DNA of 64,000 bases from contig CATLDC010000009.1 in assembly GCA_949902595.1 (NCBI GenBank), positions 1 to 64,000 of the forward strand, given 5' to 3'. Positions 1 to 64,000 of the stretch are shown here, piece by piece (within the stretch, counting starts at the first letter, position 1; each line of letters starts with the position of its first letter). A program made the position numbers and the translations under genes. The notes under the pieces are model-generated. The model was not told the DNA's origin. It ran no database searches and was given only the letters and a program-made list of their open reading frames with translations. The DNA comes from an uncultured Candidatus Melainabacteria bacterium (GTDB lineage: Bacteria; Cyanobacteriota; Vampirovibrionia; Gastranaerophilales; Gastranaerophilaceae).

Positions 1-14
1 TACGTGCGTAGCAC

Positions 15-42
15 ATGTAACACAATGAGTATTGTGTTACAT
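15..42. repeat. 28-bp palindrome upstream of pilin-like gene (element end)
   Basis: Perfect 12-bp arms, ATGTAACACAAT and ATTGTGTTACAT, flank the 4-nt loop GAGT. It lies 38 nt before the GTG start at 81. The same palindrome with the same flanks recurs at 63125-63152 before the second pilin-like gene, and variants occur at 26317-26344, 26608-26635 and 63403-63430. Bases 1-14 match the inside of the element at 63125-63430, so this is most likely the gene-proximal end of a further copy cut by the window edge. It could equally act as an operator or a 5' UTR hairpin. Confidence 0.8.
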
Positions 43-80
43 TCAATGCTCTTCAAAATAGGAATAGAAAGGAAGAGAAC

Positions 81-1592
81 GTGAAACAAACCGGATTTTC
101 ATTGATGGAAATGATGATAGTGCTGCTGATTATGTCTATCATCGCAGCCGCAACCGCACCAATAGTTAGCAAAAAGATGAGCAAAAGCGCCTCATCATCC
201 AACTCAAACCCATGGGTGTTTATCGATACCAAAGGCAACGCCGCATTTAACATGGCAGGCAAAGACGTTACCGCAGTAATCGGAGCCTCCAAAGTCCCAA
301 CAGGCGTAAACACCCGCCTCTACATCGACTGCGGCTCCTCCAACTCCCAACTCACCTTTGGCAAAGGAGATGAAGTCATGCAAGTCACAGCCGACCCATC
401 CGGAAGAGCAGGTATCTCCAGTGACTCCATCCAACCTAACTCCGTTGCAATCGGAGGTAACCAATCCCTCTCCGGCTCCAGCACCGTAACAATCGGCCAA
501 AACGCCTCCACAACAGATACCGGCGCAACAGCAATCGGCGCCTCCGCAAATGCCTCCGGACGCAACTCCGTCTCCATCGGCTCCGACTCCAAAGCAAGCG
601 GTACATGGAGTGTTGCAATCGGCGGAACAGATGTCTATACAGGTGCAGGAGGAAAAGTAACCCAGGCAACCGGTTCCCACAACGTAGCAATCGGAACCGG
701 AGCTCAAACAGAATCAAGCAGCACAGTTGCTATCGGGGATGGTGCTACTGCTACAGGTGCTGATGGCATTGCAATCGGAACCTCTCCAAAGGCAAGCGCT
801 GGGCTTTCAATTGCGGTAGGGCAGAATGCTCAGGCGACAGCTATTAACAGTGTTGCAGTAGGTTCTTGTTCTGATTCAACAAATTACACAAGGGCTACGA
901 AAAGGGGTGCTGTTGCTATTGGATATAACGCAAGAGCTATTCATGAGCAATCGTATGCGATTGGAAATGGTGCTAAAACGACAAACTCTAACCAAATTGT
1001 GCTCGGGGCTCCTGGCAGCACGGTGTATATTCCAGGGAATTTGATTGTTGATGGTAAGGCCTGGTTTATGGGACATTACAATAGTGGAACTTGTTCGGAA
1101 GTCTTTATAAACTTCTTTAAGCCTGTACAGCTATGTGAGCCAGACGGTTCTAACAACTATATTTATCATAATAATAATCCTTGGTATCCTTCAAATGATG
1201 GCTTAAGTTCAGACAGGCGTCTTAAAAATATTGGTGAAAAATATATTGATAGTCTGGACGCGCTCAAAAAACTCGACTTCTACCATTACACTTACAAAAA
1301 GGATGAGGCCAAAACACCTCATGTAGGCGTAATAGCGCAGGATTTGCAGAAAGTATTTCCAGACGCTGTAACAAAAGGCGAGGACGGTTTCTTGAGAATC
1401 CGGATGGAAGATATGTTTTATGCTGTGATAAATGCAGTAAAAGAACTTGATAACAAAGTTGCTTCAATTCTTGAAGATATCACCGGTATGAAATCCAAAA
1501 TTGAAGCACAAAGTCAGTTAATCAAAACACAACAGGCTGCAATTGAGAATCTGGAAAAGAGGCTAAGCAAGTTGGAAGCAAATCCTCAATAA
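81..1592 (+). CDS. Prepilin-like protein with YadA-type head repeats and S74 intramolecular chaperone domain
   Basis: This 503-residue protein starts at GTG 81 behind an AGGAAGAG ribosome site. Residues 1-32 are a class III prepilin leader: K2-Q3-T4-G5 then F6SLME, with E10 at +5 of the predicted G5/F6 cleavage, followed by a hydrophobic helix to about residue 29. Residues about 120-320 carry many SxAIGxxA-type repeats as in trimeric autotransporter heads, closing with a QIVLG...VYIPGNLIVDG neck. Residues about 376-460 form an S74 endosialidase-type chaperone with S-D-R-R-L-K, where Ser and the Lys at +5 would form the self-cleavage dyad. A C-terminal coiled coil follows. Inference: a trimeric surface fibre anchored and exported through a type IV pilus or type II secretion-like route. 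Residues 1-114 differ from the copy at 61500-63086 at only two positions (Q3R, S86N). Synonymous codon choice shifts abruptly near base 720. The exact function is unknown. Confidence 0.8.
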   Translation: MKQTGFSLMEMMIVLLIMSIIAAATAPIVSKKMSKSASSSNSNPWVFIDTKGNAAFNMAGKDVTAVIGASKVPTGVNTRLYIDCGSSNSQLTFGKGDEVMQVTADPSGRAGISSDSIQPNSVAIGGNQSLSGSSTVTIGQNASTTDTGATAIGASANASGRNSVSIGSDSKASGTWSVAIGGTDVYTGAGGKVTQATGSHNVAIGTGAQTESSSTVAIGDGATATGADGIAIGTSPKASAGLSIAVGQNAQATAINSVAVGSCSDSTNYTRATKRGAVAIGYNARAIHEQSYAIGNGAKTTNSNQIVLGAPGSTVYIPGNLIVDGKAWFMGHYNSGTCSEVFINFFKPVQLCEPDGSNNYIYHNNNPWYPSNDGLSSDRRLKNIGEKYIDSLDALKKLDFYHYTYKKDEAKTPHVGVIAQDLQKVFPDAVTKGEDGFLRIRMEDMFYAVINAVKELDNKVASILEDITGMKSKIEAQSQLIKTQQAAIENLEKRLSKLEANPQ

Positions 1593-1657
1593 TGTCTTGC
1601 TTTAACGCAAATGTTTTTTGTGTTATTCTAAAAACAAGAGTTTTTATGGAGGAATAA

Positions 1658-4138
1658 ATGAAAGAGGCATATTTTCCGCAGGAAATAGAAAAAAGATGGC
1701 AGCAAACTTGGGAGAAGAACAACGCGTTCCACACTCCTGATGAGAGCGATAAACCTAAATACTTTGCACTGTCAATGTTCCCGTATCCATCGGGGAAATT
1801 ACACATGGGACACGTTAGAAATTACACAATCACTGACGTTATTGCAAGGTTCAAAAAAATGCAAGGGTTTAATGTGCTTCATCCAATGGGCTGGGACAGC
1901 TTCGGGCTTCCGGCTGAAAACGCTGCGATGAAACACGGCGCAGACCCTGCAAAATGGACTGATGAAAATATTGCCTACATGACAAAACAGCTTAAGATGC
2001 TGGGACTCTCTTACGACTGGCAACGAGAAGTTACAACCTGCAAACCGGATTACTACAAATGGACGCAGTGGCTTTTCTTGCAGCTTTACAAAAAAGGGCT
2101 GGCTTATAAAAAAGAAGCTGCTGTTAACTGGTGCGAAACATGCGGTACAGTGCTTGCAAACGAGCAGGTAATCGACGGTAAGTGCTGGAGATGCGATAAC
2201 GTTGTTGAGAAAAAATACCTCTCACAATGGTTCTTCAAAATCACTGATTACGCGGAAAGACTGCTTCAAGACCTCGACCTTCTTGATGGCTGGGGCGATA
2301 ACGTTAAGACAATGCAGGCTAACTGGATTGGAAAATCACAGGGTGCGATTTTCAGATTCAAGGTTAAAGAAATCGAAGGGCTGGAAGTTCCTGTGTACAC
2401 AACAAGACCGGACACCGTCCACGGTATAACTTACCTTGTTGTTGCGCCTGAATACAAAGATATTGAAAAACTCACAACGCCTGAAAACAAAGATGCGGTT
2501 GAAGAATACAGAGCAAACGCTCGCAAGATGACTGAAATTGAACGTCTTTCAACAGACAGAGTAAAAACAGGCGTGCCTCTTGGTACTCACTGCATAAATC
2601 CATTCACTGGCGAAGAGTTCCCGCTCTGGACTGCGGATTATGCGCTTGTTGAATACGGTACTGGTGCTGTAATGGCTGTTCCGACACACGATACAAGAGA
2701 CTTTGATTTTGCTAAAAAGTATAATTTGCCAATGAAAGTTGTAATACAGGACCCTGAAAATCCTTCTGACTGCAAAGACGCAGCTTATACAGAAGAAGGA
2801 GTTCTTGTTAACTCAAACGAGTTTGACGGGATGAAAAACACCGAAGCCAAACAGGCGATTACACAAAAAGCTGTGGACAACGGCTTTGGCGAATTTAAGA
2901 CCCAGTACAGACTTAGAGACTGGCTGATTTCACGCCAGAGATACTGGGGTGCTCCGATTCCTGTTATATATTGCGACAAGTGCGGAATTGTGCCGGAAAA
3001 AGAAGAAAACCTTCCGGTTATGCTTCCTACTGATGTTGATTTCTCTGTTGTCGGTAAATCACCGATTACAACATCAAAAACTTTTGCAGAAACAACCTGC
3101 CCTATTTGCGGCGGAAAAGCAAGACGCGAGCTGGATACAATGGACACATTCGTTTGCTCCAGCTGGTATTATTTGAGGTATTCAGACGCTAAAAATTCTC
3201 AAATGCCATTCTCTAAAGAGCTTGTTGACAAATGGCTTCCAGTTGACCAGTACGTAGGCGGTATTGAGCACGCAATTCTTCACCTGCTTTACTCCCGATT
3301 CTTTACAAAAGCGTTGAAGGATTTGGGATTGTTGAGCTTCGACGAGCCGTTCAAAAACCTCCTGACACAGGGTATGGTTCTAAAAGATGGGTCAAAGATG
3401 TCAAAATCTAAAGGTAACACCGTTGATCCGGATGAAATATTCGAAAACTTCGGGGCTGATACAGCAAGATTGTTCATTCTTTCTGACTCACCTCCGGCAA
3501 GAGATTTTGACTGGTCAGATGCCGGTGTTGAGGGCTGCTACAAGTTCCTGAACAGGGTTTGGAGGCTTGTGAGCGACAATCAGCAGTATCTGGTTAAGGA
3601 TTACAAATTAGCGTTCCCGCTCTCACGTGAAAACGACGATTTGGTTCGCACGGTTCACATTGCAATGAAGGGGATTACGAACGATATTGCGAACGATTTC
3701 CAATTCAATACCGTAATTTCCAAGTACAGAGAGCTTACAAACGCTATCTACGATTGGAGAGGCAAAAAATCAGAGCTTAATGAAGAAGACAAAAATGTCT
3801 TGAGCTTTGCAATAATTTCTCTAATCAAGCTCATGGCGCCTGTTACTGTTCACATGTCAGAAGAAATCTGGCATGAACTCGGGTTCGAAGGCTCAATCCA
3901 TGATGACGAGTGGTGCAAGTGGGACGAAAACCTCGCAAAAGCAAGCAAGATTACGCTTGTTGTTCAGGTTAACGGCAAAGTTAAGGACAAGATTGAGGCT
4001 GACGAAGGGCTAAATGACGAAGAGCTTAAGGCGCTTGCGCTTTCGAGCGAGAAGGCCAAAGAGCTTACAGCCGGAAAAGAGATTGTCAAAACAATCGTTG
4101 TTCCAAAAAAGCTTGTGAACATTGTTGTAAAAGGTTAG
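1658..4138 (+). CDS. leuS: Leucyl-tRNA synthetase
   Basis: This 826-residue class I aminoacyl-tRNA synthetase charges tRNA-Leu in the cytoplasm. The HIGH motif appears as KLHMGH near residue 48 and the KMSKS loop as SKMSKSKGN near residue 585. Cysteine pairs CETCG/CWRC and CDKCG/CPICGG suggest zinc knuckles, and the CP1 editing region with TTRPDT is present. Length is typical of bacterial LeuRS. The start is supported by GGAGG seven nucleotides upstream. It follows the pilin-like gene by 65 nt and ends in a strong hairpin terminator, so it appears monocistronic or co-transcribed only with the upstream gene. Confidence 0.98.
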   Translation: MKEAYFPQEIEKRWQQTWEKNNAFHTPDESDKPKYFALSMFPYPSGKLHMGHVRNYTITDVIARFKKMQGFNVLHPMGWDSFGLPAENAAMKHGADPAKWTDENIAYMTKQLKMLGLSYDWQREVTTCKPDYYKWTQWLFLQLYKKGLAYKKEAAVNWCETCGTVLANEQVIDGKCWRCDNVVEKKYLSQWFFKITDYAERLLQDLDLLDGWGDNVKTMQANWIGKSQGAIFRFKVKEIEGLEVPVYTTRPDTVHGITYLVVAPEYKDIEKLTTPENKDAVEEYRANARKMTEIERLSTDRVKTGVPLGTHCINPFTGEEFPLWTADYALVEYGTGAVMAVPTHDTRDFDFAKKYNLPMKVVIQDPENPSDCKDAAYTEEGVLVNSNEFDGMKNTEAKQAITQKAVDNGFGEFKTQYRLRDWLISRQRYWGAPIPVIYCDKCGIVPEKEENLPVMLPTDVDFSVVGKSPITTSKTFAETTCPICGGKARRELDTMDTFVCSSWYYLRYSDAKNSQMPFSKELVDKWLPVDQYVGGIEHAILHLLYSRFFTKALKDLGLLSFDEPFKNLLTQGMVLKDGSKMSKSKGNTVDPDEIFENFGADTARLFILSDSPPARDFDWSDAGVEGCYKFLNRVWRLVSDNQQYLVKDYKLAFPLSRENDDLVRTVHIAMKGITNDIANDFQFNTVISKYRELTNAIYDWRGKKSELNEEDKNVLSFAIISLIKLMAPVTVHMSEEIWHELGFEGSIHDDEWCKWDENLAKASKITLVVQVNGKVKDKIEADEGLNDEELKALALSSEKAKELTAGKEIVKTIVVPKKLVNIVVKG

Positions 4139-4145
4139 TTGAAAA

Positions 4146-4168
4146 GGGGCGCTGCGCGCCCCTTTTTT
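4146..4168. terminator. Rho-independent terminator after leuS
   Basis: A perfect 7-bp GC stem (GGGGCGC/GCGCCCC) with loop TGC is followed by six T. A-tracts on the left side mean it may also work for the convergent gene ending at 4186. Confidence 0.9.
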
Positions 4169-4185
4169 ATATCATTTAAAACTTT

Positions 4186-5070
4186 TTACCCCTCAAAATT
4201 GTTTGTAATTGTGTGGATGTATTCCAGAATCTGCGAGAAGTAAGCAAGGTTTGTGTCGCCGTTGATTATGATATCAGCATCAGCCCTGAACGGCTGGACG
4301 TATTTTTCACCCGCACCTAGAATGTATTCCCAGTGCTTCTTGGCGTTTTCTAAATCCTGATTGCGCTCGGTGTATGCCCTTGTCATGAATCGTTCTTTGC
4401 GGAGCTCGATATCAGTTTCAACATAAACCTTGATATCAAAAATATCTTTGTTTTCTCCAAACATTGACGCCATACCTTCCACAACAACGATTTTGTTTGA
4501 AGGCACATGCTTTGCTTTTGGAACAGAAACACCAGTTCCGTTTAGAAGGTACTCCGGAGAATAAACATCCTCGCCGTGCGAGATTGTTTCAAGGTCTTCT
4601 CTTAGAACATCAAGCTGAAAACTGTTAGGCGAGTCAACATCATAACCGTTGTCTCTAAGGTTGTCAAAAGTTCCGTATTCCTTGATTAGTTCGGAGATAT
4701 CGTTGAAGTAATTGTCTGTTGTGAGAATCGTGACCGGCATGTTGAATTGCTTGATGACTTTTTCGATTTCCCTGCAGATTGTTGATTTTCCGGAAGCAGA
4801 TTCACCTGTAATACCAATCATAATGCGCTTATCAGGGTTACTAATCAGCCTTCTTGAAAACTTCTGGATAAAATCATACCGAACCTCAATAAAAATCGGC
4901 TCGGCAGCTTTGTTATCGTATGCTAAAACTTGTTTGAATTTTGATTGCAGGTAAAACGCAAGGAGCTCACGCCCTGTCTTCTGATTAAAATCAGGTTTTA
5001 AAATCTTATCTGAGGAATGTAATTCCTTTTCTATTAAATGGGAAATCCCGTTTTTATCATCTTCTATCAT
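4186..5070 (-). CDS. Uridine kinase/phosphoribulokinase-family P-loop kinase
   Basis: This 294-residue protein has an N-terminal region of about 85 residues without a recognisable motif, then a kinase domain. Walker A is GESASGKST near residues 87-95. The LTTDNYF segment and the VVVEGMAS strand match the substrate and Walker B regions of the uridine kinase/PRK superfamily. The C-terminal stretch with RF..RAYTERNQD resembles the family lid. Activity is probably phosphorylation of a nucleoside or a related small molecule; the substrate cannot be read from sequence. It is the last gene of the minus-strand run from 12767, 40 nt after the TPR gene, and converges on the leuS terminator. The N-terminal extension makes it longer than classical Udk (about 210 residues), so a specialised substrate is possible. 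Confidence 0.75.
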   Translation of the reverse strand: MIEDDKNGISHLIEKELHSSDKILKPDFNQKTGRELLAFYLQSKFKQVLAYDNKAAEPIFIEVRYDFIQKFSRRLISNPDKRIMIGITGESASGKSTICREIEKVIKQFNMPVTILTTDNYFNDISELIKEYGTFDNLRDNGYDVDSPNSFQLDVLREDLETISHGEDVYSPEYLLNGTGVSVPKAKHVPSNKIVVVEGMASMFGENKDIFDIKVYVETDIELRKERFMTRAYTERNQDLENAKKHWEYILGAGEKYVQPFRADADIIINGDTNLAYFSQILEYIHTITNNFEG

Positions 5071-5110
5071 ACTTATATTCCGATATTTTTACATTGTACA
5101 ACAAATAAAA

Positions 5111-6703
5111 TCAGGATTCAAATAGCTCGCTAATTTTGTCTGCAATATCGCGAGGGTCGATTTCTTGCGTGATTTTGTTGATGTCCTGCGCCATCTGGTA
5201 AAGCTTTGCAGCCTCAACCTTGTCTCCGACTATTGAGATTGCACGTGCAAGGTTAAAATGCGCAAGCGCGTAATTCGGATTGGATTCAACAGCTTTTCTG
5301 AACAAATCAATGGACTTGTTTACCCTGCCTAAATCGTCAAGATAAATTACACCAAGGTTGTTGTAAGCAATGTCGTAATCGTCTTTGTACTTGATGGCAA
5401 GCTCGTAAGCCTTTATTGCTTCCTCTGTTTCGCCTTTTCCCCAGTATAAGAACCCTAGATTACAGTGAATCTTAGGATTGTAAGGCTGAAGCTCAAGCGC
5501 CTGCCTGTATACAGCAAGTGCGTTCTTGTAATCCTCTTTGTCGTAGAAAGCGCTTCCGAGGTTAACGTAAATATCAATGTCTTCAGGAGTAAGAACGTAA
5601 GCTGTCTGGTAAGCTGAAATTGCTGCGTCAGGATCAGACTTGTTTTCCTGATAAACAAACCCCATGGTCTGTGCAATGACACTCGTCCATGTGCGGTTAG
5701 GATTTAAAGTAATCGCGTTCTGGTAGTTTGATATTGCTAAGTCAAACTCGCCTTTTATGTAGTAAATATTTGCAAGGTTTGAATACAAATCCGGAATGTT
5801 CGGTGCCATTGCAATCAGCTTGTTGTAAATCTCAATAGCCTGATTGTAATCACCCTGCTCTTCATAAGCGCGGCAAAGGTGCCTGTATGCAGCGATGTTG
5901 AATGAATCCAGCCAGATTGCCATCTTGTATTCTGTAATCGCGTCTTCAAAATATCCGGTTGATAAATAAATATCACCAAGAACGCAGTAGAGCGGAGCAA
6001 ATCCAGGTGCTGTTTCAATCGCTTCTTTGTATAATTCTATTGCTTTTGGAAAATCCTTAACCTGGATTGCGTAAAAACCCTTGAGGAACAAAGGCAGAAA
6101 ACGCAAATAGAGCAGGTTTTTTACAATGTTTTCTCTTGCAGTTTTGTCAAACATTGCAAGAGCGTAAGACATGAATCTTTCGTAAAGCGCTTTAAGCTTG
6201 GTGCCTGTGTTTTTGAAAGAAGACGCCTCATAAAGCTTGTAGAGCAAAAAGTGCGCACTTGAAGAGCCCATTGGTGAGCAGAATACGGCAGCCTGGGCTG
6301 CGTCAATCGCGTCTGTGAAGTGGGCTTTTTTTACAAATGTTTCAGCAAGCATGTAGTATGCTTCGTAGTAGTTGTTTTTCTTTTCAAGCGCCATTGTAAG
6401 GTAATTGATAGCTTTGTCCAAATCGCCCTTGTGATAGAATGCGACGCCGATTTTGTAGTAGATTTCACAGGAGTCAATCAGTGATTCCATTGCAAGCTGG
6501 TATTCTGTGATTGCTTCGTCAATGTACTGGCAGGCGTTAAAAATATCGAGGTGCCATTTCATGTACAAATCACCGAGTCTCACGTGCAGAGACGGGTTTG
6601 TAGGGTCTTTTTGCAAATCAAGACGGCATCTTTCTATCTGGTCTGCCATTTTATTTCTTTTTGCGCCTGATTGTTTAGAATCATTATCAATTAACTTTTT
6701 CAT
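5111..6703 (-). CDS. Tetratricopeptide-repeat protein
   Basis: This 530-residue protein consists almost entirely of tandem 34-residue TPR units (roughly twelve), recognisable by the recurring pattern of A-Y--LG--Y---GD---AI--Y--AI-L-P. No signal peptide or transmembrane segment is visible, so a cytoplasmic scaffold is likely. The start ATG is preceded by AGGAAA and lies 8 nt after the stop of the PilZ-like gene, implying co-translation. TPR arrays bind partner proteins; the neighbouring AsmA-like, PilZ-like and sensor-kinase-like genes suggest envelope or surface-behaviour regulation, but that is inference. The partner is unknown. Confidence 0.85.
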   Translation of the reverse strand: MKKLIDNDSKQSGAKRNKMADQIERCRLDLQKDPTNPSLHVRLGDLYMKWHLDIFNACQYIDEAITEYQLAMESLIDSCEIYYKIGVAFYHKGDLDKAINYLTMALEKKNNYYEAYYMLAETFVKKAHFTDAIDAAQAAVFCSPMGSSSAHFLLYKLYEASSFKNTGTKLKALYERFMSYALAMFDKTARENIVKNLLYLRFLPLFLKGFYAIQVKDFPKAIELYKEAIETAPGFAPLYCVLGDIYLSTGYFEDAITEYKMAIWLDSFNIAAYRHLCRAYEEQGDYNQAIEIYNKLIAMAPNIPDLYSNLANIYYIKGEFDLAISNYQNAITLNPNRTWTSVIAQTMGFVYQENKSDPDAAISAYQTAYVLTPEDIDIYVNLGSAFYDKEDYKNALAVYRQALELQPYNPKIHCNLGFLYWGKGETEEAIKAYELAIKYKDDYDIAYNNLGVIYLDDLGRVNKSIDLFRKAVESNPNYALAHFNLARAISIVGDKVEAAKLYQMAQDINKITQEIDPRDIADKISELFES

Positions 6704-6711
6704 TGCGTTTC

Positions 6712-7302
6712 CTAATTATTCATGTACATGTAATAAAGCAGTGTTTGCCTGTCTACTTCGGTCATTGTCCTGAATGTAATTGTAAACTCGTTCTCGTAAA
6801 CAGGGTCGACATCGGTAATTATTCCCGTAAAACTTATTATACCATAACTTTCGGGTAAATTTAACTCGCACTCGTATACTTCATCCAGTTGAAAACTTCT
6901 TTCCGAAAAAAACTTGAGGTATTGGGTTGAAATCTCGAATGTCTTAACAGTCCAACTCTCCTCTCCTTTGCTCATTGTCACAAGCTCTAATGCTTTTAGA
7001 ACCGGAAGCTCCTCACCCGGAGTCAGCTTCATAGCGTTGTAGTCAAGCTCCACAGAGAACTCTTCTTCCATCGGGGAAGTTATCACAACTGTGTTGAAAT
7101 CAATTGTTCCGAGCTTTGAGAACACTTTTATGGTTAAGCCGCAGCCTTCCTGCAAAAATTCAATGTATCGCATAAAATACGGCGGAAGCTCGATTACAAT
7201 CCTATCTTCCAGTACGCTTTCGATTGTGCACGCCATCTCAACCATGCTCTCATTTTTTTCAAAAATAATACTTAATTTTTGACCTGATTTTAGTAAATCC
7301 AT
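6712..7302 (-). CDS. PilZ/YcgR-like domain protein (possible c-di-GMP effector, degenerate)
   Basis: This 196-residue protein has two beta-rich halves. Residues 1-90 resemble the YcgR N-terminal domain: a G-x-K-L-S-I-I-F opening, then GCGLTIKVFSKLGTIDF. Residues 100-196 resemble a PilZ barrel ending in TFRTMTEVDRQTLLYYMY. The PilZ RxxxR ligand motif is not visible, and the D/N-x-S-x-x-G loop is only weakly retained as EISTQYL. If it is a PilZ fold it may not bind c-di-GMP in the usual way. It is followed 8 nt later by the TPR gene. No Shine-Dalgarno is visible; a TATAAT hexamer lies 7 nt before the ATG, suggesting a leaderless transcript. Fold assignment is moderate. Confidence 0.55.
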   Translation of the reverse strand: MDLLKSGQKLSIIFEKNESMVEMACTIESVLEDRIVIELPPYFMRYIEFLQEGCGLTIKVFSKLGTIDFNTVVITSPMEEEFSVELDYNAMKLTPGEELPVLKALELVTMSKGEESWTVKTFEISTQYLKFFSERSFQLDEVYECELNLPESYGIISFTGIITDVDPVYENEFTITFRTMTEVDRQTLLYYMYMNN

Positions 7303-7309
7303 ATATAAT

Positions 7310-7315
7310 ATTATA
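7310..7315 (-). promoter_or_regulatory. -10 hexamer TATAAT giving a leaderless start
   Basis: TATAAT on the minus strand ends 7 nt before the ATG of the gene at 7302, and there is no ribosome-binding site. Transcription would start at or next to the initiation codon. The -35 region is not convincing. Confidence 0.4.
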
Positions 7316-7335
7316 ATGAATTTCTGATGAAAAAT

Positions 7336-10300
7336 CTAGTACGGAAGCGATTCAATAAAATCCGGCACCTTGACATCAGTCATCGGCACATCCTTCTGCC
7401 TGTATGATTTCTGACTGTAAGAAATCCAGTTGAATAAGATTACAGAACTAGGCTTGTCAATTATTCCGTTTATGACACTCCTGAACTCTTTTGTGTTCTT
7501 CATCGGAAGTGGAGGAAGCTTCTCAAAATCCTCCGGAAGTAAGTTGTACTTGCTATCCTCACCCGTTAGCATAATCATAAGCTTGTTGAACGAAAACTCG
7601 CCAAACGCGCCAAGCCCTGAAATCACTTCGTCTGACAAACGCCCGAGCACTACAAGCTTTGCGTAATCATTTGAAGGATTGTACTGACCCTTGATAAACA
7701 AGGTCATTAAAGGCCCCTGTGATTGAAGCATTTTGATGTTTGCAATCCCGTCTTTGAGATGAATGTCCCCTCTAAGGTACTTGAATAAACCGGTGTCCTT
7801 AAGCGTTATAGCCTTAGTTACAACGCTCAAAGATGTTCTTAACATGTTATCAGCAATAACGTTCTGCGCGTAAAGAAGGTGCTCTAATTTACCCAAAGTT
7901 GCCATCCTGCCGTTGTGTACCACAAACTTGATATCCCCGTTAAGCGTCTGCTTTGTAGAAAGCGAGCCGCAAAGGCTGGAGTCAAAATCCATGACCCCGC
8001 TTATGGTCTCTTTTCTTGTAGAAATTATGTCAAAAATCGGCGCTGCACTAACCCCGCGAGCCTGTATTTTCGCATCATAATGCTCGTCACGCAGATTGAA
8101 ATCAATGCTTCCTGCCAGCTTGCCGTTGAAGATTTCTGATGCCACATTCTTCATCATAAGCTTGTTGTCTTTGAGCTTGAAATCCGCTGACAGAGCTGAA
8201 AGATAAAGCGGCGAGCCGTAAATTGAAGCAGCAGCCTTTTCTGAATAGAACTTGCCTTCGTTAATTGTGAGCGGCATAAGCTTCATCATCGGGCTGTCTT
8301 TATACATAAGCAAAGTATCAGTGTTTATGTATTTTGATTTTACGTTTATGTTTTTAATATAGATTTCTTTTGAAATATCTGTAGAGAAAGTAGAATTAAC
8401 CCCGAGAGACGAATCTCCGAGCTTGATTTGAGGCGCGTTCATAACAGCAACATTCTTGTTAAAATCAACAGTCATGTTGTTGATTGCAAGCTGCAAGAAC
8501 TGGTTAATCACGTTCTGAACCGAGATTTGCCCCACAATCTCCGGACGCTCCGGCGTTCCGTTTATGAAAACATCCCCCTTTAGCTGGGCAATTGTGTCAA
8601 ACGCGCTTATGTTAAGCTGTTGCGGTATGAACACGCGTATGTTTTTGAAAGCTGGTGTTTTTAAGTTCTCAATGTTTCCGTTAACAATAATCTTTTTTGA
8701 GCCTTTGAGATTTGACTTCAAATCGTTCTGGAACTTGCCCTTAAATGCTGAAATAGAAAGGTCTTCGATTCTCAAAACATTGTTGTTAATCTTTGATGCG
8801 AGGTTAATAATTGCAGGCTCGTCAAGAATAATCGCGTTTTCCATAAGCATTTGCGCGTTAAGATTCTGCGTGTCCTTGTTTCCGTTGAACATGAGCTTGA
8901 TTGGATAAATTATTGAATACTGGTTAAGCCCCTTTATGTCTCTGGAGTTAACAAACCCGTCAATATTGAGGTTGAAGGTCAAATCCTTTGAATTGTAGTT
9001 AGTAACATCAGCCCTGGCAACCAGCTTTGAGTTTGCCATAAAGATGTTGGTGTCAGGAACCTTTATTGAATCCCTTTCAATGTACAATTTTAGCTGAGGA
9101 AGCTTTATCTGCTCGGTTTTGTCTGTTTTCACCGCAATATTATTAATGTACGCAACGTTGTTTTTGTTTGTGTCAATTTTTAGGCTTGAAAACGCGAGGC
9201 TGTTGGCTTCATTTACAGCTTTGAAGTTCTCAATCTGCAAGTTTTCCTTGTGCGAAATGTTTTCAAATGTGCCGCTCAGGTTTGCAACAAGGGAAGCAAT
9301 CCCGTTTTGTACCCCGAAACGCGCAGGGCAAAGGTGCTTGAGCTCAACTTTGTTCATAAGAAGCTCAATGTCAATGTTCTTGTCAATTTTACCCTTTGCC
9401 ATAATTGGTGCGTTGTTTACATAGCCAACAGCGTTTACAATGTTTATAACGTTGTTTGAAAAATCAATGTCTGAACTAATATTATTAATATCAAGCCCGC
9501 TCGCTTTGATAGACGCGTCGGAAATCTTAAGATACCCGTTTGACTTAATCTTGTTCAAATCGCCCTTGATGCTGAAATCTGCTGACATAACACCGTCAAT
9601 CGAATTAATCCCTTTGAACTTTGAACAGTCAGCAAGAAGCTTAACTTTTTTGTACAAATCAGCAAGCTTGATTTTGTCTGTTTTGACCTTCAAATCAAGC
9701 CCCGGCTTTTGTGAGTTGTTCACAACCCCTTCAATATAAACCTTTTTGTCACCTGTTGCGTAAATATTTGAAAGCACTCCGATTTTATCACCGAGGAAAG
9801 TCAGGTAGATAAAGCTTTTCGGGTTCTTCTTTTGAGGGTCAAGCACGGAAATGTTATCAATGTTGACGAGCCCGGAAATCTGGGTTGCGCCGTTTATGTT
9901 TTTGTAGAGTTTTAAATCCGCAATAACGTCTGAATAAAAATCAAGCGCTTCCATCTGCTCAATAAACTCGTTAAAATCAAATTCGCCCTTAGCTTCCGGC
10001 ATTTCGATGTTTGGAAGCACGGAAACATCGTAGGTCATGTATTTTTTGTCGTTGATGAAAAATTCGCCGATTGTTTTCAGCTTAAGGTTTTTGAAGCTCA
10101 AAACCTTGCTCAATTCAAGATTCGGGCCGGCAATCCTGTATTTTTTATCAAGAGCCTTGTCGTAATAAGTTATGCTGTAGTTTTTGAAGGTAACATCAGG
10201 AGTCTCTTCAAAATCCTTTTCCTGTAATTTGCTGATGAATCCTTCAAGGTACTTGTCAGTTGAACTTGCTTTTACAATGAACTTGTCTGCGTATATGCGT

Positions 10301-10599
10301 TTCACAACTGTGTCATTCTTAAACAGGGATGACCATGGTATGAAGAATTTTACGTTATCAAACTGTCCGAACTTTTGCCCGTCTTCGTACATTACGTGCA
10401 TCACAGGCGCTTTTACCTTTAGAGAAGGCCCGAATCTCAGGATAAGTTTTTCAATATGAATCTTGATTCCCATATCCTTTGTAACCTGTTTTTCTATTGC
10501 CGGAATCAGCCTTGACGCGTCAATAGGCACAAAACAAATGGATATACAAAACGCTATTAGAGCAAGCCCGATAATTATATAATTCTTATACTTTTTCAT
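7336..10599 (-). CDS. AsmA-like inner-membrane-anchored envelope protein
   Basis: This protein is about 1087 residues. Residues 5-25 are a single hydrophobic N-terminal segment followed directly by an AsmA-type opening (SRLIPAIEKQV...GIKIHIEKL, then the GQFDNVKFFIPW strand). The long middle is low in cysteine and rich in short alternating beta strands (ANVD/INGD/KAxG patterns), as in the AsmA/TamB/YhdP superfamily, and the C-terminal part resembles the AsmA-like C-terminal domain. Such proteins form a hydrophobic groove across the periplasm that carries lipids to the outer membrane. The start is ATG 10599 or an overlapping GTG at 10602; the latter overlaps the stop of the upstream ABC ATPase. 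This coupling to a MalK-type ATPase is unusual and may be functional. Confidence 0.8.
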   Translation of the reverse strand: MKKYKNYIIIGLALIAFCISICFVPIDASRLIPAIEKQVTKDMGIKIHIEKLILRFGPSLKVKAPVMHVMYEDGQKFGQFDNVKFFIPWSSLFKNDTVVKRIYADKFIVKASSTDKYLEGFISKLQEKDFEETPDVTFKNYSITYYDKALDKKYRIAGPNLELSKVLSFKNLKLKTIGEFFINDKKYMTYDVSVLPNIEMPEAKGEFDFNEFIEQMEALDFYSDVIADLKLYKNINGATQISGLVNIDNISVLDPQKKNPKSFIYLTFLGDKIGVLSNIYATGDKKVYIEGVVNNSQKPGLDLKVKTDKIKLADLYKKVKLLADCSKFKGINSIDGVMSADFSIKGDLNKIKSNGYLKISDASIKASGLDINNISSDIDFSNNVINIVNAVGYVNNAPIMAKGKIDKNIDIELLMNKVELKHLCPARFGVQNGIASLVANLSGTFENISHKENLQIENFKAVNEANSLAFSSLKIDTNKNNVAYINNIAVKTDKTEQIKLPQLKLYIERDSIKVPDTNIFMANSKLVARADVTNYNSKDLTFNLNIDGFVNSRDIKGLNQYSIIYPIKLMFNGNKDTQNLNAQMLMENAIILDEPAIINLASKINNNVLRIEDLSISAFKGKFQNDLKSNLKGSKKIIVNGNIENLKTPAFKNIRVFIPQQLNISAFDTIAQLKGDVFINGTPERPEIVGQISVQNVINQFLQLAINNMTVDFNKNVAVMNAPQIKLGDSSLGVNSTFSTDISKEIYIKNINVKSKYINTDTLLMYKDSPMMKLMPLTINEGKFYSEKAAASIYGSPLYLSALSADFKLKDNKLMMKNVASEIFNGKLAGSIDFNLRDEHYDAKIQARGVSAAPIFDIISTRKETISGVMDFDSSLCGSLSTKQTLNGDIKFVVHNGRMATLGKLEHLLYAQNVIADNMLRTSLSVVTKAITLKDTGLFKYLRGDIHLKDGIANIKMLQSQGPLMTLFIKGQYNPSNDYAKLVVLGRLSDEVISGLGAFGEFSFNKLMIMLTGEDSKYNLLPEDFEKLPPLPMKNTKEFRSVINGIIDKPSSVILFNWISYSQKSYRQKDVPMTDVKVPDFIESLPY

Positions 10600-10601
10600 C
10601 A

Positions 10602-11636
10602 CTAAATTACATCTCCGCTTTCTTTGTCAAAGAAATACATGTCGTTTTCAGAAATTTTCAACTCAATTGTATCACCAACAGGATAATCTAGAGGTACTCT
10701 TGCAGAACACTTGCTCCCGTTGAGATAAAAATAAACAATCCGCTCTCCGCCTGTCATCTCAATAATTTCAGGCTTAACAGTAATTGAAACATCCCCGCAA
10801 ATCATCTTTTCAGCCCTTATTGCAGCAGTAACAGCTTTTCGGCCTCCAAAATCTTTTGCAGAGCTAAACTCCCTGCCCTCAATTGAAAACCGGCTGCCCT
10901 CAAGCTCAACCTCAATAAAATTCATCTGCCCGATGAATCCTGCTACAAACTTGTTCTTCGGATTGTTGTAAATAACCTCCGGCGTGTCAACCTGTTGGAT
11001 TTTGCCCTTATCAAGGATTACGATTCTGTCTCCCATTGTAAGCGCCTCGGTCTGGTCATGCGTTACGTAAACAAAGGTTGTCTGCAATTTCTGGTGCAGC
11101 TTTTTGATTTCCGAGCGCATCTGGACTCTCAAATTTGCGTCCAGATTGGAAAGTGGCTCGTCCATCAGGAAAACTTTCGGATTCCTTACAATTGCGCGGC
11201 CTAAAGCAACACGCTGCCTCTGACCTCCGGAAAGCTGTTTTGGCTTCCTGTCAAGAAGCTCTTCGAGGTTCAGTGATTTCGCTACCTCGCGCACTTTTTC
11301 GTCTATATACTTCTTGTCGAACTTGCGCATTTTGAGGCCGAATGCAATGTTTTCATAAACACTCATGTGCGGATAAAGCGCGTATGACTGGAACACAAAT
11401 GCTATGTCGCGGTCTTTCGGGTGGGTGTTGTTAACAACCTTGCCGTCAATCAGGATATCGCCCGACGTAATTTCTTCCAGACCTGATATCAGGCGCAGAA
11501 TGGTTGACTTTCCACAGCCGGAGGAGCCGACAAGTACGATAAATTCTTTGTCCTTGATTTCCAGATTGATGTTATCTATAATATTTTTCTTGCCATCATA
11601 GCTTTTTACAAGATTTTTTAAAACGACGCTGCTCAT
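10602..11636 (-). CDS. MalK/UgpC-type ABC transporter ATP-binding protein
   Basis: This 344-residue ATPase has Walker A GSSGCGKST near residue 38, Q-loop FQSYALYPHMSV, signature LSGGQRQR, Walker B VFLMDEP, D-loop SNLDA and an H-loop in VTHDQ. The C-terminal 110 residues correspond to the MalK-type regulatory/TOBE region, beginning after QVDTPEVIYNNP. Family members energise sugar or glycerol-phosphate importers. No permease or solute-binding protein is adjacent, so it probably serves several importers encoded elsewhere, as MsiK does, or acts with the overlapping AsmA-like gene. The first assignment is family knowledge; the second is speculation. Confidence 0.9.
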   Translation of the reverse strand: MSSVVLKNLVKSYDGKKNIIDNINLEIKDKEFIVLVGSSGCGKSTILRLISGLEEITSGDILIDGKVVNNTHPKDRDIAFVFQSYALYPHMSVYENIAFGLKMRKFDKKYIDEKVREVAKSLNLEELLDRKPKQLSGGQRQRVALGRAIVRNPKVFLMDEPLSNLDANLRVQMRSEIKKLHQKLQTTFVYVTHDQTEALTMGDRIVILDKGKIQQVDTPEVIYNNPKNKFVAGFIGQMNFIEVELEGSRFSIEGREFSSAKDFGGRKAVTAAIRAEKMICGDVSITVKPEIIEMTGGERIVYFYLNGSKCSARVPLDYPVGDTIELKISENDMYFFDKESGDVI

Positions 11637-11675
11637 TGGTTATTTAAGCTCCCCTTCTCATACTCCCAAAAATCC

Positions 11676-12767
11676 TTACCCCGCAATGTTTGACGGAATC
11701 AGAATATTAAAGCTTGTGCTCTTAAGTATTTGCGATTCAACCCAGATAGTACCGTTAAGTGACTGCACAAGGTTCTTAACGCTTGCAAGCACCATTGCGC
11801 GCAAAACATTCTTTCTGTTTGAAGAATCGACAATTTTGTACGGGTCAAACATGCACTCCAAATCGTTTTCAGACAACAAAAGCGCGCTGCTTGAAAGCGA
11901 AATCATTGTATAAGGCGCAATCGGAAGGCTTCTTGAAGCAATAAACTCTTCGTCAGGAGTTGAAATGGATACCACAATCTCACCGAGCTCGACAGATTTT
12001 AGTATAACTTCAAGCACATCCTGCAACATGTTTTTCAGAATATCTTCATCTGATGATATTGTTTTCTTGAGCCCCGGCTCCTGCTGGAGTGTGATTTTGA
12101 CCTCTTTGCCCTTGTAGAGCTGCTCGTTGAACCTTACAACAGAATTTACAACCCCTGTGATATCAAGAATCTTGTTTTCAGGAACCTTAGGCTGGGTCTC
12201 TGTTTGAGAGAGCTCAAGCAGCTTTCCGATAAAATACATCAGGTCAGCAGAATTTTTGTTGATGATTCTGATGTACTTTTCCTGCTGCTCGGTCATTGCG
12301 CCACCAAGCCCGTCTGCCATTGCCTGTGAAAACCCAACAATTGACTGGATTGGTGCTTTTAAGTCGTTTGAAAGCTTAAGCAGGAAGTTATTTTTCTCTC
12401 TGTTAATAACTTCCGGAGCTTCTTCCTGCACTGTTTCCTGATAAGAAGAAACCGCGTCTCTGAAATCCAGAACATAACCTTCTTCAATCTCTTTTGCGGT
12501 CATGTCAAAATAGATTTCTTTGCCTGAAAACTTTGTAATAACAGGCTTGTGCATGATTATAGAATTTGTAATCAAAGTTGTCGGGTTCTCAATAAAATCC
12601 GAGATGTTTGAGGTAAGAAGGTGCATTTTTGAGGTCTCAAAAATCTCTGCTGCAACATCGTTTACCCACTGGATTTTCCCGTCTTTTGAACAAAGCACAA
12701 CCGCGTCAGGGAGGGCTTTTTCAACGTCTATTGAATTTGTTCTGAAAAGTATTTTCTTTATATCCAT
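11676..12767 (-). CDS. PAS-containing histidine-kinase-like protein with degenerate catalytic sites
   Basis: This 363-residue protein has an N-terminal PAS-like domain (residues 15-110, with SKDGKIQWVNDVAAEIF), then a HisKA-like helix pair at about 125-195. The phospho-acceptor position reads LSNDLKAPI instead of the usual S-H-E-L-R-T-P, so the histidine is asparagine. In the HATPase-like part the N-box Asn-rich motif is replaced by LQDVLEVILKSVE, and DxGxG and GxGxGL are not recognisable. It is probably a pseudokinase acting as a sensor or allosteric partner. The start ATG follows an AAGGAATAAAAATA stretch. It heads the minus-strand block and has no response regulator beside it. Confidence 0.75.
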   Translation of the reverse strand: MDIKKILFRTNSIDVEKALPDAVVLCSKDGKIQWVNDVAAEIFETSKMHLLTSNISDFIENPTTLITNSIIMHKPVITKFSGKEIYFDMTAKEIEEGYVLDFRDAVSSYQETVQEEAPEVINREKNNFLLKLSNDLKAPIQSIVGFSQAMADGLGGAMTEQQEKYIRIINKNSADLMYFIGKLLELSQTETQPKVPENKILDITGVVNSVVRFNEQLYKGKEVKITLQQEPGLKKTISSDEDILKNMLQDVLEVILKSVELGEIVVSISTPDEEFIASRSLPIAPYTMISLSSSALLLSENDLECMFDPYKIVDSSNRKNVLRAMVLASVKNLVQSLNGTIWVESQILKSTSFNILIPSNIAG

Positions 12768-12910
12768 TATTTTTATTCCTTCATAAGTACTTGTATTTTA
12801 TCACAAAGTTAGCCATGAGGTCTTCATAATTAAAAAAAGATTAACTTTATTAAGAATTGTAATTTTTTGTATTAATATTTATATATAAAGAAACCAAAAA
12901 AGGACAGAGA

Positions 12911-13945
12911 ATGAAATACAAAGACTACTACGAAATACTGGGTGTAAAAAGAGATGCAGACGCAGCTTCAATCAAATCTGCGTACCGAAAACTTGCACGT
13001 AAATACCACCCTGATGTAAATAAAACCAAAGAAGCAGAAGAAAAGTTTAAAGATATAAACGAAGCTTACGAAGTTTTGTCTGATAAAACCAAACGCCAGA
13101 GATACGACAGCCTTGGCTCAAACTGGCAGGGCGGCGCAGATTATACGCCTCCTCCGGGGTTTGAAAACTTTAGCTTCAATTTTAATCAGGGCGGGGCTCA
13201 AAGCTTTGATTTCGGCGGTAATGCTGGCGGATTCTCTGACTTCTTTAGCTCCCTGTTCGGTGATATGATGGGCGGAATGGGCGCCGGGCAAGGCGCGCAA
13301 AACTTTGGCGGCTTTGACTTCAGACAGGCATCCTCCGGAGGTGCACGCCAGAAAAGGGCTTCACAGGCCAAAGCAGAAGATTTGGACATAACCAAGAATC
13401 TAAATGTCACGGCAAAAGAGATTTTTGACGGCAAACCAATATCAGTCACATTCACTGACATGGAAAAATGCACCCAGTGCCACGGTGGCGGCTACTGCCC
13501 GAACTGCGGCGGAACAGGTATTGTGTCCACTCCAAAAACTGTAAAGGTTAAGCTTCCAAAAGGCACAACCGAAGGCAAAAAAGTCCGGCTCAAAGGCGAA
13601 GGAAGGTCTGACGCTTACGGAAACAAGGGTGATTTGTATCTTGTAGTGCACTTCAAGGACAGCGAGTACGCAATTGACGGCGAGAACCTTACAAAAGAGG
13701 TTGAAATTACGCCTCCGGAGGCAGTTCTCGGCGTATGCAAAGAAATAGAAACGCTTCACGGGAAAATCAGTATTAAGATTCCTGCCGGTGTATCAAGCGG
13801 GCAGTCTTTGAGATTGAAGCAGCTCGGGCTTCCGAAAACTTCCGGTTTTGGTGATTTGAACGCGAAGATAAAGATTGTTGTTCCAAAAAACATGGACGCA
13901 GAAATTATCGAGCTTTATAAGAAAATACAGCAGCTAAGCAGTTAG
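12911..13945 (+). CDS. DnaJ-family co-chaperone with reduced zinc-binding region
   Basis: This 344-residue protein has a J domain at residues 4-67 with KYHPDVNK, a glycine/phenylalanine-rich linker of about 75-140 containing many GGF and GGMG units, and a cysteine-rich segment at about 181-197. Two C-terminal substrate-binding domains follow. The zinc region has only two CxxC motifs (CTQC and CPNC) instead of the four of classical type I DnaJ, leaving one possible zinc site. It stimulates Hsp70 ATPase and delivers clients. No dnaK or grpE is adjacent. AGGACAG sits upstream of the ATG. The hairpin repeat at its 3' end overlaps the stop codon. Confidence 0.9.
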
Positions 13946-14014
13946 GCAGCTAGGATGATGTAGTAGCGTTATCAAAAATTGCTTAGCCGCTCAACTTCCT
14001 AGCTGCTTAGCTGC
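13930..14014. repeat. Imperfect hairpin of iterated CTAAGCAG/GGCAGCTAG words
   Basis: GCAGCTAAGCAG followed by GGCAGCTAGGA on the left is complementary to TCCTAGCTGCTTAGCTGC at 13997-14014, and GCTTAGCCGC at 13981 gives an additional partial arm. The left arm overlaps the dnaJ-like stop codon. No T-tract follows, so it is not a classical terminator; it may be a small dispersed hairpin repeat. Confidence 0.6.
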
Positions 14015-14084
14015 CCCCATGCTCACATATCCTCTATTTATTTGATGTCAAATTATAAAAAATCTTATAAACTAGATTTATCAA

Positions 14085-14972
14085 ATGGGGAGAGATATGG
14101 GTAAATCGAATTTAAAAGTAAAAAAAATCAGCAAGAAAGCTAACTTAAAGGTCGTTGATGACAACGCTGTCAAAACCACGGCTTACAGTGACATAAACCT
14201 TAAAAAATGGCGTGATTACGAACACGTTAAAACAGATACTTTGTGGGAATTTCCGAATCGATTGAAAGAAGGCGGGCATTCTAACGAGTACCACGGAAAC
14301 TACATTCCGCAAATCGCGCAGCAGATTTACGAAAGATTCACCAAAGAAGGCGATGTTGTGCTTGACATGTTCTTTGGCTCCGGAACATCCGGCATTGAAG
14401 CCCTGAACATGAACAGAAGATGCATCGGGGTTGAACTTAAAGACGAGCTTGCAGAAGCTGTCTCTGAAAAATTCACTCCGAAACAGCTCGTAACTGATGT
14501 AAACATCATTTGCGCTGATTCAGCTAGCGAGATTGCCAAAGAAAAAGTTCAGGCAAGACTTGATATCATGGGCAAAAAACAGGCGCAGCTTCTGATGCTC
14601 CACCCGCCTTATGATGACATTATCAAGTTCTCTGATAAGAAGGAAGACCTTTCAAACTGCGCAACTACAGAAGAATTTTACGACCTGTTTGAAAAAGTTG
14701 CGAAAAACGGTTATGACCTTCTTGAAAAAGGACGCTTTGCCTGTCTGATTATTGGTGACAAGTACGCTAATTCACAGCATATTCCGCTCGGATTTGAATG
14801 CATGGCAAGAATGAACAAGCTTGGATTTATTACAAAAGCTATTATCATCAAAGACATGCAGGGAAATGAAAGAGCTAAAGGCAAGACTGCTAACCTTTGG
14901 AGATACCGCGCTCTGGCCGGCGGGTTCTACATCTTCAAGCACGAATATGTAATGGTGTTCCAAAAAGTATGA
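14085..14972 (+). CDS. Adenine/cytosine-N4 DNA methyltransferase-like protein
   Basis: This 295-residue protein (or 291 if it starts at ATG 14097, where GGGGAGAG is close upstream) carries SAM motif I as VLDMFFGSGTSG near residue 95, then the acidic IGVEL of motif II, and catalytic motif IV as HPPY near residue 172. The segment before motif I (NEYHGNYIPQIAQQIYERF) resembles motif X. The order X-I-IV is gamma-like, a permutation of the more common beta-class N4/N6 enzymes. HPPY replaces D/N/SPPY. No restriction endonuclease or specificity subunit is nearby, so this looks like an orphan methylase. DNA versus RNA as substrate cannot be settled from sequence. The last codons overlap the start of the yggU-like gene by ATGA. 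Confidence 0.7.
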   Translation: MGRDMGKSNLKVKKISKKANLKVVDDNAVKTTAYSDINLKKWRDYEHVKTDTLWEFPNRLKEGGHSNEYHGNYIPQIAQQIYERFTKEGDVVLDMFFGSGTSGIEALNMNRRCIGVELKDELAEAVSEKFTPKQLVTDVNIICADSASEIAKEKVQARLDIMGKKQAQLLMLHPPYDDIIKFSDKKEDLSNCATTEEFYDLFEKVAKNGYDLLEKGRFACLIIGDKYANSQHIPLGFECMARMNKLGFITKAIIIKDMQGNERAKGKTANLWRYRALAGGFYIFKHEYVMVFQKV

Positions 14973-15256
14973 TAAAAAATACTGACAAAGGACTTCTTGT
15001 TAAGATAAAAATTGTTCCAAATTCTTCAAAAAACGGGCTGGTTATTGAAGACGGATTTATAAAGGTTAAAGTAACGGCACAGCCGGTCGAAAATAAAGCA
15101 AACAAAGCTTTGATTGAGTATCTTTCAAAGCTTTTTAAACTGCCAAAAACCAGCATTGAAATTGTTAAAGGTGAGACCTCGAAAGAAAAGACCCTGTTTT
15201 TTTCAACTGCGGATGAAGAAAAGAAAGATTTTATAATTTCTCAATTGACAAAATAG
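14969..15256 (+). CDS. DUF167/YggU family protein
   Basis: This 95-residue protein starts at the ATG that overlaps the methyltransferase stop codon as ATGA, typical of coupled translation. It shows the family pattern LLVKIKIVPNSSKN followed by VKVTAQPVENKANKALIEYLSK and the LPKTSIEIVKGETSKEK strand-helix. The family is widely conserved, small and of unknown biochemical function; a nucleic-acid-related role has been suggested from its fold. A longer in-frame upstream extension exists inside the methyltransferase gene but is unlikely to be used. Confidence 0.85.
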   Translation: MIKNTDKGLLVKIKIVPNSSKNGLVIEDGFIKVKVTAQPVENKANKALIEYLSKLFKLPKTSIEIVKGETSKEKTLFFSTADEEKKDFIISQLTK

Positions 15257-15318
15257 GCGAAAAAATATACTATAGGTATATAGTATTAGTTTATTAGATG
15301 CAATGAAGGTGTTTATAT

Positions 15319-15624
15319 ATGTATAAGCGTTGGTATGATGTTGACCCTACTGTGAGTCTGGCTGTGAGCCTTATGCGGAATGCAAATATCATGACTCAAT
15401 ATAAGTGTGCGGATATTATAGTCAAAAAATCCAAAGACAACGGAATCGATTTGGCTGAAAACATCTTGACTGACGCGTTTACCTATGTTCTTAGACGCTG
15501 GTACGATACTGACCAGAAGATTGCAGAGTCTTTTGAGTACCTAAAATCCTTGCCTGACGAGCTTCAAAAAGAAGCAGCTCTGGATATTATTAATTTCCTT
15601 CAGGAAGAAGAAACACACTCTTAG
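15319..15624 (+). CDS. Small helical protein of unknown function
   Basis: This 101-residue protein has ATG preceded by GAAGGTG. It is predicted to be largely alpha-helical, with two similar segments, KRWYDVDPTVSLAVSLM and RRWYDTDQKIAESFEYL, suggesting an internal duplication of a WYD-x-D helix unit around residues 4-20 and 59-75. No cysteine pair, signal peptide or membrane segment is present. It is followed 3 nt later by the antiporter gene, so it is probably co-transcribed. No family is recognised. Confidence 0.65.
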   Translation: MYKRWYDVDPTVSLAVSLMRNANIMTQYKCADIIVKKSKDNGIDLAENILTDAFTYVLRRWYDTDQKIAESFEYLKSLPDELQKEAALDIINFLQEEETHS

Positions 15625-15627
15625 AAT

Positions 15628-16944
15628 ATGGAAGCTCTTGTTAAACTGATTACAAACCCTGCGCTAATCTCTGTTCTGCTTCTTTGTGTTCTCTGCTTGA
15701 GAAAAATTAATGTGCTTCTTGCAATAATTATTTCAACAATCACAGCAGGCCTGCTTTCCGGAATGGGGATAAAAAACGTGATGGATACGTTTATTTCCGG
15801 CATGGGCGGAAACTCCGAAACCGCTTTGAGTTACATCCTGCTCGGCGCGTTTGCTGCAACAATGGCTCATTCTGGATTCACAAACGTTATTTCTGATAAA
15901 ATAACAAAAATCGTTGCAGGGAAAAAACTAATCCTGCTTGGCATCCTGACCCTGATTGCAATGGCTTCCCAGAATATTATCCCGATTCATATCGCGTTTA
16001 TTCCGATTATTATTCCTCCTCTATTGAGCACAATGAATAAACTCCAAATCGATAGACGCGCAGTTGCAAGCGTTCTGGCTTTCGGCTTGAAAATGCCCTA
16101 TATTGCAATACCGGCAGGCTTCGGACTTATATTCCAAAACCTTATTGCTGATAACATGATTCAAAACGGAGTCTCTGTTGTAAGAGGCGATGTCTGGAAA
16201 TCCACCCTGATACTTGGACTCGGAATGATTGCAGGACTTCTTGTTGCGGTTTTTGTTTCGTATCGAAAACCGCGAAAATACGAAGACAAACCAATCTCAA
16301 CCACTCCTAATATCGAATCAAAATTTGTCCCCAAACACTGGATTGTAATCCTTGCAGCACTGGCGACATTTGTGGTGCAGCTTCTGACCCAATCCTTGCC
16401 GCTGGGCGCACTTGTCGGGCTCGGGATAATTTTCTCTTTTGGAGTGATTCCTCAAAACAAAATGGACCACATGATGAACGAAGGCATTTATCTGATGGGC
16501 TATGTTGCATTTGTTATGCTTGTTGCAGCCGGATTCGCGTCTGTTCTAAAGGCTACAGGCTCGATTGACAGCCTTGTAAACCTGATAATGAACTACCTGC
16601 CAGCAAATATTATTCTGACTTCGTTTATAATCCTTATTCTCGGGCTATTTATAACAATCGGTATTGGAACATCCTTTGGTACAATTCCTATTCTAGCAGT
16701 TTTGTTTGTTCCGGTTTGTGTAAACCTAGGTTTCAATCCTCAGCAAATTATTGTTCTAATAGCAGCAGCTGCTGCTCTCGGGGATGCGGGCTCTCCGGCT
16801 TCTGATACAACTCTCGGGCCGACTTCCGGATTAAATGCAGACGGTCAGCACAACCACATTTTTGATACCTGCATTCCGACTTTTGTTCATTACAATGCTG
16901 CGTTAATTGCGTTTGCCCTTTTAGGAATCTGGCTTTTAAGTTAA
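15628..16944 (+). CDS. Na+/H+ antiporter family membrane protein
   Basis: This 438-residue protein has about eleven hydrophobic helices. Characteristic segments include the N-terminal GMGGNSETALSYILLGAFA stretch, the IPIHIAFIPIIIPPLL helix, GIGTSFGTIPILAVLF, and a C-terminal AAALGDAGSPASDTTLGPT loop with conserved small and acidic residues. These fit the sodium:proton antiporter family related to NhaC. It would exchange Na+ for H+ at the inner membrane. It lies 3 nt downstream of the small helical protein and ends exactly one base before the stop of the convergent gene at 16945, with no terminator hairpin seen between them. Confidence 0.85.
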   Translation: MEALVKLITNPALISVLLLCVLCLRKINVLLAIIISTITAGLLSGMGIKNVMDTFISGMGGNSETALSYILLGAFAATMAHSGFTNVISDKITKIVAGKKLILLGILTLIAMASQNIIPIHIAFIPIIIPPLLSTMNKLQIDRRAVASVLAFGLKMPYIAIPAGFGLIFQNLIADNMIQNGVSVVRGDVWKSTLILGLGMIAGLLVAVFVSYRKPRKYEDKPISTTPNIESKFVPKHWIVILAALATFVVQLLTQSLPLGALVGLGIIFSFGVIPQNKMDHMMNEGIYLMGYVAFVMLVAAGFASVLKATGSIDSLVNLIMNYLPANIILTSFIILILGLFITIGIGTSFGTIPILAVLFVPVCVNLGFNPQQIIVLIAAAAALGDAGSPASDTTLGPTSGLNADGQHNHIFDTCIPTFVHYNAALIAFALLGIWLLS

Positions 16945-17373
16945 TTATTGCAATCCGAAGTTGAAGTCTGATTGAATGTTGTTTGTTAACATTGACTTCA
17001 TTGATTCTATATAAGCGTTAACTTCTTCTAATTCAGCACTTGCAGTTGTAATCTGTGCGTCCAAAGCTGTTTCCCAAGCTGTCAATTCGTCCAACTGGTC
17101 TTGATAAAGTGCTGTGATTCGGTCGATTTGGTCTTCAAAATCAGGGATTTGAGTGTAATCTTTGTACTGCGCCTGAAGTTCAGGATCGCTTTCATATAAT
17201 GATTTGAAGTAGTCTCTGATTGAGTGGCTTTCAGATGATTTCAAAGACTGAGCATCTGCCTGTGAATAAGTTGCAAGAGTCTTTTGAGTCTGCCATTGAG
17301 TGATTTCCAGGTTCAACTGGTTTCTTCTCAACTTATAGCTTAAAAGTGTTTCGTGTAAATTTGCGATTGCCAT
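16945..17373 (-). CDS. Small coiled-coil protein
   Basis: This 142-residue protein is rich in Gln, Glu, Ala, Thr and Ser. Heptad-like helices at about 2-45 and 75-130 suggest an antiparallel coiled coil, similar in architecture to FliJ or secretion chaperone-type proteins, but no specific motif is visible. No signal peptide. A TACTTTATATA box lies 31 nt upstream on the minus strand, the same 11-mer found before the genes at 24004 and 45700. It converges tail to tail with the antiporter gene. Function unknown. Confidence 0.7.
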   Translation of the reverse strand: MAIANLHETLLSYKLRRNQLNLEITQWQTQKTLATYSQADAQSLKSSESHSIRDYFKSLYESDPELQAQYKDYTQIPDFEDQIDRITALYQDQLDELTAWETALDAQITTASAELEEVNAYIESMKSMLTNNIQSDFNFGLQ

Positions 17374-17404
17374 CTTTGTTCACCATCTTTTTAAATCTTA
17401 CATA

Positions 17405-17415
17405 TATATAAAGTA
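17405..17415 (-). promoter_or_regulatory. TACTTTATATA promoter-like box
   Basis: This minus-strand 11-mer TACTTTATATA precedes the coiled-coil gene at 17373. Four further exact copies occur at 23959, 45671, 48695 and 56185, all intergenic. A TTGTAAC word lies about 45 nt upstream. Confidence 0.5.
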
Positions 17416-17483
17416 TTTAAAAATGACCTAATTTCAAAGAGGATAAAATTTGTTACAAAACTTTACACTTGACCTTAAGCGCG

Positions 17484-18254
17484 CTATTTAGAATTGTTTT
17501 GGATTAATCCTTTTATTGCTTCGACAGCAGTTTTGATAGCAGAATCAGTGTCGTGTACAACAGGGTTTTCAAGCCCTTGTTTTTCGCGCTCCTGATTTGC
17601 TACTACGAGGAAGATTGAGCCGACTTTAACCTTGAGGTAGCTTGCAACGATAAACAGGGCTGCTGATTCCATTTCAGACGCGAGGCAGCCGAGCTTAATC
17701 CATGCGTTCCATTTGTTAAGAAGCTCGTAGCTTACCGGCATCTTTTCAGGGCTGTGCTGACCGTAGAACGAGTCTTTGCACTGAACAACTCCGGCATGGT
17801 AAGGCAGGTTGAGCTTTTGAGCGGAGTTTATGAGTGCGGTTACCATCTCGTAATCAGCAACTGCCGGAAATTCAATAGGGGCGTACTCTTTTGTAGTGCC
17901 TTCCATACGGATTGCGCCGGTTGCGATAACCAGATCACCGCTTTTCACGTCCAAATCCATCCCGCCGCAGGTTCCGACTCTGATGAAATATTTAGCGCCG
18001 ACTTTAACCAGCTCTTCTAAGGCGATTGCAGCAGAAGGGCCGCCAATACCGGTTGAGGTAACGCTCACCTTGACTCCGTTGAGGTATCCGGTGTAAGTCG
18101 TATATTCTCTTCTATCAGCCACGAGTTTTGCATCGTCAAAATATTTTGCAATCTTTTCGCATCTTTTAGGGTCGCCCGGCAAAATAACGTATTCACCGAT
18201 ATCTCCGGGTTTTAAGCCGATATGGTACTGGGTATTGTCTTCTGAATATTTCAT
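17484..18254 (-). CDS. udp: Uridine phosphorylase (PNP/UDP phosphorylase family)
   Basis: This 256-residue protein has the family hallmarks [14 protein letters not shown] (phosphate loop), [27 protein letters not shown] and [12 protein letters not shown], where the M-E-S-A motif binds ribose. It cleaves uridine (or a related nucleoside) with phosphate to ribose-1-phosphate and the base in pyrimidine salvage. The QEREKQGLE region resembles the uracil-recognition part of Udp more than DeoD. AAGGAG precedes the ATG. It is 54 nt downstream of purA's stop on the opposite side and is probably separately transcribed. Confidence 0.88.
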
Positions 18255-18308
18255 TAAAATCTCCTTTTGAAAAGTTTATTTTAACAACAAGAAGGCGCCA
18301 AGTCAATC

Positions 18309-19583
18309 TTATTTATACAGCACCTGATCCCTGTCAGGCCCGACGCTCACAATCCCGATTGGCGCGCCGATTAAATCCTCGACTTTTTCGATGTATTTCT
18401 TCGCGTTCTCCGGCAAATCTTCATACTTCCTGATTCCGCTTAAAGATGTTTTCCAACCCGGCATTGTCTCGTAAATCGGCTCCAGATACTTGTGGATAAA
18501 CACATCTGTCGGGTATGAGGTGTAAACCTTGTCGTTCCTGCAATCCTTGTAAGCCGTGCAGATTTTTATCTCGTCAAAAGTGTCAAACACATCAATCTTT
18601 GTGAGCGCAACCTTTGTGATTCCGCCAACAAGAACGGCGTATTTCATAATAACAGAGTCAAACCAGCCGCAGCGGCGAGGTCTTCCTGTTGTTACGCCAA
18701 ACTCATGCCCTATATCCTGAATCTTTTTGCCAACCTCGTCTGTAAGCTCGCTCACAAACGGACCTTCGCCCACCCTTGTGACATAGGCTTTTGAAACACC
18801 GACGACTTCCTGTATCATAGTCGGGCCGTAGCCGCTTCCAACCGCAGCTCCGCCGCCAATCGGGTTTGAGCTTGTGACAAACGGGTATGTTCCGTAATCT
18901 ACGTCCAGCATTACTCCCTGTGCGCCCTCAAACAAAACGGTTTTGTCTTTGTAGCGGTTCAGCAAATCCTGCCAGCCAAAACAAACATAAGGCTTAAACA
19001 AATCTGCGTATTTTTCACAGAGTGAGATTATGCAATCTTTGGTATACTCTTCCAGCCCGTAAACATTTTTCAAGGTCTTGTTCTTGATAGGAAGAATCAT
19101 GTCCAGCTTTTCATTGAGCGCTTCAAACGAGTACAAGTCTTGAATCTTCAAGGCTATGCGCGCCATCTTGTCGGTATAAGTAGGTCCGATTCCTTTTCTT
19201 GTGGTGCCGATTTTGCCTTTACCGGCATGGGTTTCGCTGTAGCCGTCGATTTCTATATGGTATGGCATTGTAATTGTTGCAAGCGGGGATATTTTAAGGT
19301 TTTTGAAATCAACTCCTTCTGCCTTAAGTTCGTTTAGCTCTCTTTCAAACGATTCCGGATGAATAACAGTTCCGGCGCCTATAAAACAAACAGTGTTATC
19401 GTAGAGGATTCCGGACGGGATTAGGTGGAATTTGTAGGTTTTACCGCCTGTAACAACTGTGTGGCCGGCATTACATCCGCCCTGGTATCTGATAATCAAA
19501 TCCGCGTTTTCTGCAAGTAAATCCGTAATCTTAGCTTTACCCTCATCGCCCCACTGAGCACCGATTACAACTGTATTCTTCAT
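18309..19583 (-). CDS. purA: Adenylosuccinate synthetase
   Basis: This 424-residue enzyme converts IMP and aspartate to adenylosuccinate using GTP, the first committed step of AMP synthesis. The N-terminus reads VVIGAQWGDEGKAKITD, with catalytic Asp and the P-loop-like GDEGKAK (GDEGKGK in most enzymes, so one Gly is Ala). NAGHTV, the GTTRKGIGP loop, LFEGAQG and the C-terminal GRPRRCGWFD (IMP contact) and TKIDVFDTFD (GTP guanine) motifs are all present. Length is typical. GAGGAGG precedes the ATG. Confidence 0.97.
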   Translation of the reverse strand: MKNTVVIGAQWGDEGKAKITDLLAENADLIIRYQGGCNAGHTVVTGGKTYKFHLIPSGILYDNTVCFIGAGTVIHPESFERELNELKAEGVDFKNLKISPLATITMPYHIEIDGYSETHAGKGKIGTTRKGIGPTYTDKMARIALKIQDLYSFEALNEKLDMILPIKNKTLKNVYGLEEYTKDCIISLCEKYADLFKPYVCFGWQDLLNRYKDKTVLFEGAQGVMLDVDYGTYPFVTSSNPIGGGAAVGSGYGPTMIQEVVGVSKAYVTRVGEGPFVSELTDEVGKKIQDIGHEFGVTTGRPRRCGWFDSVIMKYAVLVGGITKVALTKIDVFDTFDEIKICTAYKDCRNDKVYTSYPTDVFIHKYLEPIYETMPGWKTSLSGIRKYEDLPENAKKYIEKVEDLIGAPIGIVSVGPDRDQVLYK

Positions 19584-19612
19584 TCCAAAAAATCCTCCTC
19601 AAAAATATAAAA

Positions 19613-19632
19613 AGCCGGTTTGAACACCGGCT
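19613..19632 (-). terminator. Rho-independent terminator
   Basis: A 7-bp stem AGCCGGT/ACCGGCT with a 6-nt loop is followed on the minus strand by TTTTTATATTTTT. It ends the transcript carrying the NfnA-like gene and the 63-residue protein. Confidence 0.85.
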
Positions 19633-19641
19633 CTAACTAAC

Positions 19642-19833
19642 TTATCCGTTGCTTTTTGCTGCCTTTTGCTTAGCCTGAACATCAAGCATCGAGTTATGCG
19701 CCATCATATAGACCGAGCATATTTTATAATTCTTTAAATACCATGCGCAGTTTTCCTGCATGCATACAATTTCTACTTGTGAGCCGACGCTCATAAGAGG
19801 ACATAAAGGTATTGATTTTTCATCTGCTGCCAT
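19642..19833 (-). CDS. Small four-cysteine protein
   Basis: This 63-residue protein has AGGAG upstream of the ATG. Cysteines at 11, 24, 29 and 39, the last three spaced C-x4-C-x9-C around ENCAWYLKNYKIC, suggest a metal or Fe-S site or a disulfide knot. No signal peptide. It lies 12 nt downstream of the NfnA-like reductase subunit and shares its terminator, so a redox-linked role is plausible but unproven. No known family is recognised. Confidence 0.7.
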   Translation of the reverse strand: MAADEKSIPLCPLMSVGSQVEIVCMQENCAWYLKNYKICSVYMMAHNSMLDVQAKQKAAKSNG

Positions 19834-19845
19834 ATATTTTATCTC

Positions 19846-20688
19846 CTATATTTCTTTTGCCATTCTTAGTAAGTTGCAATTCTCATCGCGCTTACGTTCT
19901 TCATCTTTGTAAATCTTCGTTCTGTTGATAACCTCGTCAAAGTCAATCTCATGCGCGTTGAAATCCGGCCCGTCAACACATGCAAACTTTGTTTTCCCGC
20001 CAACAGTAACCCGGCATGCTCCGCACATTCCTGTACCGTCAACCATAATCGGATTCATGCTTGCCTCTGTGTAAATCCCCTTGCCTCTGGTAAGCTCTGC
20101 AACAGCTCTCATCATTGGCATCGGCCCTACCGCGATTGCATAATCGACTTTTTCGTTACCCATAATTCTTTCAAGCACCTGGGTTACGAAACCTTTTTCA
20201 CCCAAACTTCCGTCATCGGTTGTGATAAATAGCTCTGTGCAAGCTTCTTTCATCTTGTCCTGCCAGAAAATAAGTTCTTTTGTTCTTGCACCCATAATCA
20301 TGTAAACCTTGTTTCCGGCTTCTTTGAAAGCTTTTGCAATAAGATAGCACGGTGCAGCGCCATAGCCGCCTGCAAGACAAACCACAGTTCCGTAGTTCTT
20401 TATATGAGTCGGCTGGCCAAGAGGGCCTACGATGTCTACAAGCTCGTCACCAACATTAAGCTCTGCGAGTTTTTTTGTAGAATGGCCTACAGCCATAAAC
20501 ACAAGGGTTAAAGCTCCTGTTTCTTTGTCAACATCAGCGATTGTAAGCGGAACGCGCTCGCCGTTTTCTTCTGCACGGAAGATAATAAACTGCCCTGCTT
20601 TTGCGTTTCGAACAATATAAGGCGCATCAATACTGATTTCATATTGATTTGGACAAAGCTCTTTTTTTGATAAGATTTTATAGCCCAT
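19846..20688 (-). CDS. Sulfide dehydrogenase/NfnA-like FAD/NAD(P)-binding subunit
   Basis: This 280-residue ferredoxin-reductase-type protein has an FAD-binding barrel (AGQFIIFRAEENGERVPLT, with the ...VPLTIAD strand), an NAD(P)-binding fold (VCLAGGYGAAPCYLIA), and a C-terminal [2Fe-2S] cysteine cluster in GMCGACRVTV...FACVDGPDF. This is the small subunit of SudAB/NfnAB or of the GltD-type pair, which transfers electrons between NAD(P)H and ferredoxin. The usual large partner (NfnB/GltA-like) is not adjacent. GAGGAG precedes the ATG. The small cysteine protein follows 12 nt later. Confidence 0.85.
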   Translation of the reverse strand: MGYKILSKKELCPNQYEISIDAPYIVRNAKAGQFIIFRAEENGERVPLTIADVDKETGALTLVFMAVGHSTKKLAELNVGDELVDIVGPLGQPTHIKNYGTVVCLAGGYGAAPCYLIAKAFKEAGNKVYMIMGARTKELIFWQDKMKEACTELFITTDDGSLGEKGFVTQVLERIMGNEKVDYAIAVGPMPMMRAVAELTRGKGIYTEASMNPIMVDGTGMCGACRVTVGGKTKFACVDGPDFNAHEIDFDEVINRTKIYKDEERKRDENCNLLRMAKEI

Positions 20689-20748
20689 CTATTCTAAGCT
20701 CCTCTATCTAACAAACATACTACCATAAATAAACATCTTTTGCAAAGA

Positions 20749-21720
20749 TTATTTTACTGGTGCAAGTATTCCATCCAGCTTCGCAAAAATTTCTTTCAAA
20801 TCCTCTACAAGAACAAGCTCTCCTCTTAACCTCGAAGCACCCTGAAACCCGTTTACATAATAAGGATAAAATTTCCTGACAAACTTAACCCCGACTTTTT
20901 CACCCCTGAACTCAACTTCCTTAATCAGGTGCTTCTTTAAGGTCTCAATTTTTTCTTCAAGCGTCGGAGGGGGTAAATATTCGCCCGTGTTGAGATATCT
21001 TTCGACCCTGTAAAGCAAAGAAGGGTCTCCCAGAGCACCGCGCCCGATTGCAACTCCGTCAGCCTCTGATTCTTCAAGACACTGAACTGCTGTCTCAATT
21101 GAAACAATGTCGCCGTTTGCAAAAACAGGGATATCAACATTGCGCTTAAGCTCGGCAATCCGTTTCCAATCAGCTTTCCCGCCGTACATCTGCGAGCGGG
21201 TGCGCCCGTGAATCGTGATAAAATCCGCGCCTGCTTCCTGCATCTTTTGACCGTATTCAACAAAATTGAGTTCGTCAAAAGTGTAGCCCAGCCTGAATTT
21301 CACGCTAAGCGGGATTGTTATTTGGGATTTCACAGTTCTTACAATCTCTGCTGCAAGTTCCGGATTTCGCATCAAAGCACAGCCGTCTGTGCCTTTAACC
21401 ACCTTGTTTACAGGGCAGCCCATGTTAATATCAACCATGTCAGCGTATTTTTGAAGATACTCTGCACAGTCAGCAATCATCTTTGGTTTGTGACCGCTAA
21501 GCTGATAAGATATCGGGCTGTGGTTCTCATCACGTGCAACAATATCCGTGTCTTTGACCTGGGTTAAGGCTTCCGAGCTTATCATCTCGGTTGTCAGAAG
21601 GCAGGTTTTTGAATACTCGCGAACGAGAGAGCGTAATACATAATCAGTGATTCCTGCCATCGGTGCAAGTGAAACCCTGCTTGCTATTAGTTGAGAGACT
21701 ATCGGATTCCTAGCTTGCAT
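20749..21720 (-). CDS. tRNA-dihydrouridine synthase (Dus family)
   Basis: This 323-residue FMN enzyme reduces specific uridines in tRNA D-loops. Recognisable features are APMAGITDYVLR (FMN strand), DINMGCPVNKVVKGTDGCALM with the catalytic Cys, the VKFRLGY strand, FITIHGRTRSQMYGG and PVFANGDI. The whole matches the DusB-like subgroup. The ATG overlaps the end of the secreted TPR gene by 11 nt, so the two are translationally coupled. The specific position modified cannot be deduced. Confidence 0.93.
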   Translation of the reverse strand: MQARNPIVSQLIASRVSLAPMAGITDYVLRSLVREYSKTCLLTTEMISSEALTQVKDTDIVARDENHSPISYQLSGHKPKMIADCAEYLQKYADMVDINMGCPVNKVVKGTDGCALMRNPELAAEIVRTVKSQITIPLSVKFRLGYTFDELNFVEYGQKMQEAGADFITIHGRTRSQMYGGKADWKRIAELKRNVDIPVFANGDIVSIETAVQCLEESEADGVAIGRGALGDPSLLYRVERYLNTGEYLPPPTLEEKIETLKKHLIKEVEFRGEKVGVKFVRKFYPYYVNGFQGASRLRGELVLVEDLKEIFAKLDGILAPVK

Positions 21721-23845
21721 ACGGTTTTAACTCTTCCATTCTCGATTTTGCGTATTTCAAATACTCATCCTCTGTCGTGTATTTTGAGATGAATATCTGG
21801 TAGTACTTAAATGCCTCTTTGTAGTTGTTCAGATTGTCGTAATCAACTGCAAGCATGTAGTTTGCAATCGGAAATTCGTTTGAGTACTTAAGAACATTCA
21901 AATAGTCGCTAATCGCGAGTTTATGTTGTTTCTGCTCGTCGTAAATCAGTGCTCTGTAGTAATAAGCGTAAGCATTTGTTGTTTCTTTTTTCAAAACATC
22001 GTTAAACTTGATAAGCGCTGTCTGGAAATTGTTCTTTTCAAACAGGTCAATGCCTTCATTCAGGATTGAGAGCGAGCCGTTCTGGGTAACATAAGAAAGC
22101 AGGTTTTTCGCTTCTGACTGCGGGTTGAGCCCCACAGCTTTTTTCAGGTAATTCTCTGCAAGCGCCCAGTTCTGCTGCTCAGAGTACAAATATCCGATGT
22201 AGTAAGGGATTTCAGCGTTCTTAGGGTTAATCTGCTCTGCTTTTTTGTAATACTCGATTGCGCTGTTGTAGTCTTCCAAAGCCTGATAAGATGCTGCAAC
22301 ACCGAGCATAGAGTCCTCTGTTGCAGGTTTGACAGCTAAGTATTCCTGAATCGCCTTTTTGTAATCTTTGTTTTCAAAGCATGAAGACGCTGCAGCAAGC
22401 TTGGTTGACATTGAATCCTTCTGAACATCCTGCAAAGTCTTTAATACAAGATTGTTAGCAGGGAATTTTGCTTTTGCTGTGTTCAAAGTGCTTACAGCGT
22501 TGTTGTAATCGTTCTGTGAAGCGTAGCAGACTGCAAGGTTTACGTAAGCATCGACTTTTGACGCGTTTTTTGCAATCGTTGCCTTGTAGCCGCTTATCGC
22601 GTTTTCAATATCATTTTGCTGGTGCAGCTTGTACGCGTATTCGTAAAGCTCGTCAGCGTTTCCGTTTTGTGAAAGATATGCAATGTATTCAGGAGCTGAC
22701 ATTGAATCCTTCATGACACCCGCAATTTCTGCTTTTGCGCCGGCATTGTTCGGGTCAATTGAAAGAATCTTTTTATACAAGCCCAAAGCTGTTTTGCTGT
22801 CGCCCATTTCTTTGTACACCTGCGCCTTGTATAAAAGCGCCTGCGTATTATTCGGATAAAGCGCCAGAACTGAATCATAAGACTTAATCGCTTTCTGGTA
22901 TTCTTTGCGCTGCTGGAAAAGCGTGCCGACATTCAGTCGTGTGTTTATATTTGAAGGGTTAATCTGTTCAGCTTTGCCGTAGTAGCTTAAAGCTGTCTCA
23001 AAATCGCCCTGTGCCTGCTTAATAGCGCCTAAGTTTGCATTAAGTTCTGCATCAGAAGGTGTTTGAGCGAGTTTTTTCATGTACAAACGTTCAAGCGCGT
23101 ATAAAACTTCCTGATCGCCTTTTGAGTTTGCTAGCGCGTCGTTGTATTGCGGCACAGCTTCGTCGTAGCGTCCCAGTCTATCAAGTGTACGGGCGTATTT
23201 GAGTCTCAGAGGCCCGTCGTTCGGGTTGAGTTCAACCGCTGCTTTAAAGTAATCAGCAGAGCGGGGTTCGTTGCCCACAAGTTTCATTATATCGCCAATC
23301 TGGGTATTGCAGTCAGCTGCGTATTTTTCGCTCTGCGCTGCGCGTGAGAACTCATAGGCTGCAGCCGGAAAATTCCCCATTGCTCTCAGTTCTTCTGCTT
23401 TTTTGTATCTTGAAGAAGCAGTTGTATCAAAGCTTATAACCTTAAGGCACTGGTTCAGGTTTTCAGTTGCTGAACTAATCATGCCGGCAGAATTTTGCAC
23501 CTGCTGTTCTTTTGTCGGGTACAATTTCAGGTAGAAAAGCGCGTTTCTGAAATCGTTTGCCGCTTTTTCGTAATTCTTTTCCTGGTTTGCATAGTATGTG
23601 GCTCTGGCAAGAAAAGCGTTTATGAGTCCGATTCTTGCGGAGTTATCCAGATAATTAATCCTGAGTGCTTTCTTGAACTCCACCACTGCTGACGAGTACT
23701 GATTTTGCATCAGGTAGTTCTGCGCAGCGTTATAGTGTTCTGTAAAAGCACCGGAAGGAGCTCCGAATGCTTGCGGCTGAATCAACGCCGCAGAGATTGC
23801 CAAACAACAAATAGTCCCTAAAAAATTTCTTCTCATTATTTTCAT
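21710..23845 (-). CDS. Secreted TPR protein
   Basis: This 711-residue protein begins with a signal peptide (RRNFLGTICCLAISAALIQPQAFG, with likely cleavage after AFGA; residues 5-28), followed by around sixteen TPR-like units of 34 residues up to residue 700. Most carry the alternating pattern of Y--A---G----A---Y--AI---P. It is therefore probably a periplasmic or envelope scaffold. No Shine-Dalgarno is visible before either in-frame ATG (M1 or M4); a TATAGT hexamer lies about 11 nt before the first ATG, which may give a very short leader. It precedes and overlaps dus. Confidence 0.85.
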   Translation of the reverse strand: MKIMRRNFLGTICCLAISAALIQPQAFGAPSGAFTEHYNAAQNYLMQNQYSSAVVEFKKALRINYLDNSARIGLINAFLARATYYANQEKNYEKAANDFRNALFYLKLYPTKEQQVQNSAGMISSATENLNQCLKVISFDTTASSRYKKAEELRAMGNFPAAAYEFSRAAQSEKYAADCNTQIGDIMKLVGNEPRSADYFKAAVELNPNDGPLRLKYARTLDRLGRYDEAVPQYNDALANSKGDQEVLYALERLYMKKLAQTPSDAELNANLGAIKQAQGDFETALSYYGKAEQINPSNINTRLNVGTLFQQRKEYQKAIKSYDSVLALYPNNTQALLYKAQVYKEMGDSKTALGLYKKILSIDPNNAGAKAEIAGVMKDSMSAPEYIAYLSQNGNADELYEYAYKLHQQNDIENAISGYKATIAKNASKVDAYVNLAVCYASQNDYNNAVSTLNTAKAKFPANNLVLKTLQDVQKDSMSTKLAAASSCFENKDYKKAIQEYLAVKPATEDSMLGVAASYQALEDYNSAIEYYKKAEQINPKNAEIPYYIGYLYSEQQNWALAENYLKKAVGLNPQSEAKNLLSYVTQNGSLSILNEGIDLFEKNNFQTALIKFNDVLKKETTNAYAYYYRALIYDEQKQHKLAISDYLNVLKYSNEFPIANYMLAVDYDNLNNYKEAFKYYQIFISKYTTEDEYLKYAKSRMEELKPYAS

Positions 23846-23958
23846 AATAGTATTTTACTATAAGATAAAAAAAATATTTACTCCCTCTATATACTTAACC
23901 CTGTTTGTTACGTTTTGTTAAAAAACATGGACAATCGGGCAATTTGTCATTAAAAAAC

Positions 23959-23969
23959 TACTTTATATA
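23959..23969 (+). promoter_or_regulatory. TACTTTATATA promoter-like box
   Basis: Exact copy of the recurrent 11-mer, 34 nt before the ATG of the HD-GYP protein at 24004. GTTAC words lie 30-55 nt further upstream. Confidence 0.5.
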
Positions 23970-24003
23970 ACTATAAAGTGTTAGTTGTGTGTGAAAGTGT
24001 AAA

Positions 24004-24753
24004 ATGTCGCCAATATACAGTACCCCGATATTTAATCTAAATACTCCCAAGATTCAATTCCGGTCTAACCCTGCCGTCTATCCCGGCGCTGTTGAGCCTC
24101 GCAAGGATTTTTTCAGTACGAATCCTCTGTATGACAATTTTAGTGACAAAAATTCTATCACGCAGATTGCAAAATCCAACCCCAGAATCATGGAAATCTT
24201 AAAAGAAAACAAGATTCCTTTAAGAGTAAACATCAAGGAGCTCGAAAATCTTAAGCAAGGGCATTTGAAGGACACCCGTGTAACAGCTGCGAAAATGTAT
24301 TCAGCGCTCCCTAAGGAAATGAAGGAAGAAATCAATCTTGCTGACTTGCAGCAGGCTGCAATGTTTCACGACTACGGTAAAGTTTTGATTCCGGAAACAG
24401 TTTTGAACAAAGCCGGCATGCTTGACGAGGATGAGCGCAAAATCATGCAGCTTCATTCGGAGCTTGGCTACGAGCTTTTGAAAAACAAGGGTTTGAGCCA
24501 AAACGCACTTAATCTCATAAAATACCATCACCAAACCCCGACAGGTTCCGGCTATCCATCAGTTGATAATAATTTTGAATACTCTATCCCATCCCAGATT
24601 TTAGCCACCGCAGACAAGTACTCTGCGCTTCGCGAGCCGCGTCCTTACAAGGATGCGATGAGCAGGGAGCAGGCATTAGGAATTGTGAAAGAGGACCTTG
24701 AAAACGGGTTGATTGCACCGGAGGTTTATGAGGCGTTGGAGAGGTCGGTGTAG
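24004..24753 (+). CDS. HD-GYP-type phosphohydrolase domain protein
   Basis: This 249-residue protein has a short N-terminal leader without domains, then an HD domain at about 75-245. The metal motif FHDYGKVLIPETVLNK is intact, H140-S-E-L and KYHHQTPTGSGYP follow (second metal His and the GYP tripeptide), and ADKYSALREPRPYKDAM resembles the HD-GYP closing helix. c-di-GMP phosphodiesterase activity is plausible but needs testing, since DG is replaced by TGS before GYP. No Shine-Dalgarno is visible. It is convergent with the degenerate HD-GYP gene at 24754, whose stop abuts this stop. Confidence 0.75.
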   Translation: MSPIYSTPIFNLNTPKIQFRSNPAVYPGAVEPRKDFFSTNPLYDNFSDKNSITQIAKSNPRIMEILKENKIPLRVNIKELENLKQGHLKDTRVTAAKMYSALPKEMKEEINLADLQQAAMFHDYGKVLIPETVLNKAGMLDEDERKIMQLHSELGYELLKNKGLSQNALNLIKYHHQTPTGSGYPSVDNNFEYSIPSQILATADKYSALREPRPYKDAMSREQALGIVKEDLENGLIAPEVYEALERSV

Positions 24754-26121
24754 TTACTCATTCACAACTTCAAACAACGCATTTACAACCGCAGGGTCCC
24801 ACTTAACCCCGGCTTCGTCGCGTATGATTGAAAGCGCCTGGGTTTTATCCATTGCGTCACGGTATGAACGGTCGGAAGTCATGGCTGTATAAGCGTCTGC
24901 AACCGCTATGATTCTTGAACCGAACGGGATTGAATTTCCCTTCAAACCTTCCGGCTCGCCGCCGCCGTCCCATCGTTCTTTGTGGTAGTGGATGTACGGG
25001 ATTACTTCTGAAAGGAAGTTGATATTCATAAGCAGGTTTACGCCTACATTCGGATGGTTCTGGAGCTTTTCCCATTCCTCTTTGGAGAGCTTGCCCTTGT
25101 TTGCAAACAAGGATTCAGGAAGCGTAATCTTCCCGATGTTCTGCAACAACCCTGCGTAGTAAACCAAATCGGTTGTTTTTTCGTTCAAACCTAAGTGCTT
25201 GCAAAGCTTCTTGGAAAGCTCTGCAGTGTGTTGTGAGTGCGCAACTTTGTACTGGCCTTTTTCGTCTACAGCCTTGGCAAGCCTTTCAACAAACGCCTGC
25301 TGCTGCACACCCAAATCGCCGATAAGCGCGGTGAGCTCTGCTCTAATGTGCTGGAGCTCTTCTGCAAAAACAGTCTCTTCCTTAAGAACAGCCTCTGTTT
25401 CTTCAATTGTTTTTTGAAGGTGCATTGAGGTGCCAAAAAGTCTTCCGATTGTTTCAAGAAGGTTCATGTAAGCACGCTTAATTGTTTTTTCTTTGTAATT
25501 CTCGATTACGATTACACCCACAACATGCGCGTTGTTGTGCATTGGAACAACCGCGAGAGATTTTACGTCAAATTCCTTTAACTCGTATTTTGGAATGAAG
25601 TTCTCAATCTGCGATACATCCTTTATCTGAACTTTTTCTAGCGTGTTAAAAGCTTTGACTACGATTGATTTGTCGTCAGGGGTGTAGCCGAGTTTTTTTG
25701 CATAAATATCTTCATCAAAGTCGATTGATGATCCAACGAGAGCAAGAAGCTTGTTTTCGCTGTTCAAGCCTTTTGTAAACTCCTGAGTCAGGTAAATATG
25801 GCAGGCATCCACATCCAGAATCTGCGTAAGGGTTTTGGCTATTGAATTGTAGACAACATACTCATCCTGAGAGCTGAAGCCTAAAACACACAGAGTGTTA
25901 TCCAGTGAATAAATTGAGATTAACTCGCTTAGCTGTGATTTAAGCTTGGTAGTCTTGTCCTTGACGTCCTTGCCAATTTTGTTTGCCAAATCTTCAGAGA
26001 TTAGATATTCAGATATAAAGTCACCTAAGTTTAGGGCAAAGATTTCTTCCAACGGGTCGTCTTCCATCAGATCCAGAGAACGGCTGAAAAGTGATGCACC
26101 TAATTCTTCTTTATCTGTCAT
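24754..26121 (-). CDS. GAF plus degenerate HD-GYP domain protein
   Basis: This 455-residue protein has a GAF-like domain at about 75-230, a coiled linker at 230-265 and an HD-GYP-like domain at 270-455. The canonical LLHDIGK is LLQNIGK here, so both the metal His and Asp are replaced (Gln, Asn); HH is H-K and GYP reads GEP. Metal binding and phosphodiesterase activity are unlikely, so it is probably a c-di-GMP or protein-interaction sensor. GGAAAGG lies 6 nt upstream of the ATG. It is convergent with the HD-GYP gene at 24004. Confidence 0.8.
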   Translation of the reverse strand: MTDKEELGASLFSRSLDLMEDDPLEEIFALNLGDFISEYLISEDLANKIGKDVKDKTTKLKSQLSELISIYSLDNTLCVLGFSSQDEYVVYNSIAKTLTQILDVDACHIYLTQEFTKGLNSENKLLALVGSSIDFDEDIYAKKLGYTPDDKSIVVKAFNTLEKVQIKDVSQIENFIPKYELKEFDVKSLAVVPMHNNAHVVGVIVIENYKEKTIKRAYMNLLETIGRLFGTSMHLQKTIEETEAVLKEETVFAEELQHIRAELTALIGDLGVQQQAFVERLAKAVDEKGQYKVAHSQHTAELSKKLCKHLGLNEKTTDLVYYAGLLQNIGKITLPESLFANKGKLSKEEWEKLQNHPNVGVNLLMNINFLSEVIPYIHYHKERWDGGGEPEGLKGNSIPFGSRIIAVADAYTAMTSDRSYRDAMDKTQALSIIRDEAGVKWDPAVVNALFEVVNE

Positions 26122-26316
26122 AATATACCTTTCCTACAAAACAATTCTTCTTATTCTATATTATGTATAACGGCACATTTTTCAAAAACTTTAATAATTT
26201 TTTCAAATTTTATACTTTAGTTGGAGAAAAGTTATACTTAATGCCGAAAATAGAGGATTACAGTGCTTCATAGTTTGTTACAATGTAAAGCTTGATGATT
26301 CCTTTTGTTACCAATA

Positions 26317-26635
26317 ATGTAACACAATACCTATTCTGTTACATAAGTAATAATATTTACGGCACAAATCCTGAAAACTTTAGGGTTTGCGGAGAAAATG
26401 TTACAAAAGTTTACAAATAGTCCCCTCGCCCAACGGGAGAGGGTTGGGGTGAGGGGGCAAACCCTTATCAGTCGAATATTACACCCCACCCTAGTCCTCC
26501 CCATCAAGGGAGGGAACGCGCCACATGTGTCGTCTCAAAACCAGCTAAAAAGCGCTAAGCCTGTAGTCCTTATCCCAACGGGGCAGAGCCCCTCCTCATT
26601 TACCCTTATGTAACAGAATAGGTATTGAGTTACAT
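26317..26635 (+). mobile_element. Palindrome-ended ~319-bp repeat element (MITE-like)
   Basis: Both ends are 28-bp palindromes in inverted orientation (26317-26344, loop ACCT; 26608-26635, loop AGGT). The interior (about 26420-26600) contains CCCTCGCCC/GGGAGAGGGTTGGGGTGAGGG and further GC-rich inverted repeats. It aligns in inverted orientation with the element at 63125-63430, sharing long stretches such as the block around CAAAACCAGC...AAGCCTGTAGTCC. No transposase reading frame is inside, and the short frames there are by-products of the repeat. It ends 32 nt before the autotransporter start, in the same relative orientation as the other copies. The 195 nt before it (26122-26316) show only AT-rich sequence. 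Confidence 0.75.
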
Positions 26636-26667
26636 TCAAGGTAACATAAATTAGCACGAGGTATGGT

Positions 26668-29600
26668 ATGAGTTTGAAAAAGGTTCTATGCGTATGTACT
26701 TTGTTGGGCGTGTTTGCGGTAAATCAGGCAGGGGCAGAAGAGGCTTATACTGTTACAAAGGTTGAAACGTCGGGAAATAATACTTATACAAACTATAAAC
26801 TGAAAGATGTTGAATACCAAGGCGCTGTGGTAAAAGATGTAGTGCCGGAATTTTATCGTATTGACTTAAAAACGTACTACGGTGACACAAATGGCGAGAA
26901 TGTTAAAAACTTTAGCCTTAATAATACAGAAATTCTGTTTCAGTATGATGGAGCTGGTCTGAATCGGGTGGATAATGCAGAAGACTTGGCGGGCAACAAT
27001 GTAGAAGGTAATTTTATTGACCTTCATTATGATAAAACACCTATCGTAGCCGGGGTAGCGATTTCTAATAGCGGAAAACTAGGTGATGTTATTGCAAACT
27101 TTGTGGGTAATAGCCTTGATGTGAATAGCGTGGATGTTTTTGGCGGAGTGCTGTACAACACTGGAAGCATCAATAATATTAATGGAAACTTCATTGGAAA
27201 CGGCTCCTACTCTCAACTAGGCTATATTAAAGGCGGTACAATTAATAACGCTGGTACAATCGGCAATATTGTTGCAAATTTTATCGGAAATTATTCTAAA
27301 ACAGACAATGCTATGGCTTACGGAAGCTCTATACGTAATGTCAATTCTAATGCCTATATTGAAAATATTGAAGGAAACTTTATTGGAAATTCCACCGAAG
27401 GTAAAGCCGGTGCCTTTGGCGGCGCAATACACAATGAGGGTGGCGCAAGAATCGGCAATATCAATGCAAACTTTATAGCAAATAAAGCAATCTCTGATGA
27501 ATCACGTGCGGGAGCTATTGCGAGTTACAGCGGTGAGATTGGCAGTATAAAAGGAGATTTTATCGCTAATAGTTCAGTTTCTCTTTCCAAAAACGGTTTG
27601 GGCGGTGCAATACACGCATCGGGTACAAAAATTGGTGATATCGAAGGTAACTTCATTAATAACTACACATCTGCTGAGAAATGTGCCTACGGCGGAGCAA
27701 TTAACGTTCTTGCTAACGAAATCGGAAACATAACTGCCAATTTTGTTAACAATTACGCAGAAGGCAAAACCGATTCCGCAATTGGCGGAGCGCTGCATAT
27801 TGCATGCAATACAAAAAATATCAACGGACTTTTTTATAACAATAAAGCTCAGGCATTCACACTTGCAGCAGGCGGAGCGATTCATAATGAAGGTTCTTGT
27901 GGCGATATAAATGCAACTTTTATTGAGAATAAGGCAAATTCTCAGGCTTCCAAAAATCAAGCTTACGGCGGTGCTATTTATAACACTGGGTCGATTGGTA
28001 AAATTACGGGTGATTTTGTGCGAAATTCTATTTTTGCAAGCACTTATAATGCCGGTATGGCAAAGGGCGGCGCGATTTTTAATAATACAGGAAGTACAAT
28101 AGGTGATATTAACGGGAACTTTGTCAATAATACTTCTACTGCTTATTTTGGCAGAAGTGCTGCGATAGAAAACTTTGGGCAGATTGGTGATATCACTGGA
28201 GCTTTTATCGGTAATACTGTTAATTCTGTTTATGATGCTTATGGGGCAGCAATTCAGGGCAGTGGTGAGTTTGGGAATATAACGGGTAATTTTATTGATA
28301 ACTCTGTTAAGTCAGATATCTATTCAGCAGGCGGTGCAATCCAAATTAGCGGCAAAATTAAAGAACTTAGCGGAAATTTTATTAACAATTCGGCTGTCGC
28401 AACCGCTGATAATGCACAGTTTGCAGGCGCAGGTGCAATAAGAAACAACGGAACGATTGAAGCAATTGTGAACTCAAGCTTTATAAATAATTACGCTAAA
28501 ACCGCGAATAGCACTGTAAAAGGAGGTGCTATTTATACCAGCAAAGACCTGGATTTAATTGCGAGAGAGAAGCACACATCATATATAAGCGGTAATTATG
28601 TCGAAAACAAAGACGGGAAAAGAGCAGAAGCCATATTTGTAGACAAATCCGCAAACCTCGGTATTCAGGCTCAAACCGGAGGAAGCTTTGTTATTGATGA
28701 CATAATTAACGGTGACAAGGGCTACTCGGTTGCGTTTAGCGGAGATGAGTCAGGCAAAATTTTTCTTAACAATAAAATAATCAACGCTGATATCTCGCTT
28801 GAGAACACAAACCTGTTTCTCTCAAACGACAGCCTGTTGAATGAAAGCAGCTCTATTGCTCTCAATTCCGGCATGCTGTCAATGGTTAATAATCAGATTG
28901 GAGCAATTAGCATTCCTGAATTTAGCCTTATGGGAGTTACTTCTATCGCGATAGACGCAGACCTTGCACGAAACTCCATTGATAGAATCGTATCATCAAA
29001 ATACAATGTTGCAGACGATTCGATGCTTAATGTTAGTCGGATAAACCTGATTTCTGATTCAAAGAATCCAACAACGCAGATTATGTTTGCAGACCGTGAG
29101 CTTGCAGGAAATGTTGCTTATACAGGTGAGAATCCAATTGCTTATTCTCCAATCTACAAGTATGATGTGAGTTATACAACAAATCCTGAAGACGGGCTTG
29201 GCTATTTTAATTTTATCAGAGGCGGCTCTTCTGCAAATCCTTCTGAAAACTTCAACCCCTCAGTGCTGGCTACTCCGGTAACATCACTAGCGAGCGGTTA
29301 TACAACCCAGATGCAAACTTTTAATTATGCATTCCAGCACTCTGATTACTTTATGACAATACCTTATCTCGAACGTCTTGCAATCAAAGAGTCCGGACGA
29401 TACGCGCTTTCTCCGACTTCTGACGCTACTGATGTAGGAACCTTTTCTCCGCTTATATCCAGAATCGAATCCTCAGGAGTCTGGGTCAAGCCTTACGTAA
29501 GTTTTGAAAACATTCCCTTAAAGAACGGCCCGAAAGTCTCAAATATAAGCTATGGTTCGCTCATAGGATATGATACGCCGCTTAGCAGTGCAAAATTCGG

Positions 29601-30249
29601 GTTCGACAAAGTCCTTACCGGATATGTCGGGTATAATGGTGCGAGCCAGAGTTACACCGGTGTAAGCACTGCCCAGAACGGCGGGCTAATCGGCGGAACT
29701 GCAACTTTATACAAGGGTAATTTCTTCAGTGCGACCACTCTTAGCGCAGGTGCGAGCACCGGTAATTCTCAAACAATGTACGGCTCTGATAATTACGCAA
29801 TGCTTATAGCCGGAATCGGGAACAAAACCGGATACAACTTTGAGTTCAGAGAGGGCAGATACATAATCCAGCCGAGTTTTCTAATCAATTATACGTTTGT
29901 AAACACTTTCGATTACACAAATGCCGCTGGGGTAAGAATTAAGAGTTCTCCTCTGAACGCAATCCAATTATCTCCGGGTGTTAAGTTTATTGCAAATACA
30001 AAAAACGGTTGGCAGCCTTATTTGGGGGTTAACATGGTCTGGAATATTTTAGACACAGCAAAGGTTACCGCAAACGAGGTGCGGCTTCCGGAGATGAGCA
30101 TAAAGCCTTATGTGCAATATGGCCTTGGCTTGCAGAAGCGCATAAAGGAACGGTTTATGGCATACGGTCAGGCCATGGTTATGAATGGCGGGCGAAACGG
30201 GATATCTTTGTCTTTCGGGTTAAGATACGCAATCGGGAAAGGCGATTAG
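26668..30249 (+). CDS. Type V autotransporter with repetitive beta-helix passenger
   Basis: This 1193-residue protein has a signal peptide (residues 1-23, cleavage after QAGA), a passenger of about 16 imperfect repeats of 32-37 residues (pattern GGAI-N-G-IG-I-GNFI-N) at residues 85-660, a junction/linker with few repeats at 660-890, and a C-terminal beta-barrel at about 900-1193 (SGVWVKPYVSFE, then alternating beta strands, ending YAIGKGD). The passenger looks like a parallel beta-helix surface adhesin. The C-terminus lacks the aromatic final residue usual for BAM recognition. The ATG follows GAGG. It is preceded by a palindrome-ended element and followed by a hairpin without T-tract. Confidence 0.85.
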   Translation: MSLKKVLCVCTLLGVFAVNQAGAEEAYTVTKVETSGNNTYTNYKLKDVEYQGAVVKDVVPEFYRIDLKTYYGDTNGENVKNFSLNNTEILFQYDGAGLNRVDNAEDLAGNNVEGNFIDLHYDKTPIVAGVAISNSGKLGDVIANFVGNSLDVNSVDVFGGVLYNTGSINNINGNFIGNGSYSQLGYIKGGTINNAGTIGNIVANFIGNYSKTDNAMAYGSSIRNVNSNAYIENIEGNFIGNSTEGKAGAFGGAIHNEGGARIGNINANFIANKAISDESRAGAIASYSGEIGSIKGDFIANSSVSLSKNGLGGAIHASGTKIGDIEGNFINNYTSAEKCAYGGAINVLANEIGNITANFVNNYAEGKTDSAIGGALHIACNTKNINGLFYNNKAQAFTLAAGGAIHNEGSCGDINATFIENKANSQASKNQAYGGAIYNTGSIGKITGDFVRNSIFASTYNAGMAKGGAIFNNTGSTIGDINGNFVNNTSTAYFGRSAAIENFGQIGDITGAFIGNTVNSVYDAYGAAIQGSGEFGNITGNFIDNSVKSDIYSAGGAIQISGKIKELSGNFINNSAVATADNAQFAGAGAIRNNGTIEAIVNSSFINNYAKTANSTVKGGAIYTSKDLDLIAREKHTSYISGNYVENKDGKRAEAIFVDKSANLGIQAQTGGSFVIDDIINGDKGYSVAFSGDESGKIFLNNKIINADISLENTNLFLSNDSLLNESSSIALNSGMLSMVNNQIGAISIPEFSLMGVTSIAIDADLARNSIDRIVSSKYNVADDSMLNVSRINLISDSKNPTTQIMFADRELAGNVAYTGENPIAYSPIYKYDVSYTTNPEDGLGYFNFIRGGSSANPSENFNPSVLATPVTSLASGYTTQMQTFNYAFQHSDYFMTIPYLERLAIKESGRYALSPTSDATDVGTFSPLISRIESSGVWVKPYVSFENIPLKNGPKVSNISYGSLIGYDTPLSSAKFGFDKVLTGYVGYNGASQSYTGVSTAQNGGLIGGTATLYKGNFFSATTLSAGASTGNSQTMYGSDNYAMLIAGIGNKTGYNFEFREGRYIIQPSFLINYTFVNTFDYTNAAGVRIKSSPLNAIQLSPGVKFIANTKNGWQPYLGVNMVWNILDTAKVTANEVRLPEMSIKPYVQYGLGLQKRIKERFMAYGQAMVMNGGRNGISLSFGLRYAIGKGD

Positions 30250-30258
30250 CCTTTCCCG
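30234..30258. terminator. Hairpin at the autotransporter 3' end
   Basis: A 10-bp perfect stem CGGGAAAGGC/GCCTTTCCCG with a 5-nt loop overlaps the stop codon. No T-tract follows, so termination here would be weak or Rho-dependent. Confidence 0.45.
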
Positions 30259-30269
30259 ACTTATCTATA

Positions 30270-31529
30270 TTAAAGATCACACGGAACCTTGTTTTTCTTT
30301 AGCAAGCTCATCACCGGCTCAAGGAATTTTTCCTCATCCTCGCACTGGTTTTTGAGTGAGTAGTACGCGATTTCCACAAGCTCTTTGCATATAGAAGAAA
30401 TCGTTGTTTTTCTTATTTTTGCATTGATTGCAGAGCGCGCAACATTGTACCTTAGTTCGTTAATCTCGTTGAACGAATACTTGCAAAGCATTGCTTCAAC
30501 CTCCTCCAGAGCAGAAGGAGTGTACATAATTCCCTTATAAAGAGCAGGTATTGAGTATTCAAGCCCGTCTCCCACGCAGTCGTGATTCCTGATTTCAATA
30601 AAGTTTCTGAGTCGGACTTCCGGGAAATAAAGATTAGAATGAAGCTGCCAGTCTTCGATTGTTGCGTTGAACCCTTCATGGCCTTTTTCCATAAACTGTT
30701 TGAATGTAAGTCTGCCGTTAAGGCTAACTGTGTGGCCTTCTCTGTTAATGAAAATCATAGGTGTTTCAAGAAGTGTGTTAACGTAGTCTTTGAAACCCAT
30801 TCCGTCGTTGAATTTTGTTGCAAACCCGCAGCGTTCGTTATCTGTGTTAAGCCATGCAAGTGCTCTAAATGATTTGTAGCCTGTATCAACTCCGCCTCTG
30901 ATTTTTGAATTAGCGTACATTGCTGTAGTAAACGGCATCATGAGGTTTGCGACACGGAATTTTCTCATCGCGTCTTCTTCTGATTTGTAGTCTATCCCAA
31001 CCTGAATCCCCGCTGTTTCTCTCATCATTACGTCAGAGAGGATTCCCCAGAGGTAGTTTGCCATCAGGGCATATCTTCTCTTTGGCAGAAGTTTGATGTT
31101 TTTGTAAGTCGTGGTTGGAGAAACACCTTTATTAATAAGTTTTATTCCAAATTCATCCAGAATAGGACGCATTACGCCGTCAATTTCTTCTACTCTTTTT
31201 TTTAAATCTCTGATAAATTCTTGCGGCTCAAGGCTTAATTCTACCTGACAGCCCGGTTCAAGAGTTATTGTGTCATGAAGTTTTTTTAGCCCGATAATGT
31301 TAACATCATCCAGAATATAATCCCAGTTATCCGCTTTTGCAATTTCTCTTAAGGCTTCGCAAATTCCGTATTCACCGCCATAAGGTGCAACCTGGTTTGT
31401 TGTTTTTAGAAGAGGAATCCTTTCGTATTCAAGCCCGATTTTTTTTGTTGTTTTGCAGCCGAGCAAAAACTCTTCAAGCAGCTGGTTGTACTCTAAATGT
31501 TCTTCTGATTTTGTTTCACAATAACTCAC
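30270..31529 (-). CDS. Glutamate-cysteine ligase (GCS2/plant-type)
   Basis: This 419-residue protein starts at GTG 31529 behind GGAGAATGTC. It matches the plant-type GCS2 family: KIGLEYERIP near the N-terminus (ATP and Glu contacts), TLEPGCQVELSLEP, METAGIQVGIDYKSE-like core (here RETAGIQVGIDY), and LRNFIEIRNHDCVG near residue 325. It would ligate glutamate and cysteine, the first step of glutathione or gamma-glutamyl-thiol synthesis. No gshB partner is beside it. It is minus-stranded between the autotransporter and ksgA and is probably monocistronic. Confidence 0.85.
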   Translation of the reverse strand: MSYCETKSEEHLEYNQLLEEFLLGCKTTKKIGLEYERIPLLKTTNQVAPYGGEYGICEALREIAKADNWDYILDDVNIIGLKKLHDTITLEPGCQVELSLEPQEFIRDLKKRVEEIDGVMRPILDEFGIKLINKGVSPTTTYKNIKLLPKRRYALMANYLWGILSDVMMRETAGIQVGIDYKSEEDAMRKFRVANLMMPFTTAMYANSKIRGGVDTGYKSFRALAWLNTDNERCGFATKFNDGMGFKDYVNTLLETPMIFINREGHTVSLNGRLTFKQFMEKGHEGFNATIEDWQLHSNLYFPEVRLRNFIEIRNHDCVGDGLEYSIPALYKGIMYTPSALEEVEAMLCKYSFNEINELRYNVARSAINAKIRKTTISSICKELVEIAYYSLKNQCEDEEKFLEPVMSLLKKNKVPCDL

Positions 31530-31620
31530 GACATTCTCCTCTTTTCAATTATATATTAAACAAGTGATAGTAATATAATTTTAGAAGAATATTAATGTTT
31601 TAACATTTCCCTGTTTGTAC

Positions 31621-31626
31621 TATTAT
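31621..31626 (+). promoter_or_regulatory. -10 hexamer TATTAT giving a leaderless ksgA start
   Basis: TATTAT ends 7 nt before the ATG at 31634, with no Shine-Dalgarno. A TTAACA-like -35 lies about 15 nt upstream. Confidence 0.4.
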
Positions 31627-31633
31627 AAATACC

Positions 31634-32473
31634 ATGGTGGATTATTTACAAAGAGCAAAGTTCTTTAGGACTAAAAAAAGGCTGGGACAAAATTTTCTTA
31701 TAAATCCTGAGGTGATAGAAGATATCATTGATTTTGCGGGGATTACAAAAGAAGATGTTGTTTTGGAAATCGGACCGGGTGTCGGGTTTGTAACAGAGCA
31801 GCTGGTTAAGCATGCCAAAAAAGTTATCGCGGTTGAGCTTGACGAAGAAGCAATCAAGGAGCTTCAAAAGCTTGAATGTGACAATCTGGAGCTTATACAT
31901 AACGATATTTTGAAAACCGATATTTCAACTTTAACAGAAGATAGTGTAAAGATTGTTGCAAACATTCCTTATTACATTACATCTCCAATTATTGCTCATC
32001 TTTTGGGCGAGATAGATGATTTGGAGAACAAAAATCGTGCAAAGATAAAAGATATAATTTTAATGGTGCAAGAAGAAGTCGCACGCCGAATTGTAGCGAC
32101 TCCTGCGAGTCCGTCCAAGCAATACGGGCTTCTTACTATTTTATCCCAGTTCTGGGCTGATTGTGAGATTATAAGGCTTGTCGGACGAAAATCGTTCTAT
32201 CCCGCGCCAAAGGTAAATTCTGCATTGGTGTCTTTGAAAGTCAGAAAAGAACCCTTGTTGAAGCTTAGTGACTATACGCATTTTAGACGTACAATTAAAG
32301 CTGCTTTTTCACAGCGAAGAAAAACTCTTAAGAATTGTCTTGCAGGCTCCGGGTTTGACAGAGAAAAGGTTGCAAATGCGATTTCTAAGCTGGGATTTGA
32401 TGAAAATATTCGCGGCGAAAAACTTTCTATTGAGCAGTTTGGAGAGTTGTCAGAATTGTTGAGGGGTGAATGA
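31634..32473 (+). CDS. rsmA: 16S rRNA (adenine1518-N6/adenine1519-N6)-dimethyltransferase
   Basis: This 279-residue enzyme (KsgA) dimethylates two adjacent adenines in helix 45 of 16S rRNA. Motifs are KRLGQNFLINP at the N-terminus, SAM motif I VLEIGPGVGFVTE, the IAVELDEE acidic loop, motif IV NIPYYITSP, and the C-terminal RRKTLKN segment. Length is typical. The ATG has no Shine-Dalgarno but a TATTAT hexamer 7 nt upstream. It begins an apparent operon with the high-molecular-weight rubredoxin and UDG. Confidence 0.97.
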   Translation: MVDYLQRAKFFRTKKRLGQNFLINPEVIEDIIDFAGITKEDVVLEIGPGVGFVTEQLVKHAKKVIAVELDEEAIKELQKLECDNLELIHNDILKTDISTLTEDSVKIVANIPYYITSPIIAHLLGEIDDLENKNRAKIKDIILMVQEEVARRIVATPASPSKQYGLLTILSQFWADCEIIRLVGRKSFYPAPKVNSALVSLKVRKEPLLKLSDYTHFRRTIKAAFSQRRKTLKNCLAGSGFDREKVANAISKLGFDENIRGEKLSIEQFGELSELLRGE

Positions 32474-32498
32474 GAAGGGGTAAACAGAGAGGTGAATT

Positions 32499-33104
32499 AT
32501 GGACACTAGAGCATTATTCAAAATCGGCTACGGCTTGTATGTTTTAACCGCTAACGACGGTGATAAAGACAACGGATGTATCATAAATACAGTGATGCAG
32601 GTAACATCAGACCCTTGTCAGATTGCAATTGCTGTAAATAAACGGAATTTCACCTGCGGCATGGTGCAAAAGACCCGAAAATTTAATCTTTCTGTGCTTT
32701 CTGAATCGGCTAAGTTTGATGTTTTTGAACATTTCGGATACCATTCCGGAAGAGATTCTGACAAGTTTGCAGAGTTTTATGAGACAAAAAGAACTCCGAA
32801 TGGAGTTTTGTACATAACCCAAAACACAAATTCCTACATGTCAGCTTTTGTTCAGCAGGAAATTGATTTGGGTACACATGTTCTCTTTATTGCCCAGCTT
32901 GTTGAAGCAGAAGTCTTGAATGACGTGCCAACTGTGACTTATGATTTTTATCAGAAGAATATCAAGCCAAGGCCGGAACAGACTAACAAAAAGGGATGGC
33001 GCTGCAAGATTTGCGGATTTATTTATGAACACGAGGTTTTGCCACCAGATTATATTTGCCCAATCTGCAAACATGGCGCAGTTGATTTTGAGAGGATAGT
33101 TTAA
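32499..33104 (+). CDS. High-molecular-weight rubredoxin (flavin reductase plus rubredoxin)
   Basis: This 201-residue protein has a flavin-reductase-like FMN domain at residues 1-150 (YVLTANDGDKDNGCIINTVMQV, ITQNTNSYMSAF) and a C-terminal rubredoxin at about 160-201 with KICGF and CPICKHG. Such fusions (Hrb) reduce rubredoxin-dependent oxygen- or NO-reducing flavoproteins in anaerobes. It fits oxygen protection, which is family inference. The partner flavodiiron protein is not in this window. GAGGTG precedes the ATG. Its TAA overlaps the next ATG. Confidence 0.85.
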   Translation: MDTRALFKIGYGLYVLTANDGDKDNGCIINTVMQVTSDPCQIAIAVNKRNFTCGMVQKTRKFNLSVLSESAKFDVFEHFGYHSGRDSDKFAEFYETKRTPNGVLYITQNTNSYMSAFVQQEIDLGTHVLFIAQLVEAEVLNDVPTVTYDFYQKNIKPRPEQTNKKGWRCKICGFIYEHEVLPPDYICPICKHGAVDFERIV

Positions 33105-33691
33105 TGAAAAAGAAGAAGCTGGAAGAATTAAGAGAGACCTGTTTAGGCTGCCAGAAATGTGAACTTGGCAAAACCCGTACGAATATTGTTTTTTCAGACG
33201 GGAATCCAAAAACAGCAAAAGCAATCCTTATTGGAGAAGCTCCTGGCGCTAATGAAGATGCGACAGGAACACCTTTTGTCGGAAGAGCCGGTAAACTTCT
33301 GAATGAATTTCTGGAAAAAGCCGGAATTTCGCGTTCTGAAGATTTGTACGTCATAAATACTGTAAAATGCAGGCCTCCGGAAAACCGTGTTCCTACTGAT
33401 TCGGAGAAAAAATCTTGCGAAGAATATCTTTTGAAGCAAATAGAAATAATCAATCCTTCTGTGATGATTTTTTGCGGAGCTACTGCCCTGAAATCGTTTT
33501 ATCCTGAAAAACTAGCTATATCAAAAATAAGAGGAGAGGTTTTGGAGCTTGAAATTGGCGGAAAGAAAAGAAAATGTATCCCGATTTTTCACCCGTCATA
33601 CCTTCTGAGACAGCATTCCATAGTTGAAGGAAGCCCGAGAGATTTGATGTTAAAGGATTTGAAAAAGATTAAAGAATTAATTGAGGGTTGA
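33104..33691 (+). CDS. Family-4 uracil-DNA glycosylase
   Basis: This 195-residue Fe-S UDG removes uracil from DNA. The N-terminal C-L-G-C pair and two later Cys (VKCRPP and SCEEYL) can hold the 4Fe-4S cluster. Catalytic motif GEAPGANEDATGTPFVGRAG is near residue 46 and motif HPSYLLR near residue 165. It starts at an ATG that overlaps the rubredoxin stop as TAATG, implying co-translation. Confidence 0.93.
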   Translation: MKKKKLEELRETCLGCQKCELGKTRTNIVFSDGNPKTAKAILIGEAPGANEDATGTPFVGRAGKLLNEFLEKAGISRSEDLYVINTVKCRPPENRVPTDSEKKSCEEYLLKQIEIINPSVMIFCGATALKSFYPEKLAISKIRGEVLELEIGGKKRKCIPIFHPSYLLRQHSIVEGSPRDLMLKDLKKIKELIEG

Positions 33692-33751
33692 AAAAGCTTT
33701 AAATATAGCTTATACTGTTTTTACGAACTTTGAAAATAGGAATAATACAAT

Positions 33752-34142
33752 GGGGATGTACTGGTTTTGACGCTGTGATTGGTAGATCCGGATTGCGGGT
33801 GCGAGCGCTGTTCTCGCTTATCAACGAGCAAACTAAATTAAACGACGAATCAAAAGTTGTTTACGCTAACTTCGGTCGTAACAGACTTGCTGCCTAATTG
33901 CAGCAATTAGCCCTCTAGTCCGACCAGCTTGCCGTTTGGCTAGATGAAAACATGCAAGATGCAGTGTGCAAATGATGGTATGCACATCAAGATTTTCCAT
34001 TAAAGGTTAGACTTCCGTAAAAAGTCTCTGGATTAATTCAGGTTATGTGAATTTCCATATTAATCCGAGCCAATAATTCACTACACTCGTAGACATCAGT
34101 TTTTATCCACAATGGACGCGGGTTCGACTCCCGCCATCTCCA
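33752..34142 (+). ncRNA. ssrA: tmRNA (transfer-messenger RNA)
   Basis: The 5' end GGGGATG pairs with CATCTCC near 34135-34141, making a 7-bp acceptor with one G-T wobble. The T-arm loop GGTTCGACTC is present at about 34120. The tag reading frame gives NDESKVVYANFGRNRLAA followed by TAA at about 33898; the resume codon is unclear because the triplet before AAC is TTA. It rescues stalled ribosomes and tags nascent chains for proteolysis. It ends at A34142, and CCA is not encoded. A 5' AATAAT sequence suggests a -10 box. Its 3' end is followed by an att-like partial repeat. Confidence 0.93.
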
Positions 34143-34154
34143 GATTTTTATATT

Positions 34155-34192
34155 AACTCTGAAAACTATTAACAAAGCTAATTTTCAGAGTT
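34155..34192. terminator. Perfect 11-bp inverted repeat downstream of tmRNA
   Basis: AACTCTGAAAA and TTTTCAGAGTT are exact complements separated by about 16 nt. There is no clear T-tract, so it may be a bidirectional terminator or part of an integration scar. Confidence 0.5.
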
Positions 34193-34207
34193 CGATTTTC
34201 GCCATCT
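34191..34207 (+). repeat. Degenerate att-like copy of tmRNA 3' end
   Basis: TTCGATTTTCGCCATCT matches the T-arm and acceptor of tmRNA (TTCGACTCCCGCCATCT at 34122-34138) at 14 of 17 positions. Such partial duplication is what a tyrosine-integrase island leaves behind at a tmRNA. No integrase is left nearby. Confidence 0.5.
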
Positions 34208-34218
34208 GTTTGGTTGTA

Positions 34219-35157
34219 TTATATGCTTGAAAATTCAATTGTAATTGGATGTTCAGCTGTATTGTACTGTGAATTAGCCAACAATGCTTTTAAATCATCA
34301 ATAGTTGCACAGCATTTAGAACCAATGATAACTTTTGTAATAAAACCATCCAAAATAGGAATTTCACAATACTGACTAGGTTTACCATTTTTAATATGTG
34401 ATTTTATGCTTGAAATTTTAAATTCTTTATTATTTAAAATTTCAGTTTTTTGTGTTGGATTAGGGAAAAAAGGTGTATACAAGATTCTCCATTCGTTTTC
34501 ATCACTATATGCTGGATTTTTGCACGTATATGCTAATTTTGATAGGTAATTTGCATAATTAAAAACTTTACTTTTATCTTTTACTGCTAATTTTAAAATA
34601 TCTTTAATTATCTTTTTTTGAATATTTTGGCTATAATTAACTTTTAAAAAAGCACAAGTATTTAAACACATTGCACATTCCTGATCTCTCATTGGTAAAT
34701 CTCTTGTTACAGGTAAAATTTTAGGATTAATTTCAAAGCATACTCCTGTATGTTTTGCACCATAAATATCCCACTTTCCATTCTTATCTTTCAATGTTGT
34801 AAAACAAGCAGAGTAAGCATCTTGTAGATTTACCCTTGTCATTTCTTTTATTATATTTGCAACCCTATTTTGTGATAAATGCAATTGTGCAATTTGTGAA
34901 TTTAACAATCTGTAAAACCAAACTACTTCTTTGGTATCACTCATATTAAATAAAGATGTTAATCGCATTTTTTTTGTTGAAATCATATTATAAAAAGCAT
35001 CAATACTTGTATAGTGATACAATTTGTAAGGTTCCTTAGACGTAGGAGAAACAACTTCGGGAGCTGGACCTGAAACACAACAATAGGCACTTAGATTACC
35101 AGCATTATCATAATATCTTATCCAATCAGTCATTTTAGACTCTGTATAACTGTACAA
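34219..35157 (-). CDS. DUF2971 family protein
   Basis: This protein is about 312 residues and matches DUF2971 at YKLYHYTSIDAFYNMI, MRLTSLFNMSDTKEVVWF, KWDIYGAKHTGVCFEI and DENEWRILYTPFF. The TTG start at 35157 is preferred because AAGGAGG sits 5 nt upstream; the ATG 15 nt further upstream is also in frame but contains that same site. The gene is noticeably richer in AT-ending codons than its neighbours and sits behind tmRNA, next to an att-like scar, which suggests acquisition. DUF2971 genes are often accessory. The biochemical function is not known. Confidence 0.75.
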   Translation of the reverse strand: MYSYTESKMTDWIRYYDNAGNLSAYCCVSGPAPEVVSPTSKEPYKLYHYTSIDAFYNMISTKKMRLTSLFNMSDTKEVVWFYRLLNSQIAQLHLSQNRVANIIKEMTRVNLQDAYSACFTTLKDKNGKWDIYGAKHTGVCFEINPKILPVTRDLPMRDQECAMCLNTCAFLKVNYSQNIQKKIIKDILKLAVKDKSKVFNYANYLSKLAYTCKNPAYSDENEWRILYTPFFPNPTQKTEILNNKEFKISSIKSHIKNGKPSQYCEIPILDGFITKVIIGSKCCATIDDLKALLANSQYNTAEHPITIEFSSI

Positions 35158-35262
35158 TATTACCTCCTTCATTTTTTTTCTTTTTCATAAATAAAATTTA
35201 AACTAAACATGATATTTAAAAAAGTTTAGATATTTACACGCTATCTTAATCACCATTTATCC

Positions 35263-36375
35263 CTAATCCAACTTCCTCTTAAACGTCCAACTCGCAAGCG
35301 ATAGCGTCACTATCGCAATCAATATTAAAGGTACTAAATTCATCCAAACATCCTCAACTCCCATTCCCTTGAGGAAAATTCCGCGGGTTAAAACAATGAA
35401 GAATCTTACAGGGTTTATCCAGGTTAAGTATTGCCAGCCAGGCGGCATGTCCTCTATCGGTGAAATGAATCCGGATAATAATACGGATGGCATCTGAAAT
35501 GTTATTACCCCTAAAATCGCCTGCTGCTGAGTTTTGCATATTGAGGAAATGAATAACCCGACTCCGACAATGGATAGGAGCGATACAAATATTGAAACAA
35601 GGAAAAGCCAGATTGAGCCGGCAAACGGAACCTTGAAGCCGGCCACGATAATTAAAGTCATAAGCACAGTTAAACCCATTGCAATTACAAGCGGAGGGAT
35701 GGTTTTTCCAAGCAATATTTCAAATGATGAAAGCGGACTTACGATAAGCTGGTCAAATGTTCCCATTTCACGCTCGCGCGCGATTGACAGCGCGGTTAAT
35801 AAAAGCGTTATAACAAGAGCAAGCATCGCTATTATTACCGTCAGGATGTACCAGCGGTACTCCAGATTCGGGTTGAACCAGTTTCTAATTACAGGATTAA
35901 TACCGGCTCCTTTTGCGCCAGTGATTTCTGAATTGTAGCCCTCAATTATCTGCGAAGCATACCCGCCTGCAATCGCTGCTGAGTTCGTTTGCCTGCCATC
36001 TGCTATGACTAAAACATCGGTTGGCTTTTTGGATTTTACTGAACTCGAGAAATCGTTGTTTATGTATACCCCGATTTGGACTTTCTGGTTGTCAATTTTG
36101 GCTTGAAAATCTTTTTCGTTATCAACAAAATAAAATTTTCTGAACCTCGGTGAGTGCTCAAACCTCGAAACAAGCTCGCGCGATTCTACAGAATTGTCAC
36201 GGTCAATTATAACAGTATCAATGTTTTTAACCTCCATCGTAATCGCGTTTGCAAATACGAATAGCTGCAATAAAGGCATTGCAATGATTATCCCGCGAGA
36301 TTTTGGGTCCTTCCAGATGGTGATGAACTCTTTTTTGATGAGCGCTAAGATACGCCTTAAATATTCTATAATCAT
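35263..36375 (-). CDS. ABC-2 type permease (YbhR/YbhS-like), second copy
   Basis: This 370-residue protein has a hydrophobic anchor at about 22-48, a large periplasmic loop, and five more helices in the C-terminal half, including the ABC-2 hallmark REREMGTFDQLIVSPLSS. It is the last gene of a five-gene minus-strand efflux operon (outer-membrane factor, HlyD, ABC, permease, permease) and overlaps the preceding gene by 4 nt. It probably pairs with the 36372 protein as a heterodimer driven by the dual ABC protein. Confidence 0.88.
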   Translation of the reverse strand: MIIEYLRRILALIKKEFITIWKDPKSRGIIIAMPLLQLFVFANAITMEVKNIDTVIIDRDNSVESRELVSRFEHSPRFRKFYFVDNEKDFQAKIDNQKVQIGVYINNDFSSSVKSKKPTDVLVIADGRQTNSAAIAGGYASQIIEGYNSEITGAKGAGINPVIRNWFNPNLEYRWYILTVIIAMLALVITLLLTALSIAREREMGTFDQLIVSPLSSFEILLGKTIPPLVIAMGLTVLMTLIIVAGFKVPFAGSIWLFLVSIFVSLLSIVGVGLFISSICKTQQQAILGVITFQMPSVLLSGFISPIEDMPPGWQYLTWINPVRFFIVLTRGIFLKGMGVEDVWMNLVPLILIAIVTLSLASWTFKRKLD

Positions 36376-37484
36376 TTGCCACCGAGCCTCATATCAGTAC
36401 TCTTGTATACTAAGAAAAATAAAAGCAAACCCAAAACAGTTAAAAATACCGCGTTTATTGCCACAAGACTCCAAATTGTACCCGCCATAAACTCACTCTC
36501 GATAAACGTTATGAAATACCTCGGAGGAAGGATTCCGGTAAGAATCTGAAAGAACCTTGGCATTGAATTTATTGGAAACATTAACCCCGATAACATCAAC
36601 GCCGGCAAAAATCCGATACTCAAAGCAACCTGACTCGCAAGAAACTGGTTCTTAAGCTTTGATGAAATCGTGAGCCCCACCCCAAGCAGGGTAAACAAAA
36701 ATAAGGCACTTACTGCAAACAAAACCAGATAATGACCGCGAAACGGTACCTTGAAAACCCCGACACACAGGAAAACATTGAACGTCATTGAAATCATTCC
36801 AAGCGTGAAATACGGAATGTATTTGCCTAAAACAATGTCAATTTTTCGAACCTGCGTGCTCAAAAGCGCTTCCATTGTGCCTCTCTCCCATTCACGCGCT
36901 ACAACAAGCGCCGTGAGCAGAATCCCGATGAGCGTCATCGTAACAGAAATTGAACCCGGTAAGATAAAATAATGACTGTTTAAATCCTGATTGTACCAGA
37001 CCCTTAATACCGGGCGTACAACAGGATTTTCTGTCAGATACTTGTATTTGCTCGTGTTAAGCCAGCTGTTGGCAATGGCTGTTGAGTAACTCTGAACGTA
37101 GTTTGCGGTGTTAACCTCTGTCCCGTCAGTTATTATTAACAGGTCACCTGACTGCCCGCGTGAAATTTTTGTGGAAAAATCGTTGGGAATGATGACCGCA
37201 CCTTTTATTTTTGAACGCGTGATTGCTTCCTCAAGCTCCTGCTCGTTATCAAAAACTATTGAATTAACATACTTGCTGTGCCCGAAAGATTTTACAAGAG
37301 TTGATATCTCTGAATTAGAGTCATCGTTTTTTATTCCGAGCGTTACCTTAACAGAATCAAGATTCACGCCGTACATGTAGATAAGAATTGATAACAAAGG
37401 CAAAACAAAAGCGATGATTATGCTCGAAGGGTCGCGTATAATCTGGAGAAATTCTTTTTTTATAAGCGCTGAAAGTATTTTCAT
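36372..37484 (-). CDS. ABC-2 type permease (YbhR/YbhS-like)
   Basis: This 370-residue integral membrane protein has the N-terminal IKKEFLQIIRDPSSIIIAF anchor and the coupling-helix-like REWERGTMEALLSTQV in the middle, with the same architecture as the downstream permease. It overlaps both neighbours (TAATG upstream, ATGA downstream), so the whole operon is translated as a unit. It exports an unknown substrate, powered by the ABC protein at 37484-38977. Confidence 0.88.
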   Translation of the reverse strand: MKILSALIKKEFLQIIRDPSSIIIAFVLPLLSILIYMYGVNLDSVKVTLGIKNDDSNSEISTLVKSFGHSKYVNSIVFDNEQELEEAITRSKIKGAVIIPNDFSTKISRGQSGDLLIITDGTEVNTANYVQSYSTAIANSWLNTSKYKYLTENPVVRPVLRVWYNQDLNSHYFILPGSISVTMTLIGILLTALVVAREWERGTMEALLSTQVRKIDIVLGKYIPYFTLGMISMTFNVFLCVGVFKVPFRGHYLVLFAVSALFLFTLLGVGLTISSKLKNQFLASQVALSIGFLPALMLSGLMFPINSMPRFFQILTGILPPRYFITFIESEFMAGTIWSLVAINAVFLTVLGLLLFFLVYKSTDMRLGGK

Positions 37485-38977
37485 TATTTTCCGCTCTCCT
37501 TGATTAAGTTTATAAACGCGTTTTCCATGTCACTTACACCCGCCTTCTGCTTGAGCTCGGCAGGCGAGCCTACTGCGATTGCTTCACCCTTGTAAAAAAG
37601 ACTTATCCGGTCACAAAACTCTGCTTCGTCCATAAAATGGGTTGTTACAAGGATTGTGACCCCTTTTTTTGCAAGCGAAGTAATGTGGTTCCAGAACTCC
37701 CGCCTTGCAATAACGTCTACGCCGGAAGTCGGCTCATCCAAAAACAAAATCGGCGGGTTGTGAATAAGCGCACAGGCTAGTGATAAGCGCTGCTTGAACC
37801 CGAGTGGCAAATCCTCAGACTTCTGGTTCTGAACATCCTGAAAATCAAAAACCTCAATAATCTCGTCCACACGCTTTTTGCGGTCAAATAATCCGATTCC
37901 GTATGCAGCTGCGAAAAACTCAAGATTCTGCCTCACGGTGAGCGCTCCGTAAAGCGAAAACTTCTGCGCCATGTAACCCAGATTTGAACGCGCTTTTGCA
38001 GGGTTCTTTAGAATGTCTATTCCCATAATCTTTGCAGTGCCTGATGTTGGCTTGCTAAGTCCGCACATCATCTTGAACGAAGTTGATTTTCCGGCACCGT
38101 TCGGCCCGAGAAGCCCGAAGATTTCACCACGCTTGATGCAAAAAGAATTGTTTTTTACTGCGTAAAAATTCCCGTATTTTTTCTCCAGATTGTCTGCAAC
38201 AACCGTGCATTGCTCTGCCTCAAGGTCAAACTCCCCGCTGTAAACGTAGTTTTCAGCAATCTTGGACGGCTCATTTTTGTACCCGCCCATAAGCTCAATC
38301 ACTTTATCCTCAAACTCCTTGGGAGATTCTTCTAAATCATGCGGTTTGCCGTTATATATGACTTTGCCTTTGTCTAAAACCACCGCAGTGTCAAAACTGT
38401 GCGCTTCGTCAAGATAAGCCGTTGACCACAAAACAGTGGTCTCAGGAGAAATCATGTCACGCACCATTTTCATCAAATCCCGTCTTGAAATCGGGTCAAC
38501 CCCGACAGAAGGCTCGTCAAGCAGCAGAAATTCCGGCGTGCCTAAAAGCGTGCAGGCTAAACCCAGCTTCTGCTTCATCCCGCCTGACAGGGCACCGGCA
38601 AGCCTGTCCTGAAAAGGACTTAAGGATGTAAATTCCAACATTTTATCAAACTCATAAGGCTGATTCTTTAAATCAGCATAAAGCCTCAGATTCTCTATAA
38701 CGGTCAAATCTTCGTAGAGCCCGAATTTTTGAGGCATGTATCCTATCTTTGAAACAAGCTGCGGCTTCTGGGTAAACGGATTCAGCCCAAGAACATCAAT
38801 GCTTCCGCTTTTTGGAAGCAAAAGCCCTATAATCAGACGTATCAGGGTTGTTTTACCGGCTCCGTCTGCTCCAATCAGACCGGTTATTTTGCCTTTCTCA
38901 ATTTCGAGCGAAAGGTCGTTGATTGCAGTGGTTGAGCCAAAATCTTTTGTAAGGTTCTTAATTGTTACTGTCGGCAT
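37484..38977 (-). CDS. Dual-domain ABC ATPase (YbhF-like)
   Basis: This 497-residue protein fuses two nucleotide-binding domains. The first has Walker A GADGAGKTT near residue 35, signature LSGGMKQ and Walker B FLLLDEPSVGVD. The second has GPNGAGKST near residue 290 and Walker B ILFLDEPTSGVD; its signature LPLGFKQR is atypical. This is the YbhF/RbbA architecture. The 3' end of the HlyD gene overlaps its start by 20 nt. Confidence 0.92.
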   Translation of the reverse strand: MPTVTIKNLTKDFGSTTAINDLSLEIEKGKITGLIGADGAGKTTLIRLIIGLLLPKSGSIDVLGLNPFTQKPQLVSKIGYMPQKFGLYEDLTVIENLRLYADLKNQPYEFDKMLEFTSLSPFQDRLAGALSGGMKQKLGLACTLLGTPEFLLLDEPSVGVDPISRRDLMKMVRDMISPETTVLWSTAYLDEAHSFDTAVVLDKGKVIYNGKPHDLEESPKEFEDKVIELMGGYKNEPSKIAENYVYSGEFDLEAEQCTVVADNLEKKYGNFYAVKNNSFCIKRGEIFGLLGPNGAGKSTSFKMMCGLSKPTSGTAKIMGIDILKNPAKARSNLGYMAQKFSLYGALTVRQNLEFFAAAYGIGLFDRKKRVDEIIEVFDFQDVQNQKSEDLPLGFKQRLSLACALIHNPPILFLDEPTSGVDVIARREFWNHITSLAKKGVTILVTTHFMDEAEFCDRISLFYKGEAIAVGSPAELKQKAGVSDMENAFINLIKESGK

Positions 38978-39818
38978 CTGAAGCTAAATCCACTTTAATC
39001 GTTACTGGCATTCCCTGACGCAAATACTCGTCAATATCATCAATGTAAACCCTTATCCTGTAGACCAAATCAGTTCTCAAGTCAGTTGACTGAACTGTCT
39101 TTGGCGTAAATTCCGCAACCGGTGAAATGTATCCGACGTAACCCTTGTACTCACGCTTGTTTCCCGTTGCTGGATTGGTGCTGTCAGTGTAGACATTGAC
39201 AGATTGACCGTATTTTATGTTCCCGAGGTCTGTTTCGTTGACGTAAGCGCGTATCCAGACCGGTTTTGTTTTGGAAATCGAATACACAATCTGACCTTTG
39301 TTCACTGTCGCTCCGGGCTCCTGAACACGCACCATCACGATTCCGTCGTCAGGCGCGTAAATCTTTGTGTAATCAAGCTGGTTCTTTGCGTAATTCTTTG
39401 CTGCAACAGCCGAATTGTAATCCGCAATAGCCCTGTCGTTTGTGTTTTTCAGGCTGTCATACTCCTGCCTGGAGATTGTGTCGTCCTCTGCTAAAGGCGC
39501 GTTCCGGTTGAATTTTTCTGCTGCATCGTTTTTTAACGCAAGATTCTTTTCAACATCAGCTGCAGCTTTTTCGTAGCTGGACTCATAATCCTTTGAGTCA
39601 AGAGTAGCGACAAGCTCGCCTTTTTTAACGCTGTCACCTTCTTCTTTTAACATCTTAGCGATTTGCCCGCTCACCTGAAAACTCAAATCCACCTGACGAA
39701 TCTCAATGTTTCCGTAAAGCGTGAGTTCGTTCAGGTTTTCTTTCTTTCGTGTGTGCAGAAAAACCGCTGCTCCGATTATTAAAAGTATTAAAACCAGTGC
39801 GATTATTTTTTTCTTCAT
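38958..39818 (-). CDS. HlyD/YbhG-type membrane-fusion protein
   Basis: This 286-residue protein has one N-terminal transmembrane helix (residues 4-23), a lipoyl half (GNIEIRQVDLSFQVSGQIAKML), a hairpin of coiled coils (about 85-145), a second lipoyl half (KIYAPDDGIVMVRVQEPG) and a beta-barrel with an RRVYIDDID-like end. It links inner permease and outer TolC. It overlaps the upstream outer-membrane gene by 4 nt. Confidence 0.9.
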   Translation of the reverse strand: MKKKIIALVLILLIIGAAVFLHTRKKENLNELTLYGNIEIRQVDLSFQVSGQIAKMLKEEGDSVKKGELVATLDSKDYESSYEKAAADVEKNLALKNDAAEKFNRNAPLAEDDTISRQEYDSLKNTNDRAIADYNSAVAAKNYAKNQLDYTKIYAPDDGIVMVRVQEPGATVNKGQIVYSISKTKPVWIRAYVNETDLGNIKYGQSVNVYTDSTNPATGNKREYKGYVGYISPVAEFTPKTVQSTDLRTDLVYRIRVYIDDIDEYLRQGMPVTIKVDLASDADSNN

Positions 39819-41131
39819 AACCTTCCTCCGACTGCTTTGTAGAGCGTGAAATAGTTTACCAGTCTCCTGTTTTTGGACTCAACCGCCTCTTTTTGAACCT
39901 CGATTAGACTGGATAAATTTTCAAGATACTCCGGTGCGGAAATTGTGCCCCGCTCGTATTTTTTGCGCATATCCTCTAATGTTCTTGTCTCGTACAGAAC
40001 TTTTTTGAGCGTGTTGGTGTCAACTTCGGTGTCGTGCTTGATGATGCAGAGAGCAGTGTTAACTTCTTTTACTGCTTCTAAATCGACTTCGCGGTACTTT
40101 TCAAAAAGCTCCTCGTATTTTGCTTTCTTTATCTTGAGGTTCGCAATCTTTCTTCCGCCTGTGAAAATATCCTGACTTGCACCCGCAAGAATCCCTGCTA
40201 GCGAAGATTCCCACGAGAAAAATGTCCCCGGTGCGATTGTGTTAAATATCCAAAAACCCGTGATATTGAATCTCGGCAAGAACTCTTTTCTTGCAACGCG
40301 TACGTCAATTTTCGCTTTTTCAAGATTCTTTTCTGCCTGCATAACATCCGGCCTTGAAAAAATTACGTCAGACTCAATTTCTGATGGAATACAGATCTGG
40401 TACTCAAACTTACTTATGCTTCCTCGTTGAAGAGAAGAGTACTCAACAGGAGAAATTCCGGTCAGGACTGCAAGCTGCATTAGAAGAACTTCCTGCTGCT
40501 TTTTGTAGTTCTCCAGCTCGTTTTTTGCGGCTTCAAGATTCTTCGAAGCCTGATTCAAATCAGAAGCGCCTATTGTTCCGCGATTGAACTTTTTTGCGCT
40601 CCTTAAGAAAAGTTCGTTTTGGATATCAACTTTTTCAGCAGCGAGTTTTATTAATTCATCGTATTCCAGAATGTTGGTGTAAACTGTTGCAACATCTGTT
40701 AAAAGAGAGATGTACGCAGCTTTTTCTTCGTATTTTGAAGCCTCGTAAGCCTTTTTCTCGCTTCTTGTTCTGTCACGGTTCTTGAGAAGCAAATCTGCCT
40801 CGTAGTTTGCAATAAACGGAAGGATGAAAGCATTTTTTTGAAGCTCAAAATTGTCTAATTGGGGTACTTTTATCCCGAGATAATTTGCTGCGACATTGAA
40901 TGAGGGCAACTCTTTTGAAAAAGAGTATTTCACCTGCTGCCTGTACTGCTCCACCCGATGGGTTGCCTGCTTTGCGTCGTGGTTGTTTTCAATCGCCTCG
41001 TTTATGTAATAGTATAAACACTCGTCGTTAAAGCGCCTGAAAAACTCCGGGTTTAGCTCGCTTCTGTCGATTGCAAAGACAGATTGCGAGACAAGTAGAA
41101 TTGAAATAACTATTGCAGCTTTTTTAAACAA
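39815..41131 (-). CDS. TolC/NodT-like outer-membrane efflux protein
   Basis: This 438-residue protein has a signal peptide (residues 1-20, ending FA^IDR), followed by two similar halves rich in long helices with the recurrent pattern A---Y----A-L---N. This is the TolC family fold. It starts at TTG 41131 behind AAGGAG, which supports that codon over later ones. It is the first gene of the efflux operon; the exported substrate is unknown. Confidence 0.88.
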   Translation of the reverse strand: MFKKAAIVISILLVSQSVFAIDRSELNPEFFRRFNDECLYYYINEAIENNHDAKQATHRVEQYRQQVKYSFSKELPSFNVAANYLGIKVPQLDNFELQKNAFILPFIANYEADLLLKNRDRTRSEKKAYEASKYEEKAAYISLLTDVATVYTNILEYDELIKLAAEKVDIQNELFLRSAKKFNRGTIGASDLNQASKNLEAAKNELENYKKQQEVLLMQLAVLTGISPVEYSSLQRGSISKFEYQICIPSEIESDVIFSRPDVMQAEKNLEKAKIDVRVARKEFLPRFNITGFWIFNTIAPGTFFSWESSLAGILAGASQDIFTGGRKIANLKIKKAKYEELFEKYREVDLEAVKEVNTALCIIKHDTEVDTNTLKKVLYETRTLEDMRKKYERGTISAPEYLENLSSLIEVQKEAVESKNRRLVNYFTLYKAVGGRL

Positions 41132-41230
41132 TGCCGGACTCCTTTAACAGGGCATTTATAATTTTCATTGTGATTTTAACATATTATTGAAAAAACAAAT
41201 TTTAACAATAGACGTATCAGGTAATTGTGG

Positions 41231-41236
41231 TATAAT
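41231..41236 (+). promoter_or_regulatory. Extended -10 (TGGTATAAT) giving a leaderless ribE start
   Basis: TGGTATAAT is an extended -10 consensus, and its last base is 6 nt before the ATG at 41243. No ribosome-binding site is present, so the transcript would start at the initiation codon. A TAGACG -35-like hexamer lies 16 nt upstream. Confidence 0.55.
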
Positions 41237-41242
41237 AAATCT

Positions 41243-41872
41243 ATGTTTACAGGTATTGTGGAAGAAGTTGGAACAATCCAAAGTATCACAGAAAACAAAG
41301 TAGTTGTTGGATGCAGACAGGTTCTGGAAGATACAAAATCAGGCGATAGCATTGCTGTTAACGGCGTGTGCCTTACTGTCACTGCGCTTGCAGACTCCGG
41401 CTTTGAAGCCGATGTCTCACCTGAAACATTCAAAGTATCAGCGCTTTCTAAACTCCAATCCGGAAACAGGGTTAACCTTGAAAGAGCGCTTCCTGCTGAT
41501 GGAAGATTTGGAGGCCATATTGTGTCAGGTCATATTGACGGGGTCGGAAAAATCATCTCGATTAAGCCGGTCAACGGGTTTTATGACTTGGAAATCAAGC
41601 TTGAGCCGGAGGAAGCAAAATACGTGGTCAAAAAAGGCTCTATTGCAATAAATGGCGTAAGTCTAACTGTTGCAGAGGTTTCAGGAGACAGAATCAGGCT
41701 CGCAATAATCCCGCACACATTTGAGAACACATCGCTTGTGCAGTCAAAAGCGGGCGATTTTGTAAACATTGAGACTGATATTTTGTCTAAGTATATTGAA
41801 AAATTTTTATCAACGGGTGATAATAGGTCAAGAATAAGCGTAGATTTTCTACAGAGGAATGGTTTTTGCTAA
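41243..41872 (+). CDS. ribE: Riboflavin synthase alpha chain
   Basis: This 209-residue enzyme dismutates 6,7-dimethyl-8-ribityllumazine to riboflavin. It starts at MFTGIVEE, the family's invariant N-terminus; a longer TTG-start reading frame begins 18 nt earlier but is not needed. The two lumazine-binding halves show SIAVNGVCLTV / SIAINGVSLTV and a GGHIVSGHIDG motif. It overlaps ribBA as TAATG. No FMN riboswitch is seen upstream. Other rib genes (ribD, ribH) are not in the window. Confidence 0.95.
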   Translation: MFTGIVEEVGTIQSITENKVVVGCRQVLEDTKSGDSIAVNGVCLTVTALADSGFEADVSPETFKVSALSKLQSGNRVNLERALPADGRFGGHIVSGHIDGVGKIISIKPVNGFYDLEIKLEPEEAKYVVKKGSIAINGVSLTVAEVSGDRIRLAIIPHTFENTSLVQSKAGDFVNIETDILSKYIEKFLSTGDNRSRISVDFLQRNGFC

Positions 41873-43083
41873 TGTCAAGCACAGGTCAATTTAACACAAT
41901 TGAAGAAGCATTAGAGGATTTTCGGCTCGGTAAACCTGTAATCGTTGCAGATGACGAGGACAGAGAAAACGAGGGTGACCTTATTTGCTCTGCCCAGTGT
42001 ATTACGCCCGAGCTTGTAAACTTTATTACTAAAGAATGCCGCGGGATTGTTTGCCTCGCGATTTCTGATGAGATAGCAAAAAAACTTGAACTTCCGCAAA
42101 TGGTTGAAAAAAATACCGAAAGTATGCAAACAGCCTTTTCCCTAAGTATTGACGCCCACCCGAAATACGGTGTTACAACCGGTGTTTCAGCTTTTGACAG
42201 GGCAAAAACAATCGAGGTTGCAATTGCTCCTGACGCCCAGCCTTCTGATTTGAGAAGACCGGGGCACCTTTTCCCGTGCGTTTCAAGAAAGGGCGGGGTG
42301 CTAAAAAGATGCGGGCACACAGAAGCCACTGTTGATTTAGCACGGCTTTGCGGGCACAGGGAAGCCGGAATCATGTGTGAGATTATGAAGGATAACGGTG
42401 AGATGGCGCGCAGGGATGACCTGCATGAATTTGCGCAGAAGCACAATCTCAAGTTCATAACCGTGTCTGATTTGATAGCCTACAGGCTTGAAAAAGAAAA
42501 ATTTGTGAAGCGCGAGGTTGAAGTATTCCTTCCGACCCAATTCGGGGATTTCAACATTGTCGGATACACTGACACAATTACGGGCTGTGAGCATGTTGCG
42601 ATGGTTAAGGATGACGGCTCTGGCAGGATTCCTCTTATAAGGGTGCACAGCGAGTGTTTGACTGGTGATATTTTCCACAGTCTCAAGTGTGACTGCAACT
42701 GGCAGCTTCATTCTGCGCTTAAGATGATAAATTCTTACGGCAAGGGTGCTTTGATTTACTTAAGGGACCACGAAGGCCGCGGAATCGGGCTTGTGAATAA
42801 GCTAAAGGCGTACAAGCTTCAGGAAATGGGGCAGGACACTGTGGAAGCAAATGTGTCTTTAGGGTTTGCGCCGGATTTGAGAAATTACGGGGTTGGGGCT
42901 CAGATCATACTTGATTTAGGGTTCAACAACTTTAACCTTATTACAAACAACCCGAAAAAGATTGTCGGGCTAAAGGGCTACGGCTTGACAATACATGAGA
43001 ACATTAATATAGAATCAGAAGTTAACAAATACAATGAGCGTTACATAAATACCAAGCGTGAAAAAATGCATCATTTAATGTAA
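41872..43083 (+). CDS. ribBA: Bifunctional DHBP synthase/GTP cyclohydrolase II
   Basis: This 403-residue fusion makes both riboflavin precursors. The N-terminal half (RibB) has DDEDRENEGDL and GHTEATVDLARL motifs. The C-terminal half (RibA) has the zinc cluster in HSECLTGDIFHSLKCDC and RDHEGRGIGL for GTP turnover. ATG 41872 overlaps the ribE stop; a TTG six nt upstream is in frame but less likely. A GNAT gene follows 10 nt later. Confidence 0.95.
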   Translation: MSSTGQFNTIEEALEDFRLGKPVIVADDEDRENEGDLICSAQCITPELVNFITKECRGIVCLAISDEIAKKLELPQMVEKNTESMQTAFSLSIDAHPKYGVTTGVSAFDRAKTIEVAIAPDAQPSDLRRPGHLFPCVSRKGGVLKRCGHTEATVDLARLCGHREAGIMCEIMKDNGEMARRDDLHEFAQKHNLKFITVSDLIAYRLEKEKFVKREVEVFLPTQFGDFNIVGYTDTITGCEHVAMVKDDGSGRIPLIRVHSECLTGDIFHSLKCDCNWQLHSALKMINSYGKGALIYLRDHEGRGIGLVNKLKAYKLQEMGQDTVEANVSLGFAPDLRNYGVGAQIILDLGFNNFNLITNNPKKIVGLKGYGLTIHENINIESEVNKYNERYINTKREKMHHLM

Positions 43084-43093
43084 AGGAATTTTT

Positions 43094-44089
43094 ATGGCAG
43101 ATACGACGTACGAAGTAGAATTATTAAACAAGAATGTGTATAAAATCTTTGCCGGTGTGTACAATGATTTTAAAGCTAAGGCTGTGAGCGAATACAAGTT
43201 TGAGCTTGAGCCTCTGCCTTACGAAGAATTTCTTGACGCCGTTGAAAAGAACTACATGCAATGTATCGTGCTCAAGGAAAACGATATTCCTACAGCGTTT
43301 CTGGTTTACACAACTTCTATTTCAGAATCCATTGAACTTAATCTTATTCACTGCCTTGGTACAGAAGATGAGATTGCCAAAATAAAACTCCTGACAGAGA
43401 AATTCCTTGAGCTAACAGAGGCTGAACGTCAGGTTAAGGTTGTTTCCTACCCGATGATAGGTCACCAGTCAGTTTTCACAGCAGATATTGCAAAATACGG
43501 GTTCAAGTTTGTCGGGCTTGCTGTTTTGAGATTCATGATGGGGAATGCTTCTTCTGAGCGAATACTTGAGAACATGAAGCTTTCTGAAAAACAGGACGGA
43601 TACAAGATTGTAAGCTATTCCGATTCTTATAGGGAAGAAGCAATAAGAATCATCCACGAATCGTTCAGGGATGAGCAGGATGCTCTGTATGATACAAGAT
43701 ACAAGTCCATAGAGGGCACAACAGATATTATAAACAAGATTGTTGAAGATATTTACGGCGAGTTTTTGCCGGAAGTAACTTCTGTTCTTTTGTACAACGA
43801 CTCTCCGGTGGGATTTGCGTTTGCAAACGTAACCGGAGGCAAGATTGCAAACATTCCGCTTGTTGCTATTGAGAAGGAGCACAGAGGAAAAGGGTTTTCA
43901 GAGCATTTGCTTAACCGTTCCATCAAGACTATTGTTGACTGGACAAAGTTAGGCAAGCGTATTTTTTTAGAGGTTAATGTTACAACCGAGACAAACAATT
44001 ATAAAGCTTTGAAGATGTACCGAAGAATCGGATTCAGGGAGGATTACTGTTATCCTCAGGCTTATTTGATGACAAAAAAACAAAAGTAA
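43094..44089 (+). CDS. GNAT-family acetyltransferase with N-terminal extra domain
   Basis: This 331-residue protein has a C-terminal GNAT fold (residues 175-331) with the acetyl-CoA motif A segment AIEKEHRGKGFSEHLL and the ALKMYRRIGF helix. The N-terminal 165 residues look like another, divergent GNAT half without a clear CoA motif. AAAGGAA precedes the ATG. It follows ribBA by 10 nt and is probably co-transcribed. The acetylated target is unknown. Confidence 0.8.
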   Translation: MADTTYEVELLNKNVYKIFAGVYNDFKAKAVSEYKFELEPLPYEEFLDAVEKNYMQCIVLKENDIPTAFLVYTTSISESIELNLIHCLGTEDEIAKIKLLTEKFLELTEAERQVKVVSYPMIGHQSVFTADIAKYGFKFVGLAVLRFMMGNASSERILENMKLSEKQDGYKIVSYSDSYREEAIRIIHESFRDEQDALYDTRYKSIEGTTDIINKIVEDIYGEFLPEVTSVLLYNDSPVGFAFANVTGGKIANIPLVAIEKEHRGKGFSEHLLNRSIKTIVDWTKLGKRIFLEVNVTTETNNYKALKMYRRIGFREDYCYPQAYLMTKKQK

Positions 44090-44146
44090 TTGCATAAATT
44101 TTTACATTTTGGTGTAAAATTAGAGAGTAAATAGGAAAGGAGAAGT

Positions 44147-45562
44147 ATGAGACTATCTAAAATTTTAACAGCAGTAACAGTGCTATGCATGACTTCTTGC
44201 GTTGCAATGGCTGGTGAAGCTGCTGATATTCAGGCTTATGCGCACCCGACAATGTTCGGCTCACAAGGTCACAGCCTTGTAAACGCTGAAAACGACGTAA
44301 TCGTTGGTGCAAAAGTTTACAAACCATGCCAGGTAAAAACAATCCAGGGCAAGCAAAACGTTGTTATTGACCGTTATGCAAAACAAATGCTTAAAAACAT
44401 GAAGTGCCAGATGGATACAAAGCGCGCAGGTTTGTTTGACCCTAAAATGCCTGTATTGCGTTCAGAAGTTGCATTTATTATTGCTGACGGCCTGAACTTT
44501 ACTGCTGTAAAAACAAACAAATACACTGACGTTGCTGCAGATTACTGGGCAAAGAATCAGATTGACAGAGCTTTGACAGCTGACGTTATGATTGGTTACC
44601 CTGATTCAACATTCAAACCTGACCAACCAATTACAAAGGCAGAAGTTTTTGCTACATTCGCAAAAATGATGGATTTGTCAGTTGACAGAAACGCAACTCC
44701 GACATTCAACGGCCAGCCTGTTAAATATATTCCTAACTGGGCTGTAGGCGCTGCAAATGAGGTTATCGCTTCAAACATCTTGAGCAACATTCCTGACAAG
44801 GACAAAGTTGTAAACGATGAATACCTTTCAAAAGAACAGGTAGCTTACATGCTAAGCGCTATGAAAGCAAACTTCACAATCGACACTTCTAACGGTGCAA
44901 CTAACTGCGCTAAGAAGTACGAACCGGTTGCTATCAAGATTAAACTTAGCGAAAGAATCAGCGCTAGAACTTCTAACGTTGGAGATACTTTCACTGCTAA
45001 GACTTGCGAAGATGTAACAATTGCAGGAAACTGCTACCCTGCTGGCTCAACAGTTAAGGGCGTTGTTTCAGGTATCTCAAGACCTGGCGTTAAGAACCCT
45101 GGCTATGTTGAAGTTAAGTTCGAAAGCATTAAGAACGGCGACTGCTGTGCAGAATTACCAAAACAACTTTCTTGCGCACAGGTTGATGTAATGAAGAACC
45201 CTAACGTAATCTCAAGATTGCTCGGCGCTCCATTCTCAATGGCAGGCAGAGTTGCTGGTGTTGCTGGCAGAACAGCTTCTTCAGCAGCAGAAGTTGTTGC
45301 TAACGGAGTTGAAGAATACGGCGACAACTGGTCAGATGCTTTTGCTGATACAGCTTCACTTCACCCTGTTAAAGGCTTGAAGAGCGTTGGAAGCAGCTTT
45401 ATCACTGTTGGTAAAGGTGTTTACAACATCACTAAGCTTGCAGCAAGCGGTGTGTTCGGTGTTTGCTACGAATTTGTTGACGAAGTTAAGTACTTAATCG
45501 TTCCTAACACAACTAACGATTCCAGCTTGAATCCGGATGAAGTGTTAACTATTTTCTACTAA
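44147..45562 (+). CDS. SLH-domain outer-envelope protein
   Basis: This 471-residue secreted protein has a signal peptide (residues 1-23, ending AMA^GEA). S-layer homology motifs follow at about 90-165 (LRSEVAFIIADGL, the YTDVAADYWAKNQIDRAL and GYPDSTFKPDQPITKAE consensus), with a second weaker SLH at about 185-245. A cysteine-containing beta-rich domain (TSNVGDTF..., CYPAGSTVKGVV) lies at 260-340, and a C-terminal low-complexity helical part follows. SLH domains anchor outer-membrane proteins to peptidoglycan polymers in the cyanobacterial lineage. AGGAAAGGAG precedes the ATG and codon use looks optimised, so it is probably abundant. A strong terminator follows. Confidence 0.85.
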   Translation: MRLSKILTAVTVLCMTSCVAMAGEAADIQAYAHPTMFGSQGHSLVNAENDVIVGAKVYKPCQVKTIQGKQNVVIDRYAKQMLKNMKCQMDTKRAGLFDPKMPVLRSEVAFIIADGLNFTAVKTNKYTDVAADYWAKNQIDRALTADVMIGYPDSTFKPDQPITKAEVFATFAKMMDLSVDRNATPTFNGQPVKYIPNWAVGAANEVIASNILSNIPDKDKVVNDEYLSKEQVAYMLSAMKANFTIDTSNGATNCAKKYEPVAIKIKLSERISARTSNVGDTFTAKTCEDVTIAGNCYPAGSTVKGVVSGISRPGVKNPGYVEVKFESIKNGDCCAELPKQLSCAQVDVMKNPNVISRLLGAPFSMAGRVAGVAGRTASSAAEVVANGVEEYGDNWSDAFADTASLHPVKGLKSVGSSFITVGKGVYNITKLAASGVFGVCYEFVDEVKYLIVPNTTNDSSLNPDEVLTIFY

Positions 45563-45583
45563 TTAGTTAATTGAAACTTTTTG

Positions 45584-45618
45584 ATATCCCCGTCAGTAGT
45601 GACGGGGATATTTTTTTT
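45584..45618 (+). terminator. Rho-independent terminator
   Basis: A 12-bp perfect stem ATATCCCCGTCA/TGACGGGGATAT with loop GTAG is followed by eight T. It ends the SLH-protein transcript. Confidence 0.95.
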
Positions 45619-45670
45619 GCTCAATTTGTGTAACATTTTGTAACTAAAAGGCAATTTCCTGGTCAAAATT

Positions 45671-45681
45671 TACTTTATATA
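45671..45681 (+). promoter_or_regulatory. TACTTTATATA promoter-like box
   Basis: Exact copy of the 11-mer, 18 nt before the ATG at 45700. A TTGTAAC word lies about 26 nt upstream. This supports transcription of the two membrane-protein genes. Confidence 0.5.
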
Positions 45682-45699
45682 TTTAAGGAAAGAAGTGTT

Positions 45700-46299
45700 A
45701 TGAATATAATGCCGACTCAATACAATGTCTCAATGACAGGAAAGAAATGGCCATGGACGCCAACAGTGGAACGCGTAGAACAAAAGATTCTTGACGTGAT
45801 GCCCGAGCGTACTGTGCAAGCTAACAGCAGAAAGCTTGAACAGTGGAAAAAGATTGACCATATTATCTCAAAGCCGGCAGAAAACAGAGCTATAATGGGC
45901 GCTACAGCTCTATTGACCCAGCCTGTTATTGATTATAGCAACCGTAAAGTCGATAAAGAAACACGAAAAATCTCTGTTTACAGAACTATTTCCAAGATTA
46001 TTGCCTGTACAACTGTCGGCGTGTTCTGCGCACGCGGGCCGGTTTATACACTGGTAAGAAAGATGACGAACCTTATGTCTACAGACAGGTTTAGCAGAGC
46101 ACTGCTTCCGAAAAAATACATTGCAGAACTTGCTTCTAATGAAAAGTATCTTTCAAACTATAGAAAAGCGCTTGCAACCTGCGGGTCTTTTGGCGTTATG
46201 CTGTTTACAAACTTCCTCCTTGACGCTCCTTGGACTGCGAAGCTTACTAACAAGTGTATAGATTGGGATAAACAGAGAAAGGAGAAAAACAATGCTTAA
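45700..46299 (+). CDS. Hypothetical membrane protein
   Basis: This 199-residue protein has at least two hydrophobic segments (about 107-125 and 160-180) separated by charged loops and no signal peptide. N-terminal MNIMPTQYNVSMTGKKW resembles the starts of several small proteins in this window (see findings). AAGGAAAG precedes the ATG. It is translationally coupled (8-nt overlap) to the downstream membrane protein. No family is recognised; two-gene arrangements like this suggest a complex. Confidence 0.65.
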   Translation: MNIMPTQYNVSMTGKKWPWTPTVERVEQKILDVMPERTVQANSRKLEQWKKIDHIISKPAENRAIMGATALLTQPVIDYSNRKVDKETRKISVYRTISKIIACTTVGVFCARGPVYTLVRKMTNLMSTDRFSRALLPKKYIAELASNEKYLSNYRKALATCGSFGVMLFTNFLLDAPWTAKLTNKCIDWDKQRKEKNNA

Positions 46300-46846
46300 A
46301 TCTCCTTTGGAATGGGTTTATAAAAAGTTTAAAGAAGACACAGCACACATGCTCGTGGTGACAGGTACAGCAGGCTGGGCACTTTCTTCTGCAGCGCAGC
46401 TTCTGGGCTTGCAGATGAACTCGAAAATCCCGACTGAACAGAAAAAATACCTGATTCCTCAAGAGTTTTTTGACGCAGTGGCTAATATCGGGGCGTTTTT
46501 CGTGATAACAGCTTCCTGTAAAAAACTGATTTCCAAACTGGTTACAACAGGTAAATTCGCACCACAAAAGGTTCGTGACTTTTTGAACAAGAACAAAGAT
46601 TTGTACGGAGATAAGGTAGGCAAACTCTCTTTCAACCTTGATGAAGTTATGAAAAGCCAGCCGGAATCCCTTAAACAATCCTATGATGCGTACAAAAACC
46701 ATGTCACTACCCTCGGCACCGTGGGCGCAGGTATTTTGTCCGCAAACATCGTCACACCAATTGTGAGAAACTCTCTTGCTTCAAGAGCGCAGAACAAATA
46801 TTTAAATAATAAGCCTGCTAATTATTCAACCGGCATGAAAATCTAA
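46292..46846 (+). CDS. Hypothetical membrane protein (partner of 45700)
   Basis: This 184-residue protein has hydrophobic stretches at about 20-40, 62-80 and 142-160, separated by Lys-rich loops. The ATG overlaps the previous stop by 8 nt and has AAAGGAG upstream. The C-terminus is polar. No homologous domain is identified; co-translation with the 199-residue protein implies a joint role, possibly in a membrane-associated complex. Confidence 0.65.
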   Translation: MLKSPLEWVYKKFKEDTAHMLVVTGTAGWALSSAAQLLGLQMNSKIPTEQKKYLIPQEFFDAVANIGAFFVITASCKKLISKLVTTGKFAPQKVRDFLNKNKDLYGDKVGKLSFNLDEVMKSQPESLKQSYDAYKNHVTTLGTVGAGILSANIVTPIVRNSLASRAQNKYLNNKPANYSTGMKI

Positions 46847-46880
46847 GTCCATGCTAAAATTGAATAAAAGGAGCTTTGGC

Positions 46881-48110
46881 ATGGAAGAATTTGAATACGG
46901 AATTATAGGCGGCGGGCCTGCCGGATATACTGCGGGGATGTATCTTGCAAAACAGGGACACTCTGTTGTGATTTTTGAAAAAGACAAAATCGGGGGCACA
47001 TGCCTGAATCGCGGCTGTATCCCGACAAAATCCTTCCTGCACTCTTCGGAAGTTTATGCAGAAGTTGTAAACTCTTCAAAACTCGGGGTCGGGTTTGATA
47101 ACCTTCGCCTCGATTTCTCAAAGGTTGTTGAAGCCAAAGACAAAACAGTTGACAGGATGAGAAAATCACTCGAACTCGCGATAAAAAATTCCGGCGTGAT
47201 AACTATATATGCAGAAGCCTCTGTCAAAGACAAAAATACTATTATTGCAGCAGGAGAAGAGTATAAAGTCTCTAAAATAATTCTTGCAACCGGCTCAAAA
47301 CCGCGTGAACTCAAAGGACTTGAAACAGACGGAGATTTCATAAAAAACTCCGATGATGTTCTTAACCTTCAAAGCCTGCCAAAATCAGTGCTGATTGTGG
47401 GCTCCGGCGCGATTGGAATCGAGTGGGCAAGGATATTTTCTAATTTCGGGGTGGAAGTCGTGATTACAGAGATGGCTGAACGCCTTATCCCGATTGCAGA
47501 TATAGAAGTCTCAAAACGCGTAGAGCGTATTTTTAAACAAAAAAAGATAAAATTCTACCTGAATGACAGCATTGAAAAAATCGAAGACAGAACTGTTACC
47601 TTGAAAAGCGGTGCTGTTGTAAACCCTGATTTCATCCTTGTTGCAGCAGGAAGAACCCCTGTTTGCCCGGATGTTTCAGACTGCTCAGTGCTCGGAGATG
47701 CCTGCGGCGAAATCCAGCTTGCGCATTACGCAATCCATCAGGCAAAGGCACTCACTCTTGGAATCCCATTCGATAAAACACTCATACCTTCCGTTATCTA
47801 CGGCGAACCTGAAATTGCGTGGGTCGGGCTAAGAGAGCAGGACTGTGACGATACATGTCAGAAGAAAATGCTGCCACTCACAGCGCTCGGAAAATCCTGG
47901 TGCGATGATTCAACAGAAGGGTTTATCAAGGTTATAGTGAAGGACAACCGGATTGTCGGTGCGCATATTGTTTCAAAGGAAGCCTCTTCTTTGGTGCATA
48001 TTCTGCTTACGGCGATTCAGAAAAAACTTTCTGTTGACGATTTGAAAGAGCTGTGCTTTGCCCACCCAACCTATGCTGAAGGAATTTTTGAACTGTTAAT
48101 GAATTTGTAA
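46881..48110 (+). CDS. Dihydrolipoamide dehydrogenase-like flavoprotein (shortened)
   Basis: This 409-residue protein has the FAD motif GIIGGGPAGYTAGM, the redox-active disulfide in GGTCLNRGCIPTKS, the NAD motif IVGSGAIGIEWARIF and the C-terminal His-Glu pair in AHPTYAEGIFE. Usual E3 enzymes are about 460-475 residues. About 25-30 residues are absent between the AAGRTPV and VLGDACGEIQLAHYA segments. No lipoyl-enzyme genes are adjacent, so the substrate (lipoamide, thioredoxin-like or thiol) is uncertain. AAAGGAG lies 8 nt upstream of ATG 46881, so the earlier in-frame start at 46851 is not used. Confidence 0.8.
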   Translation: MEEFEYGIIGGGPAGYTAGMYLAKQGHSVVIFEKDKIGGTCLNRGCIPTKSFLHSSEVYAEVVNSSKLGVGFDNLRLDFSKVVEAKDKTVDRMRKSLELAIKNSGVITIYAEASVKDKNTIIAAGEEYKVSKIILATGSKPRELKGLETDGDFIKNSDDVLNLQSLPKSVLIVGSGAIGIEWARIFSNFGVEVVITEMAERLIPIADIEVSKRVERIFKQKKIKFYLNDSIEKIEDRTVTLKSGAVVNPDFILVAAGRTPVCPDVSDCSVLGDACGEIQLAHYAIHQAKALTLGIPFDKTLIPSVIYGEPEIAWVGLREQDCDDTCQKKMLPLTALGKSWCDDSTEGFIKVIVKDNRIVGAHIVSKEASSLVHILLTAIQKKLSVDDLKELCFAHPTYAEGIFELLMNL

Positions 48111-48190
48111 ATTTTTGTTAAAAATCGCGCAAAAAATTTTTTTACCTGATTTTAAATAAATACAAATATCAGAAAGAAATGGAGACCAGC

Positions 48191-48616
48191 ATGTTAACAA
48201 TACAACCATATCAAACAATGAATTATTCTAACAGAACATCATTCGGCTGCAAAACAACAGCAACAAACGTCAAAGAGCTTTCAGAAGCTTCTCAAAAACT
48301 CATCAAAGATGTTATGGAGCTCGTAAAAGCCGACAATAAAAATACAATCTATCCTGTGTTGAAAGAAAAAATGCCTAATATTTACCGTTCAAAAAGATTC
48401 ATGGACGGTTCTTTTGTAGAAATCAAGCGTTCAGGCCAGCCTTCAAACAGCGGTATCAACCTAAGATACATGAGAATGAACCAGCGCCCTGTAGAGCTTG
48501 ATATAAATGCAAACGGCGACATCAAAAGAATGTACAGCTACCAGAATCAGGTGAATGTTGACAACATTGTCGAAAAATACTTCCCTGATATCATTGAGCG
48601 CACTCTTTATTACTAA
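48191..48616 (+). CDS. Hypothetical protein
   Basis: This protein is about 141 residues. Start 48191 is favoured by GGAGA six nt upstream; an in-frame ATG at 48179 lacks one. The N-terminal peptide MLTIQPYQTMNYSNRTSFGCK resembles the polar leader of other small proteins here. The middle is helical (ELSEASQKLIKDVMELV) and the C-terminal half is beta-like (GINLRYMRMNQRP...DINANGD). No family is recognised and no signal peptide is present. Confidence 0.65.
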   Translation: MLTIQPYQTMNYSNRTSFGCKTTATNVKELSEASQKLIKDVMELVKADNKNTIYPVLKEKMPNIYRSKRFMDGSFVEIKRSGQPSNSGINLRYMRMNQRPVELDINANGDIKRMYSYQNQVNVDNIVEKYFPDIIERTLYY

Positions 48617-48694
48617 GAATAATCCCTTTTTGAGGTCAGTGTGTAAAGATTTGTAACAAAATATGTGAAAGTGTGAAATTCTATAACTTAAATA

Positions 48695-48705
48695 TACTTT
48701 ATATA
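48695..48705 (+). promoter_or_regulatory. TACTTTATATA promoter-like box
   Basis: Exact 11-mer, with TTGTAAC about 37 nt upstream. No protein gene starts within 340 nt, but a terminator lies 120 nt downstream, implying a short RNA. Confidence 0.5.
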
Positions 48706-48711
48706 TATGTA

Positions 48712-48857
48712 AGTCGAAATTAAACAAAACGGCAAGCATTAAATAACACGAAACACATAACACAAACCTTTCATACAACCTACACACTAACCTTCTACAC
48801 ATGAGGAATTATTAAACAAGATTCCAAGCCTTTCTTAAAAAAGAAAGGCTTTTTTTT
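48712..48857 (+). ncRNA. Candidate small RNA (C/A-rich) with its own terminator
   Basis: The segment lies between a TACTTTATATA box and a strong Rho-independent hairpin (48826-48836/48841-48851, then T-run). Its interior is C/A-rich and largely unstructured. The only short reading frame is a MRNY tetrapeptide at 48801. Transcription start is inferred about 7 nt after the box. The boundaries are a prediction. Confidence 0.5.
48826..48857 (+). terminator. Rho-independent terminator of candidate sRNA
   Basis: AAGCCTTTCTT pairs with AAGAAAGGCTT around an AAAA loop, followed by eight T. It may also end the 48191 gene's transcript. Confidence 0.92.
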
Positions 48858-48992
48858 GTGCTACGCACGTAGATATGCTGTCGGCAGACAATTGTTAAAT
48901 TTACCGGTTTGTATAAAGACTACATGTCTGCCTCTGAGGTCGAGTTACAAGTTGGATGTCAAGAAAAGAACGCATGTAAGTGTTAAACAATT
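48858..48992. other. Inverted-repeat-rich region ahead of lysC
   Basis: GGCAGACA (48883) and TGTCTGCC (48925) are exact 8-bp complements, and AATTGTT (48890) loosely pairs with TTAAACAATT (48983). GTGCTACGCACGTAGA (48858-48873) also occurs at 63153-63168 and, inverted, at 1-14. It does not match a lysine riboswitch by eye. It could be a leader RNA or a repeat remnant. Confidence 0.4.
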
Positions 48993-49051
48993 AGTTGTCA
49001 AACGATTTCTTTGTATATATAATATATAGGAACACAGGCGGGCAAGGAAAA

Positions 49052-50320
49052 ATGAAAGATATAATTGTTCAAAAATTTGGAGGCACATCTGTAGCAGATA
49101 CAGATAAGATAAAAAATGTAGCAAAGGCCGTCATTAGAGAACGCGCTCTTGGAAACGACGTCATTGTTGTCGTATCGGCAATGGGACACACGACAGACTA
49201 TCTTGTAAAGATGGCAAAAGAGATTTCTGAAACACCTTCTTCAAGAGAGATGGACATGCTCTTATCAACGGGGGAGGGCGTTTCTATCGCGCTTCTTGCA
49301 ATGGCGCTTCAGGCACAGGGGTGCCCTGCTGTCAGCATGAACGCTATGCAGGTCGGGATTATGACAGAGAAGGTTCATTCCAAAGCCAGAATTGTTGATA
49401 TAAAGACTGACAAAATAAGACAGCACCTTGATAGAGGTGAGGTCGTTGTTGTTGCAGGGTTTCAGGGTGTAACAGAGGATTTAGAAATAACAACACTCGG
49501 AAGAGGCGGGTCTGACACTTCTGCTGTGGCGCTTGCCGGTGCTTTGAAAGCAAAAAGGTGCGATATTTACACTGACGTTGAAGGGGTTTACACCACTGAC
49601 CCGAGAGTCGTTCCGACAGCTTCAAGGCTGGAAGAGATTTCTTACGAAGAAATGCTCGAGCTTGCAAGAGTCGGGGCAAACGTTCTACACCCGAGAGCTG
49701 TGGAAACTGCAAAACAATACAATGTACCACTGAGAGTGAGAAGTACATTCAAACTGGAAAATTTAGGAACACTAATATTAGGAGTTGAAGATATGGAATT
49801 ACACAAGCCTGTTACCGGAGTAGCTTCGGATTTATCACAATTGAGAGTTGTGGTATGTGATGTCAAGGATAATCCGGGAACTGCGGCAGTACTGTTTAAC
49901 GGACTTGCAGAACAGAATATTTCTGTTGACATGATTATCCAATCATACGCAAGAAAAGCGCTTAACACCAACGACATTGCGTTTACAATCGACAAAGGTG
50001 ATTTAGACAAGACTCTTGAAATCCTTGAGAAGGTTAAAGCAGAGCTTGAATTTAGCAATGTTTTTGTTGATGATAAGATTGCAAAGATTTCAATTGTTGG
50101 TGCCGGCATGATTGACAGACCGGGTATTGCAGCAACAATGTTCAAAACGCTTGCTGATTTGGGCATCAACATCAAAATGATTTCAACAAGCGAAATCAAA
50201 ATCAGCTGTATTGTTGCAGAGGATGAAGCAAAACAGGCTGTAGTCGGCTTGCACAAGATTTTCCATCTTGATTGCGACGAGATTGCCGAAGTTAAAGGCG
50301 ACCTGCCTGATTTGGATTAG
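49052..50320 (+). CDS. lysC: Aspartokinase
   Basis: This 422-residue enzyme phosphorylates aspartate at the start of lysine, threonine and methionine synthesis. The start MKDIIVQKFGGTS is the family's invariant opening; AAGGAAA is 3-9 nt upstream, so an earlier in-frame ATG at 48995 is not used. The kinase domain includes FGGTSV, STGEGVSIALLAMAL and the TLGRGGSDTSAVALA loop. Two ACT domains at about 270-420 give allosteric control. The upstream leader is unusually rich in inverted repeats. Confidence 0.95.
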   Translation: MKDIIVQKFGGTSVADTDKIKNVAKAVIRERALGNDVIVVVSAMGHTTDYLVKMAKEISETPSSREMDMLLSTGEGVSIALLAMALQAQGCPAVSMNAMQVGIMTEKVHSKARIVDIKTDKIRQHLDRGEVVVVAGFQGVTEDLEITTLGRGGSDTSAVALAGALKAKRCDIYTDVEGVYTTDPRVVPTASRLEEISYEEMLELARVGANVLHPRAVETAKQYNVPLRVRSTFKLENLGTLILGVEDMELHKPVTGVASDLSQLRVVVCDVKDNPGTAAVLFNGLAEQNISVDMIIQSYARKALNTNDIAFTIDKGDLDKTLEILEKVKAELEFSNVFVDDKIAKISIVGAGMIDRPGIAATMFKTLADLGINIKMISTSEIKISCIVAEDEAKQAVVGLHKIFHLDCDEIAEVKGDLPDLD

Positions 50321-50378
50321 ACAAAAAGGTATGGACTTCTCATAATCCTGTTCTATGATGTTAAAAAAGGAAAACCAG

Positions 50379-50849
50379 ATGAAAAAAATATTACTATCAT
50401 TAATAACTCTTTGCTTTGTCGCTCTTTCAGCGTTTGCAGACGACAAACAGGACGCGATAAACTTTTTTAATAGCTATGTAAAAGGCGCTAATACATACAG
50501 CCCTGAAATTATTGAGATGTACTCGCCTTCTGCAAAGATTATAAGACAGGTTGTAAAGCCTGACGGTACAACGCAGAATGTTAATACAGATACAGCTACC
50601 TATATCAAACAGATGAAGCTTGGGCAAGCGGGTGCAAAACTTAAACACTATACAAACAGCTATACCAATATAACAGCGACCCAGCTCGGTCAGGGAAGAT
50701 ACAAGATATCTTCACTTAGACAGCCATCAGGCGAAAGCTACAAACTAAAGACTTATATGGTTGTGCAAAAACAGCCAAACGGCAAGTGGCTGATTGTTGA
50801 AGAGATGATGCAGACCAAAGTCCAGTCGCTCTTGAAGTACGCAAAGTAA
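50379..50849 (+). CDS. Exported NTF2/SnoaL-like hypothetical protein
   Basis: This 156-residue protein starts at MKKILLSLITLCFVALSAFA, a signal peptide cleaved after AFA. Start 50379 has AAAGGAA; an ATG at 50355 is in frame but not needed. The remainder reads as one alpha+beta cone (DAINFFNSYVKGANTY, MYSPSAKIIRQV, MVVQKQPNGKWLIVEEMMQ), resembling SnoaL/NTF2-like or DUF4440 folds. No catalytic residues are evident. Possibly a periplasmic binding or stress protein. Confidence 0.6.
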   Translation: MKKILLSLITLCFVALSAFADDKQDAINFFNSYVKGANTYSPEIIEMYSPSAKIIRQVVKPDGTTQNVNTDTATYIKQMKLGQAGAKLKHYTNSYTNITATQLGQGRYKISSLRQPSGESYKLKTYMVVQKQPNGKWLIVEEMMQTKVQSLLKYAK

Positions 50850-50853
50850 GCGC

Positions 50854-50930
50854 CTTCCCCTCTCCGATGGGAGAGGATAGAATTTCAACGCGAGCTTGTG
50901 CGAGCGTTAGAAATTCTTGGTGAGGGTTAG
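50854..50930. repeat. Short GC-rich inverted repeat related to the palindrome elements
   Basis: CCCTCTCC/GGGAGAGG and AGAATTTC/GAAATTCT arms enclose GCGAG- and GTGAGGG-type words also seen in the elements at 26317-26635 and 63125-63430. This copy lacks the terminal palindromes. It probably stabilises or terminates the transcript of the 50379 gene. Confidence 0.65.
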
Positions 50931-50937
50931 GTTTTTA

Positions 50938-52779
50938 CTAATCTGTTCCAAGAGCCGGTGCTATTTGTACAAAGGTTCTTATTAAATCCTTATCCCATTG
51001 GCTTCCGGCGCCCTCGTTAAGGATTGCAAGCGCTTTTTCTATATCCATACCCCGTCTGTAAGGCCTGTCGCTGATAAGCGCATGGTAGGTGTCTGCAATT
51101 GCAACAATTTTTGCAGCAAGCGGAATGTCTCCGTTCTTGAGCCCTTCCGGATACCCCTTGCCGTCGATTCTTTCGTGGTGGTATTTTACTATCGGAATAA
51201 GGTCTCTTAAGGACGGATTCGGGTTCAGAACCTTCTCTGCACCGATTGTCGGGTGCTGCTTCATAATTGTCCACTCATCGTCTGAAAGCGGACCTTCTTT
51301 TTTCAAGACTGTTTCAGGGATACCGATTTTTCCGACATCGTGAAGCAGAGCTCCGAGCTTGATGCGCTCAACTTCGTCTTCCGGAAGGTTGATTGCGCGC
51401 GCAAGCGCCTCTGAAAATCTTGATACAGAAGTCGAGTGGCCCTTTGTGTAAGGGTCTTTTGCATCGATTGCACCCGCAAGCGATGTTGCGATTTCTGAAA
51501 TTCGGGCTCCGGACATTGCATGGTCAGCGTTAAACTTGGAAATCAATTCTTCTTCAAAGTTAATGCCGAGCTGCGCATGGCGTTTTCCCACAACCTCCGC
51601 GTAGGATTTTAACGCTGCGTCGTCCCAGAAGTTGAAATCCGCAGAGCTTATGATTGCAGACATGCCGTCTTTGTATCCCTTTGCCTGTGAAATATACATT
51701 GCCTGCTCAGCAAGGATTAGAAGCTTTTCTTTGTCCACTGAACAATCAGGATAGGTTGAGATACCTACAGACACCTTAACCGGCCCTATATCGTCAATAA
51801 AACAGCAGGAGAGAGAATAAGTTAGGTACTCTGCAATGTATTTTGCCTGCTCGCCTGATGTGTTCGGAAGTATAATCCCGATTTCGTCACCGCCGTAACG
51901 CCCTGCAGTGTCGTTTTCACGGATGTTCTGGCGCACTTTTTCAGCAACCAGCTTGATAACTTCGTCGCCCTTGGCGTGCCCGAGTTCGCGGTTAATCTTT
52001 GTTATGTTGTTGATATCGAGCATAACAATGGAGAGCTTGGACTTGTTTGTTTCGGCTCTCAAAATTTCGTTTGACAGTATTTCCTGAAATCCCCTGTGGT
52101 TATAAAGCAGGGTCAGGTTGTCCGTATTGGCATAGCCTTCTGATTTTTCCATCAGCTCAAAGTTGTGTGAAACAAGAGCTGTGTAGTTTGCAAGAAGGGT
52201 GTAGAGCCCGATATTCTGCCTTGCATAGTTATCTTCAATAATCAGAACCCCGATACTCTTGTTCACGGAGACAAGCGGGAGAATCGCCACTGTCTTGTTC
52301 TTAAAGTATGAAAGTTTAAGAAAGCCCGTATCATCTTTGAAAACAATTTTCTTGTCTTTAAAAACCTGCACAATAGGGTTTTCCGTGTCTTTCAGGAAAA
52401 CTTTTGTGGAATAGAAGTTTCCAAGCTTGTCTCTAAGCTTCAAATTAATGCAGTTTGACTTTTCTTTGAACATCCCTACTGCCATAAAATTGGAATCGAT
52501 GTTCTGGGTAATGATGGTATGAATTTTTGTGTAAAAATCTTCTGCGCTTGAGATGCCTGCAATTTTTACCAGTTCATCAACTACGAACTTGTAGTTAAGA
52601 GTCAGCCCCTTTTCGTTGTTAAAGACTTTGTTTTGCGGGTTGCTCAAAGAATTTGCGTAGTTGTTGAAGGTTAAAGAGTTAACCTTTGAAACGAGCTTTT
52701 CCTGTGATAGAGGGGAGGTTACAGGGGCTTTTCCCGAAATCTCAATAATTTTGTTTGCTAAATTTTGTTCTTTCTTCAC
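50938..52779 (-). CDS. GAF-GGDEF-HD-GYP protein (c-di-GMP synthesis/degradation)
   Basis: This 613-residue protein has a GAF-like domain (about 75-205), a GGDEF domain with the catalytic RYGGDEIGI at about 300, and an HD-GYP domain at about 430-613 with intact LLHDVGKIGIPETVLKK, KYHHERIDGKGYPEGL and ADTYHALISDRPYRRG motifs. It therefore looks catalytically competent for c-di-GMP hydrolysis; GGDEI is a conservative variant of GGDEF. It starts at GTG 52779 with AAGGTG upstream. It is the most complete c-di-GMP enzyme in the window. Confidence 0.9.
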   Translation of the reverse strand: MKKEQNLANKIIEISGKAPVTSPLSQEKLVSKVNSLTFNNYANSLSNPQNKVFNNEKGLTLNYKFVVDELVKIAGISSAEDFYTKIHTIITQNIDSNFMAVGMFKEKSNCINLKLRDKLGNFYSTKVFLKDTENPIVQVFKDKKIVFKDDTGFLKLSYFKNKTVAILPLVSVNKSIGVLIIEDNYARQNIGLYTLLANYTALVSHNFELMEKSEGYANTDNLTLLYNHRGFQEILSNEILRAETNKSKLSIVMLDINNITKINRELGHAKGDEVIKLVAEKVRQNIRENDTAGRYGGDEIGIILPNTSGEQAKYIAEYLTYSLSCCFIDDIGPVKVSVGISTYPDCSVDKEKLLILAEQAMYISQAKGYKDGMSAIISSADFNFWDDAALKSYAEVVGKRHAQLGINFEEELISKFNADHAMSGARISEIATSLAGAIDAKDPYTKGHSTSVSRFSEALARAINLPEDEVERIKLGALLHDVGKIGIPETVLKKEGPLSDDEWTIMKQHPTIGAEKVLNPNPSLRDLIPIVKYHHERIDGKGYPEGLKNGDIPLAAKIVAIADTYHALISDRPYRRGMDIEKALAILNEGAGSQWDKDLIRTFVQIAPALGTD

Positions 52780-52964
52780 GCATTCACCTTCAGACTATAC
52801 ACCCTTTAAAACTACTCAATGCAAAAAATTGATTAAATATTACGAAAAATTTACATTATCCCTTTTCTTAAATTTTAAAGAGTCCCTATAATTCATATAT
52901 TAACATTTTTTAGAACTTTTTCTAGTCCAAACGGCTATTTATTTACAAATGTTAATAAGTAATT

Positions 52965-54620
52965 CTAAATAAATAGCGGTGAAGCCTCTTTCGGAGTTCG
53001 CTCCGGATTGTATTGAGGAATGATAAATGTAAACGTTGTGGTCTTTTCACCATCAGTCGAAGCAAAAATCTTTCCATGGTGAACATCAATAATCTTTTTG
53101 CACAAATAGAGCCCGATTCCGTGCCCTACAGTAGTGTATTTTGGCGCGTTGCTTCCCAAACGGTTGAATGCTGTTAAACAGTCTCTTTCAGAAAGCGTGA
53201 TGCCGGAACTTGTTATTGAACACTTCAACTGGTTGTTCCGGGTTGTAATGTCGACAATTATCTGCTCGTCCCTGTTTGAGTAAACAATGGCGTTGTCAAG
53301 CAGGTTGGTGATAACTTTCTTAATCTCCGCAGGGTCAGCCTCTACTGTGGTGTCATCCTGACTTGCAGAGTACACAAGCGTAATGTTTTTTTCTTTTGCT
53401 GCGTTAGACAAATCCTCAAAACAGGTTATGAGAAGCTCTGCAACGCTGAATCTTTCGTAATACAGATGGTTTTGCCCGCTCTCAAGCCTGTAAGTGTTGA
53501 GAACCATGGATATCATCTCAAGGATGTGCTTGCAGGAATCCTGAATCTGGCCTACGAGTTCTTTCTGGTCCTCTGTAAGTGAGCCAAGAACCCCGGTGCT
53601 CATAAGCTCAAGCCCTCTAAGCTGCGCAATAGTTGGGATTTTTAGGTTGTGAATAAGCGTTTCTATAAAATATTCTTTTTGCCTTTCGATTTCTTTTTCA
53701 GACTCGATGTTTTCGTACATGGAAATCATGTACTTTATGTTCCCGTCCTCGTCAAATACCGGAGCCTTTCTTATGCGGCCCCAGAATGTCTGTGTCGGGA
53801 ATACTATCTGGCGCTCGAGTTCAATGGTCTGCTTTGTTTTGTATAACTCAATCTCTTCCCGCTTGATAAATTCAAGGTACTCTTTTGAAAACACGTCAGA
53901 AAGCGAAAGCTGCTTAACGTCTTCGTTTTCATGATTTATTATTTTTTCGAACGAAGAACTGCCAATTACAAATTTATCGTTCTTGTCTTTCATAAAAGCA
54001 ATTATAGGCAGGTTTTCAAGCAGACACCTTAATTGACTGCCCTTTTCAAGTGCTTCTTCGGTAGCGCGCTGTTCTGATGTAACGTTTCTTGACATAAGAA
54101 TTGTGCCGCTAAGGTCGCTGTTTGCAGTAGATGCTGGTGAAATAAGTATGCTGAAGTACTTTTCGGAACCGTCATCAGCATAAAATTTTTCGTTGAACTG
54201 CACGGGCTGCTTTGTTTTTACAACCTGGTTAATTTTTTCTTCCATTTCTGACCAGAGCTTCTTGTACCTCTCAGCGCTCTTTACTTTTCTCTTGAAAAGG
54301 TACCTGAAATTGTGCCCGATGATTTCTTCTTTTGGAATGTTGAGAGATTTACAAAGTGCGTCGTTGCAAGCTATGATTTTGTTGTTTAGGTCCTGATAAA
54401 TAATGATGTCAGAAGATGAATTGAATAAGGTGTCAAGAATGTTTACCTGACTTGTAAGTACTTTTTTTATGTAATTGTTCAATTTGAGCTGCTTAATCAT
54501 ATACATAACCACAATTGTGATAACGATTAAGAGCGCTAAAAGGTGGTCGGTCGTTTTGTAGAGCACAACCAACGAAATAACAAAGATATTCAAACTAATT
54601 AAATCTTTTATAGCTTTCAT
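52965..54620 (-). CDS. Membrane PAS-PAS sensor histidine kinase
   Basis: This 551-residue protein has one or two hydrophobic segments at about 8-45, two PAS domains (about 65-165 and 200-320), a HisKA dimerisation helix with TLIHNLKIPTIAQL at about 330, and a HATPase domain with N-box LLDNAIVYS and GHGIGLYLCKKI. The phospho-acceptor His is retained, in contrast to the kinase-like protein at 11676. No response regulator is adjacent. No clear Shine-Dalgarno precedes the ATG. Confidence 0.9.
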   Translation of the reverse strand: MKAIKDLISLNIFVISLVVLYKTTDHLLALLIVITIVVMYMIKQLKLNNYIKKVLTSQVNILDTLFNSSSDIIIYQDLNNKIIACNDALCKSLNIPKEEIIGHNFRYLFKRKVKSAERYKKLWSEMEEKINQVVKTKQPVQFNEKFYADDGSEKYFSILISPASTANSDLSGTILMSRNVTSEQRATEEALEKGSQLRCLLENLPIIAFMKDKNDKFVIGSSSFEKIINHENEDVKQLSLSDVFSKEYLEFIKREEIELYKTKQTIELERQIVFPTQTFWGRIRKAPVFDEDGNIKYMISMYENIESEKEIERQKEYFIETLIHNLKIPTIAQLRGLELMSTGVLGSLTEDQKELVGQIQDSCKHILEMISMVLNTYRLESGQNHLYYERFSVAELLITCFEDLSNAAKEKNITLVYSASQDDTTVEADPAEIKKVITNLLDNAIVYSNRDEQIIVDITTRNNQLKCSITSSGITLSERDCLTAFNRLGSNAPKYTTVGHGIGLYLCKKIIDVHHGKIFASTDGEKTTTFTFIIPQYNPERTPKEASPLFI

Positions 54621-54663
54621 AACTCAAAAAATCTCTATTAAATATTAAACTAATAGCCAATTA

Positions 54664-55818
54664 TTATAAATTGCCCGGTTGGGTATAATTAAAATCGATT
54701 AGTTTTAACAATTTTCTATGCAGACGGATATTATGAACCCTTAAATAATCCACACCAGCCTTAATTAACGGGTAAGAAACAGCTAATGTCAGCGCGTCTT
54801 TTACCTCATCAGATTCGTTACCAACATCTAAAAAACTCTTCCTCGATACACCGAGCATTACCGGATACCCGAGAGAACGAAACTCCTGAACCCTGTCCAG
54901 AATCTCAAAATTGTGAGCAACGGTTTTCCCAAATCCCAACCCCGGGTCAATTATGATGCTTTCTATGCCCTTAACTTTTGCTAACTCAATCTTGCTCTTG
55001 AGGCTAAAATAAACCTCTTCAATAAGGTTCGTGTAAGAAGGCGAGTTCTGCATGATATCAGGAGTGCCCTGTGAGTGCTGTAGAATAACTGTTGCAGAAT
55101 GCTTTGCAACAACTTCCGGTAATTCAGGGTCAAAATCAAAACCAGATACGTCATTAATAATAGAAGCTCCGTTGTTTAAGGCATAATCAGCAACCTCTGC
55201 GCTTCTTGTGTCAATGCTAATCGGGGTTTTAATGTTTTCTTTTTGTATAAAATCTAGTACCGGCTTAAGCCTGCGAATCTGCTCTGCTGCCTCGACAGCA
55301 CTAGAGCCGGGTTTTGTGCTTTCTGCTCCTATATCAACAATGTCAGCCCCGTCTTCTATTAGTGAGACGAGCTTTTTTATTGCAGATTCTGGCTCAAAGT
55401 ATTTCCCGCCATCAGAAAAAGAATCAGGGGTTATGTTCAGGATTCCGGCAAGCTTTGTTGTGTTATTCTTATTAACAAGAAAAGAGGTTATTTCTTCTGA
55501 AAGCTGGCCGAGTTTAAATGGCTGTTTTTTTAGTTTTTGCGCAATTTTTTTTAGCTGCGACCAGCTTCCGCATAGGATAACATCGGATTTTTCAGCCTTT
55601 CCTGTCACAACATCGCGATTCACGGCGCAGTCTGCTCCAAAAATCAGGGCGGTCTGTTTCAGGATGTTTGCCTGCGCAACAGTCAAGCCATAGATTTTGA
55701 GGTTTTTGTATCTGAACTTATCGGATGCCTTGTATCTGTAAGCAGAATCAAAACCGATACTTTCGAGCTCAGATTCTATATTATTTCCTGATATTTCTTT
55801 GATGACAAATTCATTCAT
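54664..55818 (-). CDS. folP: Dihydropteroate synthase with N-terminal extension
   Basis: This 384-residue enzyme condenses DHPP with p-aminobenzoate. The core runs from about residue 118: TKLAGILNITPDSFSDGGKY, DIVDIGAESTKPGS, VSIDTRSAEVADYAL, NDVSGFDFD and IDPGLGFGKTVAHN are all family motifs. Residues 1-115 form an extra domain also seen in folP of several other phyla. No ribosome-binding site is visible; an extended -10 (TGCTAGAAT) ends 6 nt before ATG, suggesting a leaderless transcript. Confidence 0.93.
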   Translation of the reverse strand: MNEFVIKEISGNNIESELESIGFDSAYRYKASDKFRYKNLKIYGLTVAQANILKQTALIFGADCAVNRDVVTGKAEKSDVILCGSWSQLKKIAQKLKKQPFKLGQLSEEITSFLVNKNNTTKLAGILNITPDSFSDGGKYFEPESAIKKLVSLIEDGADIVDIGAESTKPGSSAVEAAEQIRRLKPVLDFIQKENIKTPISIDTRSAEVADYALNNGASIINDVSGFDFDPELPEVVAKHSATVILQHSQGTPDIMQNSPSYTNLIEEVYFSLKSKIELAKVKGIESIIIDPGLGFGKTVAHNFEILDRVQEFRSLGYPVMLGVSRKSFLDVGNESDEVKDALTLAVSYPLIKAGVDYLRVHNIRLHRKLLKLIDFNYTQPGNL

Positions 55819-55824
55819 GCAAAA

Positions 55825-55833
55825 ATTCTAGCA
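55825..55833 (-). promoter_or_regulatory. Extended -10 (TGCTAGAAT) upstream of folP
   Basis: On the minus strand, TGC then TAGAAT, whose last base is 6 nt before the folP ATG at 55818. This places the transcription start at the initiation codon. No Shine-Dalgarno is visible. Confidence 0.5.
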
Positions 55834-55848
55834 TAATAAAGAATAAAA

Positions 55849-56052
55849 TTAAACCTTGATAATCTCAAGCGTAATAGCTTTAACCACAGCTTGCACGCGG
55901 TTGTGGGCATTCAGTTTCTTGTAGATAGATTCCAGATGCGCTTTTGTAGTCGCAATGGAAATATTGAGTTCTGTGGCAATTTCCTTATTAATCAGACCTT
56001 TTGCTACCAACTCCAAGACACATTGTTCTTGTTTTGTAAGCTTATTTATCAT
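55849..56052 (-). CDS. Stand-alone LuxR/GerE-type HTH regulator
   Basis: This 67-residue protein consists only of a GerE-family DNA-binding domain: LTKQEQCVLELVAKGLINKEIATELNISIATTKAHLESIYKKL. No receiver or input domain is present. An AAGG stretch precedes the ATG. It lies 30 nt from folP and just upstream of the candidate ncRNA on the opposite strand. Targets are unknown. Confidence 0.85.
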   Translation of the reverse strand: MINKLTKQEQCVLELVAKGLINKEIATELNISIATTKAHLESIYKKLNAHNRVQAVVKAITLEIIKV

Positions 56053-56184
56053 TAGTTAAACCTTTGTTATTCCTTATTTAATTTTTATATAAATATGCTT
56101 GAAGTGTCTATCAGCCGTTTGGCTATTTTTGTCTGTAAAGCTTAATAAACTTGAAATCTCTAATCGGATATGTGATAATGATAT

Positions 56185-56195
56185 TACTTTATATA
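56185..56195 (+). promoter_or_regulatory. TACTTTATATA promoter-like box
   Basis: Exact 11-mer, oriented towards an apparent non-coding transcript ending in the hairpin at 56354-56387. It sits in a 338-nt gap without a protein gene. Confidence 0.45.
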
Positions 56196-56201
56196 AGTGT
56201 T

Positions 56202-56392
56202 TATTTTGTTCCTACATTTTTATAAATAGGGAGAGTAAGCTCTTTAATTATTGAAGTATACCTGCCGATAAAAAATCGCCAGCAGGAAACGGATTGATTT
56301 AGGCACTCACCCACCTGCGAGACATTGCAGGTAACAAAATCGCACTTATATAATTAAGTCGGGTTTACAAAAGTAAACCCGACTTAAATTTT
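56202..56392 (+). ncRNA. Candidate structured small RNA
   Basis: Between a TACTTTATATA box and a strong 14-bp terminator (56354-56367/56374-56387), this roughly 190-nt span contains CCTGC-CGAT...ATCG-GCAGG and ACCTGC...GCAGGT hairpins, both with CCTGC/GCAGG stems, and no reading frame of note. It does not match 6S, SRP or riboswitch signatures by eye. The 338-nt gap 56053-56390 holds nothing else identified. Confidence 0.5.
56354..56392. terminator. Bidirectional terminator after the candidate ncRNA and the phosphohexomutase
   Basis: A 14-bp perfect stem (TTAAGTCGGGTTTA/TAAACCCGACTTAA) around CAAAAG. T-rich sequence follows on the plus strand, and the phosphohexomutase stop lies beside it on the other. 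Confidence 0.85.
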
Positions 56393-57761
56393 ATATTTCT
56401 AAACTAGACTTTAATTCTACCAGCTTCTCTAAACTGTCAGTCTCAAAATAAACCCTGAGAAGCGGCTCAGTCCCGCTTGGACGCACCAGAATCTTGGAAG
56501 TCTCACCGAGCATCAGTTTTACCCCGTCCATTGTGTCAATCGAGGTAACAGGGGAGTTACCAACAGACTTAAATTCTTTTACTTTTTCCAAAATCTCTTT
56601 GATTTCATCCTGATTGTCAAGCTTTATGTCAATCCTATCCGTGTAGAACCTCGCACCAGCAAGCTCATAAAGCTCTTCCTGAAGCTCAACAAGCGTCTTT
56701 CCAGAACAAGCCATGGCTTCCAGAATCAGTAAGTTTGCAATCAGCCCGTCTTTTTCAGGAATGTGTCCTAAAATACTCAACCCGCCAGACTCTTCGCCGC
56801 CAATGATTACCCTGTTTTTGCGCATTGCCTCGCCCACATGCTTGAACCCGACAGCCGTTTCAATAACTTCAACCCCGAGTTTTTTTGCAACGCAGTCAAT
56901 TAAGAGACTTGAGCCAATTGTTTTTACAACAGCTCCTTCAAAGCCTTTATCCATAAGGTGTTTCAGGAGTATTGCAATAATCTCGTTTGGTGAAACATAC
57001 TCTCCGTTTTCGTTTACAACTCCAAATCTGTCTGCATCTCCGTCGTTTGCAAGCCCGATTGAATTTTTGGTTTGTTTGACTTTTTCAATTAATTCTTTGA
57101 GGAATCTTGGTTTCGGGTCTGGCATTCCGCCTCCAAACTCCGTGTCATGGAACATGTGCAGAGTCTCAAACGGGATTCCATGGCTCTTTAGAATCTCATC
57201 AAAGTACCCGATAGAGGCAGAATAAAGTCCGTCAAAAATTATATTTGTCTTGAGTTCTTTTATCTTGCTATAATCAACCAGAGTCTCTAAATGTTCGTAA
57301 TACTTTGGTGCAAAATCTATCTTGTGCAGGCTTCCAGATTTTTCCGAGTCAGGAAATTCCACGTCAAGGTTTGCCACAATCGCGTCTGTAATCTCGCTTG
57401 TAGCAGGGCCAGCGTAGTCCGGAATAAACTTCATCCCTAAATACTCCGGAGGGTTGTGGGATGCGGTAAACATTATAGCGCATGCGTTTCGAAGCTGCGC
57501 GTTATAAGCAAGCACCGGAGTTGGTACAACTCTGTTTGAATAATAGACAGAGAAGCCTTTGGTTTTCAATATTTCTGCGCACTGCATTGAAAAAGTGTCG
57601 GCGCATCTTCTCGGGTCGTAGCCAATGAGGATTGGTTTTTCGTACCCGAAAGTATCGTAAACATACTTGCCAATAGCAAGTGTTACGCGTCTCACGTTTT
57701 CTGCTGTAAACTCTCTTTCAAGGACGGCTCTCCAGCCGTCTGTACCGAATTTGATTCCCAT
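56391..57761 (-). CDS. Phosphohexomutase (phosphoglucomutase/phosphomannomutase family)
   Basis: This 456-residue alpha-D-phosphohexomutase begins GIKFGTDGWR, has the phosphoserine loop in TASHNPPEYLGMK near residue 100, the Mg2+ site DGDADRFGV near 240, sugar-binding GGEESGG near 320 and the phosphate-binding RPSGTEP near 430. It interconverts hexose-1- and hexose-6-phosphates for cell-wall or glycogen synthesis; the exact sugar (glucose, mannose or glucosamine) cannot be decided. It overlaps the next gene by one base (TAATG). Confidence 0.9.
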   Translation of the reverse strand: MGIKFGTDGWRAVLEREFTAENVRRVTLAIGKYVYDTFGYEKPILIGYDPRRCADTFSMQCAEILKTKGFSVYYSNRVVPTPVLAYNAQLRNACAIMFTASHNPPEYLGMKFIPDYAGPATSEITDAIVANLDVEFPDSEKSGSLHKIDFAPKYYEHLETLVDYSKIKELKTNIIFDGLYSASIGYFDEILKSHGIPFETLHMFHDTEFGGGMPDPKPRFLKELIEKVKQTKNSIGLANDGDADRFGVVNENGEYVSPNEIIAILLKHLMDKGFEGAVVKTIGSSLLIDCVAKKLGVEVIETAVGFKHVGEAMRKNRVIIGGEESGGLSILGHIPEKDGLIANLLILEAMACSGKTLVELQEELYELAGARFYTDRIDIKLDNQDEIKEILEKVKEFKSVGNSPVTSIDTMDGVKLMLGETSKILVRPSGTEPLLRVYFETDSLEKLVELKSSLEI

Positions 57762-58114
57762 TACTTAGCAACTTTTACGTTCATAGGGTCAACAGCGTAG
57801 GTTGTACCGCCTTCTTTTTCAGTGAATATTACAGGAATATTTGCTGTTCTTGTGCAGGCTTTAACCGTCCAGATTTCTTCCCAGCTGCCGTTTGCTTTTT
57901 GTTTAGAAACCTTTGTGTCAACAATATTGAAGTCCTGGCAGCCTGGTTCTGCAACTCTTAGAGCAAAGGAATATACTGAAAATAAAGTGTCTGACTGCAA
58001 TTTTGTGTCAGCGATTGATTTGCCTTTCAAAGGCACTGTTCTGTCGAAGTTATATGCAAATGCTGCTGTAGATACTGCAATTAGTCCCAATAATAACAAT
58101 AATTTTTTTGTCAT
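57761..58114 (-). CDS. Small exported protein
   Basis: This 117-residue protein has a signal peptide of about 20 residues (LLLLLGLIAVSTAAFA, cleaved after AFA) and a single cysteine pair (C59, C82). The remainder is beta-rich (TLFSVYSFALRVAEPGC, WEEIWTVKACTRTANIPVIF). No family is recognised. It is coupled to the phosphohexomutase by a TAATG overlap, and GGGATT precedes the ATG. Confidence 0.65.
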   Translation of the reverse strand: MTKKLLLLLGLIAVSTAAFAYNFDRTVPLKGKSIADTKLQSDTLFSVYSFALRVAEPGCQDFNIVDTKVSKQKANGSWEEIWTVKACTRTANIPVIFTEKEGGTTYAVDPMNVKVAK

Positions 58115-58131
58115 ATTAAAATCCCTTTCGC

Positions 58132-58332
58132 TTATTCTTTAATCAATGAATTAATTTCTGCAACCATTTCATCAGGATCGAATCCATGAACCTTAGCACC
58201 TGCTTCGAGGTTTTCAAATCTTGCAGCAGCGCAGCCAATGCAGCCAAGGCCGTATTTCTGGAAAACTGCAAGAGCTTCCGGATGCTGTTGCACAATATCC
58301 AAAATTCCCATATCTTTTGTAACTTTCGCCAT
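58132..58332 (-). CDS. DUF1858-type small protein
   Basis: This 66-residue protein matches the DUF1858/ScdA-N-terminal-like family: the pattern DILDxHPEALAVFxKYGLGCIGC, with C31 and C34. Such domains occur alone or fused to Fe-S-repair and redox proteins. AAGGAG precedes the ATG. It lies 17 nt upstream of the small exported protein. Possible Fe-S or redox sensing role is inferred. Confidence 0.8.
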   Translation of the reverse strand: MAKVTKDMGILDIVQQHPEALAVFQKYGLGCIGCAAARFENLEAGAKVHGFDPDEMVAEINSLIKE

Positions 58333-58414
58333 AATTAACTCCTTATATTGACTTTTTAAAATAAATTCTTAAAAGAATACAGTAATTATAACATAACCCA
58401 ATGAGGATTTAAAT

Positions 58415-58567
58415 ATGCAATTTCTCAAAAACTTTTTTAACCATGACAAAACCATCGTAGGCTTGAGCGGACTAAGGAAAAGGGTGGAATATATAAAAAT
58501 AATTATTCCGGACAGGTACAAAAAAGCGCAGCTGACAGATATTCAGAATAATTATTTACTTCTCTAA
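58415..58567 (+). CDS. Candidate 50-residue protein
   Basis: ATG 58415 has GAGGA seven nt upstream, TATAAC about 20 nt upstream and a terminator 9 nt after the stop, so a complete small transcription unit is visible. The product is basic, with MQFLKNFFNHDK and a KRVEYIKIIIPDRYKKA helix. No family is recognised. It sits in the gap between tuf and the DUF1858 gene. Confidence 0.55.
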   Translation: MQFLKNFFNHDKTIVGLSGLRKRVEYIKIIIPDRYKKAQLTDIQNNYLLL

Positions 58568-58576
58568 AACCAAAAC

Positions 58577-58606
58577 AAAAGAGCCGATTTTTCAATCGAC
58601 TCTTTT
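58577..58606. terminator. Bidirectional terminator between the small gene and tuf
   Basis: AAAAGAG-CGATT and AATCG-CTCTTTT arms form an imperfect stem around TTTC, with A- and T-tracts on the two sides. Confidence 0.85.
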
Positions 58607-58631
58607 AATTACTGTTTATTTCTCAAAATTA

Positions 58632-59840
58632 TTATTCGATAATTTTGTCAACAACACCAGCACCAACTGTTCTACCGCCTTCACGGATAGCGAATCTCAT
58701 ACCTTCTTCGATAGCTACAGGGTTGATAAGTTCAACTTCCATAACTACGTTATCACCAGGCATTACCATTTCGCCTTCGAATTTGATAGAACCAGTAACG
58801 TCAGTTGTTCTGATGTAGAATTGTGGTCTGTAACCAGGGAAGAATGGAGTGTGACGTCCGCCTTCATCCTTTGTCAAAACGTAAACGTTAGCTGTGAATT
58901 TTGTGTGTGGTTTGATTGAACCAGGCTTACAAAGAACTTGACCACGTTGAATTTCAGTTTTGTCGATACCTCTTAACAAAGCACCAACGTTGTCACCAGC
59001 TTGACCTTGGTCAAGTTGTTTTCTGAACATTTCAACACCGGTAACAGTTGTTTTCTTAGTTTCGCCAAGACCAACTAATTCAACTTCGTCACCAACTTTA
59101 ACAATACCACGTTCTACTCTACCAGTAGCAACTGTACCACGACCTGTGATAGAGAATACGTCTTCAACCGGCATCAAGAATGGTTTGTCCAAATCACGTT
59201 CTGGAGTTGGGAAGTAAGAATCGATAGCGTCCATCAATTCCCAAATCTTGTCAACCCATTTGTCTTCGCCACGTTGTACGCTTGGGTTAGCTTGAACAGC
59301 TTCCAAAGCTTTAAGAGCTGAACCGTGGATGAACGGAATGTTGTCACCGTCAAATTCGTAAGAAGAAAGAAGTTCTCTAACTTCCATTTCAACAAGTTCT
59401 AACAATTCAGGGTCATCAACCATATCGCATTTGTTCAAGAATACAACAAGGTTAGGAACACCAACCTGACGAGCAAGCAAGATGTGTTCACGAGTCTGAG
59501 GCATAGCACCGTCAGTAGCAGCAACTACAAGGATAGCACCGTCCATCTGAGCAGCACCTGTAATCATGTTTTTAACATAGTCAGCGTGGCCTGGGCAGTC
59601 TACGTGTGCGTAGTGTCTAGCATCTGTTTCGTATTCTACGTGAGCAGTAGAGATGGTTATACCTCTTGCTTTTTCTTCTGGAGCAGCATCGATTTCATCG
59701 AATTTTCTTGCTTGTGCTTTACCAGCAGCTGCCATACAACCTGTGATTGCAGCAGTCAATGTTGTTTTACCGTGGTCAACGTGGCCTACTGTACCAACGT
59801 TAACGTGTGGCTTTGTACGTTCAAACTTTTCACGTGCCAT
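58632..59840 (-). CDS. tuf: Elongation factor Tu
   Basis: This 402-residue translational GTPase delivers aminoacyl-tRNA to the ribosome. P-loop GHVDHGKT, switch [11 protein letters not shown] and NKCDM are present, and domains II and III are complete. AAGGAG precedes the ATG. It is not beside fusA or rps genes as in a str operon. Confidence 0.98.
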
Positions 59841-59951
59841 GAGATTAATCTCCTTCTTTGATTAAATATACTACGTTAACTTACTATACTAAGTTATATT
59901 ATAATTTTAGTCTCTCAAGAAATATTGTCAATCATTTATCGCGAGTCCCGC

Positions 59952-60140
59952 TTATTTGACATCATCCTTGATAACGATTAAATTCTTAACAATTTTCATT
60001 GCGCAGGTTGGAAAAACTACTTCAGAAAGCCCGTCAGCAATACTGATTATGCTTCCGGCTTTAAGCGTAACGTCTTCGCCCTTGTACTGAAATGTGTAAT
60101 CTTCTTTTCTGTCTGATCTGATGGTAATCTGATTGTTCAT
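59952..60140 (-). CDS. Hypothetical small protein
   Basis: This 62-residue protein is entirely beta-like in pattern (NQITIRSDR, YTFQYKGEDVTLKAGSIISI, AMKIVKNLIVIKDD). AGGAG lies 7 nt upstream of the ATG. No family is recognised. It lies between rpsR and tuf on the same strand. Confidence 0.6.
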   Translation of the reverse strand: MNNQITIRSDRKEDYTFQYKGEDVTLKAGSIISIADGLSEVVFPTCAMKIVKNLIVIKDDVK

Positions 60141-60226
60141 AATTTACTCCTATGTTATACGTGAAGATAGGAATGGCAAAATATTTTACCATTCCTATTT
60201 AAACTTATGCTGACTTTTTTCTAAAA

Positions 60227-60460
60227 TTAGTCAAATACATAGCTGATGATTGCAGCTTCTCTAGCTCTTTTGATAGCCTTTGTAATCAGTCTCTGGTGCA
60301 TAGCGCAGTTGCCTGTTACTCTGCGTGGAATGATTTTTCCAGCTTCTGTTAAGTATCTTTTAAGTTTTGCTGCATCTTTGTAATCGATAGTTTCTACGTG
60401 ATCTGCGCAGAATGAGCAGGTCTTACGTTTTTTTCTATCTTGTGCATCTTGTTTTGCCAT
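60227..60460 (-). CDS. rpsR: 30S ribosomal protein S18
   Basis: This 77-residue protein has the family core [19 protein letters not shown], then [25 protein letters not shown]. It has the two cysteines of a zinc-binding form (CSFC). It follows ssb on the same strand in the conserved rpsF-ssb-rpsR order, separated by a repeat-containing gap of 143 nt. Confidence 0.97.
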
Positions 60461-60490
60461 TGTTATTTTTGCCTTTCTAGCCTATCTACT

Positions 60491-60583
60491 TCCCCTCTCC
60501 TTTTTAATAAACTTACAAGCCTGTCGTTCAAATCCAAGCTTATTTTATTTACCTCGAGAGGGCTAGGGTGAGGTGTCAACCCG
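60491..60583. repeat. Short GC-rich repeat between ssb and rpsR
   Basis: CCCCTCTCC at 60492 and CGAGAGGGCTAGGGTGAGG at 60554 are the arms of the same family of repeats as at 50854 and inside the palindrome elements. It splits the conserved rpsF-ssb-rpsR operon without breaking a gene. Confidence 0.6.
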
Positions 60584-60603
60584 CACCGTATTTTATATTC
60601 CCA

Positions 60604-61011
60604 TTAAAACGGGATTTCGTCTTCGCCAATTAACTCATCAGAAAATTCTTCCTGAGAAAATTTAACGATGTCTTCTCCTGAACCGGCAGAAGAAGCTGAT
60701 GAACCTGTGCCTGATGAAGCGCCCATCATCTCAATTGCGTTTGCATCAATCTCATAGATTCTTCTTTCAGCACCGCTGTCATTCTTTACAGAAGTAATCT
60801 GGATTCTGCCTTCAACAAGCACTCTGTCGTCTTTTGAGATTCCTGAAACGACTTCATCAAGCGCTGCGCGTTTTGCCACAACTCGAATAAGCATTTCTTC
60901 TCTTTCGCCGATGTTGAGCACGAATGATGATACCGGAACATTGTTTTGTGTGAAACGTTTTTCCGGTGCTCTGAATACTGAACCTGTTACTACTGCTTTT
61001 GCTAATGACAT
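60604..61011 (-). CDS. ssb: Single-stranded DNA-binding protein
   Basis: This 135-residue protein has an OB fold (VTGSVFRAPEKRFTQNNVPVSSFVLNI, RVLVEGRIQI), a glycine/serine-rich linker and the acidic C-terminal tip DEIPF that binds repair partners. It sits between rpsF and rpsR as in most bacteria. Confidence 0.95.
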   Translation of the reverse strand: MSLAKAVVTGSVFRAPEKRFTQNNVPVSSFVLNIGEREEMLIRVVAKRAALDEVVSGISKDDRVLVEGRIQITSVKNDSGAERRIYEIDANAIEMMGASSGTGSSASSAGSGEDIVKFSQEEFSDELIGEDEIPF

Positions 61012-61137
61012 TTTTTACTTTACTTCCTTACTTTTATTGGTACTCCACCGTATTTTGCTATTGTTACTACTAATTTTATTTAAAACTACCTTGCAAAATA
61101 CTGCTTAGCACCAGTGTTTTTAACTTCACTTTCTGAT

Positions 61138-61440
61138 TTATACAGTTTGAGCTTTTTTAGCTGCTTCCATAAACATAAATCTTAAAACATTTTCGTTCAA
61201 TTTAAGATTTCTTTTAAATTCAACAATTGATTCAGCCGGAAGTGAAATAATCATTGAAGTGAAGAATCCGTCTCTGTAGCCCTGTACGTCATAAGCTAAT
61301 TTTTTTCTACCCATTTTGTCGATAGAAGATACTTCGCCTTTGTTAGATTTAATTTCTTCAGAAATTTTATCTACAACCTTGTCTAATTCATCAGAATCAA
61401 GGCTTGGTTTAAATACCGCTAATAATTCATAGTTTTTCAT
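61138..61440 (-). CDS. rpsF: 30S ribosomal protein S6
   Basis: This 100-residue protein shows MKNYELLAVFKPSLDS and RKLAYDVQGYRDGFF, the family's two beta strands. The ATG at 61440 has AAGGAG upstream, so longer in-frame starts are not used. It begins the rpsF-ssb-rpsR unit. Confidence 0.95.
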   Translation of the reverse strand: MKNYELLAVFKPSLDSDELDKVVDKISEEIKSNKGEVSSIDKMGRKKLAYDVQGYRDGFFTSMIISLPAESIVEFKRNLKLNENVLRFMFMEAAKKAQTV

Positions 61441-61499
61441 AAAATAATTCTCCTTATGACACCATGCTATCATAAACAAACATTCATGCAAGTAGTGTA

Positions 61500-63086
61500 T
61501 TACTTTTCAGCTTTTACTATTTTCGTAAGTTCGTCAATTTGTTTTTGCATGCTATCAATCGTTTTTTGCTGCTCGTCAATTGTGCTCTTCATCCTTGTAT
61601 ACCTTAAATCAAGCTCCTTGACTGCGTTGATGAGGGCGTAAAACATATCTTCCATTCGGATTCTCAAGAATCCGTCCTCGCCTTTGGTTACGGCATTAGG
61701 AAAAACTTTTTGCAAATCCTGTGCCATTACGCCAACATGCGGAGTTTTGGATTCGTCTTTTTTGAAAGTATAGTGGTAGAACTCTAATTTTTTAAGAGCG
61801 TCTAGACCATCAGTGTATTTAGCCCCGACATTTTTAAGACGTCGGTCGCAAGCACCTGGGATTCCGGTTGACCAGCGTCTTAATCCCCCCAAGCTGTCCC
61901 AGCCGCCTATACCGCCGCGCATTCCGCGATTACCAAGGTGGGCCCAGATAGCAACATCATCACCGCTTAAGTACTCACCAATATATGCATGTCTTCTAAA
62001 ACGTACATCGCCGTCAACAACGAGATTCCCCGGAATGTATACAGTATGACTTGATGTTCCCAAAACAATCTGATAGTTTGTTGACGTTTTAGCGTCGCTT
62101 CCGATTGCTACGGAGTATTCACCTTTGGCTTCTGCTCTACAGCCCAAAGCTGTTGCAAATCTTTTTGTTGCTGCTGCTCCACCACCAATAGCGGTTGAAG
62201 CGTGAGCGCTTGCTGTTGTTTTCATGTTAGCGCCAGATGTTCCGGTTTCGACAAAAGAGCCTATAGCAAGAGAGGCTGTACCTTTTGCAACTGGGTATTC
62301 TCCAATAGCAACTGGGGCGCCATAACCAGCTGTATTTTTTTGTGCCAGAGCGCCTAAGCCAATAGCTACTGAGCCGCTTGCACTATTAGCGCTATCTGTT
62401 TGGGCACCGTTGCCAATAGCTATACTGTTATTGCTTACAGCTTTTACATTGTTGCTTCCGATTGCAATACTGTTATTCCCGAGGGCTCCGGAGTCGTTAC
62501 CAAAATATCCAACTGCAACGCTTGATGTTCCTGTTGCTTTTGTATAAGAACCCAGAGCAACTGAGGTTGAGCCTGCCTCTGCTCCGTAACCTCCGGCCAA
62601 GGATGCCGAGCCGGCTTTCGACCCTGCACCCACAGCTGTTGAATAATCTGCTGTTGTCTGTGCGCTATTGCCGATTGTTACTGTATTTGTACCTGACAGT
62701 GATTGATTACTGCCAAAGGCGATTGAGTTGGATGGGATTGTTGCGCTTGAGATACCGGCTCTTCCTGATGGGTCGGCTGTTACTTGCATGACTTCATCGC
62801 CTTTGCCGAAGGTGAGTTGGGAGTTGGAGTTTCCGCAGTCGATGTAGAGGCGGGTGTTTACGCCGGTTGGGACTTTGGATGCTCCGATTACTGCTGTGAC
62901 ATCTTTTCCAGCCATGTTAAATGCTGCGTTGCCTTTGGTATCGATAAACACCCAGGGGTTTGAGTTTGATGATGAGGCGCTTTTGCTCATCTTTTTGCTC
63001 ACAATGGGTGCGGTTGCGGCTGCGATGATTGACATAATCAGCAGCACTATCATCATTTCCATCAATGAAAATCCGGTTCTTTTCAC
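61500..63086 (-). CDS. Prepilin-like/YadA-head/S74-chaperone chimera, second copy
   Basis: This 528-residue protein has the same architecture as the gene at 81. Residues 1-32 are the prepilin leader (G5/F6 with E10), residues 115-345 carry head repeats (SVAIG, SIAIGSNN, SVALGSYTKAT), the neck again ends VYIPGNLVVDG, and residues about 400-480 are the S74 domain. Here the cleavage-site residue is cysteine (ACDRRLK) instead of serine. The C-terminal coiled coil differs entirely in sequence from copy 1. Start GTG 63086 has AGGAAGAG upstream, as at 81. The gene and its leader are in inverted orientation to copy 1 across the window. Confidence 0.8.
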   Translation of the reverse strand: MKRTGFSLMEMMIVLLIMSIIAAATAPIVSKKMSKSASSSNSNPWVFIDTKGNAAFNMAGKDVTAVIGASKVPTGVNTRLYIDCGNSNSQLTFGKGDEVMQVTADPSGRAGISSATIPSNSIAFGSNQSLSGTNTVTIGNSAQTTADYSTAVGAGSKAGSASLAGGYGAEAGSTSVALGSYTKATGTSSVAVGYFGNDSGALGNNSIAIGSNNVKAVSNNSIAIGNGAQTDSANSASGSVAIGLGALAQKNTAGYGAPVAIGEYPVAKGTASLAIGSFVETGTSGANMKTTASAHASTAIGGGAAATKRFATALGCRAEAKGEYSVAIGSDAKTSTNYQIVLGTSSHTVYIPGNLVVDGDVRFRRHAYIGEYLSGDDVAIWAHLGNRGMRGGIGGWDSLGGLRRWSTGIPGACDRRLKNVGAKYTDGLDALKKLEFYHYTFKKDESKTPHVGVMAQDLQKVFPNAVTKGEDGFLRIRMEDMFYALINAVKELDLRYTRMKSTIDEQQKTIDSMQKQIDELTKIVKAEK

Positions 63087-63124
63087 GTTCTCTTCCTTTC
63101 TATTCTTGTTTTGAAGAGCATTGA

Positions 63125-63430
63125 ATGTAACACAATACTCATTGTGTTACATGTGCTACGCACGTAGACCGTCTTGCCCAGTCGGGATAAGGACTACAGG
63201 CTTGGCGCTTTTTGGCTGGTTTTGGGACTACAAATTGGGCGCGTTCCCTCCCTGGATGGGGAGGGTTAGGGTGGGGTACAGCCTTCTGCGCAAGGGCTTT
63301 AGCGGTTTGGGGTTGACCCCTCACCCCTGCCCTCTCCCTAAGGAGAGGGGGGTAGTGCTAAAGTCGCTCAGGGAGTTGCTTTTTAACCAGCATGATAGTA
63401 TAATGTAACACAATGAGTATTGTGTTACAT
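63125..63430 (-). mobile_element. Palindrome-ended ~306-bp repeat element (MITE-like)
   Basis: Palindromes at 63125-63152 (loop ACTC) and 63403-63430 (loop GAGT) are exact inverted copies with perfect 12-bp arms. The interior aligns with the element at 26317-26635 after reverse complementing. Read towards the gene at 63086, it has the same orientation as the other copies. Short frames inside are by-products. The whole 398-nt gap 63087-63484 is otherwise this element plus the terminator. Confidence 0.75.
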
Positions 63431-63442
63431 TATAGGTAACAA

Positions 63443-63476
63443 AAAGAGGCGAGACTTTCAGTCTCGCCCCTTTTTT
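63443..63476. terminator. Bidirectional terminator near the parvulin gene
   Basis: GGCGAGACT/AGTCTCGCC around TTC with AAAAAG and CTTTTTT on the two flanks. It ends the partial minus-strand gene at 63485. Confidence 0.9.
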
Positions 63477-63484
63477 GTTATAAC

Positions 63485-64000
63485 CTATTTCTTTTCTACA
63501 GGTTTTGGTGTAACAACTTTTACATTTTTAGGATCGTATTTTTCATTCAAATACTCAATCTTAGCGTTCTTCATCAAACCTGCTGTGAAATTCTTCAACA
63601 CCGAAATCTGTTTCTGGGTTTCAAGATAGAACTTAATCTCATCCTTAACCTTCTCAAACGGATTTGAACCAGCTTCCATACGGTCTGTAACCTTGATGAT
63701 GTGGTAGCCGTAAGGTGATTTTACAAGCGACTCGCTTATTGTGTTTGGCTTCATTGAGAATGCTGCCTTTGAAAACTCCGGAACCATTGCTTCTTTTGGG
63801 AAGAATCCTAACTCGCCGCCGCGCTCTGCGCTCGCCTTGTCGTCAGATTTCTTCTGCGCAATCTTTTCAAAGCTTTCAGGTGATTTCTTAACTTCTGCTA
63901 GAACTTCGTCTGCTCTTGTTTTTGCAGCTGCCAACTTTTCTTCAACCTGCTTGTTTAAGTCTTCCGGTGAAATATCCGGATTCTTTGCCTTAATCTGCTG
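63485..64000 (-). CDS. Parvulin-type peptidyl-prolyl isomerase (partial, runs off window)
   Basis: The frame stays open to the window edge, so the N-terminus is missing. The C-terminal 172 residues contain the parvulin core: FEKIAQKKSDDKASAERGGELGFFPKEAMVPEFSKAAF, then the conserved SPYGYHIIKVTDR. The extension NPDISPEDLNKQVEEKLAA upstream suggests a SurA/PrsA-like parent with a helical chaperone part. It folds or escorts exported proteins, which suits a surface-protein-rich genome. Confidence 0.85.
   Translation of the reverse strand, partial: QQIKAKNPDISPEDLNKQVEEKLAAAKTRADEVLAEVKKSPESFEKIAQKKSDDKASAERGGELGFFPKEAMVPEFSKAAFSMKPNTISESLVKSPYGYHIIKVTDRMEAGSNPFEKVKDEIKFYLETQKQISVLKNFTAGLMKNAKIEYLNEKYDPKNVKVVTPKPVEKK

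What the first reader, a model, noticed from the sequence alone, without database searches (positions are those of the whole stretch)
81..1592. Type IV prepilin leader fused to YadA head and S74 self-cleaving chaperone
Seen: a class III prepilin start (G5/F6, E10) precedes trimeric-autotransporter head repeats and an S74 endosialidase-type chaperone with an S-D-R-R-L-K dyad. Known: YadA heads normally end in a membrane-anchor barrel, and S74 domains normally trimerise phage tail fibres. Inference: a trimeric fibre assembled by S74, released from the chaperone, and exported or anchored by a pilus or type II secretion-like machine. I am not aware of this combination being described as a system.
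Basis: partly seen in the sequence, partly recalled or inferred. Interest (0 to 1): 0.85.

Follow-up and report, generated by a model that had tools for sequence, protein, structure and literature searches.

The report
Switchable pilus fibres with phage-style tips
A gut bacterium related to cyanobacteria carries about eleven copies of a pilus protein fused to a phage-like sticky fibre, with differing tips and, in nearly all copies, a DNA promoter that looks able to flip on or off, so a cell could change what it sticks to.

Summary
Window 81-1592 encodes a 503-aa protein with a class III prepilin leader, a YadA-type head and a C-terminal S74 chaperone/autoprotease with the S-D-R-R-L-K dyad; all three score above Pfam cut-offs. 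It is one of at least eleven paralogues in this Candidatus Gastranaerophilales genome, and 56 of 56 untruncated relatives checked keep the leader. The genome encodes a type IVa pilus (secretin, PilB, PilC, two PilT, prepilin peptidase), and no YadA anchor was found in the protein. Pilin and S74 parts are conserved between paralogues; the ~50 residues before the S74 cleavage site are unrelated within the genome, yet some closely match other species: a swappable tip. New here: ten paralogues have a promoter segment between paired inverted 26-bp sites. Nine carry it pointing away from the gene (OFF), one flipped toward it (ON); the window copy is cut by the contig end but looks OFF. Best reading: phase-variable, trimeric, phage-fibre-like adhesins displayed by type IV pili. 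The pilin-S74 pairing was already catalogued (Raynaud 2021); I did not find the tip repertoire and promoter switch described. Display, trimerisation, cleavage and live inversion are inferred, not shown.

The parts
1..15 (+). End of the invertible segment, cut by the contig start; reads TACGTGCGTAGCACA, the promoter-less end, so the window gene looks OFF as assembled
   Evidence: Identical to the promoter-distal end of the C14 segment reversed
16..41 (+). Gene-proximal 26-bp inversion site TGTAACACAAT-GAGT-ATTGTGTTACA
   Evidence: chance expectation 0 in shuffles
71..80 (+). Putative ribosome-binding region GGAAGAGAAC before the GTG start
   Evidence: Sequence
81..1592 (+). Prepilin / YadA-head / tip / S74 fibre protein, 503 aa
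81..155 (+). Class III leader (cleavage expected after G5) and hydrophobic alpha1 helix
   Evidence: PF07963 residues 1-25; helix 8-25 in model
216..419 (+). Beta-strand domain (residues 46-113) between helix and head; no pilin globular domain was recognised by Pfam
   Evidence: AlphaFold, low to moderate confidence; Pfam
444..1010 (+). YadA-type left-handed beta-roll head (residues 122-310)
   Evidence: PF05658, pLDDT mostly over 90, Foldseek to 7o23/3s6l
1047..1208 (+). Hypervariable tip module (residues 323-376)
   Evidence: Paralogue DNA identity falls to 0.32 here against 0.75-0.82 in S74; no own paralogue match, match in another species
1209..1373 (+). S74 intramolecular chaperone/autoprotease; S377 and K382 dyad, cleavage expected just before S377
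   Evidence: PF13884
1404..1580 (+). C-terminal helix/coiled coil (residues 442-500)
   Evidence: AlphaFold
61506..63092 (-). Second paralogue in the window (528 aa), same architecture; S74 nucleophile is Cys (ACDRRLKN)
63126..63151 (-). Gene-proximal inversion site of the second paralogue
63152..63403 (.). Invertible promoter segment of the second paralogue; TATAAT lies at the gene-distal end, so OFF
63404..63429 (+). Gene-distal inversion site of the second paralogue

Best explanation
The gene encodes one member of a phase-variable family of modular type IV pilins that carry phage-tail-fibre-like adhesins. The prepilin is inserted in the inner membrane by its N-terminal helix and trimerises in the periplasm with help of the C-terminal S74 domain. 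S74 then cleaves itself off in front of S377 and exposes a short tip at the end of a YadA-type beta-roll. Prepilin peptidase removes the leader, and the type IVa pilus machine pushes the trimer out through the secretin, probably at the filament tip, where it binds a surface ligand. The genome holds at least eleven such genes; where the sequence is complete they share the body and differ in the tip. A small FimB/FimE-like tyrosine recombinase is proposed to flip a promoter segment between paired 26-bp sites in front of these genes, so only one or a few are expressed at a time. Shown from sequence: architecture, gene family, tip variability, pilus genes, paired sites with a promoter, and both orientations of the segment. 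Inferred: trimerisation, self-cleavage, pilus display, adhesion, live switching, and which recombinase acts.
For: Domains. Nine S74 matches in the genome and eleven 5' ends in all. Relatives in 26 of 57 genomes; 292 relatives in genome contigs, the best 80 mostly titled Gastranaerophilales/Melainabacteria, and 56 of 56 untruncated ones with a prepilin leader. Pilus genes: secretin, PilB, PilC, prepilin peptidase, two PilT above curated cut-off. The ectodomain matches phage tail-fibre family phrog_1980 over head plus S74, E=5.5e-21. Tips: best match to an own paralogue scores 25-32, while 4 of 9 tips score 84-159 against other species; shuffled-tip maximum 49. Switch: 61 site pairs collected, 52 with identical core in inverted register, about 15 different cores. 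In C14 the 155-bp segment is 81-92% identical inverted and 47-51% direct to its paralogues; in the copies read through to the start codon except C2, the gene-side leader is 94-98% identical, and the C14 promoter is TTGCAT-N17-TATAAT facing the gene. In relative G007, L116 and L117 hold a 367-bp segment 96.7% identical in opposite orientation to the gene. Small tyrosine recombinases match NF007371 tyrosine-type DNA invertase, E=1.4e-11 and 1.7e-14, below cut-off.
Against: No experiment or read data were available, so orientations are those of one assembly per species. Recombinase presence tracks the sites only weakly within the genus: Fisher p 0.05-0.15, against 2e-4 to 6e-4 over all 57 genomes, where ancestry confounds it. 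Many S74 pilins in other clades have no paired sites, so the switch is not universal. Similar sites also lie next to non-pilin genes. One S74 copy has Cys for Ser and one is frameshifted. Display at the pilus tip is by analogy with CofB and PilV.
Confidence: 0.72

Rival explanations
1. The fibre is a pseudopilin-like cargo: the pilus or a type II-like machine pushes it out and it is released or stays short, acting as a secreted or cell-wall-spanning fibre rather than a pilus-tip adhesin.
For: The secretin and PilC-like protein score as well to GspD/GspF models as to pilus models; the fibre lacks a recognised pilin globular domain.
Against: Two PilT-family ATPases above curated cut-off mark a type IVa pilus; one secretin only.
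Confidence: 0.17
2. The paired 26-bp palindromes are a MITE/REP-like repeat or regulator operators that travelled with the genes, and no inversion takes place.
For: 62 copies in the genome, some beside non-pilin genes; spacing and inner sequence are shared between copies.
Against: Precise flip between the sites with a near-unchanged gene-side flank in C14 against most paralogues; core identity within pairs but not between pairs; opposite orientations inside G007 and G011; promoter at one end only.
Confidence: 0.08
3. A classical trimeric autotransporter or a prophage tail fibre misread as a pilin.
For: YadA head and S74 are typical of those proteins; phage proteins combine them.
Against: No YadA_anchor; prepilin leader in 56 of 56 untruncated relatives; neighbours are housekeeping genes such as leuS; viral-contig relatives found by tblastn match residues 80 onward only, none covering the pilin part.
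Confidence: 0.02

Closest known systems
Modular type IV pilins (Streptococcus sanguinis PilB; catalogue of Raynaud et al. 2021, PMC8179133)
   Same: Prepilin N-terminus with a grafted functional module; the catalogue names prepilin + S74 (IPR012902-IPR030392) as a frequent architecture
   Different: There S74 was read as a peptidase activity; here it is the maturation chaperone of a fibre, with a YadA head, variable tips, many paralogues and switchable promoters
PilV of IncI plasmids with its shufflon (R64, TP114; PMC9045228)
   Same: Minor type IV pilin with constant N-terminus and variable C-terminal adhesin, chosen by a tyrosine recombinase
   Different: PilV swaps 3' ends of one gene; here separate genes have invertible promoters, and the adhesin is an S74 fibre
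Bdellovibrio mosaic adhesive trimeric (MAT) fibres (PMC10769870)
   Same: Chromosomal family of S74-processed trimeric adhesive fibres with diverse tips
   Different: MATs have a signal peptide and a ~130-aa beta-domain; the word pilin does not occur in that paper, and I saw no promoter switch in the passages read
E. coli fimS with FimB/FimE, and gut invertons (PMC11892184)
   Same: Invertible promoter between short inverted repeats controlling a pilus; small tyrosine recombinases
   Different: fimS serves one chaperone-usher pilus operon; here many parallel switches serve one modular-pilin family (fimS comparison from general knowledge)
CofB of enterotoxigenic E. coli type IVb pili
   Same: Homotrimeric minor pilin with long beta extension predicted at the pilus tip (cited in PMC8179133)
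   Different: No S74, no YadA head, single gene (general knowledge)

Membership tests
Modular type IV pilin | Class III prepilin leader with G-1 and E5 and hydrophobic helix | tested here: met
   PF07963 and TIGR02532 above cut-off; F6 and E10 invariant
Modular type IV pilin | Extra module not specific to pilus biology | tested here: met
   YadA head and S74
Modular type IV pilin | Pilus assembly machine in the same genome | tested here: met
   Secretin, PilB, PilC, two PilT, prepilin peptidase
Modular type IV pilin | Incorporated into filaments | not testable with these tools
   Needs pilus preparation
S74 intramolecular chaperone | S74 domain with S-D-x-x-x-K dyad | tested here: met
   PF13884 59.6 bits; dyad conserved; Cys in the window's second paralogue
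S74 intramolecular chaperone | Trimerisation and self-cleavage | not testable with these tools
   No multimer modelling or biochemistry
Trimeric autotransporter (type Vc) | YadA-type head | tested here: met
   PF05658; Foldseek 7o23
Trimeric autotransporter (type Vc) | C-terminal membrane-anchor barrel | tested here: not met
   No YadA_anchor; S74 and coil end the protein
Inverton (invertible promoter) | Inverted-repeat sites flanking a promoter | tested here: met
Inverton (invertible promoter) | Both orientations exist | tested here: met
   Between paralogues and within relatives' genomes, not at one locus
Inverton (invertible promoter) | Dedicated recombinase | tested here: inconclusive
   Candidates found, assignment not proven
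Bdellovibrio MAT family | Signal peptide plus ~130-aa conserved beta-domain | not tested
   No MAT sequence compared; the N-terminus here is a prepilin leader

The most novel reading that the evidence does not exclude
A new adhesion system in which a commensal gut lineage keeps a repertoire of about eleven interchangeable, self-processing phage-type tail-fibre tips on type IV pili and chooses among them by parallel promoter inversion, with tips exchanged between species.
Probability: 0.55. Interest if true: 0.85.

Novelty: new variant of a known kind. Interest (0 to 1): 0.76.

Why it matters
It would explain what the S74 'peptidase' pilins listed in surveys do, join phage tail-fibre maturation to type IV pili, and show a promoter-switch route to tip variation where only 3'-end shuffling (PilV) was known to me. 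It also gives testable adhesin candidates for Gastranaerophilales, whose interactions with host or microbes are, to my knowledge, little characterised.

Tried and rejected
Trimeric autotransporter: rejected, no anchor barrel. Prophage fibre: rejected, no phage neighbours seen and a conserved prepilin leader. Recombinase-to-site correlation: weak within the genus. De novo search for inverted repeats upstream of S74 pilins in other clades: only those with TGTAAC-type pairs stood clearly above shuffles. Monomer AlphaFold did not resolve S74. No paper in the library combined prepilin, YadA, endosialidase and chaperone, or Gastranaerophilales with phase variation.

Full report
Where it lies. The window is bases 1-64000 of contig C9 of a 2.1-Mb, 41-contig, 99.8%-complete genome. 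Its relatives in genome contigs mostly carry titles such as Candidatus Gastranaerophilales bacterium or uncultured Melainabacteria, so the organism is placed there by relatives, not by name. The gene starts 80 bases from the contig end and is followed by leuS (leuS named from its translation).

What the protein is. The 503-aa product has a class III prepilin leader, five YadA-head stretches and an S74 domain, each above its Pfam cut-off, and no YadA anchor. TIGR02532 also exceeds its cut-off. AlphaFold gives a helix at 8-25, a beta domain at 46-113, a confident beta-roll over about 122-310, a short beta tip, a poorly modelled S74 and a long C-terminal helix. Foldseek matches the head to BpaC, BoaA, EibD and YadA and to phage YadA-like proteins. 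PHROG tail-fibre family phrog_1980 matches head plus S74 in one stretch, 127-494, E=5.5e-21: outside the prepilin part this is a phage-type fibre.

A family. S74 occurs nine times in the genome; further 5' ends at contig ends C14, C18, C20 and C24 bring the 5' ends to eleven, while two of the nine 3' parts lack their 5' ends. Of 80 loci fetched from genome contigs, 56 untruncated ones have the prepilin leader and 21 are cut by contig ends; of the other three, two gave no leader in the ORF found and one was a mis-start on a 153-aa piece. In 57 relatives S74 is found in 26. Viral contigs gave matches to residues 80 onward only. In two other families of the order three prepilin-S74 genes stand in a row, in two of the three loci read beside a fourth prepilin.

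Constant body, variable tip. Aligned paralogues are 88-95% identical in mean over most of the pilin part, mosaic in the head with local pairs up to 100%, about 32% (random) in the stretch before S74, and 75-82% in S74. Tracts of 127-243 bp at 93-98% identity between C9a, C2 and C12 fit recombination between paralogues. The last 48 residues before S74 score 25-32 against own paralogues, no more than shuffled tips, but four of nine score 84-159 against other species, shuffled maximum 49. The C10 tip is 62% identical to one in L180 although the pilin part is 45%. At the window locus itself the nearest species keeps the gene at 95% over 5 kb including the tip, so tip change is not fast at every locus.

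Export machine. Secretin, PilB and PilC lie together on C7, with two PilT-family ATPases above curated cut-off and one prepilin peptidase. There are 27 prepilin-type starts in the genome.

The promoter switch. The paralogues with a 5' end have TGTAACACAAT-NNNN-ATTGTGTTACA before the start (C2 with a longer leader). The sites stand in inverted pairs, 181 bp apart in most copies and 267-278 bp in C3 and C9b. Of 61 distinct pairs from all loci, 52 have the same core in inverted register, with about fifteen different cores, five direct and four neither. At least 16 of the 27 prepilin starts have such a site close upstream (comparison). The segment carries a TTGCAT-N17-TATAAT-type promoter at one end. 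In C1b, C2, C3, C4, C9b, C10, C18, C20 and C24 that end is distal to the gene, so it points away. The window copy has only the promoter-less end, read as OFF. In C14 the segment is flipped: 81-92% identity to the 155-bp paralogous segments inverted, 47-51% direct. C1b, C4 and C10 have a gene-side leader 94-98% identical to that of C14; C18, C20 and C24 agree closely over the bases available before their contig ends; C2 is the exception at 38%, having a longer, different leader. A relative, G007, has two S74 pilins with a 367-bp segment 96.7% identical in opposite orientation to the gene; G011 shows the same between an S74 pilin and another prepilin, 93.9% over 343 bp. This is what site-specific inversion leaves; a MITE or operator reading does not readily account for the near-unchanged outer flanks. 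Orientation at one locus in two cells was not seen.

Recombinase. Four small (183-229 aa) tyrosine recombinases are encoded at C3:112371, C19:24837, C2:32538 and C2:136439, the last about 1.7 kb from a site pair. The two tested hit NF007371 tyrosine-type DNA invertase below cut-off. Presence of a strong relative tracks presence of sites over 57 genomes (p 2e-4 to 6e-4) but only p 0.05-0.15 within the genus.

What is known. Raynaud et al. list IPR012902-IPR030392 among the fifteen commonest modular pilins and suggest peptidase activity (PMC8179133). Bdellovibrio MAT proteins show S74 self-cleavage in a bacterial fibre (PMC10769870). PilV shufflons choose C-terminal adhesins of a type IV pilin by a tyrosine recombinase (PMC9045228). 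My library searches found no paper on the present combination; absence from this library is weak evidence.

Verdict. Architecture and family are near certain. Promoter inversion is strongly supported. Pilus display of a cleaved trimer is the likeliest function but untested.

Noticed in passing
window 26318-26634 and 26668-30246 (+): Another inverted site pair (core ACCT, 1 and 2 mismatches, 291 bp apart) directly upstream of a 1193-aa secreted-looking protein with no Pfam match.
   Followed up: partly
window 61506-63092 (-): S74 nucleophile replaced by Cys (ACDRRLKN), which might keep or lose self-cleavage.
   Followed up: no
L047 (G000:C4), S74 paralogue: Reading frame broken by a frameshift about 200 codons in; pseudogene, error or phase state unknown.
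   Followed up: no
L054, L056, L058: Three consecutive prepilin-S74 genes, with a fourth prepilin lacking S74 in L054 and L056; a heterotrimeric fibre is possible.
   Followed up: partly
G000 contigs C6, C9, C12, C14, C18, C20, C22, C24: Contigs end at or near these 26-bp sites or S74 genes, as expected if the repeats break assembly.
   Followed up: no
L098-L100, L102-L104, L106, L108, L115: Site pairs with GGGT, CCCT, ATGT or GCAT cores beside genes other than prepilins; several of the neighbours scanned had no clear Pfam match.
   Followed up: partly
G000:C27:340-2775: Three tyrosine recombinases in a row on a 3.7-kb contig.
   Followed up: no
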